Part shown: in pieces, positions 1 to 64,000 of the stretch
Position numbering within the stretch: position 1 is the stretch's first letter
Layout: each line of letters begins with the position of its first letter
DNA from: Sympetrum striolatum
Lineage: Eukaryota > Arthropoda > Insecta > Odonata > Libellulidae
NCBI GenBank assembly: GCA_947579665.1
Contig: OX388343.1
Coordinates: 91,740,254-91,804,253 of the forward strand
Direction: 5' to 3'
DNA: 64,000 bases
Made by a program: the position numbers and the translations under genes
The notes under the pieces: model-generated
What the model was told of the DNA's origin: nothing
Databases searched by the model: none
Seen by the model: the letters and a program-made list of their open reading frames with translations, nothing else

Positions 1-1640
1 TGAGCGAGAAAAGATTTTTAACGCGTAGCGAAAATAAGCATGATAATGGCTTTGCATAATTCATGACGAAATATTTTTATTTTCTGAAGCACCAAAGTGC
101 AGAAAATGGTGAATTTCATTCTATTATTCGTAGACTTCATCCCTAAGCTCAAAATCACCGCATGCTCAGCTTGTTTTTGTTGTTTTTCCGATCTACCAAG
201 AAACATTTCAGCGGGAATGGCAACGGCTACAAAATAAATATGAAAACTGAACGTAAAACGACCCAAGGTTCGGTTGTTTGCGATTCGCTACGTCCCGAAA
301 TTGCCAACAAATCAGTCAAGAATTCAATAAGCTTAGGTGATTTGAATAAAAGGTTGATGTTTCGGCATGCAAGACTGCGATAAAAAGGAAAGAAACTTTA
401 GAATTATAGAATTTTGATATCCTTATAATTAACTTTTATGAATTCAGAAGACCAATAAGACGAATCTGACGACCCTCATACATATACAGAAAAATGAGTC
501 GACAGTAAGAGATTTGAACTCTATTTGGATGAAAACTATGAAAAAGGCTAAGGATGTAACAGAAAGATATTTTCGGAAAATGGCAAATAACATGAGGTTA
601 GTTGAGCGTTTTCTCTTTTAAAGTAGAATTTCCAGGAAATCTTGCGTAAACGGTGTTATAACTGTATTTTAGAAAATTTGAGGCCCAGTTAATATAGAAA
701 GTTAAACAAGTTCTTCGCAGAGATGTATGCGATTTTAATTTGTGGTTTCATTTTGAACGTATATTCTTAGGAAAAGTCAACTCATACGGATAAATATGAC
801 ATTCATATTTTATTTTATGGCATGTAGACTAGAGCAATAGCTCGTTGATGCATTTATTATCAAATCAGTCGAAATGTTTCATTAATAGAGCATATAAGAT
901 CTGAGGAAGTTCTTAGCGTTTTTAGACTTATCGGATAGAATATGATTTATTAACTAACATCGTGTAAAAATGCTGTAATATAGTAACCTATCAGTATACT
1001 CCCGATTTATATTATTTTTATTCTCAAATGGTAAGTTTTTACCGTGCTATCAAAACGACTGTAAATACACAAAAGAAAAGAAATGGATTTTTGGGCGCAA
1101 TTCTTGTAAAGGATATCTCAAGAGATGGGTTATATTTTAATGTTCTACTATGACCAGGAATGTGACAACATTAAACATTGGTGCTTACCAAGTATATAAC
1201 ACTGAAATTTCAATTAAAAACTTTCTGTTCTCCGAAGCAATAACACTGAGCAAACGTTACATGCCACTTGAACAAGTTATATTGATTACGCGCGCAGTTA
1301 TATTATTAGCGCAGTTAATTTACTCTAACTCTTTCATTAATTTCGGCAAAAAATAGAGATTCATGTGCAGTTTCCATACTCCATTCCAAAGTTTATGATG
1401 CGAATTCAATGTTTCATGTATGTAGAAGACATACTTCTTGCTAATCTACGGAACTTGAACGAAGTATGCGTCGTCAAGGATGAAAGTAATACTTTACGAC
1501 CCTTAATAAATCTAAAGCTCTCAATGAATCTTATTTCATTTCCATCTCTCGATGCCGCGAGCGATGCATTATTGCAGTACATTCTTTCGATGCTCGCCCG
1601 ACACATTCCACCCAACGCGGATCATCAATCTTTTACAATT
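1..1640. other. AT-rich non-coding stretch
   Basis: I see no gene, RNA gene or recognisable repeat here. Open frames are short and overlap on both strands with no family resemblance. The 164-codon frame that begins at 1365 runs from AT-rich sequence into the G-rich block that follows, and its composition changes with the DNA, as expected of a chance frame. Confidence 0.6.
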
Positions 1641-2170
1641 GCCGGCACTTTAAGATTGATGGTCCGAATACATTGTTGCAATTGCAAGTACTTTAAGAGA
1701 AGAGACATAAATAAGAGACGAGGGGAGAAGTCTGAGACAAAGCCACCGAAATGGAACCGACGCGGGGGGGAGCAAGTGAAATCCGTGGTGCGGCAGTGGG
1801 AGGTAAAAAGAGGATCTGGTTTGAACCTGCACCTTCTGCGTCTGGCATCTCCATGTTGACCGAGGGAATGTTAGGATGGTTTGTAAATACGGTATGGGTC
1901 GCACTTGTGTGTGGATGGAGGAGATTCTTCTGGGGGATGACGGTTGGTGGGGAGGGCGTCCTATGAATGCAAACGTCTGTTTCCCTCCGTTTTTAGCGCG
2001 TGGGTGGGGAGCCGAGATGGCGCTCTTTTGGCGTTCCCTTATGTAAAAAAGAAACGGTCGTCTCGAGGGATGTTTAGGGGGTATTCCCACGGAGATGAAC
2101 CTCCCACGCCACGGAGGAATAAATAACAACAACGAACCGGCGGAGGCTGTGATGAATAAACCGGAGGGGA
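1641..2170. other. G- and purine-rich block, overlapping open frames
   Basis: The plus strand becomes rich in G and A, with G runs near 1765 and 1937-1955. Long frames are open on both strands at once (plus 1365-1859, 1751-1966 and 1944-2126; minus 1650-2132). That pattern comes from low stop-codon density, not from selection on a protein. No domain, signal peptide or splice pair is convincing. It could be a regulatory block or old repeat; I cannot tell. Confidence 0.4.
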
Positions 2171-3690
2171 TTTTTTTCCGTCGGCAGGTGCTGAATTCTT
2201 TTCGCCACGGAAGTCAAGGCTAGGGAAGTTTATGGGTGTGGATCATCCCCCGCATAATAGATGATTAATTCGTCTTCGAGGAGTGACGTTTGGGTCCCCT
2301 TTCATGAGCTGTGGGAACCATGGTGTCGCATTCTCAAGTGCTTAGGGCACCACAATGAGCGTTGCGTAAATGGGTTACGCAATTGGTCGAGGCAACGAAT
2401 GAATAGTTAAGGCAATATAGCCTCTCGAATTCTCCCCTATGCGTATGCCTCTTGTGTTTGTATTAGACCATGCTATAGAGTATTTGATAAATACGAAATG
2501 ATTTTATGCATTTTTTAATGTCACTCTTATGTTATGATATATTGTATTCTGTGACCTGAAGATGATCGTGAAGTTTGAAACTAGTCATTACAATAAATCT
2601 AGTGGAAAATACTAATTTTGTTGTTTTTAATTTCATATATATTCAATAAAAAATTAATGTCTTTCTTTGAGGGCTTTCAGGGAGTAAGAGAACCTTAACT
2701 CTATTTATACCTAAATCAATATCAATAAACTTGCCCTACCGAAATTGAAACTGCAATAGCAACTAATGACGATAAAATACTTTAAAATGATACTCACACA
2801 TAATACTGCTTTTCGTTTGCTTTAAATGATTTATGTAATTGAGTAAAAAGTATATCATAAGTTTCTCCAAAGAATTATAATAATATCCCTGAAATTTAAG
2901 TAATAGAATTTGAAAAATACTTTATGTAACGTAATTGCGTTCAAATGTTTCTGTTGAGACTTCACCTATTTCGCTGGTCCAAATATCTTGCTGACGCTAT
3001 AATAGAACAAATGCCAATTTCTGATCCTCAGGCAACTACAGGAAATGTCAACCGACGGATTTAAAATTCTTTGGAGAAATTGTTCCCCGATTGATCATTC
3101 GAAAAGTTACACATTATTTCTTTGTGTGCTGAAAAGGCTGCCATACTTGAAAAATTTCGTGCTTCCCTGTAGATCATTACGATTTACAGCAGGATAATGG
3201 GTTATTCATATCTAATGACAATGAAATAAACATTTACTGCGATATAATTAACTCCAGTATGAATGATAGGCAAATTGCGGCAGCGATACTCATGCGCTAA
3301 AAAATTACAAGTTGTATGTTTGGAGATGAGGTTATTCTGCTAAACTAATAAACATATAAAATTCAGATTTATTAAGCTTGACATATCTACAGTGATCTTG
3401 GAAAAACCCAACCCTTAAAACTTGCTATCAAATAAACGACTCCAGGAAGTATTTCAAGGATTTTCGCATGGAGCCGATAAGAAATTCGCTTCAATATCGC
3501 TTGTTGTATTCAGGGACAACGCCTACGATAGCGGAAAGGATGAAAATAAATTTGCCAAAGTTTATTTGAAAACGTCTTCCCTATTGTCGAAAACTGCTCG
3601 TAAACATCGAGATAAATGTCGCGAGAGGAGCACAAGGACAGGTTTAGGGAAACGTGTGACGTTCGTATCTTTCGGAATCCCAACCTAATA
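2171..3690. other. AT-rich non-coding stretch
   Basis: No gene is supported. The only recognised element is the family X repeat at 2551-2628. The 88-codon frame at 3422-3688 has an opposite-strand frame over the same bases and no recognisable motif. Confidence 0.55.
2551..2628 (+). repeat. Family X repeat, copy 1
   Basis: This segment aligns by eye with 14613-14690. Both have GAAGATGAT near the left end, a GA(A/G)AC-ACTAG block, then CAATAAA, TCTAGTGGA and AATACTAAT, with a T/G-rich right end. A third, diverged copy lies at 36964-37020. The internal CAATAAA could serve as a poly(A) signal, which would fit a retroelement tail. The family name is unknown to me. Confidence 0.65.
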
Positions 3691-3699
3691 TAGCTCTCC

Positions 3700-4060
3700 T
3701 CAATGAAAAAAAAGAACATTTGCGCAGCGTAGGTCCGCTCCCTCTTCCGGAAATCGGTGACTAACACTCAAGAGAGGTTATTATTTATCAAAGTGCGTCC
3801 TTCCGACGTCTTTCGGAATCCCTTCCCTTCACTTCCAAGATCTCCAGCTAATTTTCCAAGAAGCGGACTACGTAGAATTGCCCCGGCGACGATGACGTCA
3901 CCGCGCCGCTGTTTCGGAATGGCCGACCAACACACCCACTTTGGGGCGCCGCCTTGCGCATGCGCCTGGAATGTTTGGCGCGAAAGCGAAGGCCGCTGCT
4001 ATATTTTTTTATGCATGCTTAAAAGAGAAAGAGAATCAGGAAATGTAGAAATCAAGGTCA
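3700..4060. promoter_or_regulatory. CpG-rich block with CRE, NRF1 and E2F sites
   Basis: Within 95 bases lie a perfect palindromic CRE (TGACGTCA, 3893-3900), an NRF1/Ewg-type palindrome (TGCGCATGCGC, 3955-3965) and a double-sided E2F site (TTTGGCGCGAAA, 3974-3985). These factors typically bind housekeeping and cell-cycle promoters. A weak TATA-like stretch follows at about 3999-4010. No coding exon is recognisable on either side, so the direction of any transcription is unknown. It may be a promoter, an enhancer or a GC-rich relic. Confidence 0.4.
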
Positions 4061-4556
4061 CAGTCAGGATATATTGAGTTGCGAGCGAGGTTAGATCTCT
4101 TATTTAGCCACAGCGCCTCTGAAGTGTTTTTGCTTAACTACGTATATCGCTTTTCCGAACGATTAGGGCGAGGAACGTGCCTCGCGAGGCAAATCCACGG
4201 GGGAGATTCTGCTTCATCTCAAAATGAGAGCGCCAAAGATGAATACTGATGAGTTTGAAGCATAGCTGCTTTGGTTCCCGGAAAAACCTCCCCGAACTCT
4301 GCAATATTTGTAAACACGGTAGTCGAGGCCGTATTCTCCCATACATTAAAAGCGGTAATTAGCTATGAATAATATATCTCAACTTTTCAAGCTAGGCACT
4401 CCTTTTCTTACACCTTCAATTTCTGTAGTTAATCCTACATGAAATGAGAGAACACGATCCCCGAGTGGCATCGACAAAACGTTACAGGGAAGAGATCATA
4501 AAGATGGATACCTAGTTACTTCTGGTCATTCTTTCTGCAATCTATTAGAGAAACTA

Positions 4557-4640
4557 ATAGGGGATATTAAGTAGGGATTATGGTATTATTATGCCCCCTG
4601 CCATACACCACTGAAGACTCGCTGGGTATAAATTTACATG
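4557..4640 (+). repeat. Family T LINE-like 3' fragment, copy 1
   Basis: The CCCCCTGCCATAC block, a GACTCGC block and GGGTATA match the copy at 26690-26760, and the reverse complement matches 33920-33975. Other copies have a CTACAT/GTAGAT-type tail next to the GGGTATA end, as at LINE 3' termini. This copy is short and diverged. Confidence 0.55.
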
Positions 4641-4799
4641 TCGTTGTTATTGCGATTTGCCTTAGTTGCTGCGAATCGTATAGAATGAGGTTCTAATATC
4701 AAAATAATTTTTAAAATTAATAAAGTCATCTGCCTTAAATCTGGCTGGATCCTCCACCTCCACCGAATATCTATCAATAGTTTCGAAAGGGAAAAGGGC

Positions 4800-4862
4800 T
4801 TCCTAGATGAGATAAGGAGTGAAGTAGTTAGACCTTGGTCGTCTTACTGAGCTAGCGGAGTA
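4800..4862 (-). repeat. Family S fragment, copy 3
   Basis: The order CCTAG, AAGGAGTGAAGTAGTT, CTTG and TCTTACTGAGC matches one end of the S copy at 58221-58373, in the same orientation as that copy. Only about 60 bp can be aligned, so it is truncated and old. Confidence 0.5.
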
Positions 4863-5849
4863 AGTTTACTTACAAGAAGCGCGATGAACCTAAGAAAAAC
4901 ACTTCTCGTAGTATTCAATAAGAAGTGACCAGGACGTCCGTGACGTCATACCTCGATAGATTTCATGATATCACATGCATGAACTAGTTGGAAACAAAAG
5001 AATTTTCTATATAACACGTGTACCTATATAACATTTACCTGTATTCATCATGATACGGTGGTTGGAGACATTATTTCCATGACTTACTAATAAATTTTAC
5101 GTAGCGAAATCAATGTCAAGAGTAGATTCGCCTTGGTATATCAAGAAACGTCGGTAAAAACTGAAATGAATGCCACCCTTCATGGTTTAACACAACAAAG
5201 GAGAAAGGCCTGCATTTGCGTCATCGGATGATGACGTTGGAGCCAGGATCGTTTGGGAAAAGAATGTCCCAGAAACTAGGGCAAATCTGAAAGTTCCTTT
5301 AAACACAATGAAAATCAAACTACTAAGTAAATTACGGGGACAAATTCAATCTAATATAATCAATCGGAGCTCTAGCACAGCGTGTTTTTTTATAGTTATT
5401 CGACTGCGAAGTTATGGCATTCGAATTTTCCCGCTGCTTCGACTCCGCTGAACAGTTTGAGAGGAAAATCGTCACATTAGCGTGGTGCTGAGAATCTTTC
5501 GCGAGCATCTCAATCGACCACCATCTAAGTCAAGCTGAATTAGTCTTTGAACATTAATTATTATTATTAATAATTAATCTAAGGAATTATCGTTCTCATC
5601 CGATAGTGAATTAGCACTTCCTACGCAATATCTTATATGATATGTTACGTTAATTAATTGAAATGGCTTAAAAATGCTTCCTTTTACAGGTAATGTACGT
5701 AACTCAAGAGCAATGGAGCAACGTTTCGTAAAAAAATAAAATTCTTCGATTGCCATAATACTTCAATGAGTAATTCGCATCACTAAAACGAAATAGTGCT
5801 ATCACGACGGAAGAACAGTATCTCAACGAATGGACCCCGACTAAGAGAG

Positions 5850-5882
5850 GAACGACATCTCGACTCAAAGGAGATGTCGTTC
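5850..5882. other. Perfect 12-bp inverted repeat, 9-nt loop
   Basis: GAACGACATCTC (5850-5861) and its exact reverse complement GAGATGTCGTTC (5871-5882) enclose nine bases. The transcribed hairpin would be stable against the AT-rich surroundings. There is no T-run to suggest a terminator, and the stem is too short for a typical microRNA precursor. Confidence 0.6.
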
Positions 5883-6268
5883 ATTAAGGAGTTAAGGATA
5901 AATGGTATGAACACGATGAAGATTATAATCCTGAGATAAATATATGTACCTGCAGTATGTCATTTTGACGATAAATTTAGAGATATTCACTACAGTGAAT
6001 ATTAGATTATTTTCACCATTATTTAGGATCTCTAAACAGAGCGAAGATTTGCAGAAAACAAAATTTTTAACAATTACCAGAAAAATGTGTTTTTGTTTGT
6101 TGTTTTTGAACTGTTTTTCATTAAGAAATCCTAATCGTGCCGAAATTTTACAAAGTGACGGTATCCAACGTAAACTTTCACGCTAAATAGACATACATCT
6201 GCGCTATTATTCAATTCACGATACTTTTATAGCATAGTAATCGCGTAGTCGATGTGAATTTGTTTATA

Positions 6269-6330
6269 TTAACCCTTAATTAGTCGCTTGGGGTCGATAT
6301 GACCCAGGCGATGTATTTCCCTCGATAAAA
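6269..6330 (+). mobile_element. piggyBac-like terminal inverted repeat, one end
   Basis: A TTAA (6269-6272) is followed by CCCTTAATTAGTCGCTTGG and then GGGTC-GATAT-GACCC. TTAA-CCCTT... followed by a short GGTC/GACC palindrome is typical of piggyBac-type ends and their non-autonomous derivatives, with TTAA as the target duplication. I did not find the matching inverted end downstream, so only one terminus can be called. It is probably a decayed MITE. Confidence 0.45.
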
Positions 6331-7220
6331 CATATTGTTCAAGATATTTCAACTATTATTTTGTAAATGTTTTTACTTTGTCATGATAATCTGGAAATTT
6401 CGTTAATTTTGACCCATAAAAAGTATGCAATTGTAGCAGAGTTACCAACTTGACAAAAAATAATGTAAATAATTATCTGATATGCATTTTATTACATTAC
6501 ATTATTAAGTTCCATGCGCAGAAAATATCCATATCATGCATACCAGCAGAAAATATTAATTTTCATTAATTTAAAATAATAGAGATCGAGAAAAAATCAC
6601 AACGCTTCATCTGCTGTGAATTCTCAGGAGGTTTCTAAATACAAATCCTGTCTCTCTAGTGTTGGCGGTTGCGATGCGTTCAGTTTCTAAACCGTATTTC
6701 CAACCGCCTTTATTTCTGTTTGCTGCCATCGCTCGAACATGTTGCGCCACGATGCAAAATTCCGCTCGAAAAATGTTTTAAGCAAACGTGAGCACGCGAG
6801 AAACTTACTTTCGCGATTTCGACAATGGCGAAGGTGTGAGTAAACCGAAAAGCGAAGGAAGAGAAGAGGCACGAAGTACAAACAATCCCTTTTTAGAATG
6901 TCTGCACATTGGGTATCGATGGGTTCGTTTTGGGGGATCCATTGGTCGCTTTTGAAACATCTGTCGACCAATGAGAGCGAGGAGAGCCCATTTAGCGCCC
7001 AACCGTTAATGAGGATGCTGTTTAACGTAGCGTTTAACGTCCTCCGCCACCTTTCTAACGTCGCGGCTTGAGGTGCTCACCCCGTAACAGCCTGTCTTAC
7101 CACAAACGAACATCGACGAACATTTTTCACGAGGTTTGATGGTCTGAAGATTTGAGGAGTGAAAATTTGCACGCTGCAAAGCGTACGGAATGCTTCCCAC
7201 AACAGCAGAAGATGCTGTAA
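6331..7220. other. AT-rich stretch grading into GC-richer block
   Basis: 6331-6640 is AT-rich with nothing recognisable. From about 6640 to 7220 the sequence is CpG-richer. It has an 8-bp inverted pair GGCGGTTG/CAACCGCC (6664-6671, 6701-6708) and donor-like sites on both strands (minus GTAAGT near 6805-6810, plus GTGAGT near 6837). Two minus-strand frames overlap at 6687-7002, so neither is persuasive as coding. Confidence 0.45.
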
Positions 7221-9250
7221 ATTTCGCTGCTTAGCTAGATATCCTCTCAAAGTCAATCTGCGATCCTAAAAGATACAGGAGGAAAGGTACAAGTCAAGGA
7301 AAACCCCGAAGTAGTTACAGAGTGCGTCGTTGAAGTGAATCTTCTTCGAAATTCAAAATGAATTCGTATTTTCAAAAATATTGTTGTTACTAGAGAAGAG
7401 AGACAGCCTAGTTCTCACGTCGTGATGGACTTCCACTATACCACGCCTTTCTCTGTGGAGAAATACCTTTGTTTCTAAAATTTTATATGAACGAATATCA
7501 CCAACGCTGAATTTCAATATTTTTGTTGCTTTCAATGATGTGCGGCTGAAGAGTACCGACCGCATTTGAATTAAATTATAATTCCTTAACTTTTAATTGC
7601 CTTCTTGATTTTCTGGTTCCTCAATTTTCAAGAAGATATCGAACTTAGCGGATATTCGTATAAGCCGAAAGTAAAGAATTTCCGAAATAGCTGTCAGAAT
7701 TAAACAAGAAATAAATAGAAAACTTTCTAACCTTAGAAATGTTACCACTTAGAATTTTTCAAACAGGTTTTGAAGATAGTCATCATCGATTAAAATCTTA
7801 TGCATTAATCCTAATTTACTCTGTTTTACATCAAAATTTTATAGCGAGTAGAATAACTGAGGTTTATCGCTGAGTATTTGGATGAGCAAGCACATTCTCG
7901 GTATGAGTAATTACGATTCCTAATTATTGTCGTACTTTTAGTTACACCAACGAACATCTTCAACTTTGTTACAATGTCATAATCTACTATTAAAAAAAGA
8001 AAAGATAGGAAACATTATAATAACGTCATATCCTCCGCACGGTACCAAATAAGTTCACATTCTAAGAATCAATCTGCTTTACACAGGGAATACGTAAATT
8101 CTTTATCGAAACTGTTTCTAAATGTTTAGAATTTTCGAATATGAGAGCTCTAACAAAACCAAAATTAAAACCTTAGATAATTTATTAATGAGTTGATTCG
8201 ATAACACTCCAGCTATAATCAAGTAATAAACCATGGAATTATATCGTTGTATTTCGACAAAACGGAAGCGTTATCGGAATCTTAATCAAGAAAACTTCGT
8301 ATCTCATGAAGCAAAAATCTAAGGTATATGTAATTTCGTTAATTGGTCCTTTGTCCATTGTCGATCAAACCTTCACGATACTTAAACGAATTAAACATTG
8401 CAATTGTTCCGATGTCACGTTGCAGCGGTTTAGCTCCTCTCCTTCATAACGAGAAGTTATTAAATGAAGTAAGCCCGATCGTGACTCTCTCGATGAAGCG
8501 CAACTCTGTTGATTATGAAAACGATTTATCGTTTCACGGATTGATGTATCATTTTCCTGTATTGCGTATCTTTCAAAGAACTTTTACATTTGTCCTCATA
8601 GGAAGAACGAGGTGTTGGAAATCATGTTAGAGTGAAGCATCCGTCAAAAATGAAATTTATTTGCATCACATCCGTTCCACTAATCAACTCCTTCGTTTGA
8701 ATAGGATGATTGTCTTACGTAATGGACAAGCTTTGGCTCTGTTAGAACTCATGAATAATATTCCGATTGAAATTATTAGAAGGAAGAAAAGTTTACTTTA
8801 CACCGAAGTAAATAATCGAAATTTCTTTTAAATGACTAGGAGTGATGAGTTCCGGTAATTCGAAAATAAATTTTAATATTTTATTGCTATTTAAGTAGAT
8901 CGATTTTCCCAAAAGTTAAATTTACTCCAAGAACAATACTATATGAATACTAAATAAGCATTCGCTGGTTTTTAGCGTATGCCTGCTGCGAAATGTTAAC
9001 ATTTATCTACAATCTTGACTTAATTGAGTCATCACATGTTAAATATGAAATCCGTCTTTATGGAATTCAACGAATCAAAATTTTTATTTTCGATGTATTA
9101 TCCAGAATGCTATGAGTTTAGGGATGCATTTTTCTCAATGACATATAATAGCTGTTGGGTCGTAACTCATTTCTTTTTCTGGAATCCCTCGAAGTGCTAT
9201 ATCACCCATTGGAATTGCAAAATCATCGCCTTCATTCTTTCCGATAAAAA
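7221..9250. other. AT-rich non-coding stretch
   Basis: I see no gene, tRNA-like sequence, long inverted repeat or recognisable transposon end. The open frames are short and low in complexity. Confidence 0.55.
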
Positions 9251-9640
9251 AGTTCAAATCCATTGCGGTCGCGGATATTTCACACCTTGAATAGCACCAC
9301 AATAGTTGCGAGCACCTTTCGCAAATTTTCGGAATTGATAATTCGTTCTGCTCACCGGAATTCGCTTCAAGGAAAGAGTGCGCGGCGTATTTCTGCGAGA
9401 CACGATAATTCGATTGAGTTATTGGTTGCGCATGTCACTTTTCACTTCCTTTCACGTACAGCGTGCACGTAACGACCACCGTGATAAAAAATTAAGAAAG
9501 GTCTCGATAAATAGTTTCGGTAGCGCACGCCGTGGACCGTGACGTCATTGGGTCCGAAGTTGCGGAACGCGCATGCGTCACGGGCTAAGGCAAAAAAGGG
9601 TCTGAAATGGGGACACAATGAAAAAAGTACAAGTTAATAT
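9251..9640. promoter_or_regulatory. CpG-rich block with CRE and NRF1-like sites
   Basis: A perfect CRE (TGACGTCA, 9540-9547) lies inside a wider GGACC...GGTCC inverted repeat. An NRF1-like site (GCGCATGCG, 9569-9577) follows 22 bases later. The order is CRE then NRF1, as in the block at 3893-3965. No coding sequence is recognised nearby. I read it as a possible promoter or enhancer. Confidence 0.35.
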
Positions 9641-12600
9641 GCGACTGAAGGGAGAGGATTGACCTTATCTCGAGTAAATTATCGATCAAATTTGCTAAGG
9701 CTAGTGCACAGTGTGATTATCAAATTAGGAGCGACTTACCGCGTATCATTCTAAATGTAGGATTTCGTAGCAATAATAATAGAGCCATGTCAGAGACACT
9801 ATTGCGACTGACTCATTTGCCGTTCACATGAATCATTTCCTTAGAAGATGAATACAGCGCATTGTATTTTTTTCAAGCTCAAATTAAAGATATATATTAA
9901 TTCAAGTGCTACAAATATTAATATTACATTCTCTTTCGGCACAGGAAAGAGAAACATGTATCTTTCAAGTACTTGCACTTTTGTCTTAGTATTTCCATCA
10001 TCATCTGCAAACAATCAGAAAATTAATTTGTTTCAGGCCTTCAGGCTGTCTTATTACCAGCCAATCAGCTCATTCCCTTACAATCGTCAAGCTCAACACT
10101 AATTAATTAATCCTCACTAACTAATTCCTCTTCCTTACCCACATTATCCAAGCTAAGTTTTTCTAAATAATGCTCTTTTCGCAGAAGACTGTCGTCTGAT
10201 ACATAAAGTTACTGAGGCATGAGTGATCCTGAGTAATGGTAACCATCTTGGTCACTCCTTATTGGAGCGACGAAGATGTTTACCATTACTAACCTCGCCA
10301 ATATAGGGTAAAATAAATAAATAAATAAATATTGAATTTTATGAATTGTTAATTATGTGGACGTAAAAAATGTTTTAGATAAAGTAACTGCACTTCTCTT
10401 ACGTCCATTGGTCCACTTCAATCATTCTGCTCTAGCTAGGAGAGCTAAAACACCCTCACTTTCCCTGCATCTCCTCCCTATCCCTTCTCACAGTTTTTTA
10501 AACAAATTGTGGTGAAGTAAGTTAACAGTCCAATCAGCCTTCGGAATGAGGAGTCCAAAGACAGGATTCATTTCATAGCAAAACGAAAACAGCGCATTGT
10601 AGTTTTATCATCTTAATCTTTGATATTTTCGAGAACTATGAATACAAAATTCGACTAAACTTCTACAGTCAAATTATAACAGAATTAAATTTATTAAAGG
10701 GCAGAACTATAATATCCTTTCCATTTTTTTTTCAAACAAAGCTTTATGGCTCAACAAAACAGAATAGGAAACAGAAATAATTTATTTTTTCGTTTTAGAA
10801 AACCAACATGAACATCTCAATATTCTTCCTGAGGTAACGTGATTAACGCATTTGAAACTAATGAAGAATTATATATAATTAGGATTATATAAGAAATTAA
10901 TAACATCGCAAGGAGTATTGTTAGATATAAACACGAAGTCCTTACGTAAATTATGCAGGCGAAATTTACTGGGTTTTTGGTACATATGTAGATATACTTG
11001 TGCGTGGAGTTATCAAATATCTTCTTCAATAAAGATATTGGAAGTTTAATTTGCACGGGCGTCTGTATTTTCTTTGGCAGACGCAATCAGGGAGGAGGTA
11101 GAAAATTAACGTAAATAAGTGGTCATTTTCTCTTACGAAAGATAGATCTTATTCTCGGGGAAGTTATTCAGTGAAAACATAATTTCTAACTAGATTTCAC
11201 ATGAGTGAGCATAATGATAACCGATCTTTATTCAAACAAGAGTGGAGATGACTTTCAACTGCGACGTTCCCGAGATGCAAGATAGCATTATTTTTGTGCA
11301 TTTCTAAAAGACTTTAAAGGGCACCGTGTAAACAGCCAACTTTCTTATTTACGCTCCTCTCAAAGGGAATAAAGGCCTCAAAAGGATTATATCGGTGTGA
11401 AATATTGCATCGTAAATGGAATGGGACTTTGACTTCGCTAACATTCGCTGGAGAGTACAGCAGGTGGTTCAAATGTGATATTTCACTTTCCAGAAGCGCA
11501 CGTACCTAATTTTCAAGACAGAACATCATGCAAACAAGTAAACGCCATTAATTAAACGACAAACATTTTCAGATATTTTCAGTGAAAGCTTTACCATTTA
11601 TTTGGTTGAAAGTATTTTAGCTCTAATCAGCGCCAGATACAGTATATCCGCCATCAGGTAAAAGTCATCAATGTCTCTATTGCCTACTTTTACTACATCG
11701 ACTTATGTTATTTTATATTTTATAATAGTTTCATAACGCTACATTTGTTGTAAGTCAGTTCTCTTGTTGAACTTTCCTCTCCACGGGCAAATAAGCAATC
11801 TTGGCATCAATCATAATTACGTAACGCTGCATTAACTACACTCATTTTTATCCTCTGCTTCATTTGTGTCAAATGCGAAATCGTTGTTCACATTCAAAAT
11901 AAAACAAAACTTACAAATGCACTTCGTGTTCCTATATTATTTTGCGACGCATACATTTTCAGAATTTCTTCAGTTAAGAGTCGAATTAGAAATTGAGTTT
12001 TATGAGATACTTGTATAACGTTATCGATTCTTAACTGCTCAAGTCCCAGTGATTGGTACGCCCTGGAATGGTTTCCTCTCTCGCTTATTGATTGAAGCTG
12101 ACCCTGGGTTTTATCAGAATAAATGGATATAATGATCTATTGAATAGCTATTTTATTATAAAGGTTTCACGAAAAAATGATTTTCATTGATTCGTGCTAA
12201 CGTAGTATGTTTTGCTGGACGTCAACACATATGCGGGTCCGTGTCAAATTCAGAAACAATCCATTCGTTATTAGAAGTCGTTATTGCCGATACTTGCTTG
12301 CAGCTAACAGAATTTTTACTTTTTTTGTATTTTAGTGTTTTAGGATTTGGTAACTCATGGGAAATCCCAACTCTACAAATATAATTCTACAAAAATTGCC
12401 TTCGCTACCAGAGGTATTACTGTTTCTCACAATTGGTCAGATAGATACACATTATCCACATAAACTCGGCAAATTCGTTTATTTGTTTTTCGTTTCTTCA
12501 TCCAGAGAATTCACATGAATGAAAACACCGGCATAATTCGCATCGTACTGAGCAATTCATTTCCTCCTATTTACAGATGCCCGCCCTTTCCAAGTGCCAA

Positions 12601-13490
12601 CCCCCATTGTATTGCGAAACAGTGGTAAACTCCCTGCAGACATTCATTACGACAAGCATAGGACCGCTTCTTCAGATCAGGCTGGATTAAATTCTCGTAA
12701 AAGCCCTGCTAAGCGACAATAGTAAAAATACTGAAATCGTATGATTGCGAGAACGAATGGGAGGTTAGCAATTTCAATGCAAATTTAGGGGTAAATCTTT
12801 TTTTTACCTCTATATCTTTTTTAGGCAAAAGCCTATTTTACCTCTATATTGATAAATCCCTATATTAGGTAATTTTTCACACTTATCAAAGCACGAAGAT
12901 ACATGAAAATATATGGCATACACATCATCATAGCCTCATTGAATAATTAATTAAGAGCAAATTACGGGCTTTCCGACAAGGGGAATGAAGGGAAAAGAAA
13001 ATGATAATTGCTATTTCGTAGATTTTAGAAAGATTTTATACAGATGTTTTGCCTAAGGCTGATATTTATGAATTTTTATAGGCATGTCAAAGTTTTCCGT
13101 TACTTTACTATGTAGCGCTAGATTTTTCGTTCTTAAAGTTGCCTCGGATAGATTGATTTTCCATCATCCAAATACAGCTCTAATTCGTCAGGAAATCATT
13201 ATATAATGGTACAACGATAATGATCTCATATCGGAAACAATTATCGTTGAACATAAGATTAACCAAAGGTAAATTTGGTATAGAGATAGAATGACAACAG
13301 CTTTTGAGGAAGAGCACTGCCTAATAAAACATTACAACATTCCAAAAAGAGGCGATCGCTTGTATTTGTAGGTCTTCAGAATCCCAAGAGACAAGTGAGA
13401 CTTCAAAAAGTGGAATGAAGAGCAGAGTTTTGGAGTCGACTTCGTGAATAGATGACTGATTTATATCGACAAGGAGAGCCCATCTTTCCG
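9641..13490. other. AT-rich non-coding stretch
   Basis: Apart from the foldback element at 10200-10345 I see no gene or classified repeat. A small cluster near 12804-12850 has a duplicated TTACCTCTATAT around an AGGC-AAAA-GCCT mini hairpin. The hydrophobic minus-strand frame at 10817-11086 reflects AT-rich sequence rather than a recognisable membrane protein. Confidence 0.5.
10200..10345 (+). repeat. Foldback repeat with (AAAT)n tail
   Basis: Two 27-base arms (10232-10258 and 10264-10290) are inverted copies with about three mismatches, separated by five bases. The right side continues into an AAATAAATAAAT run at about 10311-10331. A structured body with an (AAAT)n end suggests a retroposed element such as a LINE or SINE 3' end. 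No target-site duplication was found. Confidence 0.5.
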
Positions 13491-13810
13491 TCCGCAGATC
13501 ACCACAGTTGGCGCGCTAGTTTGGTGAAAAAGGAGAACGAGCTGCGGCCAAAAGGATGACAAACCCGCATCGAAAGAGACGCAGAAAAAGAAAAATAAAG
13601 AGTTCGATAGGTGTCCCTTTCGAATTAGGCACTCATTCGCTTATCCCTTCGCCCTGGACCCCTCCCCACAATGCCCTACTTTCCAAACCGTCGCGCCAAA
13701 AATATTCAGACAAAATGTCGCCCGGATGCAGAGCGCGGGAAACGCAGAAGAAAACTTATGGCCCTTTTCCCCTTCCCTCGCCGTGTTTTTACGCCCAAAT
13801 GGAAGCTTAA
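13491..13810. promoter_or_regulatory. GC-richer block with an E2F-like site
   Basis: This block is richer in C and CpG than its flanks. It holds an E2F-type match (TCGCGCCAAA, 13691-13700) and a TTGGCGCG at about 13508. Open frames exist on both strands (plus 13556-13810, minus 13641-13826), so the plus frame rich in K, R and P is probably compositional. The regulatory role is inference only. Confidence 0.25.
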
Positions 13811-14577
13811 ATTGACTACGGTCCATTAAAATAGGATGCTATCTAAATTTTCCCAGCTGCTAGTCGTTCTTAAAGATTTTAGTACGAGTATTTTTCAATT
13901 TTATATGAATATGGCTATTAATGGAATACAGTTCAATGGCTGGCACGCGTTTCTTTATTGTCGTTTATGCATATACGTATGCAGAAATCCCTTATTGCAG
14001 TCCTACGTTACACGTGAATTTTCTTAAGTTAAATGATTACCTTGATATTCCTTTGTATATGAAGCACTCAACTCGCGTAACGGAAATACAGGTTCTTGAA
14101 GATGTTCTATATCATGAAATTTGTGGTTTAAATGGTCGTTTTAGCGATTAAAATGCCATTATTTAACCTGTGCATTATTTTACTTAATTAAAACTGTCCT
14201 CAGAAAGGAGAAACAAGGACTAATGAAGCTATGATTGCTGAACGTTTTGATGAATTTCAAGGGTTACAATGAGCCACAAGAAACTAGCGTATTTCTATTT
14301 GCAGTCGCGTCGAGGAATTATTCATCATTATATCATCTATCACGAATGAATTTGTACACGGCTGCCCGCATCTGTTGCATTCACTTAGCCTGGAGGAATT
14401 CCTGTCCATAGAAATGAGTCAAGCCTGAAGCTAAGGGAACTATTTCAGATGAAATATTTTGTAATATGATTTTGAGGTGTTTCGCAAATGATATTCTATT
14501 TTAAACAAGTAAACAAGTAAACAAGGAAGTATCCTTTTGATCTTGATACACTCACAAAGTAAATTAAAAACAACGAA
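13811..14577. other. AT-rich non-coding stretch
   Basis: No gene is supported. Two overlapping plus frames at 13836-14151 lack recognisable motifs. Near 14503-14526 there are three tandem copies of an 8-base unit (AAACAAGT). Confidence 0.5.
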
Positions 14578-14690
14578 ACTTAGTATTTTCCACTATTATT
14601 GAGATCATCTTTACTTTAAGATGATTGTGAAGATCGAGACTAGTTGTCTCAATAAATTCTAGTGGATAATACTAATTTTTGTTGCTGTTG
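14578..14690 (+). repeat. Family X repeat, copy 2, inverted-arm form
   Basis: The right part matches the 2551-2628 copy. Here the left part is an inverted copy of the right end: 14580-14593 against 14662-14675 with one mismatch. An inner hairpin ATCATCTT/AAGATGAT (14604-14611, 14618-14625) sits in the middle. The CAATAAA follows at 14650. The head-to-head arrangement is also seen in the repeats at 33.6, 42.6 and 54.0 kb. Confidence 0.65.
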
Positions 14691-14697
14691 TTGTTTC

Positions 14698-14849
14698 TTA
14701 AAAGTGCTTCGTCAGCTTTGGTCACTTCGTACACTCCTGGCCAAAATTAACGCAGCACCTCCCTAGCGATCCTTACGGCCGGTGCTGCGTTAATTTTGGC
14801 CAGGACTGTACATTGGCTATCCCCGGGAATAGAACCCGGGTGCGCTTTC
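14698..14849 (-). mobile_element. SINE family A, truncated, interrupted by a MITE
   Basis: Outside the insertion the sequence matches the minus-strand copy at 54296-54422: the AAAAGTGCTTCG end, the GGTCA-TTCG block, CATTGGCT, and the RNA polymerase III B-box region (GAACCCGGG on the plus strand). The tRNA-like head is cut short after CGCTTTC at 14849, so the A-box region is missing. A 77-bp inverted-repeat element is inserted at 14732-14808. Confidence 0.75.
14732..14808. mobile_element. 77-bp mariner-like MITE with TA target duplication
   Basis: The 28-base terminal inverted repeats (14732-14759 and 14781-14808) differ at one position and leave only about 21 bases between them. TA lies immediately outside both ends (14730-14731, 14809-14810). 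Uninterrupted SINE A copies show a single dinucleotide at this point, so one TA is the duplicated target. TA duplication and short inverted ends are hallmarks of the Tc1/mariner superfamily. The element is too small to encode anything and must have been moved by a transposase made elsewhere. Confidence 0.85.
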
Positions 14850-15200
14850 AAATTCTTGTTGTTTTTAATTTAAATTGCGTACCACAAAATTAGACCAGAA
14901 CACCTGAGTTTATAAAAATGTAAATATTTAAAAGATTACACCCAAATTTGGTCACTGATGTATATGTTTTTGTTAATATCCCTAGAAGAGACGTTTTGGA
15001 AGATCATTCTAAATCGGTTTCTCCAGCACTCGGCTGAAAATGACTCAGCAAAATTTTACGAGGGGCTTCGAACGTGATTATTTCCGGATCACTCGTACGT
15101 GTTGAGGATGATTCTTTTGTTGCCAAAATTCTTAAACTTACCTTCCCTAGAGGAGTACTGTTTGTACCACATCTTAAGATTAGTTAATTTCCTGTTTCCG
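14850..15200. other. AT-rich non-coding stretch
   Basis: Nothing recognisable. On the minus strand a frame of about 57 codons without a convincing start crosses 15090-15270 and contains an AAG|GTAAGT donor-like site near 15141. I do not regard it as an established exon. Confidence 0.45.
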
Positions 15201-16190
15201 CCTACAGGGGTAACGGTCAGACGGGACTGCAGAATTTCGGAATCCTCACGTCCTAACCTTCCCACTCATTCGCAAAAGCCTCAGCAGGTGTCGCACCTGT
15301 CCTTTGTTGTCCTCCTCCAAAGGGCATTCAACGACAGCCCTCCCGAAATTTCTCATCCCTGGAAATCTCCACCCCCTCCTACCCACCCTACCTAGAGAGG
15401 GATGGACAGTACAGAAATCCCTTTATTTTCATCCCCTCCCGACCAGTGGAACAATCAACCCCTTTTTTCCCTCAAGGAAGGATTTCCCGTCATCTCCTCA
15501 GCATCCCCTGTGTAACCCTACACCATCCCCCAACCCCCTTGATATATTATTCATCTCTCACGCAAGCACTACCTGCCCCTCACAACAAAGGAGGCCTTCC
15601 CGAGACACCGCTATGAAGGATGGGAGGCATAGAAAAGCCCGAAAGAAATTACAGAGGAGGCAAAAATAGAGAAGACGGTCGGAGAGGTGTGAAAAAGAAG
15701 AGATAAAGGAGCGAGCCGGGTTTGCCTTACCTATTTTACGCTCATGAATGCTTTGGTGCGGTGAAGGGGAATATCTCTACGAGGCTATTAAACCCGTGAA
15801 AGGGAAGGGGATAGAATATGGGCTGTCTCCCATGCACGCTCAATGAAATCTGTTCTATTCTCTAGCGAGGGGAAGGGGGAGAGGTTTTTTATAAAGCGGG
15901 ACGTGTTTAGTGGTTTGGAAACATGCAGGCAAATATGGGGAATGCAAAAAAAACTGCACAAAGCTGCGAGGTTCATTATCATCTCCGGGAAGGGGGATAG
16001 GCAATCCGATAGAACGAAGGATTTCGTCCAATAAGCGTTCGTCCAAGGACGTCCAATCCATTCGCCCAAGGAACACCTGTGCGATGTAATCGGTTGGAAT
16101 TCGTAAAAATTGAGAATATGAGCGAGAGTGCATTCAGCCCTTGGTGCTGAAGAACTAAACGAATTATAGAATGATTTCAACACCTAAATG
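15201..16190. other. C-rich then G-rich block with strand asymmetry
   Basis: 15230-15600 is rich in C and T on the plus strand. After about 15600 the plus strand is rich in G and A. The plus frame at 15304-15669 and the minus frame at 15788-16183 follow this skew and are probably compositional. The cluster of three frames over 15788-16183 shows general stop scarcity. No motif or splice pair is convincing. Confidence 0.4.
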
Positions 16191-18104
16191 GAGTGAGGAT
16201 GCAGAAGCGAAGGCAGATAAGTCTGAATAGGAGATAATCAATGTAGCAGAAACATATTGGATACACGCAGTGACTTTATTTTTATTTCTCGGACAGCAAT
16301 GATTAAATAAAATAAAGATATCATCTTCTACTGGGACTGGTTATATTTTATTTTTTCAATTTAACTTTAATGTAATGATTCTATCCCTATGAATACAAGC
16401 AGGTATCCTCCGCTATCAGTTAATCTCATTTCCAATCATGCATTTCATATTTAAATATACAAAGCGAATTTTGGTGAAATGAAAACTAGTCATCTACATT
16501 TTCTATCAACTCTAAGGTTTCAAATGCATAAATAAAACAGCAAAAAGGTAGGAAAAAAATCTTAATATTATCTTCGCATGAGGTGTTTCTTAAAGAATCC
16601 TAAAATAAAAGGAAATATCCGTGAAAAGCAACGGTAGGAAATATTTAATGGACTGCGAAATAAATAGGGTTTCAAAATTCATGAAAACGAGCGTAAGAAT
16701 AATGATTTAGAGCCAAATCACAAAAGTAATACTGTGAAAGGGTTCTTAATTCTTTTATTTTAAATCGAAAGAGTTGAAATGCATGAAATTGAGAAAGATA
16801 GTTTGCTCGCTATATAAGTTTCAAAGACTAGGATTGAAAAATAACGCAACCAGAGCATGACATTTGAATGCAAAAATCATATAGAGAAAATGCTATATTT
16901 ATAGTGGAGTAATGATTTGTAGAGAGAGACTTCTACGGAGTCACTCACTCACATTTTAATGTCTGTGTCCTATGGTGGAATTTTCCATAAATACCAAACG
17001 TTTCGTGAACCGCATAACGGATTATCTACCGAAAATGTACCGCTGTCTCGCATTTAATTTCTACTCCATTACCCCTGAAACGCGGCAGATCTACGGTAAG
17101 CAATAGAATAGTGTACCGTAATGTTTATCCTTTGTCAAAAATCCAGGAAATGGTGCGAATACATCCGAAAAATGGTTAAAATTTCATTGGAATTGCAAAA
17201 TACTTATGGGCTCAGTCTGAGAAATTCTCATTATTTACTCAGTCCAAAAGCACCCTGAAAATAATTCCATTTTCATCTTTTCATTCTGGTTCATTTCTGG
17301 ATGAATCTTAGGCATGATTTTGCTCAGTTGATGTTGGTCTTTGGTATTTTCTATTGATATCCTTGGTAACTGAGAGGTAATACGAAAATAGATTGACCCT
17401 TTATCGGGGAGATAAACCCTATTCCAGCTAACCGAAGGCGACGCGATATCTTGACAGTTCTCACATTGGTAACGCAATATTCAAGTATTGCTGTTTTGTT
17501 ATTTTTTATAAGGTATTTTTCTTTTGCACATAATAAAACTGGTTTGATACAACTCTCTATGGTGAACTATTCTATCATATCTATTCTCGTTTAAATATAG
17601 TATCCTAAGCCTTATGGAGTATTTCTGCTAATTTAGAATACCATTGGGATGATTTATATTCGTCACTTTTCGTGTGTTCCCCTCAAATCCTGAATCAAAC
17701 ATTTCTAAATGCATCAAGAATGTTCAACCTATTATACTGTTCCAGAGTACTCCAAACTCTCGTGACGCAATAGTGAGTCAAAAGATATTGTGAATGAGTA
17801 ATGAAAATTTTAATCTTAGAGTAGATGGGAGAATTAGGAATTTCCTAGGTATTTCTATTCAACATTCATATTTGATCAAATGTGAAACATTTGAATTCAA
17901 AAATATCGATTATATCAGTTTTGTTCCATCGCAGACAATTCTGTAGTGTAGATGAACTGTTGCATATGACATTCTTCATCGCAAAGTTTAATTAATATTA
18001 ATCATAACTTCTCTAGTAGAAACAAGAATAAAGTTGCCAATTACATCTATTGAAATACTCGTTACTATTTACAAACACACAACCATTCCCTAATCAGAAA
18101 TATC
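16191..18104. other. AT-rich non-coding stretch
   Basis: No gene is supported. The only recognised piece is the insect repeat fragment at 17533-17590. Confidence 0.5.
17533..17590 (+). repeat. Diverged fragment of a widespread insect repeat
   Basis: ACTGGTTTGATACAACTCTC followed by a CTATxxTG...CTAT-type continuation resembles a repeat I recall from many hemimetabolous insect genomes (a CTGGTTTGA-GCAGCTCTCCA core). The match rests on memory and about 30 bases, so its class (LINE tail or SINE) is not established. Confidence 0.35.
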
Positions 18105-18170
18105 CCGTGAGTCGAACCCTAGACCTTAGGGTTCGAGTGCTAGCAAGCAAACCTCTTCGCCACCGCAGAT
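18105..18170 (-). repeat. tRNA-like sequence, probable SINE head (type E)
   Basis: On the minus strand there is an A box TGGCGAAGAGG (18152-18162), then a B box GGTTCGACTC (18109-18118) at tRNA-like spacing. The flanks do not form a 7-bp acceptor stem, so this is not a functional tRNA gene. It is most likely the polymerase III promoter head of a degraded SINE. Confidence 0.5.
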
Positions 18171-19040
18171 TACAATTACGCTACTCAATCTTGCAAATCT
18201 AAAATTATAATACGTGTAACAATAAAATAAATAAATTGAACATCTCTGTACTTTGATAAGACCATTTTTAATTATTAGAAATACTTGTATGTAGAATGTT
18301 CTACTTTCCACAACCCCTTTTTTTCTTTTAATCATTCTCCGAAAGAATCATTCCCTGAAATCGGGATCAGTCCCACATATTTGCTACCTAATCTACTGAC
18401 ACCTGACTCATGCAGATTTTCAATTTCGACCGAATAAAACAGTTCTCGAAATTCCTTCCGCTGCCAATTTTCTCATCGGGCAAATTAGACGGAGTAAATT
18501 ATACCTGAAGAGAGGCAGTCTTTCATAGGATTATGGAGAGAATTCTTCGCATTTCATCACTCACTTCCCCCGTTTCCACATGTACTGCTTATTATCACTG
18601 GAGCCGGTTCTTTTTTCAAGTCGTCGTCATGTCGAAAGACTTTCTCTACTCTCGTTCTTCGACGTAACAGCGAATAGAAAAAAGCCGCTTCTCCGAGAAA
18701 TGACATTGTCACGGCCTTAATTAATACGTGGAGATGGTTGCGGCCTTGAGGAGGGAATTAGCGTTAGAAAAGACCCCTTTTTTCTCCCAAACAAGAAAAC
18801 GCGGTTATATCGGTAGGTCTCGATTATTAGGTAAGCGCCGGAGCCGTAAATCGCTTCAGAATTCGTTGTTTGGCGAATTATGAGGATTGCGAAGATATTT
18901 TGAGAAATTTCGGAATCGGCTGCTCAGGAGATCTCCAGTTTTTTCATATGCAGTCGTGGATTCGTTTCGAAAAGATGGAATCCATTGGGTAATGCGGAGC
19001 GCCATTGATCGCAGTTCTAAGGCGACAATTACCATCAAAA
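18171..19040. other. AT-rich stretch grading into CpG-richer block
   Basis: 18171-18430 is AT-rich. From about 18440 to 19040 the sequence is CpG-richer, and the minus frame 18856-19038 has no recognisable domain. It resembles the other GC-richer blocks. No gene is supported. Confidence 0.45.
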
Positions 19041-21870
19041 GAGATATTTTATAACTATTCTTTGTTCCGGAACAGAGTTACCCAATCACGATTTCTTCAC
19101 TTGGTTTTCTCGTCGTGCCGATGGGTGTCACGAAACCGAGACTATTTTGCACTCTAGATCACAATTTATTTTCCTTTTTTCCAGGTATATCACGCTCTTT
19201 CATAATCTTTGCAATGCTGTTGAGAGTGATGCCAAAGTAAATCAGATAAATCATCGGATTTGTCAAAATGTGATATTTCTAACTACATTCGACTCCCTCA
19301 TAACCATTTCAAAGTGAAAACGCTATAAAAAACGTCTTCTTCTTTAATTTTCAAAATAAGCAGTCTTAAAACGACAACGAAAGATCTTACAAATTCTTAA
19401 AAAATATTAGATGTCCCGAAAATTAGTGATAGTGGCATTTTGAATAGAATCAAGCGGCTGCCCTGGCGCTAAGATTTGAGGGAACCTTCGGGTTGGTAAG
19501 ATTCATTGACCTCTTTATAGGTTTTCCCGAGAATCGAATTCTGGACGGTTTAGTTCATGGAAAATTAGCATTTCCTTGGCAGTCCGATACTTTAGAGAGT
19601 ATGTGTTCGAAGACTTCAACTTCTTTCTAAGGAGAATAACTTCCTCGCATTATAATCAATTATTCAGGAAAATTATCGTAATTAGACCTTACCAAAAATA
19701 TCTACATAAAGGTACTAAATTAAGTAGGTGGAAATATGAAAATTAAGAAAATTGACCTCGGATTACCGCTTTCACGCATAAAGAATTATATATCATTACG
19801 GTTTTATTTGTAAGTGTAAATGCCTTTAATTTTCCCCAAGTTGCATGAGAAATGCTTCATAGGTAACCAAAATAATCTGCAAATATTTTTCTTTTTCGTG
19901 TAGCGCGGAGATTATTAACAAAAATTTTTTTTATTGACAATGCTTAAAAAAGTATCGTTCATAAGCTACTTAAAGTCGCAAAAAACAACGATAATTTTAG
20001 TAGCGATCATAAACATAACCTGGGCCTGTTATAAGTAAGCGAAAGCTTTGAATACAATCCGAGGAACAAAATCATTGAGTTGATAAAAGTGTCTTAAATT
20101 ACATTGTACTATTAATTAATTAATTGCCACTGTGAACTCACTCAAAATTCAGGTGAATACAAAATTGAATAAAAATATATGTTCCACAAAAATTGTAATA
20201 TGGCAACCAGGATTTATATCTGACTAAAATTACGTTAGATGAGTGTAATCTATGAGTTTGGTAGTATTTATGTTTAGAAGGGAAATATGACGGGGCTAAT
20301 AAGTGACCTCTGAAACGAGTAAAAGTAAGTTACATAATGAAGATAACTAATCTGAGGGAAGATTAAATTTCTCTGTATGGGCGTTTAAATATCACAATAG
20401 ATTCAGTTTGTCAGCAGGTCTTATTTTAGATGAAGGGCCATAGGATCGTGACAGGGGCGGCCGAACGCGCTTTCGACCGCCTGCTGCGTAATCATTGACG
20501 AATGGAAGCTAATCATCATCTCCTATCAGATTGTAAACAGCCCAAAGGTCCATTACTTCATAGATTTACTAATACAATCAAACCCGTAAATTTCTTCGTC
20601 CAGTATTTCTGCATAAAGTAAGAGCCAAAAAAAGAGAAAGCGCTCTAGTATTTACGTGAATGACGCTGGTTACGGAAGATTAACTCTGATAACCATTTTG
20701 AATATAGATAAACAGTGCTATTAGCTTCAGCAATAATGGCATCTCAGTTGTGACTTTTTGTTGGTTCAACGATTTTGACCTAAAGAAAATATAAGCATAA
20801 AGAATTATAGATTGATTAACTAGAAGATTAACTCTGTTAACCTTTCCTTTCGTAACTAGCGATAGAATTTTCATTCATAGAGAAAGATAGAGTTGAATCA
20901 GGTGATTGATGCTCAAGGAAATGCAGAATTGATGCAAGTCATGAGTGTTGTAAGATTATTTTTCGCAGTCAAGCAAAATCAATGCTAATGCGAAATAAGA
21001 AATAAAAACAGGAGGATATTATCAGTATGTTACTATTTCATATTTCTTGATATATATTTCCTAACTTTTCGATGATTTAATCATTTTCGCAGTCTATCTT
21101 CACCTTTTTCTAAAGCCTATGAACCTAAACTCCAATAATTTTAAGTTTTTTTCAGGATTGATGAATTGTTCTTTATCAAAGATAATTTTTGAAGAAACAA
21201 AATTATCGTGCACATTTCAATGGTGTTTGAGTTTTGAGTGAATATAGTTTTAAAGACATCAGATTGAAGGTTTTTTGAACCCTCTGGCATTGATTACGAT
21301 GAACTTCAGAGAGGAAATGAGGCTTAATGTATAAGATGAGAAGTGAAATAGTTTCTCCATAATTTCCTCACTGATTCCATTAGTGAATCGTCAACGAAAT
21401 TGCAGCAAAATTACTTAATAAATGTCACATTTTATAGAATTCGATCAGAATTGACCAAAATGAACATCGTTATTAAGTATCACTCTAATAGTTTCACATT
21501 ATATATCCACGAAGAAGATTGAGAAGAAAGTCAGCAAAAGACAAATGTATCTCCCTTCTGTTACAAAAGATGAATGAAAATATTTCAGTCATCAGGATGT
21601 GTTAGCGGGAAGAAGCGTATCTAAGAACATAATTGTAAATGAGCGATATCAAGGATTCTCTATCACTATTTCAGTACTACGATAAATCACTAAATATGCT
21701 AAGTAAATTATTGTAAGTTATGATGGGAAATCAGTAACTCAAAAACTTACGTATTAGGCGTAATCCTTGTTATTCGACTATATATAAAAAACAGTCTTTT
21801 TCGAATTGTAATTTTGGAGGAATGACAATGGAAACTAATACAAATCGATTATAAGAATAGCTCATACGTG
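19041..21870. other. AT-rich stretch with one GC-rich nested hairpin
   Basis: No gene is supported. The only structure is at 20412-20486. An inner stem GGCGGCCGAA/TTCGACCGCC (20456-20465, 20472-20481, one mismatch) is surrounded by CAGCAGG/CCTGCTG (20412-20418, 20480-20486), the last overlapping the inner stem by two bases. It stands out against AT-rich surroundings and may be a decayed foldback element. Confidence 0.45.
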
Positions 21871-21879
21871 ATATATTAC

Positions 21880-22560
21880 TTACGAAGGGAAGTAAGTGGC
21901 AGAATAGTATATCTTTCAAATCGACTTCCGAATAAACTCCGAACGACGAGATAGGTCGAGAAACTTCGGCTGCCGCTTACTTCGCAGCGTTCAAACACCT
22001 CCGTAATATGTGGTATTATACTCGGAAAGCTGCTATTTGCCAGTAATGTACAGTTCAAACACAATATTCCCTGCCTTTTAAGAGTCGGAGGATGTTGAAA
22101 TTACTGCGTGGCACGAGCAATTCCCATCTGCCGGGCTTTAAAAGTTCTCTCCGCTAAGAAAGAAGCAAACATAATGTACCCTATTCTGCATGCATTGGAA
22201 ATAAGTCGCCGGTGCTGCTCTCTGGCGTGTATGCTCAGGATGACTAACTCGCGAGCTATGCTTATTGCTTCAATCGAGCGTGTTTGGCGAAAGACGCCTC
22301 GTGACGTCACAGTTCAGTTAACTCGCTTCGAAAGGGAATGAGATAATGCAGCAAGTGAGAGACGATTCGCGAATTTATTTGAGAAGCAAATTGCCTTTAA
22401 ACGAATGCCAAACATTAAACTCTATTTCTAGTCAATTTGTATGCTTAGGCGAGTGTTTTCAGAAAGCTTGGCGGAGTGGCAATCGTACTGCCGAGAGTCA
22501 AGTCCTGCAAAAGAACGTTTTGCAGATGATATCTATGTTAGAAGCACTCGTTTGAGAAGT
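21880..22560. promoter_or_regulatory. CpG-richer block with E2F-like site and CRE
   Basis: A near-E2F site (TTTGGCGAAA, 22283-22292) lies ten bases before a perfect CRE palindrome (TGACGTCA, 22302-22309). Frames are open on both strands across 22101-22341 and again on plus at 22346-22555. A minus-strand donor-like GTAAGT sits at about 21870-21875 at the end of the 21876-22064 frame. I see no protein family. A regulatory role is inferred from the site pair. Confidence 0.3.
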
Positions 22561-25100
22561 GAAATGTTTCAAATACTGCTATAAAATTTGAAAGATGCAG
22601 GTTGTCAATGAATGCCGAAGAACCAGGGAGTATCGGTTCTAATTTTCTTTGGGGACAAACAGAAATAAAAATTTAAGAAGAACATAATAACTATTTATAA
22701 ATTAATTAACAAACAATAAATTCATTGCCTTATCTTATCTGCACTTATCTATGGTGTAAAATTTCAACGTTTTTCTGCCATTATAGAATAGTACATAAAC
22801 TTTATATTAAAAGAGTTAAAATACACCAATATTTTAATTTTGTTAGCGAAAAATATTAAATAAATTTCAAAGATACATTCGCTCTTAAGAAACCTATATA
22901 AGCATTAAATAAAAATATAGCTTATATTTTTTTTTATTTCAAAGTTACAAAGTCACCATCTCCTTAAATAATTTTACATTTAATAATATCATTGATAAAA
23001 AATTTAATTGTATTGTTGAAAGAGAATTCTATCATCAAATATCGTCATTACGATGGAATAAAATAAATCATTTTTACTATTCTAATGCGGATCTGGAGTC
23101 CAGATATTCGATGTATGATCTCTAATTTTGCCACGCGACCAACAATAGATAATAATACTGATATTCTTCGTAATGGTCGATTTACTGGTACTATGCAAAT
23201 ATACCCGAAAAATTTGAATCATGAAATGTATAATTGATAAATTTGACGCAAATTGGAAAGTATTTTAAGACAGCAAAGGGCAGAAAAGTTCATCATTCCA
23301 TTCAATCATTCATTCCTTGCAGGTTTTCGATTTGGAAATCCGATGAGAGTTTAAGGTATGATTACATCAACTACAGGTGCAGATATATAATGTATTTTGC
23401 ACTTTCGAGTGGTCCTTATAATTTTTGCTTCCAACACGCGACAGGTGCTTCGAAATGCCGTCTTAAGGTCAAGTGAGACGACTTCAATAAGGCGCTATTT
23501 GCGTCTGGCCCCTCTGCGAAAACTTTCTCGGTACGTTCACTTTCAGCCACCCACAGCAGTCCCAGAGCTTTTTCAGAATTGACACATTAATTTTCACAAC
23601 CGCATTGTAAAAATAAAGTTGCCTATTGTGTGACAATTGAATGCTCCGGAGACCTTTGCGGCGGGGAAAGTTTTCATTATCTTCGACTGAAATTTTGCAG
23701 CTAAACAAGTGAATGGGAAATGTTTCCAAAGATATCTCAATGTCAAAGCAGAGGTGAGCAAGAATCAACTATGAAAAAAGAAATGCATTATCATTATTTT
23801 CATGAAAAAATATATAAATATGTTTAAAACGTTCTGTGCGGATGCCGCTCACTTTGGTCCTACCCTCTGGCTGAGAGCGGCATATCACGCCATAAATGTT
23901 TAAACAAAACCGACTAACGTTAGCATACATTTTTGTAAAACTCATTGCAGCATATAGAGCTAACATTCTACGTATAATTGAAATATTATTTATATACTTT
24001 TATTATTATATTATATAATTATTTTATTAAATATATTTATGTATTATATTAAAAGTATTCAGCCATAGGATAGCAACCAAAGAAATCGACACCGCACGGA
24101 ACGTGTTGAATGAAATTTAAAGTCGCTCATCTAATTTATTCAAAATTAATTTCAGCAATCCTCCAACTCATCTAGAACTGTAGCATAAGATCGTAGGAAA
24201 GAACACTTTCTTTATTTCCCCCTGATTAAAAAAACTCGTTTTAGTAAATTTCGTTAGTTTACGTGATTTGTAAATCAAAATGATATTTGGTAGCTGTTTA
24301 TTAGTCCATGGACATTGATTGTTGATTTCGTTATGAAAACTGGCATGACTCGAAGGATAGCTCAAAGAGTGAGAGATTGTGAATTCGAAATTAATGTGAA
24401 CTGGATTAATTGAAAAATATCTGAAATATCTACTTCGGTGGATTTTCATCTCTAAGATAAAATTTTCAGGAAGTGCATTATTCTATTAATTCCAAATAGT
24501 AAGTGGATAAGAGCCATAATAAAAGGTACACGGTGGAGAACAGGAACGATCTCACAACTTCCAAAAGGAAGAGGTCAGGAGTAGAAGTAGCTTTAAACCA
24601 ACTACACAACATTTACAGGTGGTAGGAATATTATATATGTTTTTAACACACTAATATAAGGAAAGTAATTATTGACTACCTAAGTCCTATTTTTATAAAA
24701 TAGCATGAAATTATGTAGACAAAATTTATTTAAAGCAATATTCAAATGAATTTTGTACATGGGAAGAAACTAAACAGGTTACTGCTATTAAGTTATAAGT
24801 AATATTAAGTTACAAGGTCTCTGAGATGAACCGCATAAAGAAAAGATATTCGATGCGGAATAATAACACTCACTTTTATCAATCACTATCTAATACAACG
24901 AAATAGTAAACACGAAAAGATCTACGTCTCAGGCAACACCTGTGGAGCCTGTCCTCCAAATACATTCGTGCTTCCACACACTTTCCTTACGTATCGGTTA
25001 CTACTAGAAATGATAATGCATTAACCTGCGCGTTCGATATGTAAATATTCTTTTTTCTTTTGTGTGGAAGATACTTTAATGTTCCCCAAAATCGGTACTT
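22561..25100. other. AT-rich non-coding stretch
   Basis: Very AT-rich, especially 22640-23060 and 23985-24060, where long A/T strings occur. No gene, tRNA-like sequence or transposon end is recognisable. The overlapping frames at 23234-23582 are not supported as coding. Confidence 0.5.
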
Positions 25101-25109
25101 TGTATTGGA

Positions 25110-25380
25110 ATCGTTCCCATCACAGCACAGTCACGTTTGGTGATTTCCGATCGCCTTGAGGGCCCTTCGAAGAAGGCTCGCTTTTGACGTGGGCGTCACA
25201 GATAGCGTACGTATGACGTGACCATAATGCCCCACGCATCAAAGGCAGGTGTAGCGGACGTGAACCGCGCAACCTTCTTCGCGCACGTTTATAGAGAGAG
25301 AAAAATGCACGAAAGGCACGATTCTCAAATTGTTGAGAGACTGTTGTCTTCGGAGGAACCCTCCGCATGAATTCGTGAAA
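25110..25380. other. CpG-richer block
   Basis: It contains several ACGT cores (GACGTGGGCGTCAC near 25197, TATGACGTGAC near 25211). The minus frame 25120-25368 is rich in R and P, as expected from composition. It resembles the other candidate regulatory blocks but lacks a perfect CRE or E2F site. Confidence 0.35.
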
Positions 25381-25607
25381 GAATTGATAAGCGGCAGAGT
25401 ATTTCGGATTTTAATATTTGAGAATGGATTAAATAGTTACGTAACAGCATTATTATGGAAATAAAGATTTAATATTCACGACTATAATCTCGTAAACACG
25501 AGGAAGGTAGCTTGTCCATTAGAATGAAAATACGTGAATACACAAAACTATTTTCTGTGTTCTCCTTTGTTAAAGGATTCAAGGATTTAAGATGGGTAGA
25601 TCTAAAA

Positions 25608-25758
25608 TATAGCATTCTGGCTCAGTGACGAAAGCAAGGGCAAACTACCTCACTCCTCATCTTGCCTAGCAGATCTCATTCTTCTCTGAGAGCTCTTAGT
25701 AGCTTATGTCAGAGGGGATGAGGCAACAACCAGCCTTCGGGCTGAATACTTTACAGAC
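25608..25758 (+). mobile_element. Family S element with 10-bp target duplication
   Basis: AGATCTAAAA flanks both sides (25598-25607 and 25759-25768), so the 151-bp body is bounded directly. The body is nearly identical in order to the reverse complement of 58221-58373. Near its left end is TGGCTCAGTGA, close to a polymerase III A box. I see no matching B box, so a SINE identity is likely but not proven. It could be an internally deleted tRNA-derived SINE. The 10-bp duplication fits LINE-machinery insertion. Confidence 0.75.
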
Positions 25759-25768
25759 AGATCTAAAA

Positions 25769-26639
25769 ACTTGACATTCAAAAGTCGCTATAATCAATTC
25801 TCTGTATGAAAGCGTTTAAAATGCCATATCATTGAGAGGAATTCTGCATTTTTATGGTAAGACTTGAAAAACTTTCTAGTCAGTTTAAGTTCTTGTCATA
25901 TTATAAAATCCGTGGTCGTTCAATGTCAACGAAGGGAGGGGAGAATTGCTCATCCCTCAAATGTATGACAGCTTCTTCTTCAACATCAAATTTTCATAGA
26001 GTATACCCCAAAACAACATTTCAAACCACAAAAACAACGAAAATGAGAATTATTCCATTCCTAAAAATACATAAGTTCATGAATAACTGCTTATACTATC
26101 AAAATATCTCCGGGTTGGGAAACGTCATTCGTTGGCAACCATGTTCAGTGGATTCAGAGTCAACATGACTCGAGCCTCTCTCGTAAAGACAATAAGATAT
26201 TGAGCAATCTATTTGAGTTGAATGCGAGCATAGATATTCTGCGGTCAAACTCCGCGATGCGTATTATTTTCGTTGACGATACGAGCTAAGAATCTTTTAT
26301 GCGTCGCGCCGTCGTCATTCTACGCACGAGAAGAGATATCGCATTATGAATGCGAACTTGGATTGGTCAAACCACTCAAGATCTCGAATTAGAGAAGGAG
26401 ATTTCGAATACATTGCGAAACGAGAATTTAATTGCATTAATATGAAAATGCAACACGGCACCCAAAGGTTCTGTCAAAAATGTCAAATGAAGTATTGCAT
26501 TAAGATAAGGATTTTAGGATGAACTTATGAAGGGTAATGAAGAATACAGTAATTATTAGAGATTCGGAGCTTCAATCACATCTTCGGCAGGTTATCGTAC
26601 ATATGCCGTGATCTACCGGAATATTTCGCAAAAATAAAT
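25769..26639. other. Mixed-composition non-coding stretch
   Basis: No gene is supported. 26220-26420 is somewhat CpG-richer. The plus frame 25854-26168 is rich in S, T and K and has no recognisable domain. Confidence 0.45.
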
Positions 26640-26780
26640 AATTACTTTAGGTCGTTTTCTCCCCAGGGTATTGGAGAGGCTAATTGGGCAGATTAAGTAA
26701 TTATGGTGTTATAACACCCCCTGTCATACGCAACTGGCGGCTCGCAGGGTATATATCTAAATCTAAAAAAAATAGTAATC
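26640..26780 (+). repeat. Family T LINE-like 3' fragment, copy 2
   Basis: The blocks ATTATGGTGTTATAAC, CCCCCTGTCATACGC, CTGGCGGCTCGC and AGGGTATA match the 4557-4640 copy and the reverse complements of the 33.9 and 41.3 kb copies. It ends in a degenerate TATCTAAATCTAAA tail, comparable to the short tandem tails of LINEs. Confidence 0.6.
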
Positions 26781-27129
26781 TTGGGTTCTAAAGCAGATAA
26801 GTATAAGTATGTTCGCATGTATGAGCTCGGTAAATAGATCTTATAAATTTTTTTATTGCAACAAGGACGAGTTTAGACACTTGCAATTGAGAAAACGCCT
26901 CATTTACCCATCTAAAAGTAACAATAATAATTCTTAATTCTTTCCAATTATCTGCGAAAGTGCTTCATTGTCCTGAGAAGAACAATAGATGTCAGCCATC
27001 ACAGAAACATTCCCAATGGTTTTCAGCATGAGCTCGTCGTCATGTCCTAGGCAAATTGCTTGTGTAGCAAAATCATCAAAATGGGGGGGGGCAATCGCCT
27101 CCTCTGTAGTGCCTATAATCTTCCTCAAT
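26781..27129. other. AT-rich stretch with a G run
   Basis: Nothing is recognisable except a run of ten G near 27085. The minus frame 26934-27128 (64 codons) is acidic and not recognisable. Confidence 0.4.
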
Positions 27130-27205
27130 TAAGTCCACCACAAGGAGACAACGGTAGTCATAACTACGGTGATGTGACCGGGACTTGAACCCGGATGCTC
27201 TGCGA
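27130..27205 (-). repeat. tRNA-like SINE fragment (type D)
   Basis: On the minus strand a GGGTTCAAGTCC B box lies at 27181-27192 within CCGGGTT...CCCGG, a T-arm-like stem. No convincing A box or acceptor stem is visible, and the downstream part differs from families A and B. It is probably a truncated tRNA-derived SINE. Confidence 0.45.
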
Positions 27206-27715
27206 GTCATCATTTGCGGCAGATGGAAACGGCAGACAATTTTAGTGCACACGAACTATCGAGAGGTCTAGGTGAGAGAATAACTCCAAGGTATCGTCAA
27301 TCATTATATGCCTGGAGTAGGAGCTATACCAGCGCACTATTACACCATCGGATGAATCTCAGTCCGGTGAAGAGGATCTGGTGGGAGTGCTTTGAGGTTA
27401 CCATCCTGCCGTCATCAGAAAGGGTTGTCTCGTCCTACTCCGAGGTTCATTCCCATGGGCAACGCAACATGGGCGGACGTACGTGCCTTTGCCGTCCGTG
27501 TTGTTGCGAAGGCACGCCTCTCTGTGCGTGTCTGCTGCTTGAATTGTTATTGGTGGAAGACGCGGGGGCGTATTACAAGGGGCGCCGAAGGGGCCTTGAT
27601 TATTTTTCGTACGAGGAGACTCGTCGATTTCGTAAATCCGTCGTTTGGTTTCAATGGATGACTTCCGAACTTAGTTTAGAACTCAACGGTGATTTTTTGT
27701 TCACTCCTTGATTCG
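27206..27715. other. GC-rich block with the longest open frame
   Basis: A plus frame of 165 codons (27214-27711) is the longest in the window. A second plus frame (27392-27661) overlaps it, which points to low stop density. The product would be rich in R, C, S and L, with a cysteine cluster (CLCRPCCCEGTPLCAC) but no pattern I recognise as a known domain. A GTGAGA donor-like site follows codon 19. Coding status is unresolved and more likely negative. Confidence 0.35.
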
Positions 27716-29080
27716 GTGCGCGATTATCTGCGTGATGAGCAAGAGATAATCAAACACGGAACGATTTAAGCATTTAGAATGAGTCGTTGGGAGTGTATAC
27801 TTCACAACCATTAGAATTTGCGAGTGGCGTCATACTTACAAAGATGTTGATTAACTGAGTAGGAACACTTCGGTCGCCTTGGTATGAATAGGATGGGTGA
27901 ATTAAGAAGCTTTTGGTGATGAATGGTTACGAGGGTAAGTTTTACATTTGAATACATCCGAAACATGTCTGTGCGAAGCACGAAATAATTGCATTTCTTT
28001 GACGTTTTCTTTTGCAGAGAGTTTGAGACCAAATTCGTCTCACGGATGCACTAACATCAATGGAATGGAAATACTCACAATTACTGGAAATAAGATTTTT
28101 CCTTTACAATTGTAATTATTGAGAATCTGCTCGCTACTTCTTTGGTAACTTAATGTGTAAGATCGTAGCCCCTTCATTCATTTAGATAGTAAGGTATGAT
28201 TAGATTTACATTAAAAATTAAAGAAGTATACAGAACTTAATGTAAGCAAAAAATAATGATGCAATCATCAAGGATCACAGCTTCATAAGCTTTTTGAGAG
28301 ATAGCCATGTTAAGACGGGAAAGAAATGTTTTTTATCGATTTATTGCCATTAAATTTAACGTGTTAATATAAAACTCAATTCTACCCTATGATTGTTTAG
28401 ATTTCATGACATGACCCGTCCAAATCTCCATTTAGCGGCAATCAACTGCTAAATGAAAAATAAAATACATGTTTTGGTTTAATAATGCAACAAATGAGGC
28501 ATAACAAAACGAAAATCGTGATTCTAATAAAAATAACAAAAACAGGAATAAAAATGCAGCTTTATATATCCACAACTTGATAAAGAAATTCCGGAAAAAG
28601 GAAAAATTACTCTAAAATGCTTGAAGAGGAAAACCACTGGTCACTAAGGATTCTTCCATTTATTATATCAAATTTTTGGGAAAAGATATTAATGTTTGAG
28701 TGATAAAGGCTTTTTCCTGGTTTAAGGACCTAGTTATTTAAATTACGCAAATCTGAATCAACCTAATTATGCAATTAACTCGTTGTTTCAGTTATTATTA
28801 TTACTTGAAGCCAGGCCGCTGAACCACCGTTGTCCGTTGATATCACTTCAACCGGTTATCCCTATTAAAACAGATTTTCAACGATCCAATGAATGCTTTT
28901 TCAGACCTCTATCTTCGTTTCCTTATATCCTTAATACTTCTCACTGCCGTATGAATGAGATTTTATAAAGGTCGTATTTTAAAATTAATATTCCATGCTA
29001 AATTACTCGAATTTAAATTCTTTTAAATGATTTTATATGAATTTAATTAAACGTAAAATAATGTAACTGAATAGACTCAC
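27716..29080. other. AT-rich non-coding stretch
   Basis: No gene or classified repeat is visible. If the candidate minus-strand exon at 29081-29136 is real, this would be the intron downstream of it. Confidence 0.4.
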
Positions 29081-29136
29081 CAGTTGATATAGGTCTCCCA
29101 TCATCCACGTTCCATCTGATATCAAAGATAATGTAT
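29081..29136 (-). CDS. Candidate internal exon of an unidentified gene
   Basis: On the minus strand an acceptor TTTTTAAATTTCAG ends at 29137. The 56-base segment after it is directly followed by a GTGAGT donor (29075-29080). Two of the three frames are open. One reads TLSLISDGTWMMGDLYQL; another reads YIIFDIRWNVDDGRPIST. Both look protein-like, with few low-complexity residues. Its length of 18 codons plus two bases would need a phase change between introns. I do not recognise the protein. A chance pairing of splice signals remains possible because no second exon of the same gene is established. Confidence 0.3.
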
Positions 29137-29570
29137 CTGAAATTTAAAAATTTTAATTTAAATCGGAAAATTTTTCCAGTGACAAAATAATTAAAATAGA
29201 TACAAGAATGTATTATACTGTGGCCTTCATCTCAACTAACCCCACTTCAAAATAAACCGATTCCAGAATTTTAATCACCGACTAATTAAAAAGGCTCCTC
29301 TGTATCCGTAGTTTCTACCCTTGTGCTTATTAATATTATCGACTCTTCGTTTAATATATACTGCCAAATAAGGATTTGGATTATTTTTATAACATATACG
29401 ACCGAAATATTATATTGAATTGAGTGAACTTGAATAATTCATCAAAAATGTTAGACCCCAAAATATTTATATTTCAGGTTTATCTTCATTTCTCCTCAAT
29501 AAAATTAAAATTTTAAAATAATCCCCACTAAAAGTAACCGGCGCATAAAATATTTTTTTCATCCTCCTTT
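29137..29570. other. AT-rich non-coding stretch
   Basis: Nothing is recognisable beyond the acceptor tract of the candidate exon at its left edge. Confidence 0.4.
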
Positions 29571-29960
29571 GGTTTTAAAGAGCGAAACGTAATCCCACCC
29601 CAGCCTGTAATTTTATTAGGGAACGGGGCGTTCTCCTTTACGATCCTATGAATTTCTTCGAGGGGCGGTCAATCGTAAACAGTTATGAGAACCTTTCGAA
29701 GAAAGAAAGACATAACTTCATCTCCCGGCAGTTAACTCTTTCCTTGCGAACGTGACGCGATTGTTTCTTCTGAAAGGCCTCGGGTTCGAGGCCGGAGGAG
29801 CCTCGTCATTTTCCCCGCCGCTGACAATGTGCGGGGCACACTCGCGAAAAATTATCTCAACGATGATCCCGGGCGAGGGTCAGCGAAGATGTGAGTTGAC
29901 ATTTTCGGATCTTATCGTCTTCAAACGGACACTCTTTAAGTTTTAGCGATGAATTATCGC
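29571..29960. other. GC-richer block
   Basis: CpG-richer sequence with a plus frame of 64 codons (29752-29946) lacking motifs. A run of eight G lies near 29964-29971. It is comparable with the other GC-richer blocks. No gene is supported. Confidence 0.4.
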
Positions 29961-30369
29961 TTTGGGGGGGGCAACTTGTTACTGCAGACTAAGCAACCTC
30001 ATTTGGCCAACTGGGTCAAAACTAAGCGAAAAAATCTTGAAGAAGAGCCAAGAAAGCTATTAATATTTTTTAAATGTATTTTTCTTATCGCCCATCTGAT
30101 TTGTTTGACGTTTAAGAAATGAAAGAGATCTTTGGAGAGTTTAATTTGGACTTGCGACCATTTATTTCGAAAAAAATATTTTCCTTATGGAAGGAATTTT
30201 GATTATAATTGATTAACACATTTAAAGCCGTACCTAACCCCTCAAATCATTTTTTTCCTTTATATGATTCCTTATAAATGAAAGAACCAAAATAAAATAG
30301 TATAAGATGAAAATTTAATGATTTTCATCTCCCTTTACACTGTATTGTTCTAATGTATATTGAAACCAC
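29961..30369. other. AT-rich non-coding stretch
   Basis: I see nothing recognisable here. Confidence 0.45.
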
Positions 30370-30415
30370 AAATAAATATATAAATATATATATATATATA
30401 TTTATATATAAATAA

Positions 30416-30464
<49 letters not shown>

Positions 30465-30472
30465 ATTATACA
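30370..30472. repeat. AT microsatellite with ATAAAT interruptions
   Basis: About 100 bases consist almost only of TA dinucleotides, broken by AAATAAATATA and TTTATATATA motifs. These interruptions make the array nearly self-complementary. Such tracts vary in length and can form cruciforms. Confidence 0.85.
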
Positions 30473-30535
30473 ACAAATACACTTTAGAATACCCAGACTT
30501 TTTTAAGGTTTATGGTAAAAAATTCTCTTTGACGG

Positions 30536-30690
30536 CTTCCGTGACGTAGAGGTATTAAACTAGCCTATTAACTCCGAGGTTCCAGGTACGAATCCTGGTT
30601 AGGGAGTAGTTCATTGTGTTGTGATTTTCGAGAATTATGAGAGGCCATGCAAGACAAAAATTTGCCTAAATAAAGTCGAGATTATTATTA
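30536..30690 (+). mobile_element. SINE family B, diverged copy
   Basis: The B-box region (AGGTACGAATCCTGG near 30585-30599), GGTTAGGGAGT and the later AAAATTTGCC...AAATAAAG region match 54813-55031 in order. The A box is degenerate (TGACGTAGAGG). The end is a short (ATT) tail. No target duplication is evident, so it is older than the other copy. Confidence 0.6.
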
Positions 30691-31440
30691 AAGTATCAAT
30701 AATGAATCGTTTTATCGAATCTTTGAAAGACAAAAAAAGAATTCGCTAATAGCACCTTGTATTTAAATTATCTATTTCTTTTACTTTGATTCACTGAATA
30801 CGATGTGTGAATTTTAGGCATGCACGTGACCAATTATATTCCATTTGCTACAGAAATAACCCATTCCTCTTAGAATAAAAATAACTCTTTCATGATTTGA
30901 AATTAATTGTAATTATATATTAAATCCGTCATCTTGCATTAATTGATACAGCACTTACGTCGGAATGCAATTACGTTTCACTATACTGCAGAGATGGCTT
31001 TTATTTTCTTGAATCTTACTTTAAGCAATACAATTTTGGGTTCCTTTACTATTTACAACAACAGGTAAATTTTGTATCTCCATCGTTATAAAAACAAGGA
31101 ATGGGAAGACTTTCTTAACATCGCAGCCATAGACCACTGTAAGTTAAACCTTCCGCTAATTGTGTGAAGGTATGCATCGATATTTTAAGATATACAGCGT
31201 AAATGGATAATTGAATATGAGCGAGCATCTTTGATATCTGGCCTTGGGCCCAATTATTACACGCATTATTATTATATTAGTATAATCCCGCGGTGGGCTG
31301 ACTGGCGCCAATAATTTATCTTTGACGGTAATAATTTATGATCGGAGGGGAACTGTTTGTGGCTTCTGTGAGCTAAAGCTGGCGATGGGTTGAATATTAC
31401 CGAAGAAGACTTTACTTTGTTAGAATGCGAATGTGGATTT
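30691..31440. other. AT-rich non-coding stretch
   Basis: No gene is supported. At about 31038-31062 a plus ATG frame of 24 codons ends at a CAG|GTAAAT donor-like site. The evidence is too thin to call an exon. Confidence 0.4.
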
Positions 31441-31941
31441 CAGACCTTTTAGGACTCCTCAACCAGCCTTTCCCATCCACAAGGACCATGACATAAATCC
31501 CAGCGACCGCACACTTTCACGTCGAAATTTTTCTTTTCGGTTTTAATTGTTATATTCAAAATCCTCCAAAACGCATGCTAAAAACTTAAGACTCCGCTTC
31601 GCGATTTGTCTCCTTCATCGAACTGACGATCCTCCCAACAAAACTGCGTCTTTGAACGAATCGTCAAGATTACGACGGGCACAATTACGACGGGCTATAC
31701 GAGTACGGTCGGAGGAGGCGAGGCGATGGAAGCATGGGTCTCGCACGCGTCCGTGAGGGAAAGAACGCCATATCCACTACGGGACGATTTATTGCGGCGC
31801 CTAGGGGCGGACGCTAGGAGTTGCTCCTTAGGGCCGCTGCACAGACGCGTGCACTGTTTCCAAGCATTGCTCTAGACGCTTCCACGTCACAATCCTTTGA
31901 CCGGACTCAGTATATAAGCCCGTGGATTTTTAGGGAAAATC
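31441..31941 (+). promoter_or_regulatory. TATA/initiator promoter with GC-rich upstream region
   Basis: TATATAAG lies at 31911-31918. A TCAGA initiator (31940-31944) puts the predicted start A at 31942, 31 bases from the first T of the TATA box, which is canonical spacing. Upstream sequence is GC- and CpG-rich. It includes a 12-base direct repeat ATTACGACGGGC at 31669-31680 and 31684-31695, which may be paired binding sites. The direction points into the hairpin array at 31952-32238. It could be a stand-alone polymerase II promoter or the U3 of a retroelement LTR. I looked for TG...CA ends with a short duplication and found none. Confidence 0.5.
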
Positions 31942-31951
31942 AGAGCGTCCC

Positions 31952-32004
31952 TCGCTCTCGCTAGCTGACAGTGTCTGCCTACAGACTTCGGCAAGTGAGA
32001 GCGA
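31952..32004 (+). other. First, variant hairpin of the array
   Basis: The outer stem is formed by 31952-31962 and 31994-32004 (10 of 11 pair). An inner stem GCTGA/TCGGC (31964-31968, 31988-31992, one G-U) follows. The GTCT/AGAC core (31973-31976, 31983-31986) encloses a six-base loop. The core and loop resemble those of the 58-bp units, but the outer arms are unrelated in sequence and still pair. Confidence 0.55.
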
Positions 32005-32009
32005 CCCCC

Positions 32010-32241
32010 GGCTGACCGAGTCTGCCCAAAGACTTCGGCCGGGGTTCCCCGCTTCTCAACCCACCCCGGCTGACCGAGTCTGCCCAAAGACTTCGGCCGG
32101 GATTCCCAGCATCTAAACCCACCCCGGCTGACCGAGTCTACCCAAAGACTTCGGCCGGGATTCCCAGCATCTAAACCCACCCTGGCTGACCGAGTCTACC
32201 CAAAGACTTCGGCCGGGATTCCCCGCATCCGAACAACCCCG
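32010..32241 (+). repeat. Four-unit 58-bp tandem repeat encoding hairpins
   Basis: GGCTGACCGAGTCT starts at 32010, 32068, 32126 and 32184, exactly 58 bases apart. Each unit can fold as CCCGG, a CTGA bulge, CCGAGTCT, a six-base loop (GCCCAA or ACCCAA), AGAC-T-TCGG and CCGGG. In the last unit CCTGG replaces CCCGG and keeps pairing through a G-U. The spacer (TTCCCAGCATCTAAACCCAC) varies more than the stem. The sequence is strongly GC-rich against its flanks. Confidence 0.8.
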
Positions 32242-32292
32242 TAAGGGCTTCTTCCTTTCCCCAACAGATCGAGTCACCATAATCGTAAGAAA

Positions 32293-32298
32293 AATAAA
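32293..32298 (+). terminator. AATAAA poly(A) signal after the hairpin array
   Basis: AATAAA lies about 55 bases after the last hairpin, followed by a T-rich TATATTTTC stretch. Its position relative to the upstream promoter fits a short polymerase II transcript. AATAAA is also frequent by chance in AT-rich DNA. Confidence 0.35.
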
Positions 32299-32315
32299 AT
32301 GATTATTATCATCAA

Positions 32316-33347
32316 AAAGTATATTTTCATTCAATTCCTAAAGTCGACCAACCGCTACGACACGGTGATAAGCAAGATCGAATAGTAAACAGGAATATGG
32401 CTGTTAATCAACGGAAGGGAAAGAGAAGAAGGGGGAAATGTGTAAATACGGAGGGAAAACAAGCACTGTGATGAATTACCCGACAAACACTTCTTCTGTT
32501 AGAACTCGGGAAAACCCATTAAGGGTAGAACTTTCAATATGTTAATTCAATGAATAGAGCCGTCCTTTAATTATTTCTCAACTAGGATTTAATTACGGTT
32601 AAACACTAATAAACGCAAATTAATAGAAATGAACCCTCAAATTTAGATGGCCTAAATATAGAATCCACAGCTTTATTGGGATCCTCAGCGCTCCCTATAT
32701 CATAAATTGCAAGTTTCCTTACTTAACCTAAGCAGCACAGATTTGCAAAATTGGTTACAATAACTTGCATACAAGCGGGCAAAAAATAAGTATTAGGGGT
32801 CTCCATTGAGGGAAGTTTATCGAAAATAGTTCCTCCAGAAAAGATATACTGCGGTGCAGTTTGTATACAACACAAAAGGTTTCAAAATTCATTATTGAAG
32901 TTTTAAATTTACGTAAATATAATTTATAGTATATAATTAATGCAAATAATTTTTATGTCAACCATGAGATATTTGCCTCAATAAAATTGATGATATATCT
33001 AAGACAATTTATGTATGATTTGTGATGGAAGGACAATTCACCTCTTTTTGCATCTAGAAAATTTGGATGGAATTACCGGGTACTGATATATTTACAGCAA
33101 TCTTTCACCACTTGAGTGGCACTGGTCAATGGCACACTGTTTAAGCCACGATATCTCGAAGATTATAATGTTTTAAATTCCGATTTGAACACGCGCTTTA
33201 GATCTATGAGATGATTTTACATTCAAAGGCGCTCGTAATGAGGGTATTAAAACACACAATTCTACGCTTGGTGTTCTTATTCAATTTAGACCAAAACCAT
33301 GAAACGAGTGGTTTCGTGAGCGTAAAGTTTGCATTGATACATTAGTG
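32316..33347. other. AT-rich non-coding stretch
   Basis: Nothing is recognisable. A CCTCAATAAAATTGAT segment near 32975 may be a very diverged family X piece. Confidence 0.4.
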
Positions 33348-33440
33348 TAGTGTTTCCCAACCAGTGGGACTCGTGCTCTAATTGGACTTTCGAGCCTATT
33401 AGGTGGGAGTCTAATAGGCTAATGTCGTTTTATTTTAAGA
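33348..33440 (+). mobile_element. hAT-like transposon terminus
   Basis: TAGTGTTTCCCAACCAGTGG (33348-33367) resembles the C/TAGTG-TT-CCCAACC-GTGG ends common among hAT transposons and their MITEs. An internal inverted pair AGCCTATTAG/CTAATAGGCT (33390-33420 region) follows. I did not find the opposite terminus or an 8-bp duplication, so the element is truncated or decayed. Confidence 0.45.
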
Positions 33441-33595
33441 GTTTTCGCAATTTTAATACCGATACTTTGCTTCCTCCTAGAACCTCCTAGGATTTCAACG
33501 CAATTATCAGGCAAGCTAAATTTTGGTCATTATTAAAATAGATCGATTAGAAAAGCAAAATTTACACTTAAATACACGGCTCACAGATAAAATAA

Positions 33596-33840
33596 AACTC
33601 ACTTTTTAGAGTCCACAAAATAATACTTTAATTAAAACAGCCTTGGTTTTGTGACCGCTTAACATCTTCAAGATGAAGAAAAGATCGTTACAGCGTAACA
33701 AAGTCAACTTGAAGATGATGCGATGCAACGAAACCTAGGTCGTTTTTATTAAAAAAGGATATTGTGGATTCTATAAAGGGAGTTTTTCTTATACTGTGGT
33801 TATGAAGGAGTTCCTCCAACTCACACCTCAATCCTTCATG
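33596..33840 (+). repeat. Family P inverted-arm repeat, copy 1
   Basis: Left arm 33596-33672 and right arm 33707-33785 are diverged inverted copies. The right half carries CTTGAAGATG, CGAAACCTAGGTCG, TTGTGGA-TCTA-AAAG and then TTATGAAGGAGTTCC. The same order occurs at 54050-54150. The arms are more diverged than in the 54 kb copy, so this one is older. Confidence 0.65.
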
Positions 33841-33904
33841 TTTAAGAATACTCGGCTGTTTCGAGGAGATGGACTTGAGACCACGAAGTTCAGGAAACGC
33901 TGCA
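33841..33904. other. Short unassigned segment
   Basis: This may be the continuation of family P on its right side. It aligns only loosely with 54160-54180. Confidence 0.3.
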
Positions 33905-33990
33905 TATTCATCTACATCTACATTAATACCCTGCAATCCGCCTTTCGGCGTGTGGCAGGGGGTGTAAACACCAGTATTAGTGTATCGCGG
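33905..33990 (-). repeat. Family T LINE-like 3' end with CTACAT-type tail
   Basis: Read on the minus strand, ACACCCCCTGCCACACGCC, GGCGGATTGCAGGGTATT and then a repeated GTAGAT unit give a body and a short tandem tail, as expected of a LINE 3' terminus. The body would extend to the right on the plus strand and is 5' truncated. Confidence 0.65.
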
Positions 33991-34030
33991 AAGACAGCGG
34001 GTCGGGGAACACTAATCCAACAAAAGCACA

Positions 34031-34740
34031 AGTCGTAGACAGAAACTTGCTGCCGTAGTTAAGTCCCCTTACAGTGACATTGCCCTTCCTCTCACCAAGA
34101 TCCTACAACTAATCTAGAATTAGGCGACTTTCGGCTCATCGAGTCGAAACAAACTCTCGTCGCAATAAATGGATTGCGAAATCCGCTCCTATCGACCCTA
34201 CAACTTAATCTAAATGAGCGTCTTCTTCTCGCAGTGGCGGCGGTGAAAGCGAGCCAATGGAATTTTCCGCCTTCGCGACAAATCGGAATAGACGTCGGCT
34301 TCATTCGCCATTCGGGAAAAAAAGGCGCGCTCTTGAAATTCAAATCGGACGCGGGGCGACACCTAGGAAAAAAAGGCGGGAAAAAATTAAGATGGTGACG
34401 TCCGAGATTGGAATTGACGGATGACGACGATTATTCTTCGCGAAAATATCTGGAAATGTTATTCTGGGACGAGAGGTTCTGGCAGAGGCATCCCGAGGAG
34501 TCGTCCTTGACACGACAGGTGTCCTTTTTTCGCGCCCAATCAAAAGTCAAGGGAATCCTTCGATTATGCACTTGGAAGTGATTCGCCCCAAACAGCGAAG
34601 ACATGTAAATGGGAACGCCGAGTCTATCCGAAGATCTCGAACACCTTGTTAACTTAGAAATTATTCAATCGGAGCCCCGTTTAATCTCGCTGCTACGATT
34701 ACTCCATCTTGCGAGCTCCGTGTCATTCTTACCTCTTCAC
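34031..34740. promoter_or_regulatory. GC-richer block with E2F/CCAAT composite
   Basis: TTTTCGCGCC (34527-34536) overlaps CCAATCA (34536-34542), an E2F site fused to an NF-Y CCAAT box. The block also carries frames on both strands (minus 34092-34343 and 34340-34543; plus 34174-34398), so none is convincing as coding. A minus-strand GTGAGA follows the 34092 frame end. The sites suggest a cell-cycle-type promoter or enhancer; this is inference. Confidence 0.3.
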
Positions 34741-35659
34741 GCATGACCGAGCAATAAAAACGGTCGAATGAGCCAGAAGAATTTTAGATAGAAAAAATCC
34801 CCATCCGCAGCTACTAGAATGTGGATTAGAAAACAATACATCACACGACTCCATGTAATGAATATGTTTCGTTCCATGATTCAAAGGATGATGTATTGCT
34901 TCAGACGTAGATTATCGCAGATTTATTGACATAGAATGCAACCATTTCTTTTTCGTCGAATTTAGTTTTATCATCTCGAAAATGAAATCTTTTAATTAAA
35001 GATATAAAACATCCCTCCTTCCCTTGTAGGCTATCCTGCACTTCACAAACGTGCCAAATATTTAATCAGGCGTTTGCAAATGCTAAATTAAAAGGACGCT
35101 GGTGAATTATAAAAGGAATAAGTATGCTGATTTGCTCGTCGCTTCATCGTGGTCCGCAGAGTAGCTATTATTTATACTATTTATGCACACTGCATTGATT
35201 TTCCTGATTTTAGAATAATTATTTTATTCCTCGACATTTGTTCCTTCAACTAAAAGTTACCGGCGTCTTTATTTATTAAATCACAGCCCTTCATACGCCA
35301 AGTATCTGGGACCATAGATAATTTATCCGAGCTTAACAATTTTTCCCTAAATTTGAGCAAAATATTGTAGCTATGGCATACTAATAGCGTTAAAATTCTG
35401 AAACTCAGCTCGGTAATACGTCAAAATAAATGAAGTCATATGAAACGAATTTTACTCTGTTCTTGTTAGCAAAATATTTCAGACTAACAAACAAAAATGT
35501 AAAATACTAGCAGAAATTTTGATGTCGATTGCCAATTTTATGTCAGAATGAATGCATTAGGACACAAAGGGCAAGTGAACGGGGACTTGAAAGAGTAATT
35601 ATACCAACCGTGATGTATTTTTGTGGAGGATCCGAGTTAAAAGTAGAAGTTGTTTACCG
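34741..35659. other. AT-rich non-coding stretch
   Basis: No gene, tRNA-like sequence or transposon end is recognised. Confidence 0.5.
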
Positions 35660-36600
35660 TTGGACCCCCTATTAGCTCTCGACGGCCCTGACGAAATGCT
35701 CTCTGTCTCCAGCGCATTATCGCTCGAAAAAACTTTGAATACGAATATTTTTAAACGCCTTTTCCCGCCAATTAGCCTCTCCGCGCTAATACTTTAAAAT
35801 GCGTCGACGTAAAGGGCGCCCGGGATGAAATCGGAACATCGTGGGTCATTGGGTACTCAACGCAGAAAAAGTCGCGGATCGAGAATATCCATTTTTCGCG
35901 CCAATGAAAGAAACGCGTCTCCTCCCACCATTATGAATAAACAGTTGACGGAGCGCATCCGCAGCGAAAATGAGACACGCAATTCCCTCCCTTTTAATAT
36001 TCTAAATGGGCGATCGGAGGACTTGCACAATCAATTCCCTTTCCCTCGCCATCATTTTTAACCTTCACTTGTTCTACGCCAGCGCCGCTGAATCGTAAGA
36101 CGGCAGCGTAAAACCTTATGGCCGAGGTACCTTGGATACCAAAGGCAGACTGGAATGAATTTTTACGGACGTAAACTAAATTATTCATTCCTCTGAGGAC
36201 GTGCCTCGACTGAGGAAGAAAAAATACATCTCGTCACCTTGTCTCTTCCCGTGTCCTCTTCTCTCGACGTCCCCACCTCACCTGTGTATTTTGGGAGTGC
36301 TCCTTAAGAGGTTAGGCCTCTAATACACTCGCAAAAGCGAAGAAAAGATAAAAATAAGAAAGCTTTCACTTCTCTTCTACGGAGTTACTACACTTGAGAT
36401 GTCCTTTCGCTTGCGACACGTCCTCCCCATTCTACTTCCTCCCTCTCTCCTCCTTTCCGCCTGTCACCTCCTTTTCCGAATTGACGGAAAATTATTGTTG
36501 TTTACTTTCGATGGTGTCCCTCGTGAAGCGGCTGATCTCCACTTACAGGCAGCAGTAAATCATAAGCGATCATGGACAGCCTCAGGTGGGGTTTAGCATG
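35660..36600. promoter_or_regulatory. GC-richer block with two E2F/CCAAT pairs
   Basis: TTTTCCCGCC with CCAATT (35759-35773) and TTTTCGCGCC with CCAAT (35893-35905) repeat the E2F/CCAAT pairing seen at 34.5 kb. The rest is C-rich to about 36600. Plus frames 35825-36061 and 36399-36596 have no domain; the second starts with a leucine-rich, signal-like stretch (LPILLPPSLLLSACHLLF) but ends after 65 codons. A secreted microprotein is a remote alternative. Confidence 0.3.
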
Positions 36601-36963
36601 GGCTTGAAACATTATTTGGCAACAAAGTGCGTCAAGAAATAACAACATTATAAATGATTTAATTTCGTTCTTTCTGAGGGAGTCTTTCTATTAATGGATT
36701 TATTTTCACTATTTCCCACATTAATATGTATCTTGAAGTCAGGCAATTACGACCCGTGGGAACAATGCAGCGTAAAAAGTCAATGTATGTATTCACCCAC
36801 ATTGAGAAACAAAAAGTTTCTTAGTTCATTGGAAAGAAAATGTCGTGCGATTGCTTTCGTGGCTACTGCCTAATCTTGAGGCAACCGTAACAAATACATG
36901 GAAATATATAAAAAAACATGGAATTAAAATTATTATAATAATGGCTCAATTATAATGATCTAT

Positions 36964-37020
36964 GAAGATACCGGTCATGGATGTATCTCAATAAAATGAT
37001 TCTGTGGAATATTACACAAA
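36964..37020 (+). repeat. Family X fragment, copy 3
   Basis: GAAGATACCGGTCATG, TATCTCAATAAAATGATTC and TGTGGAATATTAC follow the order of the 2.6 and 14.6 kb copies. It is diverged and lacks visible inverted arms. Confidence 0.4.
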
Positions 37021-37731
37021 TATTGCAGTTAAACACGGTTCTTATCCAGCTCTACCAAGTTGCAACCAACGAAGTTTATTTTAACATCACTTCATTCTAA
37101 TACATTGTGGAAATGATTCACGAAATACTGTTCGATTTCCGTTAGTGTGTAAATTTTGAGCTCAGGAACTGCCCATGGATAAAATAGGATCAATCATAAA
37201 TAAGGGTGGTCTAAGGGAACCTTCTTGCCAGTAAATTCGTAACGTGGCCTTTAGGTAAAATAGTTGGACCTCCCTTGTCAATTTGGACCTTCGGGGTAAA
37301 GAGGCTGAAAATATCCGTTCTTCTCTCTGAAGAGAACGTTGAAGTGCAACGATTTCAACATTGATTCATTGATTTACGATTCCATTTCATGGACTTCTGC
37401 ATCAGCAGCTGTTACTCATCAAATTCTTTCATATCTTCTTATTTTATCCATGATTTACCAGATATTGAATTTTTTCTTTGAGTTCTCTTCTTTCGCTTGT
37501 TCAATTATTTCCTTAAAATAGCTAATCTACAATTATTCTGTATCCTGTGTTAAATACCTGTGTTTTCCGACCGTAGGATAGGATATCTGTCCCCTTCAAT
37601 TTCATTCTGAATTGTTCTTTCTTCTTAAAATCTCCGACAAAGTTTCCAGTATCAAAATTAAGGTTAAAAATAAATTCAAATATCTGTGTGTGATTCTAGG
37701 GTTTCATTGTTGTTTGAAGGAATTAGGTTTC

Positions 37732-37768
37732 ATAATATTAATATTCCATATTATAATATTAATATTCC
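37732..37768. repeat. 16-bp direct repeat, internally palindromic
   Basis: ATAATATTAATATTCC occurs at 37732-37747 and 37753-37768. The AATATTAATATT core is its own reverse complement. It is probably simple-sequence slippage. Confidence 0.6.
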
Positions 37769-39839
37769 TCTTTAAATTAAATTCATGAATTGCTTCCGCT
37801 CTTTGATTTTTTCAGAATGGAACCTCTTCTGTGAATACGACACATTCGCAGAATCGACGAAGAGTTTTTAACGAGGGAATATCGAAATCGGAAATACGGT
37901 CGATTGATTTTGAAATGGGATGAAGGAACTTCTCTTGAGTCACAATAAAAGCTGCCTTTTGGAAAAACAGATTGATCTGACAATGAGAATTGGGAAATAA
38001 TATAATCTAACAGCAAATTATTTTCTGGCTCGTTTTAAGGGTAGACTATAGATTAGTTTGTTAGTGAATTCGTAGTAAGATCAAACGTCACATATCTATA
38101 AATGATACAAATGTTTCAGTCACGTTCACATTTCAAAGATGACGCTAATCTACTTAAGAGAATCATCCTGTAATTGAGGGACCAATTACCTTATTTAAAC
38201 ATTTAGAATGCTATTGCACGATCCACTATGTATATATAATTAAACCACAAATGAAACCAATTAGGTGACACGTATTTAAAGAACTCATCTAGGAAATTCT
38301 TTAAGATCCCATAATCATCATCAAAGAACACGACAATCATGAGGACAATGACTTCTACTGACACACTTTCCAACAGACGTCAAAATGAAAGGGAAATACA
38401 TGTTTGACTCGAAGTACCAAAAATAAAGAAGAATATGTCTCTGACGCGTAAACACCCAGAAGTATACGTTGCCAGCCTGTTGATCACTTACTGTTTTTTG
38501 GTTCTGAACAAGACAATTAAGTTAAAAGACTGAAGAGGAAAACCGAACAAATTGTATTGACCAGGCTGCAAACGAGAATTGATTTTTCAGTGTGTGCTCC
38601 AGAATCTGCGATCGATATAAGATGTATTAGATGGCTTCAAAATACATTCATTCTAACGAAAATGGAACACTGATGTTGGAGATACTTAAATAGCCATGCT
38701 TTTCATTGTTCTACCACGACTATTTCCATAAGTTAGGCGTAAAAGAAGGAAATCGAGTAGATAATTTGGGACGATGCTTCGGACGACGATAGAATAACAT
38801 CGCAGCCATCCACGTGAAGAATATTGAAAGCTTATCAATTTGATGTGGAAATATACAAGTCGTTCAAACACCAAAGTCATAATATATGCTCAGTTAATTG
38901 CTTTCCTCAATTTTGCTATTGAGGTTTGTATAAAACCTCGTAGTCTACTCCTTAGGGATATGTTCCCAGCTATAACTGTTTCTTCTAAGGCCTTCAAAGA
39001 AAAATATTCCAAGATGCGTGTTGAAAGAAGCGTTAAGCCGTGCACGCTCACTGATAAGAGGTTCTAAAAGTTTCTATTTACACATATTTTTGATAAAAGT
39101 CGAGGCTCTCTTTTGACCTGCGTATGTATATTCCAGATGGAATACCCAGCCAAAATAATCCTGCGCAATTTACTTTTCCCATTTAAACAAGTATTGGTAT
39201 TTTCTTGTAGACAAATATAAGTAGAGGGTCCGCTCCATATCACCTTAAATATTAATCCTAATTACTCCAATTACTTTAATAATATTACATTAATAGTATT
39301 CCAATAATCCTCTCTTTCTATAACGCAATTAAGTTTATCTAACAGAGATGCCATTACTCTCTTAACGATTCTAAAATTATAAACAGGTAATATTGGCCAC
39401 GTCCCACCTACAAATTTCTGACGGCTTCGGACTCATCGTCATGGAAACATAAATAAATAAATTCTTGTTATTCAAAATGTGAGTTTCCATCCAAATGAGG
39501 GAAGGCTAAAGGGCTATTAACTTGGGCTAGGCAGAGAACATGGAATGCATGAAAAGGAAAATATAACGATACTGAATCGAAGAAATTTATAAATAATAAA
39601 AAAAATAATAATTAACTTGAAAAATCATGATATTGAAATAACATTAAATACAAATAAATATACAATAGTATTAATAACAGCAATAAAATTTTTCTCTTTT
39701 CGAATTATCCCCTTGAAAGACTTGTGCCGTAAGTGAAACCCACCGTTCAAAATAAAGTTTATTTTTATTTTCGAAGATAAGTGAGAGTATGTTTTCCTTC
39801 TCGGAGGGAGCTAATTATTTTATTGTCCTCATTAAAATC

Positions 39840-40330
39840 GTCCCTCTCGGGGTTTCCCGACCCGTAGTCCGCGACGAAAAAAGTCCACAACCCCGACACC
39901 TCCGTCTGAGGAAAGATTGTGAATATTCATGAACGACTCCGCAAAATTCTTAACGAATGAAACGAACCAAGTGTTTCGGAAAAGCCGACTTTTTTCTTCT
40001 TCGCGTGTTGAGAAGTCTTTATTTTTGCTTCGGTTCGTGATCTACGTGAATATTCATGATTGCGAAAGACGTGCAGAAATTAACTTTTCGCTCGCTTCTA
40101 GCGCCGCTCCTAATGAGCGTCTGATTCGTTTAATTTATGCCATAGCAACGGTTTTGACAATAACATTTTCAAAGTGCGAAAAATAAAAGTATTCCCATGG
40201 AAATTGACTTTTTCCGAGTGAATCCTTTTGATGCAGGTAGTAATCCGAAGTATATTGCTAATCCCCGCGGAATCACCGGTCGACAGCGAGTGGAATGTTT
40301 TATTCATTCCGCATTAGCATTAGAACAAGC
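39840..40330. promoter_or_regulatory. CpG-richer block with repeated palindromic motif
   Basis: GTGAATATTCATGA occurs at 39919-39932 and 40046-40059 in the same orientation. Its core TGAATATTCA is a perfect palindrome. Exact duplication 127 bases apart in otherwise unrelated sequence suggests paired factor-binding sites. The plus frame 39929-40186 spans both but has no recognisable domain. Confidence 0.3.
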
Positions 40331-41261
40331 CGAGGAAATGCGGCAAAGCTAATTGTATGAATTCATCGTGTGTCAGAGAAGGCGATTTCAAAAGCCGTCA
40401 ACGCTTAGAATGAACAATCTAGATAATATCTGCTCGCAGGTGAAATGCTAATTCAGTTTGCTTTAGTGCGTAAACAAAATAAGTATACATTTTGCATTTT
40501 ATTCGAAACAATCTCGCAAATGATAATCCCGAGAAACGTTATTATCTACCATCTCTTCGCCATTCTCGAATAAGTTGGGAATCACGTTAGGATTTCAGCA
40601 GCTCGGAATCGAAGAAAAGTTCTTGGTAATAAACACTCTTTAATACCGTTATAAGCCAGAATTTATAACCACTATAAATTCTACCACATTTACAATAATG
40701 AAATCTCTTTATTGTAGAAGCTAGTGGGAAGGAGTTTAGAAATTCGGACACAATGGCAAGTTTAATCCGCATCACGTAGACAGCGAAGGAACAGACTAAA
40801 CAAGTCAGGAGAGTAAATTCAAGAATTCAAAAATATATATTGTGCCAATGACGCTACTTCCGCGCCATAATAAGATATTTATTTAAACTTCGCGATGCAC
40901 TTACCCCTCCCTTTGGTGCCTCTGTTCCAAATTTAAACTGTTTGAAATTAAAATACTATAACTGTTAAATCTTCTAATTCTTGTATGACTGACTCTTGGT
41001 CGAAAATTAGGTTTTTAGAAAACCCAATGGCATGCATATATTACAAAATATAAGAAACAAATACCAAAAGAACATATAAATATCATAAATGATGAGATAA
41101 AAAAACAATATTTGAACGGAACACGTGAGTGTACTGCGAAACACCGGCTGAGAAATTAAACATTACACCACAACGCTTAACCCTGCTGAATATCTCAGCT
41201 GAGAGTATCATTGTTTATATTCGAAATAAAAACCAAAAAATTCCACCTATTAGTACGTCTT
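40331..41261. other. AT-rich non-coding stretch
   Basis: No gene is established. A 33-base minus-strand segment (40905-40937) has a good acceptor (TTTTAATTTCAAACAG) and a GTAAGT donor with two open frames. It is too short to call. Confidence 0.4.
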
Positions 41262-41330
41262 TCTATAATTCCTGCAAGCTACTTTTCGGCGTGTGGCAGG
41301 GAGTGCAAGAACTTTGACTCTATTTTTCTA
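41262..41330 (-). repeat. Family T fragment, copy 4
   Basis: CCTGCAAGC, TTTTCGGCGTGTGGCAGGG and AGTGCA match the reverse orientation copy at 33930-33960. The tail is missing. Confidence 0.5.
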
Positions 41331-41437
41331 ATCCTTTGATTTCGCGTATCGTTCGCGGATTAAGGAATTCTCGAATCGATTCGTAGTAGCATCTATTTCC
41401 CTAATCTAACTTGCCGTATCTATACCGCATGCGATCT

Positions 41438-41465
41438 CCTTGTTATATAAGCCTATATAACAAGG
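41438..41465. other. Perfect 11-bp inverted repeat beside a LINE insertion
   Basis: CCTTGTTATAT (41438-41448) and ATATAACAAGG (41455-41465) are exact inverted copies with six bases between. The right arm overlaps the target duplication of the element that begins at 41467, so the insertion occurred at the edge of this hairpin. Confidence 0.6.
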
Positions 41466-41466
41466 A

Positions 41467-41753
41467 TTAAAGGACAATAAAATTAAAAGGGTTTAATGAT
41501 TTTGTTGATAAGTTGTGATTTTTATAATATTGTAATATTACTGTAACATTTTAAGTATTGTATGATTGTTGTAAATTCTGAAGAATTTTGTATATTTAAT
41601 AATTATATGTATTGCATACTGCTTTCGGGAGGTTTTGGGTGGTTTTCCTCCCGACTAGGGTGAATACCAGGCAGGTCATGTAATTTCCTCCTCCCCCCAT
41701 GATATGATTACCACCTGGCCTTGGGCCTATTTGTAGTTTTAATAAATAAATAA
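41467..41753 (+). mobile_element. LINE 3' end with (AATA)n tail and duplication
   Basis: ATAACAAGGA flanks both ends (41457-41466 and 41754-41763). The 287-bp body has a T-rich left part, a GGGAGG...CCTCCC stem near 41628-41664, then GGCCTTGGGCCTATTTGTAG and an AATAAATAAATAA tail. This is the usual form of a 5'-truncated non-LTR retrotransposon. No coding part is retained, so the clade cannot be named with confidence. Confidence 0.7.
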
Positions 41754-41763
41754 ATAACAAGGA

Positions 41764-42549
41764 GGTCTCATTATATCGGTTACATCTTCTTAGAACGTAA
41801 TTTACCTAAACTTATTTAGTAAATTTATCCTTTAAATTAGTCTTCTATCCTCTAATTATTCCCATCCTGCATCCAGTATCATCTAAATATCACTCACTGT
41901 TTTATCGTAGTAATTCACAAGCAAAAAATGTATGTTTAATAATCACGTGATACCATAAAGTGATGGAACTAATACTTCGACAGAATAAGCATCTCTGGCG
42001 TAGATCGTTACTCTTTTGAAGAAACAGGCTGTGAATGTCGTTACTCTGCGAAGAAGGGGAGGAGGAGGGGCGATCGGTGACAAGCGCCTCTTTCCACGTC
42101 AGAAGACGTTTTAACGTTTTCGAACGCACGGTTTCGGCCGCTAATTATCTCCAGAACGTGACACAGAGGGCTTAGATAGTCTCACGATAGGTGAGATCAG
42201 TAATGGCCAAGGTTATCACGTTAAATACTATTCACTTCTGCGTTTACAAATTCAACCGAAACGAAAAATAATCATCGAAATGATTTGAAATGATGATGAC
42301 GCGTCGTTGAGAATAAATTGATAGGAAAGAGAGTACTGAATAATTAAAACCAACCACTTATGGCAACGAGTCTGAAAGAATAAGTATCCCAAAGTCTATC
42401 ACGAGATATTAAATTTAAATTCCAAAAATTAGTTACCATGTCACCAGCTGAGAGCGATTGACACAAGTAGAAGATAGTTTCCACGTAATCCAGAAGTAAA
42501 TACCTACATTAAGAAACTGTGATGTATTTATTATTACAATAAATCATCC
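41764..42549. other. Mixed stretch with small GC-richer part
   Basis: 41990-42170 is somewhat CpG-richer; the rest is AT-rich. The minus frame 41902-42129 is not recognisable. Confidence 0.4.
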
Positions 42550-42560
42550 ATAATTATTTT

Positions 42561-42734
42561 GGATAAAGTTCTCTCGGGTTACAAGCCGGGTGATTTCTTC
42601 TACGTCTCTCAACATTTCGGTCCCTGTCTCTGGAACCATCTTCAGGAGCGAAGCGATGGTTCCGGAGACAGGGACCGAAACGTTGTGAGACGTAGAAGAA
42701 ACCACCCAGCTTGTAATCCGAGAGAACTTTATCC
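42561..42734. repeat. Long inverted repeat Q, 80-bp arms
   Basis: Arms 42561-42640 and 42655-42734 match as reverse complements at 74 of 80 positions, with a 14-base spacer. Each arm contains a GAAGATGG-type start (or its complement), GGTTCC/GGGACC and CGAAACGTTG or its relative. Both minus frames at 42544-42769 simply read through the palindrome. It is probably the end of a foldback or retroelement family. Confidence 0.8.
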
Positions 42735-43419
42735 ATAATATTCGCCTGGAAAACACCAGATCCTTTCATAATTATTTTATTGTTAAAAAGTTATGTTCGT
42801 TTTATCTTTTAATCAAATTAGGGTGATACGTATGGTAAACAACGAGTTCAAAAAGCATAATATACAATACGGGGGTTGGAACAAAGTTGAGAATGTTGAT
42901 CAATGTTGAGAACCCAACCGAACCCCCGTTGAAATATTTAAAACACCCGCATATCTGACTGAGCAACGTTGCCGTGCGTCAACGGGTCATTTCTAGTAAA
43001 ATCACGAAAAATCTTAATTTTCATCGTAGAACGTCGATCAAAAGACGCTTGTATATCTCTTAGGACGAGTGAGACGACGAAGATAAAAAATTGTTGCTCA
43101 TTTGAATTGTTTATAACTTTTTAAATCGTATTTTACGCGGTCAGTTTTTTATGGTCCCCCATGATGAGAAGGTCGGGCGCTTCCGAGCTGGCAAGCCTAG
43201 CTAAGGGTCCGACCCGGATAACTACCATTAACCTAAAATTGAGAATATGACATCATATTCACTGGACGAAATCAGGAAAATATATTTTTGCATGGCCTGT
43301 ATTTAACGGATAATGGTGATATTTTGATAATTTCTCTGTCGGATTATTTCCAAATATATTCCAAAGTTTTTATTTGAATCCTCTGCTCCTTCCTATTTTG
43401 GCAATACCTTTTGATAAAC
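42735..43419. other. AT-rich stretch with small foldback
   Basis: A 61-bp structure at 42869-42929 has ends ACGGGGGTT/AACCCCCGT, an inner GGTTGG/CCAACC pair and two copies of GTTGAGAA. An inverted GGTCGG/CCGACC pair lies near 43171-43207. Otherwise nothing is recognised. Confidence 0.45.
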
Positions 43420-44130
43420 ACTTCAATGATGAGGGCAGTGATGACAACTCAGCAATCGCTTTGGAATATCCCCTCACAAGTCAAACATCGAGTTGAGGAC
43501 AATTTCTGGAAATCATTCCCGTGTTCATCTTCCAGTTGGTACATTACCTTCCCTCGCTGCGGCGATCCTTCGCAACAAACAGTGAACACGCACAAAAAGC
43601 GTATGTCACCAGAGAGAAAAGAGTTTCGAAGGAGAATTAGTCGCGTAAGACAGGAAAGAACTCAAGCGTCATCTCCTTCATGTCCCAACACCATTCTCAT
43701 TGTTGTTTTAGACTGCCCTCTGGGGGGAGAAAGAGACTTATCCCCGCGAGGTTACGTGCCGCTTTATAAAGCTTTTCTTTGCCGCAAAACACGGATCGCA
43801 AAAAAAGAAGCTAGGGATATCCCCTCGCGTTTATTTCGTGTTTCGTGACTGGCGCGGAAATAACGAGGACATTTTTGCGTTCTGTACTTGTGTTTCAAAA
43901 GAAAGAGACCTCTCCGGTATCTTTTACGCTGCAGCTGTTCTTGGCCATTGAAGTTCACGTCCCGTGCATTTCCATAAATATCTGGTTCCGACACTATAAA
44001 AGAAAACACCACCGGACAACTTTACACGCATTTAACAGCCGTCTGAATCATTGGGTAGAGTTTAGCTCCTCCGGTATTTCACCGCTGACGCCTAGCAGAT
44101 GCGACTAGAAAGGGTAATTCAATCGCGGAG
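43420..44130. other. GC-richer block with long frames on both strands
   Basis: Plus frames of 145 codons (43411-43848) and 87 codons (43845-44108) and a minus frame (43764-44012) overlap here. None has a recognisable domain. A TATAAAAG lies at 43995-44002, without an initiator at the expected distance. The frames are probably compositional. Confidence 0.4.
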
Positions 44131-47100
44131 TGATTCACGGTTGGCTTTTATTACAACAATTTGCTGCTTAATGAATGTTATTCGCGAAACATCCTTCTTG
44201 GAATAAAAATTAAAGTCAAGAGGGGCATATTTTTCCAATTCGAAGATTGTAGTGAGCTGAGACTTCACGAGACATGGGTTGTTGGCTTAATGTAATCGCA
44301 TTTTGATTCAACGATACCTCGTCAGCTTCCTTGAAATTTCTAGTAATTTCGAAGAAGACATTTTGGACTCCACAATCCAATTCCTTAATTTCAACCCGCT
44401 TATTTCTATTATCGTTGCGTCCTACCGCAATTTTTGTCAGCTCAGATGCATATATTACAAATTTAAAAACTTTGGCATAGTAAACTTAATAAAGAAAAAC
44501 AACATTACTTTTTTTCACTGTGCTTCTACTTACATCGTCATTTTAGCTCATTAAAATTCGATTTTTCTGTAACTTAGTCATTCTCTTTAGCTCTTTCTGT
44601 TGTAATTACGATCAAAAATTGTGACAAAAGTTTTCGTTTTTTAATGATTGGTAGTATTGGGAAGAGTTGATCGAACAAAGACAAAACTTTCAATCGTGAT
44701 TTTTAGAATTCTAGCACAGGAAAAACTAATTGGTTTCTCATAAAATGTTATTATTAATTATCTCTGTATTAATCTTTGCTTTAAATATCTCCGTTTTCTA
44801 TAAGTTTAATCCCCGAATGTTTCATACCAACCAAGAAAAAAATATCGAGGTTGAATGAAGGCTGTTGAAATCTTTGGATACTTTGAAGACGTTTCCTCTT
44901 ACCTAAATTCTTCTCGTCTTAAGTGTTTATCCGAATCATAGCTGTGACTTCCACCCTTTTCATCTTCATCCATTGATATTTGGCTTTAATACCAAACGAT
45001 TCCTCTCCTAGTTAATTTTAGCTGACACACATTTTTTGCTTGCGTATACAAGTATCCATCAGAAAGGACTATTTACATATGTTGTTTATGACGACTGTCA
45101 AGGCTGAGAGTTATTTTGGAGCTCCGAATTCCCGCGTGATTTTCTTTTACGGGTGACTTGACGTCCGGGATATCGTTCCTAACCTAGCCTAATGACTCTC
45201 ATAAAAATTCTTTATATCTCGTAAAGGAGTGAATACAACTTTTTTTGCTTGCAGCTATTCTTTCACTACATATTGAAATTATAGTATATGTTTGTTAATG
45301 TGGAAATCTGGTAAATTTGGTCAGCCACAATGAAATAAATATCGTTTGATTTGATTATTAAGAAAAATTGAAAATAAACATCAAAGTATCCTGATTAGTA
45401 ATAGTGCCTTAGAATCAGAAAACTCCGAGATTTGTGCAGTTATGAATTATTAGCATCATTCCAGATATTAATATTTTTCGTGTAGAATACCTACTGTATA
45501 AGAACTTAGAAAACGAAACGAATTTTTCAGTCATCCGAGTTGTTACGAAAAATTATTCAATAATGGGGAAGCATAACCTTTTCTCCTGAGGATAATTAAG
45601 TGATTTCCTCTATGGTACATACATTTGTGAAATCACATCATGATTAACCAACACTCGATTTATATTGAAAGTTTACAGAAAAATATTTTATGCTTAAGTT
45701 TGTGAGCGTTTGTAGATCTTGTATGACAATTAATGGGAGTACATCTTGAAATAAATATGAAATTATTTGGTAGTTACCACCACCAAGTTAAGTTAGATTA
45801 TATTGATTACAGGAGCATATCTTTGTAAATAATTCATACAACCCGCCAACAGCTTGCTTAATCCTCTCTATTGACTATTCCCTGCATTTTTACGCAAAAT
45901 ATTTTCCGAATTAATTGATTCGTTTTGGAATCTAAGGATACGTTTCGCAAGTGATGAATATTTTCCTAAGGAAGCGGCGATCCGAAGCTGATGACGAAAC
46001 ACGGCGGTCTGAAGACCACTAAGAAGCCCACTAATGTCTTAGGAAAGAAATAGGTAAGAGTGCTTTGTTTATCAAATCTGAGTAGTTTGCTTTCGCTAAT
46101 GGAAGGAATTGTTTGCACATTGTGGAAGGAGGAGTCCGTTTGAAAGTCATTCGGACAATGATATTTTTCAAAAGGCGAATGACGAAATGCATTCATAATA
46201 CAGTCACCAATTCTTTAAAAAGAATTAGAAGAATAAGCTGTGACGAAAATAAATCAAACTTGACGCGGTTCTCTTTGCATGTGCTTTTAAATAATGTAAA
46301 ACTTTAATTCGTAAGTATGAAAGGAATACTGGAATTTCCATTCTTCGAATGCAATGTTGTAACTAGAAGCCCATGAAAATTTTCTATATAACCTTGCATT
46401 CTCTGAGTGACAACTGCTGGAGTCCCTTGGACAGAGATTCAGTTGTTAATAGTTTAATGTATAAACTGTTTAGTAACTGTTTAAATTTAACATCGCGTAG
46501 AATTTGAAAGAGTATTTGAAATGACATTTCAGTTCATGATTTATTGACGACGATTAAGATCATGAAGATTTTATAAGAGGCGTTAATCAATTAGAGGAAT
46601 TTTACATGCAGGATTTCAGCAAAAATCATAATCGCGTCAATGTGATAATGGTATTACCTTCGATTAGAAATGCTACACTTTGGCGTGATAACTCCACTGT
46701 TCCTCCCATTTAAAACGGTATCTCACAGACGATTCCGTTTGACGCAGGATCTACTAAACAGAGACTATCTAATAAGACTGCATTCCATTCCCCGTGTACT
46801 AAAATTAGAAGACATAATGAGGGAGTAGTAACACTCAGTATACTTTAAAAAGGTAATTTTAGAAATAAGTTATAAGATAACTCAAACTACTAACTTACAT
46901 TATAATTAAGTAAACAGAACCTCTATATGAAATAAGTTAGCATTTGCAATGATAACATTATTAGGATTTTAATGCACAATTTCCTAATCGTTCAGCAAAC
47001 AAGTATAATCCGGAAATAGGGCATTGAATTGGTGGTAGGATACAAACAGAAGTACTACTGTACATTTACTACATTTATATCAATGGTAGGGTGTGTATCT

Positions 47101-47639
47101 CACTGATTTTATTTCTCTTCATAGAAATCTATGTATTCCGGTGAATTGGTTGGTTACTTCTGTTAATCAGGAGCGATGACTCAAACTGCTGAGATACGCA
47201 CAGAGCAATGGTGTCATAAAAGATATCTTTGATATTATATCCTGAGTAATGCAGTTTTGTGTTATGTTTTCTGTTGTGAAAACCTTTTTTATCTATTGGT
47301 AATGTTTCAAGGTAGATTAGGCACGCACTTCCAGTTTTTAGATCTGTACTGCTTTCTATGCGTCTTCTCCTAGCATTTTCCTGCTTCCAGCACTGTTATA
47401 CAGCTTATGACGCTGTACACAAAATGAATCTTAATAAGTTTCAGTAATCAAATATTTTTCAAACGGATGCGTACTTTAATGGATATTTTTTCTTCCATCC
47501 TCCATGTATTTTCGATCCCCTGAAAGTTGCAAATGTAAAACTTAACCTTGACTCAAAAATAAATGCAGAATTGAAAGACTAGTATCTCTAATCGATGGAT
47601 TTTTACGACCAAAAGACCTCGGTTACACCCATCACTTTC
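44131..47639. other. AT-rich non-coding stretch
   Basis: No gene, tRNA-like sequence or convincing transposon end. All open frames are under 85 codons with no motif. Confidence 0.5.
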
Positions 47640-48130
47640 AACCTCATTCTTTGCCAATTTTTATTTCCATATCAGAGATAACACGTACTAGAAATGCCTC
47701 TCCGGATATTAGCATTCTTCGCATGAACCGTACGATTTCCATGACCCTAACCCTCTTCCCATTCCTCCTACGCCTGGGATAAAAAATTATTTTCCTAACT
47801 TGAATCCTTGGAGTGATCCTGGTTGCCACACGCTGTTCCTCTTTCCCACCAAATCCGACGTCCTTGTCAGCTGCCAAAAAAATTCTTTGTTTTTTCGACG
47901 GACGCGCAGGGCGGGATCTTTCGACATTTAATTCCAGATGTGTATTTTCACTCAGATTTTCACATTTTTTCCTGCATATTTCTCAAGTCCTATCAACGCC
48001 AGTTTCAGCCTCCATTATGACTCGGCACATACGTGTGTACATTGGATGTTTTTCTCCCCACCCTCTCGGAACCTTATGACTTCTTCTTCAGTTGGAAATA
48101 CACGCTTGAAATCATTTTCCCTGAAATGAG
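47640..48130. other. Pyrimidine-rich, GC-richer block
   Basis: The plus strand is rich in C and T. Three plus frames overlap across 47813-48129 and one minus frame covers 47644-47877, which indicates low stop density. No domain is recognised. Confidence 0.4.
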
Positions 48131-49739
48131 CTTTTTGAATGAAGTACTGGCAGATGATTGTATTTGAAGTCATTTATACATGCTAATTTGAGCTATGTAA
48201 GAGAAAGGAAATCTTCTTTGTAATCGTCATGAATGTATGCTTAGTTAAGGAATAGCTTAGGAATACTTATGCTTAGTTTTCGTAAAATTTAGAAGCAACC
48301 GAGCATTTACTTCAACTTTTCAAAATAACATAAAACTTTTTCTAGACTTCTAAACCATACTAGACATTTCTTTTCCAGAACAAGCGATGTGTGATGGGAA
48401 GACCCGTTTTGGATCTTGGGCGTTCTCTATGTTTTTCTAAATTCTGATCAAACCTGGAGATGAGCTTGAAGTTCTCAGCATCTAACATCAATGTGAATAT
48501 TCACACTACTTTTAGTGATTATTTATAAATTAAGGATAAACATTACGAGAAATATATAAATGAAAGATCAATACGTCAAGTACTTACTCAAACCCGGTTT
48601 AGCTCCAAGTCAGACTGTGGTTAAGCTACTCTCATAAAACAGCAAAAACCAACCTCTTAAGAGCATTTTCAGCACTTCCTGCGGAGGATTATTTTTTTAT
48701 GAATACGTAATTCCGAAGAGATTTTGTACGTGAAAATAAATTATCATCATGCATGTAAATACTACCAAGAATTAAATACTATCCTTAGATAAAAAATAAC
48801 GATTGAGACCAATGTTGCTTAAATAAAAATAAAAATGGTGATTACACACAAAAAATCATATCATGAGAGCCATTCTGTTTGCTAGAAAACTGTAAAACCT
48901 AAGAATAAAAAGTATCGACCAACTTTATTCGAAAAAGATACCTGACAACTGGAACTCTACTCAGAATAAAACATTATCGATTATAAACGAGAAATGTTTC
49001 AAACATCCTACTATTATAATCTGATACTAGGCATTGGGTATGTTTATATTTAGCGGTACAAGGAATAGAGTTCTATACTAAATTTGAACCGTACCGAGCA
49101 GTAGATATCATGCACTTGGTTCCTTAGTATTTAGTTATTGTAGTTATTGATTCGATACCTTTAAGTTTAAGCTCCCATACAGATGTGATATAATCCCAGG
49201 TTGATTAACAATTTCCTAATAAATTTTCTGCCTCTTCAAAGGCTCAGTATTGCCTGGAGACCATCTTAATTGGAAGCAAGTTCATTTAGATATATTTTTC
49301 GCTGAAAGTACAGCTAGTTCCGGAGAAAGTCAAATACACACAGAAACAGCTCATTGCCCCGTCTAGAAAGTAAATCATGATTGCGGTAGGTCGTGCATTC
49401 AAGGTTCCAAATGATCAACCACACAAAAGAAATTTATCTCGAATTATTATCTTTAAATATGATAATTGGAAGAATTTCACTGAAAACGAAGGAACGCTGG
49501 GAGAAATATAATGAGGGAATATAGCTTCTATGTAAATAATCTTCGCAACTGGTTGGCATCCTTAAGATGAAATTCAAAGATAGGTGCTTGATTTCTCTAA
49601 TCTTTATTCGATATCGGTATTTTTTAAATTTCTTCCGACTTTTGAAACGATTAAGCGTAAAAAAGCCGTTAAAGTATAAGTTCGTTGATATTCATATAAC
49701 AGTAATGCATAATAAAAAAAATTCTTTTTAAATCATTCG
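48131..49739. other. AT-rich non-coding stretch
   Basis: Nothing is recognisable except a palindrome GTGAATATTCAC near 48492-48503, related to the motif duplicated near 40 kb. Confidence 0.45.
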
Positions 49740-50340
49740 TTGGCAGCGTTTGACATTTTATCGCCAGCTGAAGAAGGCGAAACAATCCTTTCTGACGGAC
49801 GTCAACCGCTGTTTATGTCCTCAAACGGATTTTTTATTTCCATGGGTAAAGATGGAGGATGAGTTGGATGGAAGAAGACGTAGAGATAACAGCTCATCAC
49901 GTCTTTGCGGTGGCGGACGTGCGCTAGGAATTGCAGATGAGGACCGAACACCCACTCCGACACAGGTCGAATCAATCCTCGCTACCGTGTGTACCTCACG
50001 GAACCGTTCCAACAAATTCAAGCGTCCTGTACACGAAGAAGATCCGTCAACACGTTTCCACTCTTTGTGATGCTCGCTACCAGTATGGTCACGCTTTGCG
50101 CGGGTTGTGTCTCGTTTTCGCCACAAGGATTCGTTTTCTCACCGCGCTTTATGCCATGTAAAACAGTCAGCTCTTTGTCTCACGGATCTCCCTTAGCGAA
50201 ATCCTTGAGAGGATTCGGTTGGGAGATAAGGAGGACGGATTGATTTATTAGGCGCACTCGTGCCGCTCGCGTAAAAAGTCGCCGGTTACGCTAATTGGCG
50301 CATCTATCAAGGGGTAAGTAATGCACGAATCCAGAAGTTG
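49740..50340. other. GC-rich block, multiple open frames
   Basis: Plus frames at 49750-50070, 49931-50161 and 49989-50243 and a minus frame at 49821-50126 all overlap. A plus GTAAGT donor-like site follows AAGGG near 50314. This could be a first exon with promoter, but no start-site motif, protein family or acceptor partner is evident. Confidence 0.35.
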
Positions 50341-52479
50341 TCGGGATTTACTTTCTATTCCATCAACTAGTGCTAGAAGGCAATAAGAAAAGAATAATTT
50401 ATTACGTTACTTAATGTAATGAGGGATATATTATTGTAAGATATCTATTGGTGACTGTTAATGCACGAGTATTACAAATGTATAAGGTATTATAATTTAA
50501 TAGCATATCGTTTCATACCTCTCATTTCTTTCTTTTAAAGTCACAATCCAATTTGTTAACCCACAAATATTGTCACAGTCGCAATATAATGTGAAAAATC
50601 CAAAACTGATGTTAGTTATAGAGGAGTTATTATAATTTAGGAAACTGTGTTAAAGAATATATTAATAAGAAATAAAATGAGAACGACTTATGCTATCGAG
50701 ATTTCTCAAAATGCTGCAATTAATTCTTTTCCCTCAACATTGTCGATGGAAGCATTTGTTCCAAAATAATTAGGAATTATTACTTATAAGAGAACGCGAG
50801 TATTTAAATGCTTCCATGGAAATAGTACCATAAGTTTTAAGGTATGTTTTAAAAAATGTGGGCTCATTATAAATAAGGCATCAAGAAAATACAATGGTCA
50901 ATTCAAAGATAGGAGTATATTTCAAAAATAGATTGATCGCATCTTGAGCAAACATACTTATTGTACCATAAATTCAACCTAATTTTGGGATGTCGTGCGG
51001 AGAATTCCCGGAATGGAATGAAATGGCTCTCTCAAATTGGCACTTCCCCTCACCTTAAGATTTTGCAAGTGATCTCTGTCACTGATCTTCAGTCAATGCA
51101 TGAATTCCATGTCCGAGGACTACTTTATGACTCTTTGGAGCTAATAAAGTCGAATTGGAGCTAAAAATACATTCCCAGAAAAAACGTCGATTTCAGAATG
51201 CTCTTCTGAATAATCCTGTGTTGCCAAACACTGCTCGGTTGATATTCGTGAGGCATTTCCCTAGATTTCCCTATTGTCTCGCTTGAATCCCATTTCTTGG
51301 CATCATACGCCATACATCAAGAAACTGTTTCCTCCGAACGTGGAATTGAGGCGAGAAAACTAAATCCCGTACACTCTAGCTTACATATCCATCTCGATTT
51401 GATAATATTGTTGATTTAAGGCCAAAATTCAAACATTTTCATGAATTGAGAAAACAGTTACATAATATTTCTCGTTCCTCAATGGACCTAACGAATATTT
51501 TATGCATTATTTTAAAGTATTGTAAACGAATTCCCTCAAGGAATATGATCCGACTTACGGGCGAGTCAGCTTCCAATTGAATGAATGAAATCTCCAAATC
51601 TGAATACCAACATACAAGGCTGATGGGTATAAACTATGCGTAATACCGAAAGCGTCCATGTCCTTGGCGAGATTCCAATTTATAATGGAATAGAAAACCT
51701 CTCATTCATTTTCCGAACTTCTGAGAGATACTAAGGGAATCTTGCCATTCAGCTAATACTCATCGCCACAGTAACTTTCGGAATGAAAAATGCAAAGTAG
51801 AACTGAATTACACAAAGCAGACAAACGGTGAATAGGCACAGCTAGACACGAAAAGAATAATTCTTGTAAAATAATTATTATCTTACCAGAACTTAACGTT
51901 AGTAGTTAGTTATGAAGTTGAAATATGTATCAATTATCATCTTAACAAAGTTTTTATTATTTATTATAGGTTCCAAATATGGACGTAATAGGTAAAAAAC
52001 GTAATTCTGCATTAAATTGATCTTAAAAATCCGCACGCGAAAGGATGACTGCTATAATTGAAGGTTTATCTACTAAAGAATAGATCGTTGAGTGAGGAAT
52101 TTTAGGGCACACGCATCCCCTGAAGATGAGATTTGAAAGACTCACACTTACCCATACAGAAAAAAATCCCCTCCCAAAGCAATCACGTTATGATATTATC
52201 AAAAACTTCTCTCGTCTCAAATTTGTAAATGAATGTTGTAATATTCACAGCTGCATCCTTCTAAAGGCATATATTTCAATGTGATGAAAAAGCGAAAGTA
52301 AAACCAATGAAAAATCTCTCTGATAAAAGACCAGGTGACATATTCAGGGGTTTCAAAAGAGAAAGCTAATATGCCACCGGAAATCCTGTGCATCCTCGGA
52401 TTTTATAATTCTGTCGAAGTATTCTCTGTTGCACTAAGGAGTAGAGAAAAAGCCGTTTATTTTTCCTTTTCGGGTTCTT
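50341..52479. other. AT-rich non-coding stretch
   Basis: No gene is supported. A minus AAG|GTGAGG donor-like site near 51045-51055 has acceptor-like AG sites upstream, but nothing stronger. Confidence 0.45.
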
Positions 52480-52900
52480 AAATTTATGATTTATTCGCGT
52501 ATGTATAGCTTAACGGGAATGCAAGCCCTTTTCTGGCCTCGGTTTATGACTTAACAACCCCTCAGGTATCTTGTCGCGAAGGACTATCCAACCACCGGAT
52601 GATTTTACAGCGGAAGTACGAAGGTACGAAAATATTTCTAAAAAGAGAGAAAAAGTGCGATATTTAAGAGCTGACCTTAAGCTCAAGTTACCTGAGGGCT
52701 CATTTTGCTGAGGCGAACGTTACCGCATATTTCAGACGACAAAGAATCGTAAAGAGTCTCCTCTGACCTTTCTTTTATGTCCCGACTCTCTCGTATACGT
52801 CAAGAGTCATGGCTCCTTAAAGAACCTATTCTTGAGATTTATTGAAACGAAATTGGAGGTTTTTCATAACGTAACTCTGCCTGCTTAGACAAAGCGGTGA
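52480..52900. other. Slightly GC-richer block
   Basis: Mixed composition with no open frame of note and no recognised motif cluster. Confidence 0.4.
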
Positions 52901-53970
52901 CGTCTGATATTTTTAGAAATCATTATTGAGAGAAGTACTTTTGAAAAGGAAATACGACAATTCTAATCACCATTACCGACGTTGGTGAAGTACAGGATAT
53001 ACCATACCAGATTCAAATCCTCTAATTTCGCTAAAACATAATGTTTCTCGAAAATTATGATTATGAAAAATTGTTGATATATTACTTCACTGTATAGTAT
53101 TTTAATATTTCTACTAATTTTATATTACTATTATATATTCATAATTTAATTACTTAGCTTTCATGTGAAAATGTATTACTTGTAATCTACACAGAACCGG
53201 AGTATTTTTGCAACTTCAAGTTTTCATTTAATTTTTTGCATTATTATAATTATCGTTGTATAGAGAATTATACTATTGCATAGGATAGTATTGTATTAGT
53301 GGACTGTGTTATTGTAAACATCACCAGACTATAATTCTAACTGTAGCGAATTAACAAAAATAATAATTATACATTGTTCATGTTATAGGAGTATAGGTTT
53401 ATTGTAGCTAGGTTCAGTTCTCGTAACTCACAAGATACACTGCTTCAAGGGTATTGACATTCTTATTTTCTGCTGCGATCGTCCTCTATCAGAGCTGCAT
53501 TTAAAACCTCTCAACATTTGTACAACTTGATTTGATATTTACTTATTTTTGCACTTGAAAAGATTGACTCATGACCTCTGCTTGGTAAAATCTCTCATTA
53601 GAAGTTAATAAATAAAATAAATAAATAAAAGCTTCAGAGTTCCACAAATAAACACAAGAAATAACCTTACATTCATAACAAATCACACTCAAAGAAACTA
53701 CACCTTCTACTCTCCAATTTTACAAACTATGAGGTGTTTAAATGAGCTTAGTGATGAAATTGATTTATTTCACATTGACTTAGAAACCTTAAGAAGAAGA
53801 TTGCGATGGAATTGATTTCATTTTATTACTCTTCTACTTTAAGAATGTTTTTTTTCCTCCTTCTACTAAATTTCTCTATTATTGATGCACTTGATTTTAC
53901 TTGCACTTATTGCCTGTTTAACTACTTGAATGTTTATATGAATATGTTATTATTGCAAGATGGTTTTATA
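52901..53970. other. AT-rich stretch with a possible LINE tail
   Basis: An (AAATA/AAAT)n run at about 53605-53630 ends a stretch of T-rich, non-coding sequence. It resembles a LINE 3' tail. No duplication was found, so the element is only suggested. Confidence 0.4.
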
Positions 53971-54180
53971 AATATAAAATGAAAAAACAACTTTGTAGAG
54001 TCCACAACCTTTACTATTCTCAAGCACGACCTCAAGTAACACCTTGAAGATGTTACTCTGTAACGAAACCTAGGTCGTGCTTGAGAATAGTAAAGATTGT
54101 GGACTCTACAAAGTTGTTCTTTATTTTATATTATGAAGGAGTTCCACAGAATTACACCACAAACCGTCTCATTTATCAAG
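53971..54180 (+). repeat. Family P long palindrome, copy 2
   Basis: Arms at about 53971-54032 and 54072-54132 are inverted copies. The inner 47 bases of each arm (53986-54032, 54072-54118) match at 46 of 47 positions. The 39-base centre holds CTTGAAGATG-TTAC-TCT-GTAA-CGAAAC, itself a small hairpin. Beyond the right arm TTATGAAGGAGTTCC is shared with the 33.8 kb copy. Close arm identity implies recent origin or gene conversion. Confidence 0.8.
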
Positions 54181-54690
54181 ATTGTATTGTTTATTAATAA
54201 ACTTAAATATGTATTATGTGTATGTATGTACAAGTACAGGTTTGTATATTGGCTTTAGGCAGTGATTAAGAATAAAGATGTATATTGGAATTGTTGTAGT
54301 AGTATTGTTAAAAGTGCTTCGACAGCTGAGGTCATTTCGCACATTGGCTCCAACCGGGAATCGAACCCGGGACCGCTTTCACCAAAGGCGAACGCGCTGT
54401 CCACATGACTATCCGGGAGCCCATTGGAATTGTTTTCCTATACATTGATTCTATACATTGATTTTGTTGAATTGTTTTCCTATATAATGATCCTATATAT
54501 TGATTTATTTTTGCAAATGTGATCTCAGTATACATTTATTGCATTGTATTCTTTTCTTTTCCTTGTTATTGATGTTTTTGAATTTATTTGATGTTTTGCT
54601 TCATTCTATATGTATTTTTATATTGATTATGTATTATGTAAATGGGTTAATACCCGTACTAAATTCATTATTATTATTATTATTAATAGC
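54181..54690 (+). repeat. Probable LINE 3' region with (ATT)n end
   Basis: T-rich non-coding sequence ends in GGGTTAATACCCGTACTAAA and (ATT)n at about 54665-54690, a form typical of LINE 3' ends. SINE A is inserted inside it at 54296-54422. Its left limit is uncertain; it may be continuous with family P. Confidence 0.4.
54296..54422 (-). mobile_element. SINE family A, full copy with 12-bp duplication
   Basis: ATTGGAATTGTT lies directly on both sides (54284-54295, 54423-54434). On the minus strand the head has GGCTCCC, an A-box-like TAGTCATGTGG and a perfect B box GGTTCGATTCC. A body of about 50 bases (AATGTGCGAAATGACCTCAG...) follows, ending in (TAC)n. The head keeps a tRNA-like fold with GGCTCC(C)/(T)GGAGCC ends. 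Polymerase III would transcribe it and a LINE would supply reverse transcription. Confidence 0.85.
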
Positions 54691-54812
54691 ATGAACTACG
54701 TTACCTATGCACTCAATGAAGTGTATACGGGAAAGATATTGATAATTAAATACGTACGAAATTATAATCGGGAATGCGTCGAAGAGGAATGAATATCAGA
54801 CCGAATACATTT

Positions 54813-55031
54813 CTGTGGTGGAGAGGCTAGAGTGCTAACGCGTTAACACTCTAACCTCACGGTCCCGGGTTCGAATCCCGGTTAATCGGATCTTTCCGGT
54901 TAGGGAGTGGTTATTTGTGTATGTAGCGTATGTGTGCGAGTTTGTAAATAAAAAGGAAAATGCAAAAAAATGGGTTAATTGGAAGAATGGCCTTCAAAGG
55001 CTAAAATTCGCCCATAAAGAAGATTGCATTA
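54813..55031 (+). mobile_element. SINE family B, full copy with 9-bp duplication
   Basis: AATACATTT flanks both ends (54804-54812, 55032-55040). The head has a perfect A box TGGTGGAGAGG and B box GGTTCGAATCC. A near-perfect 26-base palindrome (54828-54853) replaces the anticodon-arm region. The body includes GGTTAGGGAGTGG and ends ...CGCCCATAAAGAAGATT without a simple-repeat tail. It matches 30536-30690 in order. Confidence 0.85.
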
Positions 55032-55040
55032 AATACATTT

Positions 55041-55429
55041 GGTAACCATCTCTCTTCTGTATTAAAAACAAACAAGACTAAAACATAAAATAAAAACACT
55101 ATGCCGGGAACAGCATTACTTTCTAAATATAACTAACAACAAACATTTAGGATTGCTAAGATATTTGGTGAAAAACTAACCTTAATACGTAAAACTACAA
55201 TACTATAGCTACCAAACTGAAACCAAGTCCATATAACTTAGGTGTATGCATATTAGAACTAGGTGGTTTCAATCATGATTGGGTAATGGCTCTGCCCCGT
55301 CAGGATAGAAAATGGGTAATAACCGTCACTGCAGATAATAATCTGTCCGAGGGATTGAAATTAATCTGCAGAGTGGAAACATCTCGATGACCATTTGTGA
55401 TCAACCCATGATCTCATCGATCGGTATTT
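55041..55429. other. AT-rich non-coding stretch
   Basis: I see nothing recognisable here. Confidence 0.45.
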
Positions 55430-56150
55430 GATCGCTCTCGATCTGTAGATAAAAACTACTCTTCAGCAAGAGAAATGAAGGATAGCTCGGAGTTATTTTC
55501 ATTCTTACCGCAACCCAAAAAATGGCTGTCGAGGCAATTGTGTTCGGGAGGAGCTTTTCTCGGTAATGCACATGGAAAGTTGGGGAACGAAAAAAGAACG
55601 GGGAAACGATTCGATGCGCTCGGCGACAACAAATCCCGTTTCCATCGAATCGAGCATCGCCGTGTCATCGGCCCTGACTGCGCTGACCAGAAAAAAGCGT
55701 GTCGGATGCTGGAGATAAGACAAAAAGGCCTTTTTTAATGTATTCGAGAACGATGAAGCACTTCCCGTTTCGTTCGAAAATCTCTCTGCGACACTCTCTC
55801 TGCCCATACATCTCCATTCGGATGAAAAATCGAGGTTTGCGAAAACCATTCCCAGATTCCGAAGAGATTGAGCGGAAGCCACCTTTCACTCTCTAGTCAA
55901 TGTTTTCGAATTTTCCCTCCGCACTTCGCAACCTCTCTTTCGCTTTTCCTTGTTTGCCTTTGCTTTCTATTTGGTTTTCTTTGTTCGGTCCTCGTGTGCA
56001 TGACTTTCGATACATTATTTCCGCCTTACGCACGGTTTTGTAATCTCGGCAATTTCCCCTGCAACAGGTTCAAGCGTGGGTCGTGGGGGTGCCTCACTAA
56101 GCTCCCACTTCCCTAGCACCAGGTTGTCGGGGGTCGGCGAACGCCTACTG
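55430..56150. other. GC-rich block with frames on both strands
   Basis: Minus frames of 125 (55505-55882), 74 and 70 codons overlap plus frames of 87, 65 and 82 codons. The 82-codon plus frame (55868-56116) has a hydrophobic middle (FLVCLCFLFGFLCSVLVC), but its DNA is pyrimidine-rich, so this may be compositional. No family is recognised. Confidence 0.4.
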
Positions 56151-57984
56151 TTCATTGTATTATCATGGGAGATATGGCCCTTCAATTAATAATTTAAATC
56201 AACATATTCAACCTCTGTCTTCTTTAAGTGCACCAAGAATAACATTCTTGGGCGCTTTTCAGACGTAGAAATTGACAAAATGCTGAATATTTACTTTCGA
56301 TCAACGTACTTAAAATAAGTAAACAAACATTAACGCAATACCAATGTAATGAGGGATGAATGGTGTTCGCTACAGTGTTATAATAGCGTAATGGTTCCAC
56401 GAAGCCAAAATGGTTGACAAATACTGCCAGTTGAAGAGCTAACATTCTACGGAAACATACTTTTGATGAAAATGTTAGCAATTAATGATGCAGAATAAAA
56501 ACCAAATCATCACAATTGACTTATACGCTAGTCTCTTCCAAAAAAACCATCATTAAATGCTAACATCGTTGACATATATTCTTTGCCTTTCATATTGTAA
56601 GAAAAAATGTAGATACGATATCCAATAACTTATACTCTTCTTCCAGCAGCTTTCATTTCCCGTTCGACAAGTTTATTCCTCCACTCCCGCTCATTTTTAT
56701 TAAGAGCTTACCGTGTTATTATTAATTAATCATATCTGTTTAATAAACCGTCATCGTATTTTAAATCAATCAATTAGTATGACTTTAAGATTAAAACCTA
56801 TTTTCTTCATTGAAATTCACAAGCAATTGACATCCTACGATGAGTTCGGTTAACCGCTGTAACGCTTTCTCCCTTATACATTATTTATATATTCCGCGGG
56901 AATATCTGCCTCTCATTCTACTTTTCATTAATTCCGAGCATTGCCTTTCCCGCTGATTTCTTACTTCATTCTTATATGCATTTATCAGTACAGTGGTATT
57001 TGCTTTATCATAGCACATTACGTTCTACGTTATATTTTTCGTTTCTCATCCCTAGCGTTCATGAATATAATTGATCAAAATATACGATGGGGGAGAAATT
57101 ACCTATTGGACCAGCTCGAGATAAATAAGATTATTTTCATTATAATTCATTTCACTTTTTTCATCGTTTTTCCCAATCCAAATAGCTCAAAGTGTTTACA
57201 TTTGTAGACTTTCTTTCGCTTTCTTTCTCCTCATTTAATTTTCCACTGGCCATCCTGTATAATTTTCTTCTTTATTTCCCTCAATTATTTCATTTTCTAT
57301 CTTCTCTCTTCTTTACCATCTCTCTGTTCACTTTTCATCGTATTTTGATTCAAACCTCAGAAAACTGCTAATTTCTTCCCATAGATATCAATATGAATAA
57401 ATAACTGGTCAATTACTTCGTTCAACATCCCGCAAAGTGAGTCTCTTTGTATTTCCAATCCGATAGTCGGTATATAATTATTATCAAAATAATAATACTC
57501 AAGTGGTTGATGATTCGATCAGCCATCGGGAAGTGGCCTTACTCATAGATATAATTATACCATTTTCCTACCGATCCAATTTAGCTTAGAGTACTTTCGT
57601 GAAAAAAGAGGAAGGAATACGTTGAGTTGCAGTTTTTTCTTTTTTTAACATCTCTTTCTAACGCAAAGTCTATTGTTATGAGTGTGCATTCTCCTGTTCT
57701 CTTTCCAAATGTTTCGCCAGATGTGCATATTGACGAGTAAACCTCTTGTTATTTGTTCGGATCTCGCTCAATTCTCTCCCACCAGCATCAGTTACTCACA
57801 AATGTCTTTTATATTCTCTCTAGCAACAAGTCATACTTTTCATACCTATTTCATACCAATCCATACATATTGGAATAAATACTTAATTCAGCCCAATCAT
57901 GACCGCAGTTGCCACCCAGTATTAATGCCAAGAAACTCGGTTAACGCACCGATCCCAACGTCGTTTATTAATTAGATCGGACTT
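56151..57984. other. AT-rich stretch with polypyrimidine tract
   Basis: Contains an 8-bp perfect hairpin CCAAGAAT-AAC-ATTCTTGG near 56230-56248 and a pyrimidine-rich tract at about 57205-57345. The hydrophobic plus frame 56941-57207 reflects T-rich DNA. No gene is supported. Confidence 0.45.
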
Positions 57985-58128
57985 GTGACCTCTTAATTCA
58001 GACGGCTAACCATGTTCATTAAGATGCTTAGTGGGCACTGTTAAATGTGGGCCACCACCGGTAATCGAACCCGGGACAATCATGGCTCTCAGCAAGGGGG
58101 ACCTTGAACCCACTATCTGGGAACTAGC
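57985..58128 (-). repeat. tRNA-like SINE fragment (type C)
   Basis: On the minus strand a perfect B box GGTTCGATTACC-type region (58060-58072) sits in a CCGGGTT...CCGG arm. The A-box region is weak. The body continues to about 57985 and differs from families A and B. Confidence 0.5.
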
Positions 58129-58139
58129 ATTCATATAAA

Positions 58140-58560
58140 CGATACAGAGTGGGATGTAACTTTGTGGTAATTATTAACATACAAAAAATCCATGAAGAAT
58201 AAACGTTTGCTAAACTATAGGTCTGTCTGTAAAGTATTCAGCCCGAAGGCCGGTTAGTGTCTCATCCCCTCTGACATATAAGTTCCTAAGAGCTCTCAGA
58301 GAGGAATGAGGTTTACTAGGCAGGATGAGGAGTGAGGTAGTTTGCCCTTGCTTTTCTCACTAAGCCAGAATGCTATTGGCGGAACATGTCCACGGAACAT
58401 AAGCACTAGAACTAGGAGGAAAAGTGAATGAAAGATACATTTTTCTCTACTCTGTACTAAATTACAATAAAAAGTATTCCAATCATTAGAATATAGAAGC
58501 AGGAAAAACCACAGAAAGAAATGACAATGGTTTTGTAGCCGTGCTTTATCTCCAGGTCGT
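58140..58560 (+). repeat. Family R repeat split by an insertion
   Basis: 58140-58218 (CAGAG, AACTTTGTGGTAATTATTAAC, ATCCATGAAGA, AAACG-TTGCTAAACTA) and 58495-58560 (CCACAGAAAGAAATGACAATGG, TTTTGTAGC) match the halves of 60245-60370 in order. The middle is occupied by the S element and about 120 extra bases. Confidence 0.6.
58221..58373 (-). mobile_element. Family S element inserted in family R
   Basis: The reverse complement matches 25608-25758 along its whole length, including AGCAAGGGCAAACTACCTC, GAGAGCTCTTAG, GTCAGAGGGGATGAG and GCCTTCGGGCTGAATAC. An imperfect CTATAGG/CTATTGG pair at the edges may be its target duplication. The A-box-like TGGCTTAGTGA is retained on the minus strand. Confidence 0.75.
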
Positions 58561-58739
58561 TTCTCTCTTGTATCTGTTGACTAGTAAAAGTTTATCCCTC
58601 AGGGATTTCTTTTACCATTCATATATTACCGATAAATTCATTAATTTTTCTTTCCTTCTCACTTATATTTTCCCTGTCCTTCCTGTTTCCAAAATTTGTC
58701 TGGACTTCCTAGTATGCTCTCTATCGCAGTAACCATCCG
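58561..58739. other. AT-rich stretch
   Basis: I see nothing recognisable here. Confidence 0.4.
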
Positions 58740-59720
58740 TGACGCATTCAGTTCACCCGACCTTTCCCATCTATTGCACATCCATCCACAGTAAAAAAGG
58801 CCCTCCCCCGCTCTCTTATCGACAAACGGCGGATGAATGGATTCAGCGGACACAAGGGGTTACTGCAACACTTACCGCTATGTACACCTCTTAGCGATCG
58901 CACCCAGGGGCCGTTGAACCCGTCATTGGGAGGGAGAGCATGTGGAGCGAAAGATGTGTCCGTGTTTGAGCGGTGACAATTAGGCAGTTTAGACGACGTC
59001 TCCGGAGGGTGCGAGGCCATTGCCCCTTTCGCATACGCACACGCACCGCAACAACCACATACGTGTGCAGAGGTCTTTTTGCCTGTTATCGGTCGCCCCC
59101 GGAATGCCTCTTCGATTTCCTATCGCTTGATTGTAAAGCTTCGAGGAAAAGGGGAACGGTAATAAGAAGAGACGTGGGGTAAAAGGGGGAGTTAATATTG
59201 AAACAATACAGCCCCAAGGAAAGGCGTCCCTTAGGATATGGACGTTCGTTATGAAAGCGGGAGCGTATGTAATTGCCCCGTGGAATGCGCTTTCCCAATC
59301 ATCATTCATCAAAAAGTCAGTGCAGCGGGAATGCGAGGGATATGCATTACATTTTGATCTTTTTTGTCTGGGATTTTAAAGGAAGTGGAGCGAATGATGG
59401 CGGCCTTGGTGCGAGCATGTTTTTGTCGTCTCGCATATCGTTAACGAAATGTTTCGAAAGTGCGTGATTGGACGGCGAAGTAAATATATTTTTGATGAGA
59501 CGAGAATAGATCGAATTCGAGCGCATGATTCCGTCTCGAATTTCACGGATAAATTAAAAAATGATTAAGGCTGAAATGTCACGCCGACTGACATCTGTAT
59601 TGGAGAGTCCAAATGAAAACACCTTCGGCCACTCCTTGCCTCAAATTGTCCGAGGAAAAAGGTTTTCACCACCGTCGATTTCCCGGAGAAATCTCCAGAG
59701 TTAAAAGGGAGTAAAAAATC
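58740..59720. promoter_or_regulatory. CpG-rich block with strong minus-strand donor
   Basis: This is one of the largest CpG-rich blocks. A minus-strand GCG|GTAAGTG donor (58870-58875) ends a stretch open in one frame from about 59020 down. No upstream acceptor is clear, so it could be a first, possibly untranslated, exon with its promoter in the block. Many overlapping frames on both strands (58748-59312) show that openness here means little. Confidence 0.25.
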
Positions 59721-60244
59721 AAATCAAATTTAACTCGTACCATAAAACAAGATAGGAAGGAAAATAAATTAATTGCCAATCCTATTTAGGAAATATAATT
59801 TGTTTCTGAAAATTTTCTGTCGAATCCCTCCAAAGACAGGAAGGATACAGAGGCTTTTACCATCCAGGTGTTTAAGGGTATTCATGAAAAAAAATCCACA
59901 CATTTATGATGTATGATTTATTCATATATATATTTCAGAAATCGATAGCTAAATCCTTATTTATGTTATTATCAAGATTTACCGAAAAATAGCGTTGGAA
60001 ATTGCAAATTAATGCACTAATTTTCTTCTAACAAATTTCAGCCAATCTATAAAGCATGAAACACAATAATCTACTACGGCTTAAATTATTGAGATTATTA
60101 ATGATAATTGAGATAAGAATAAAGTAATTGTGAGTTGCAAGCAAATTCTAAGTTAGGTTTTATTTAATGATGGTGATTTTCCTCAGCAGCGAAATTCGAG
60201 TTGTGAAAAATATATGTGAAAATTTAGAAAGTTTACATGCATGA
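59721..60244. other. AT-rich non-coding stretch
   Basis: I see nothing recognisable here. Confidence 0.45.
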
Positions 60245-60370
60245 GCAATACAGAGACAGGAGTGACTTTGTGATCATTATTAACGTTCAAATGATCCGTG
60301 AGGGTAAACTGTTACTATGCTACAAGATCACAAGAAAGAAACGACCATAGTTTCGTAGCATTTTTAGTTT
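60245..60370 (+). repeat. Family R repeat, uninterrupted copy
   Basis: TGACTTTGTGATCATTATTAAC, ATCCGTGAGG, AAACTGTTACTATGCTAC and CACAAGAAAGAAACGACCAT followed by TTTCGTAGC match the split copy at 58140-58560. The class is unknown; no promoter boxes or tail are visible. Confidence 0.55.
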
Positions 60371-61399
60371 TACAAGCTTGCTTTATTTTTAACTAATAGA
60401 TTCATTCCAGCGAATAATATAAATGTTTAGCTCGGATAGCGCAATCAACATTAATTCTTTGGAATGAATATAAAGGCAGTTGCTCAACAGGTTTAGAAAT
60501 CTCGGATCGGCTGAAAGAATTTCGGACAGGGGCAAATGGAAAGGGGGAAAACAAATGACCTGCGCCAAGCGGCCCGGAAGGGAACTCGGGGTCACTTGTG
60601 TCGCAATGTTTTTCCCTTTTTTCATGTTGCCGCCGCTCTGAGGAGGATTTTCACCGGGAATCGAAGCTGCTTTCGGCCCTACGAGAGTGGTCAATCAGGA
60701 AGCTATTGCCAAATCAAAAAGCAGTCCATCTATGACAAATAAACATATATACTATAAGCAGAAAATTTCGCTGAAATTACGAAGGTTGTCTATATTTATT
60801 GATAAAATTTTAATACAAAGGATCGAAAGCTTAGTAACGTGATAGTGTTTGGAGAGTACTTAGCTGATTTAATGCATTTCTATATCTGCATCTGAAAAAA
60901 ATATATCAGCTAACATTTAGTGTTTTATCATACTTCTATATCTGAAAGTTCGTTAACGTAAAATTCTTTTACGGCCAATTGGTAAGTCTTACCTTTCGGA
61001 CATTGAATTACATTATGCCTACATATACATATTTGTAGTAGTGGTTCCATTCTAGTATTTCCATATTTAAATTTAAAAATAGATGAAACCATGCGAATAA
61101 TTTGTCACTTTATTTCAAAGCCAATGGTACTGACTGATCTATAATTTTTTTCTATTGCTAGATTAGTAGTTGTAGAGTAAATTAGCGAATCATAATGGCT
61201 AAGTGACTTACAAAGCAACATAGCAACATAAAACTATTATTTTTAATTAAATTGTGATCAATTATTAGTTTTAAATATCATATAATAAAGGTTATGATTT
61301 AAATCTGTATTTATGATGCATTTTGCGTCTTATTTTTTATATATATTTCAATGACTGAAATCAAATTTTGATGAATAGAGTAAAATGTATTTATCGAGT
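60371..61399. other. AT-rich stretch with small GC-richer patch
   Basis: 60480-60690 is GC-richer, with frames open on both strands (60389-60694 minus, 60536-60742 plus). The rest is AT-rich. No gene is recognised. Confidence 0.45.
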
Positions 61400-61404
61400 C
61401 AGAT

Positions 61405-61662
61405 ATGAGATCATCGTTTCCAGATCAGGAGCTTAACATACACTCCATGGCTACTTTTCAACTCATAATGCCCATCTTTCTGTGGCTTTGTCTCGACCTC
61501 ATGTCGGAGAAACTTCAGAGGAAGATTTACGATGCGCGGATGGCGGGATTGATGGAGCACTGGAATCGTGTGTCAGCCGTTCGCCATTTCGCGGACCGAA
61601 GCGAATTCAAGCATCCCGTTCGCTATTTTTATTTTAAAAGTTGTACGCTATTAACCATGTGA
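61405..61662 (+). CDS. Weak candidate coding frame, IR-like helix pattern
   Basis: The frame reads 85 codons. Residues 34-53 (SEKLQRKIYDARMAGLMEHW) recall the ligand-binding S2 helix of insect ionotropic receptors, where a polar helix ends in a-G-L/I-xx-W. A possible acceptor (TCGTTTCCAG) lies at about 61413-61422. The following residues do not continue into the expected third membrane segment, and no donor is good. It may be a pseudogene fragment or chance similarity in a GC-richer patch. Confidence 0.15.
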   Translation: MRSSFPDQELNIHSMATFQLIMPIFLWLCLDLMSEKLQRKIYDARMAGLMEHWNRVSAVRHFADRSEFKHPVRYFYFKSCTLLTM

Positions 61663-63289
61663 ACGTGGGATGGACGCCTCTGCGTGGGTTGGTACAGAGG
61701 CATCCGAAGGAGAATACTCGGATCTCTGCACCCGATAATTAAAGTCTCCGCGAGGCAGGTCGTTGCACCTTCACCTGTACCAACCTAAGCGACTGACAAA
61801 CAACACGAGTTTTTTCGCATGCGGAAGCGTCGCTGGGTTATTCGTACGTTTGTGGCGAGACAGGAATATGCAACAGTTGGGCCGAAACCATTCCTTCTCA
61901 AAGTTTTCTCTCCCTCCATTGACGAGTACGGATTTTAATCCCGTATTTTTCCATTGGAATACGTTTTTACCTCCACTAACATGACCATCTTTCCAGCGTT
62001 CACAGAAGTAGGCATAGTGAGTCATTCATGAGAAGCTATGTACTTATATATTTTTTTCATTTTCTCCGTGAATAGTAACTTCAGCTGCTGAACATTTTTC
62101 TAATATCATCCGTCCTAATATTATTGTTATTATTATTATTTATACATTTAAAACTATAGACAGGTATGAAAATAAGCTGGTAGTGTTCGATATAATGCAA
62201 AGTTTATGGTCCATTATTTCCATTTATATGTCAATTTTAGTTATTTCCATTATTATTATGGAAATTGATACGTAACTACCAAGCAACTGATACAACGAGC
62301 ATCACTTTACCGATACTAGTCTGTGAAATTGATTGCTAAATATAATCCCAAGATAGAAACTCTTCCTCATTAGGTTGATAAAAATTGTTAAGCTATGCTA
62401 TATACAAGTCAATTATTATATTATATTTAAGTCAATAATTATTATATTATACATAAATCAATTACTCATATAAATTTTATTCATCGCATACTTCGTTCAC
62501 ATTTTAACTTGAAACTTCCACTTTTTTGTTGCTTTCTATTCTTAAAATAAAATCGTATAAATAAATCATCAGCGTTAAATTTTAAAATTTCAATCTCTCT
62601 TTGTTTTAGTTGAAGATAAAATTCTCTTTAGCCATCATAATTACTCATGATTACAAAATCTACAAAAATGATTGGAATTTCCAGTCCAAATCTTTCATGC
62701 AAGGAGAGAAAGTTTCTTTTTAATATTTCTGAAGTTATCAATCAGTCTCTCCTTTCTTAAATGAATAAGTTTCGTTTCAAATTAAGCTGAGGTAATGTAT
62801 AATCTTAAATGAGTTTGGCGAAGAAAGGAAAAGCTTATGAAAGGATTGACCATTATTCATCAATGGATGAAAACATTATTCAAAAACAAGTAGTCCGAAG
62901 AGAAATATTCCCTTAACTAAGAATAAGAAGGAAATTTAGGCTCTATTTTAGTTTGTCAATGAAATATTTAATACCTAAGAGAGAAGGCTTCTGGAAATAC
63001 TTTGGATCTGAAAATGTGAAAAATTTATTCAAAAATATTTGAGTTACGAGTATATCTCATACGATAAGTGGTTCTTTTTTTTAATTACCAAATAATGGTA
63101 AAATTAATCTCTATAACTGTCCCTCATAGTATAACTTTCAAGAGATACCATTTACCAAAAAAGGAGATAAAGATGTTTTGGAGAACACCTGAATGATATT
63201 CGGCTTGACAATGGAAATAATTGGGAACGAAAGCTGCAGCACCGAACAGGAAGTCTGTAATCCAGTATCGATTGTGACGGAAGTGACGG
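61663..63289. other. GC-richer patch, then AT-rich stretch
   Basis: 61663-61990 remains GC-richer, with frames on both strands and no motif. 61991-63289 is AT-rich. It holds a short tandem near 62407-62453 (two units of about 23-26 bases with ATTATTATATTATA) and an inverted ATTTCCAT/ATGGAAAT near 62241-62270. Confidence 0.45.
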
Positions 63290-63720
63290 AAAAAGTACAC
63301 CATCATGACACTCGTAGAGCGTTACTCCCGTAATGAATCACCTCTTTGTGTATTACCTTCCGCTCTCGTCACTGTCTTTTCAATTTGCCTCTCCTCCTTC
63401 CGCAAAGAATAATCCGGCTTCGGGTGAAAAATGCAAATGCACATTCTGCACGAACCCTCGCATCCATTATTTCCCTCCTCAGCACATCACGTGTGGGAGT
63501 ACCATCACTTCCTACCACACCCGATCACTTTTTATCGTTTTACTTCTCATTTCTAACTCTAGCGCGTCTATATGTTTTATCGCTAACTTCTTTCGAAATG
63601 GAATTGATTTAGAGTAACTTAAACATAAATGTAGCGCGACAATCGCAAGATCCTGGCTTGGCAGGATTACAACAAACCAATTAAGGACCACGTCTCATTG
63701 AGGAACTTGTTCAATGAAAA
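63290..63720. other. C-rich block then AT-rich stretch
   Basis: Two plus frames (63333-63617, 63346-63612) overlap in a pyrimidine-rich block. No domain is recognisable. Confidence 0.4.
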
Positions 63721-63732
63721 ACGAAGATTCTT

Positions 63733-63863
63733 GGGCTCCCGGATAGTCATGTGGACAGCGCGTTTGCCTTTGATGAAAGCGGTCCCGGGTTCGAACCCCG
63801 GTGGGAGCCAATGTGCGAAATGACCTAAGCTGTCGAAGCACTTTTAGCAATACTACTACTACT
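63733..63863 (+). mobile_element. SINE family A, full copy with 12-bp duplication
   Basis: ACGAAGATTCTT lies directly on both sides (63721-63732, 63864-63875). The head has GGCTCCC and GGGAGCC, a perfect 7-bp acceptor-like stem. It also has the A-box-like TAGTCATGTGG and a B box GGTTCGAACCC. The body AATGTGCGAAATGACCTAAG... ends in (TAC)n. It agrees closely with 54296-54422, so the family has been active fairly recently. Confidence 0.85.
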
Positions 63864-63875
63864 ACGAAGATTCTT

Positions 63876-64000
63876 CAAAGGAGATTTACATTGCAATCTA
63901 CATCGCCCATATATCTGTGTTGCATGCAAATTCGCACTACTAAGATTGGTGTGCATCCTTTAACTCCATATTTAAAAATAAAACCAGTATGGTAAACCAT
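63876..64000. other. Unassigned end of window
   Basis: The short right flank holds nothing recognisable. Confidence 0.4.

What the first reader, a model, noticed from the sequence alone, without database searches (positions are those of the whole stretch)
31952..32238. Five-hairpin array with a compensated first hairpin
Four exact-period 58-bp units each fold into the same bulged stem with a six-base loop. The preceding variant unit keeps the GTCT/AGAC core but swaps the outer arms for an unrelated pair that still matches at 10 of 11 positions. In unit four CCTGG/CCGGG keeps pairing through a G-U. Keeping pairing while sequence changes suggests selection on RNA or DNA structure.
Basis: partly seen in the sequence, partly recalled or inferred. 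Interest (0 to 1): 0.75.

Follow-up and report, generated by a model that had tools for sequence, protein, structure and literature searches.

The report
Repeated RNA hairpins in retrotransposon LTR
The five hairpins are not a lone repeat or RNA gene but part of the terminal repeat of a recently active Ty3/Gypsy-type jumping gene, where base pairing has been kept while the sequence around it changed, which points to a repeated RNA signal used in the element's own life cycle.

Summary
In detail: five bulged hairpins share one core (5 exact hits in the window, none expected), and the sense strand folds far better than shuffles while the antisense does not. What it is changed once the host genome could be searched. 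The block 31659-32362 is a copy of a long terminal repeat (LTR). It recurs many times, mostly as same-strand pairs 2.6-8.5 kb apart, with TG...CA ends, 4-bp target duplications, a tRNA-Leu primer site and RT-RNaseH-integrase inside: a Ty3/Gypsy-type retrotransposon. The window copy is an isolated LTR. By its TATA box, initiator and AATAAA, the array fills the predicted R region, directly after the predicted cap site and hence at both RNA ends. Across 27 LTR copies, shared variants fall at 4/152 stem sites against 29/145 unpaired array sites (P=1.3e-6); every shared stem variant keeps or creates a pair. A sister family keeps the GUCU/AGACUU upper stem but has other lower stems and loops. Structure-level selection is well supported. 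Function (Gag binding/packaging, or TAR-like control) is inferred; no RNA data were available. New variant of a known kind.

The parts
31659..32362 (+). Isolated LTR copy of a Ty3/Gypsy-type retrotransposon; other copies begin with TGTCGT just before this block and end with ACGACA. This copy lacks the 5' TGTCGT, a matching target duplication and any internal sequence beside it.
   Evidence: Among the 29 loci other than the window's own (L001), alignments start at 31659 in 27 (L009 and L018 align from 31684) and end at 32362 or 32363 in 27 (L002 stops at 32341, L026 runs to 32376); window ends printed
31659..31941 (+). U3 / promoter part of the LTR (predicted)
   Evidence: Lies upstream of the predicted start site; 41 places listed at 99-100% identity, 125 candidates of which 40 scored
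31911..31918 (+). TATA box TATATAAG; a TATATAAG also lies upstream of R in the sister LTRs
   Evidence: relaxed TATA+initiator pattern has 8 hits on the two window strands, one of them here; L083 at 414, L091 at 950, L092 at 598
31942..31942 (+). Predicted transcription start: A of TCAGAG, 31 nt after the first T of the TATA box
   Evidence: Sequence; inferred, not measured
31952..32004 (+). Hairpin 1: 11-bp outer stem (one G-U), A-A mismatch (U-A in 7 of 26 scored copies), core GCTGA[CAGT]GTCT[GCCTAC]AGAC[T]TCGGC
32006..32044 (+). Hairpin 2 (unit 1), 10+5 bp, 3-nt 5' bulge, 6-nt loop
32065..32101 (+). Hairpin 3 (unit 2), 9+5 bp
32123..32159 (+). Hairpin 4 (unit 3), 9+5 bp
32181..32217 (+). 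Hairpin 5 (unit 4), 9+5 bp with an extra U-G; mean pair probability 0.58 in the whole transcript
31943..31958 (+). Alternative cap-proximal hairpin AGAGCG/CGCTCT that competes with hairpin 1 for the same arm; hairpin 1 is favoured in the fold
   Evidence: -7.9 kcal/mol alone; scored outer pairs of hairpin 1 near 1.0 apart from the A-A position
31942..32312 (+). Predicted R region (start site to about 15 nt after AATAAA), holding the whole array; no ATG before 32299 (not significant, P=0.135)
   Evidence: end inferred
32293..32298 (+). Polyadenylation signal AATAAA; weak alone (201 A[AT]TAAA on the + strand of the window); an AATAAA also lies between the hairpins and the LTR end in the sister LTR L083
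32313..32362 (+). U5 (predicted), ending CTACGACA

Best explanation
The array is the R region of the LTR of a young, multicopy Ty3/Gypsy-type retrotransposon, and the window holds an isolated LTR of it. Transcription from the LTR would place one divergent clamp hairpin and up to four near-identical bulged hairpins next to the RNA cap and again next to the poly(A) tail. Shown: LTR identity, multicopy pairs, strong sparing of stems, shared wobble changes only in the sense-RNA direction, and reuse of the upper stem in a sister family. Inferred: that R is transcribed as predicted, and that the repeated core (GUCU/AGACUU upper stem plus 3-nt 5' bulge) is a multivalent protein-binding site, most likely for the element's Gag/nucleocapsid in packaging or dimerisation of genomic RNA, which would let internally deleted copies be mobilised in trans. 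The lower stem acts as a clamp whose sequence is free if it pairs.
For: LTR: 41 matches in the host genome, 17 same-strand pairs among them; common edges. Of 12 pairs with both LTRs fetched, 11 show a 4-bp target duplication and one (L002/L003) does not (read). The 11 other 5' LTRs are all followed by ATTGGTGTCAGG, and TGGTGTCAGGTG is complementary to the 3' end of tRNA-Leu(UAA) genes plus CCA. Pfam RVT_1 3.8e-42, RT_RNaseH_2, Integrase_H2C2 and rve in the middle piece of the 8.5-kb copy. Selection on stems: 4/152 against 29/145 shared-variant sites; with slightly different pair definitions loops 7/30 against stems 5/154, P=7e-4, bulges 0/15. All 5 pairs with a stem change shared by at least two copies keep or create a pair; breaks other than the A-A of hairpin 1 are private to single copies. 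Sense fold z=-7.18 against antisense -1.28. Core pattern 400 times in the genome, reversed control 0. Sister LTRs L083 and L092 carry two hairpins and L091 one match with GTCT-TTCG-AGACTT. Trans mobilisation: of 15 places with an RT fragment 93-99% identical, 14 have only a 71-aa open frame, while 11 of 13 compared LTR pairs are 98.0-100% identical, six of them at 100%.
Against: No RNA, protein-binding or mobility data. Copies are closely related and units can be homogenised by gene conversion, which can mimic constraint, although loops inside the same units vary more. The difference between bulges and loops is not significant (P=0.077). Whole-R folding is not significant in sister families (z=-1.2 in L083, -0.5 in L091), and L091's minimum-energy fold does not show the expected hairpin. 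Five other 5' pieces (L085, L086, L088, L089, L090) show no convincing core hairpin; three of them have a bare GTCT...AGAC match, in L085 and L086 upstream of the TATA, and LTR placement in the five was not verified. Nothing ties the hairpins to Gag rather than another factor; that choice is inference.
Confidence: 0.6

Rival explanations
1. TAR-like control: the cap-proximal hairpins bind a host or element factor that governs transcription elongation or translation of the element RNA.
For: Position just after the predicted cap site in R and architecture (5' 3-nt bulge, short upper stem, 6-nt loop). Lentiviral R forms TAR, which recruits Tat (PMC12789967, passages). Bulge sites show no shared variants, 0/15.
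Against: The apical loop, important in TAR (recalled), is not conserved here: it varies within the family and is UUCG in the sister family. No trans-activator gene was looked for. Lentiviral TAR is not repeated five times (recalled).
Confidence: 0.25
2. No function: a minisatellite in an LTR, kept similar by unit homogenisation, with hairpin 1's arms made by a template-switch mutation.
For: 58-bp exact period; unit number varies 1-5 between copies. Template switching can create perfect stems in one event (PMC8794818, abstract and opening). 9-nt gap and flanking similarity at hairpin 1. Covariation among the five window hairpins is modest (46 of 500 shuffles as high).
Against: Variation avoids stems but not loops in the same units. 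All shared stem variants keep or create pairing and the shared wobble changes fit the sense RNA. A sister family keeps the upper stem with new lower stems. L087 shows the same pattern with unrelated sequence: four units whose 30-nt arm-to-arm stretch differs at one loop base only.
Confidence: 0.12
3. The hairpins assist minus-strand transfer in reverse transcription, since R must pair between the two RNA ends, and unit-number change is a by-product of misaligned transfer.
For: R would occur at both ends of the predicted RNA; unit number varies. One element (C11, L024/L006, same AAAT duplication on both sides) has a 4-hairpin 5' LTR and a 5-hairpin 3' LTR at 89% identity, as expected if two RNAs recombined.
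Against: Strong structure is not needed for R homology (general knowledge), and the mixed element could also come from later gene conversion.
Confidence: 0.12
4. A stand-alone host noncoding RNA gene made from this solo LTR, or a small-RNA precursor like the tandem hp-CG4068 hairpins of Drosophila.
For: TATA, initiator and AATAAA at proper spacing around the array. Tandem hairpin-RNA loci exist in flies (PMC10317233, passages).
Against: Same sequence in many dispersed LTRs. The window copy differs from L003 at one position in 704, so there is no sign of site-specific evolution. Stems of 14-15 bp are short for Dicer (general knowledge).
Confidence: 0.04

Closest known systems
Ty3/Gypsy LTR retrotransposons (named relatives in databases: Pol of transposon 17.6, 412, 297)
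   Same: RT-RNaseH-integrase order, TG...CA LTRs, 4-bp duplications, tRNA primer site; RT piece 44-47% identical to proteins named after 17.6, 412 and 297 from a spider, a bee and a plant bug, among the best 120 of 2472 hits listed
   Different: Predicted R of about 370 nt filled by 1-5 bulged hairpins; no report of this was seen in the listings of ten library searches, only one of which was aimed at LTR R regions
Lentiviral TAR in R
   Same: A structured element in R, directly after the cap site (PMC12789967, passages); recalled: stem with a short 5' bulge and a 6-nt loop, as here
   Different: Up to five copies here; loop not conserved; no Tat-like protein known; the element is not a lentivirus
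roX RNA stem-loops of Drosophila
   Same: A short box repeated in stem-loops, whose number correlates with X-chromosome occupancy (PMC4719309, passages)
   Different: Host lncRNAs for dosage compensation; a recalled roX box pattern is absent here
hp-CG4068 tandem hairpin RNAs
   Same: Tandem hairpins on one transcript with copy-number turnover (PMC10317233, passages)
   Different: Dicer-2-dependent hpRNA locus; stems here are 14-15 bp (hairpin 1: 11+5+4 or 5) and lie in an LTR
Structured long R regions of retroviral LTRs
   Different: Those passages cite R lengths up to about 150 bp and speak of tandem repeats in U3, not in R

Membership tests
LTR retrotransposon | Paired direct terminal repeats flanking one internal region | tested here: met
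   17 same-strand pairs among 41 matches; common edges. The window copy itself is unpaired.
LTR retrotransposon | Target-site duplication | tested here: met
   4-bp duplication in 11 of 12 pairs and in 4 of 4 other unpaired LTRs (L009, L017, L018, L019), read; the window copy shows none
LTR retrotransposon | TG...CA LTR ends | tested here: met
   TGTCGT...ACGACA in other copies; the window copy lacks TGTCGT
LTR retrotransposon | Primer binding site after the 5' LTR | tested here: met
   TGGTGTCAGGTG; matching tRNA 3' ends, 36 pattern hits against 5 for the reversed control, lie in tRNA-Leu(UAA) genes in 5 of 6 loci tested
Ty3/Gypsy | Pol order RT-RNaseH-integrase | tested here: met
   in two pieces of L061
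Ty3/Gypsy | Aspartic protease upstream of RT | tested here: inconclusive
   DTGA piece in L005, RVP E=0.0032, below Pfam cut-off; PDB hits to retroviral proteases E=0.36 and weaker
Ty3/Gypsy | Placement in a clade by Pol phylogeny | not tested
   No tree built
TAR element | Cap-proximal bulged stem-loop in R | tested here: met
   By predicted start site only
TAR element | Conserved apical loop (feature recalled) | tested here: not met
   Loop varies; UUCG in the sister family
TAR element | Tat-type activator and Tat-dependent transcription | not testable with these tools
   No expression data
Known Rfam family | Match to a covariance model at gathering score | tested here: not met
   0 matches in the window; with permissive threshold two chance-level hits, best E=3.2, both on the minus strand
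roX RNA | roX box motif (pattern recalled) | tested here: not met
   Pattern absent
hammerhead ribozyme | CUGANGA core (pattern recalled) | tested here: not met
   Pattern absent

The most novel reading that the evidence does not exclude
A clade of Ty3/Gypsy retrotransposons has evolved a modular, expandable array of TAR-like protein-binding hairpins in R, with a fixed bulge/upper-stem core on interchangeable clamp stems and loops. Unit number would tune packaging or expression and would let deleted derivatives parasitise the autonomous copies; an unrelated 4-unit array in another family (L087) would be a convergent case.
Probability: 0.25. Interest if true: 0.75.

Novelty: new variant of a known kind. 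Interest (0 to 1): 0.45.

Why it matters
R-region RNA structure is well studied in retroviruses but little described in Ty3/Gypsy elements (recalled). Here one genome offers copies with 1-5 hairpins, sister families with different clamps and loops, and non-autonomous derivatives, so the effect of hairpin number and sequence on packaging, expression and strand transfer could be tested by comparison. It is also a warning for genome scans: a TATA-to-AATAAA unit with conserved RNA structure can be a solo LTR rather than a host RNA gene.

Tried and rejected
Stand-alone RNA gene: my working idea until, based on TATA, initiator and AATAAA; dropped when the sequence proved multicopy and LTR-bounded. 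Coding origin: no open frame in the window scored above block-shuffled sequence in a rough codon model (3 shuffles), and 20 frames had no Pfam hit at cut-off. Known RNA families: none. Relatives elsewhere: none in viral contigs, prokaryote contigs or phages; protein searches with spurious frames of both strands found nothing. Covariance model R1 gave, besides the array, two weak matches (12.6 and 12.3 bits), one of them the antisense of hairpin 2. Promoter motifs near the TATA (one TGACGTGG, one TGCACGC) were not pursued. The short RT fragment of the derivatives had no Pfam hit and only weak PDB hits (MLV RT, E=0.12). Literature: 10 searches; no description of this array was seen in the listings.

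Full report
Observation. The five hairpins are present where stated. The 58-bp unit occurs 3.9 times at 32006-32229, and a variant hairpin precedes it at 31952-32004. The shared core GCTGAN4GTCTN6AGACTTCGGC hits five times exactly and never in 100 shuffles. Single hairpins fold with z between -3.1 and -4.8. The 374-nt sense strand has z -7.18 and the antisense -1.28. Unit-to-unit differences fall at 1 of 28 paired and 9 of 30 unpaired columns (hypergeometric P 0.008, or 0.045 without the last three columns).

Hairpin 1. It shares 25 of 29 core letters with hairpin 2 but only 4/12 and 3/12 outer letters, yet its outer arms pair at 11/11 with one G-U. Chance is about 1e-4. This is weaker evidence of repeated compensation than it looks. 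Aligned to hairpin 2, the 5' arm sits in a 9-nt gap and the flanks are similar, and template switching is proposed to make such stems in one step (PMC8794818, abstract and opening seen). The formal pair count on the five hairpins was suggestive only: 97.1% of cells paired (13 of 500 shuffles as high), two pairs changed on both sides (46 of 500 as high).

Identity. Once the host genome answered, 41 matches to 31942-32260 were listed (125 candidates, 40 scored). They comprise 17 same-strand pairs 2.6-8.5 kb apart, six places without a listed partner and one fragment. The fetched loci share one block, 31659-32362: of the 29 loci other than the window's own, 27 align from 31659 (L009 and L018 from 31684) and 27 end at 32362 or 32363 (L002 stops at 32341, L026 runs to 32376). 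Other copies begin TGTCGT and end ACGACA. Eleven of the twelve pairs with both ends fetched carry a 4-bp duplication (for example TAAG, ATTA, TCTC, TAGA); L002/L003 does not. Four other unpaired LTRs (L009, L017, L018, L019) also carry one (all read). The sequence after the 5' LTR, ATTGGTGTCAGGTG, is complementary over 12 nt to the 3' end of tRNA-Leu(UAA) with its CCA. A middle piece of the 8.5-kb copy encodes RT, RNase H, H2C2 and integrase core. Its RT part is 44-47% identical to proteins named after transposons 17.6, 412 and 297; the best hit, 69% over 62% of the query, carries no name (best 120 of 2472 listed). This is a Ty3/Gypsy-type element. The window copy is an isolated LTR that differs from L003 at one of 704 positions but lacks TGTCGT and a matching duplication, so how it came to lie there is unclear.

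Activity. Thirteen LTR pairs were compared. Six are 100% identical (L005/L004, L012/L011, L014/L013, L015/L016, L020/L021, L047/L051), L007/L008 and L022/L023 are at 99.86%, L027/L028 and L029/L030 at 99.54%, and L025/L026 at 98.0%. L024/L006 (89%) is mixed; for L002/L003 the comparison picked a longer nested alignment (97.9% over 1208) and is not an LTR measure. Of 15 places with an RT fragment 93-99% identical to the query, 14 have an open frame of only 71 aa; of four longer relatives at 84%, three have open frames of 1199-1536 aa and one of 405 aa. The short copies are therefore non-autonomous, and their young LTRs imply mobilisation in trans.

Place of the array. TATA at 31911, the initiator TCAGAG with its A at 31942, and AATAAA at 32293 put U3 at 31659-31941, R at about 31942-32312 and U5 at about 32313-32362. 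The array fills R. This is sequence inference; no transcript data were available.

Selection. I aligned 27 of the 38 distinct LTR copies then fetched, leaving out mostly second LTRs of a pair. Variable sites are 20/152 in stems and 51/145 in unpaired array positions (P 1e-5). Sites with a variant shared by at least two copies are 4/152 and 29/145 (P 1.3e-6). Diversity is 0.0165 in stems, 0.0817 in unpaired array positions and 0.0377 in U3; stems against U3 for shared variants gives P=0.014. With slightly different pair definitions, shared variants are stems 5/154, loops 7/30, bulges 0/15 and linkers 21/98; loops against stems P=7e-4, bulges against loops P=0.077. The shared stem changes are A-A to U-A in hairpin 1, C-G against U-G at one position in three units, and G-C to G-U in hairpin 5: all keep or create a pair in sense RNA. 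Other breaks occur in single copies; L060 has the most (9 of 49 pairs), then L017 (3 of 77). Because sites, not sequences, are counted, relatedness inflates this less, but unit homogenisation remains a caveat.

Number. Counting with up to five or six mismatches, fetched LTRs carry 5 (L001-L023), 4 (L024-L030, L047, L051), 3, 2 or 1 hairpins. To avoid choosing copies by their array, U3 alone was searched. Of its 41 places, 14 fall in the stretch covered by the printed list of core hits: twelve have 4 or 5 exact cores, one has 3, and one, apparently cut by a nested insertion, has 1.

Sister families. In the family 78-80% alike in the RT fragment (L083, L092) the LTR end and primer site are alike, and R holds two hairpins with GTCT or AGTCT, a UUCG loop and AGACTT, on lower stems unrelated to the focal ones; L091 (80%) has one such match. 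Isolated cores fold as expected in L083 and L092 (z -0.6 to -2.1), not in L091, and whole R regions are not exceptional (z -1.2 and -0.5). L087 (71%) has four tandem units of 47-51 bp with unrelated sequence; each folds alike, and its 30-nt arm-to-arm stretch is exact in four units but for one loop base, but the unit energy is not exceptional (z -0.6) nor is its R region (z +1.5). Five further pieces (L085, L086, L088, L089, L090) showed no convincing core hairpin; LTR placement in those was not verified.

Mechanism. The invariant part is the bulge and upper stem; loop and lower stem are replaceable. Repetition, the place next to both RNA ends, and retention in copies that depend on proteins in trans fit a multivalent RNA-binding site. 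Packaging elements in retroviruses often include stem-loops and bulges that bind Gag (PMC12789967, passages), which makes Gag the first candidate. TAR-type control is the main rival. Variation avoiding stems but not loops argues against a functionless minisatellite.

Noticed in passing
L024 and L006 (G000:C11:38335490 and 38331056): One element with the same AAAT duplication on both sides has a 4-hairpin 5' LTR and a 5-hairpin 3' LTR, 89% identical: a likely recombinant of two element RNAs, or later gene conversion.
   Followed up: partly
L087:963-1140: The LTR of another Ty3/Gypsy family holds four tandem 47-51-bp units with unrelated sequence that also vary in one loop base and in the linkers, not in the arms.
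   Followed up: partly
L083:868-1125: 61-bp repeat, 4.2 copies at 100% match, directly after the primer binding site of the sister family.
   Followed up: no
L002 (G000:C8, near 40867147): An LTR apparently cut inside the hairpin array by another insertion of the same family; the L002/L003 pair shows no 4-bp duplication.
   Followed up: no
31635-31680 and 32345-32385: The window LTR is nearly identical to L003 but lacks the 5' TGTCGT and any target duplication, unlike four other unpaired LTRs.
   Followed up: partly
42555-42740: Fold-back inverted repeat with 86-nt arms, 92% complementary, 14-nt spacer.
   Followed up: no
54293-54423 and 63732-63862: 131-nt inverted pair, 94% complementary, 9.3 kb apart: probably a dispersed repeat.
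   Followed up: no
31943-31958: Six-base-pair cap-proximal hairpin that shares an arm with hairpin 1, a possible alternative fold.
   Followed up: partly
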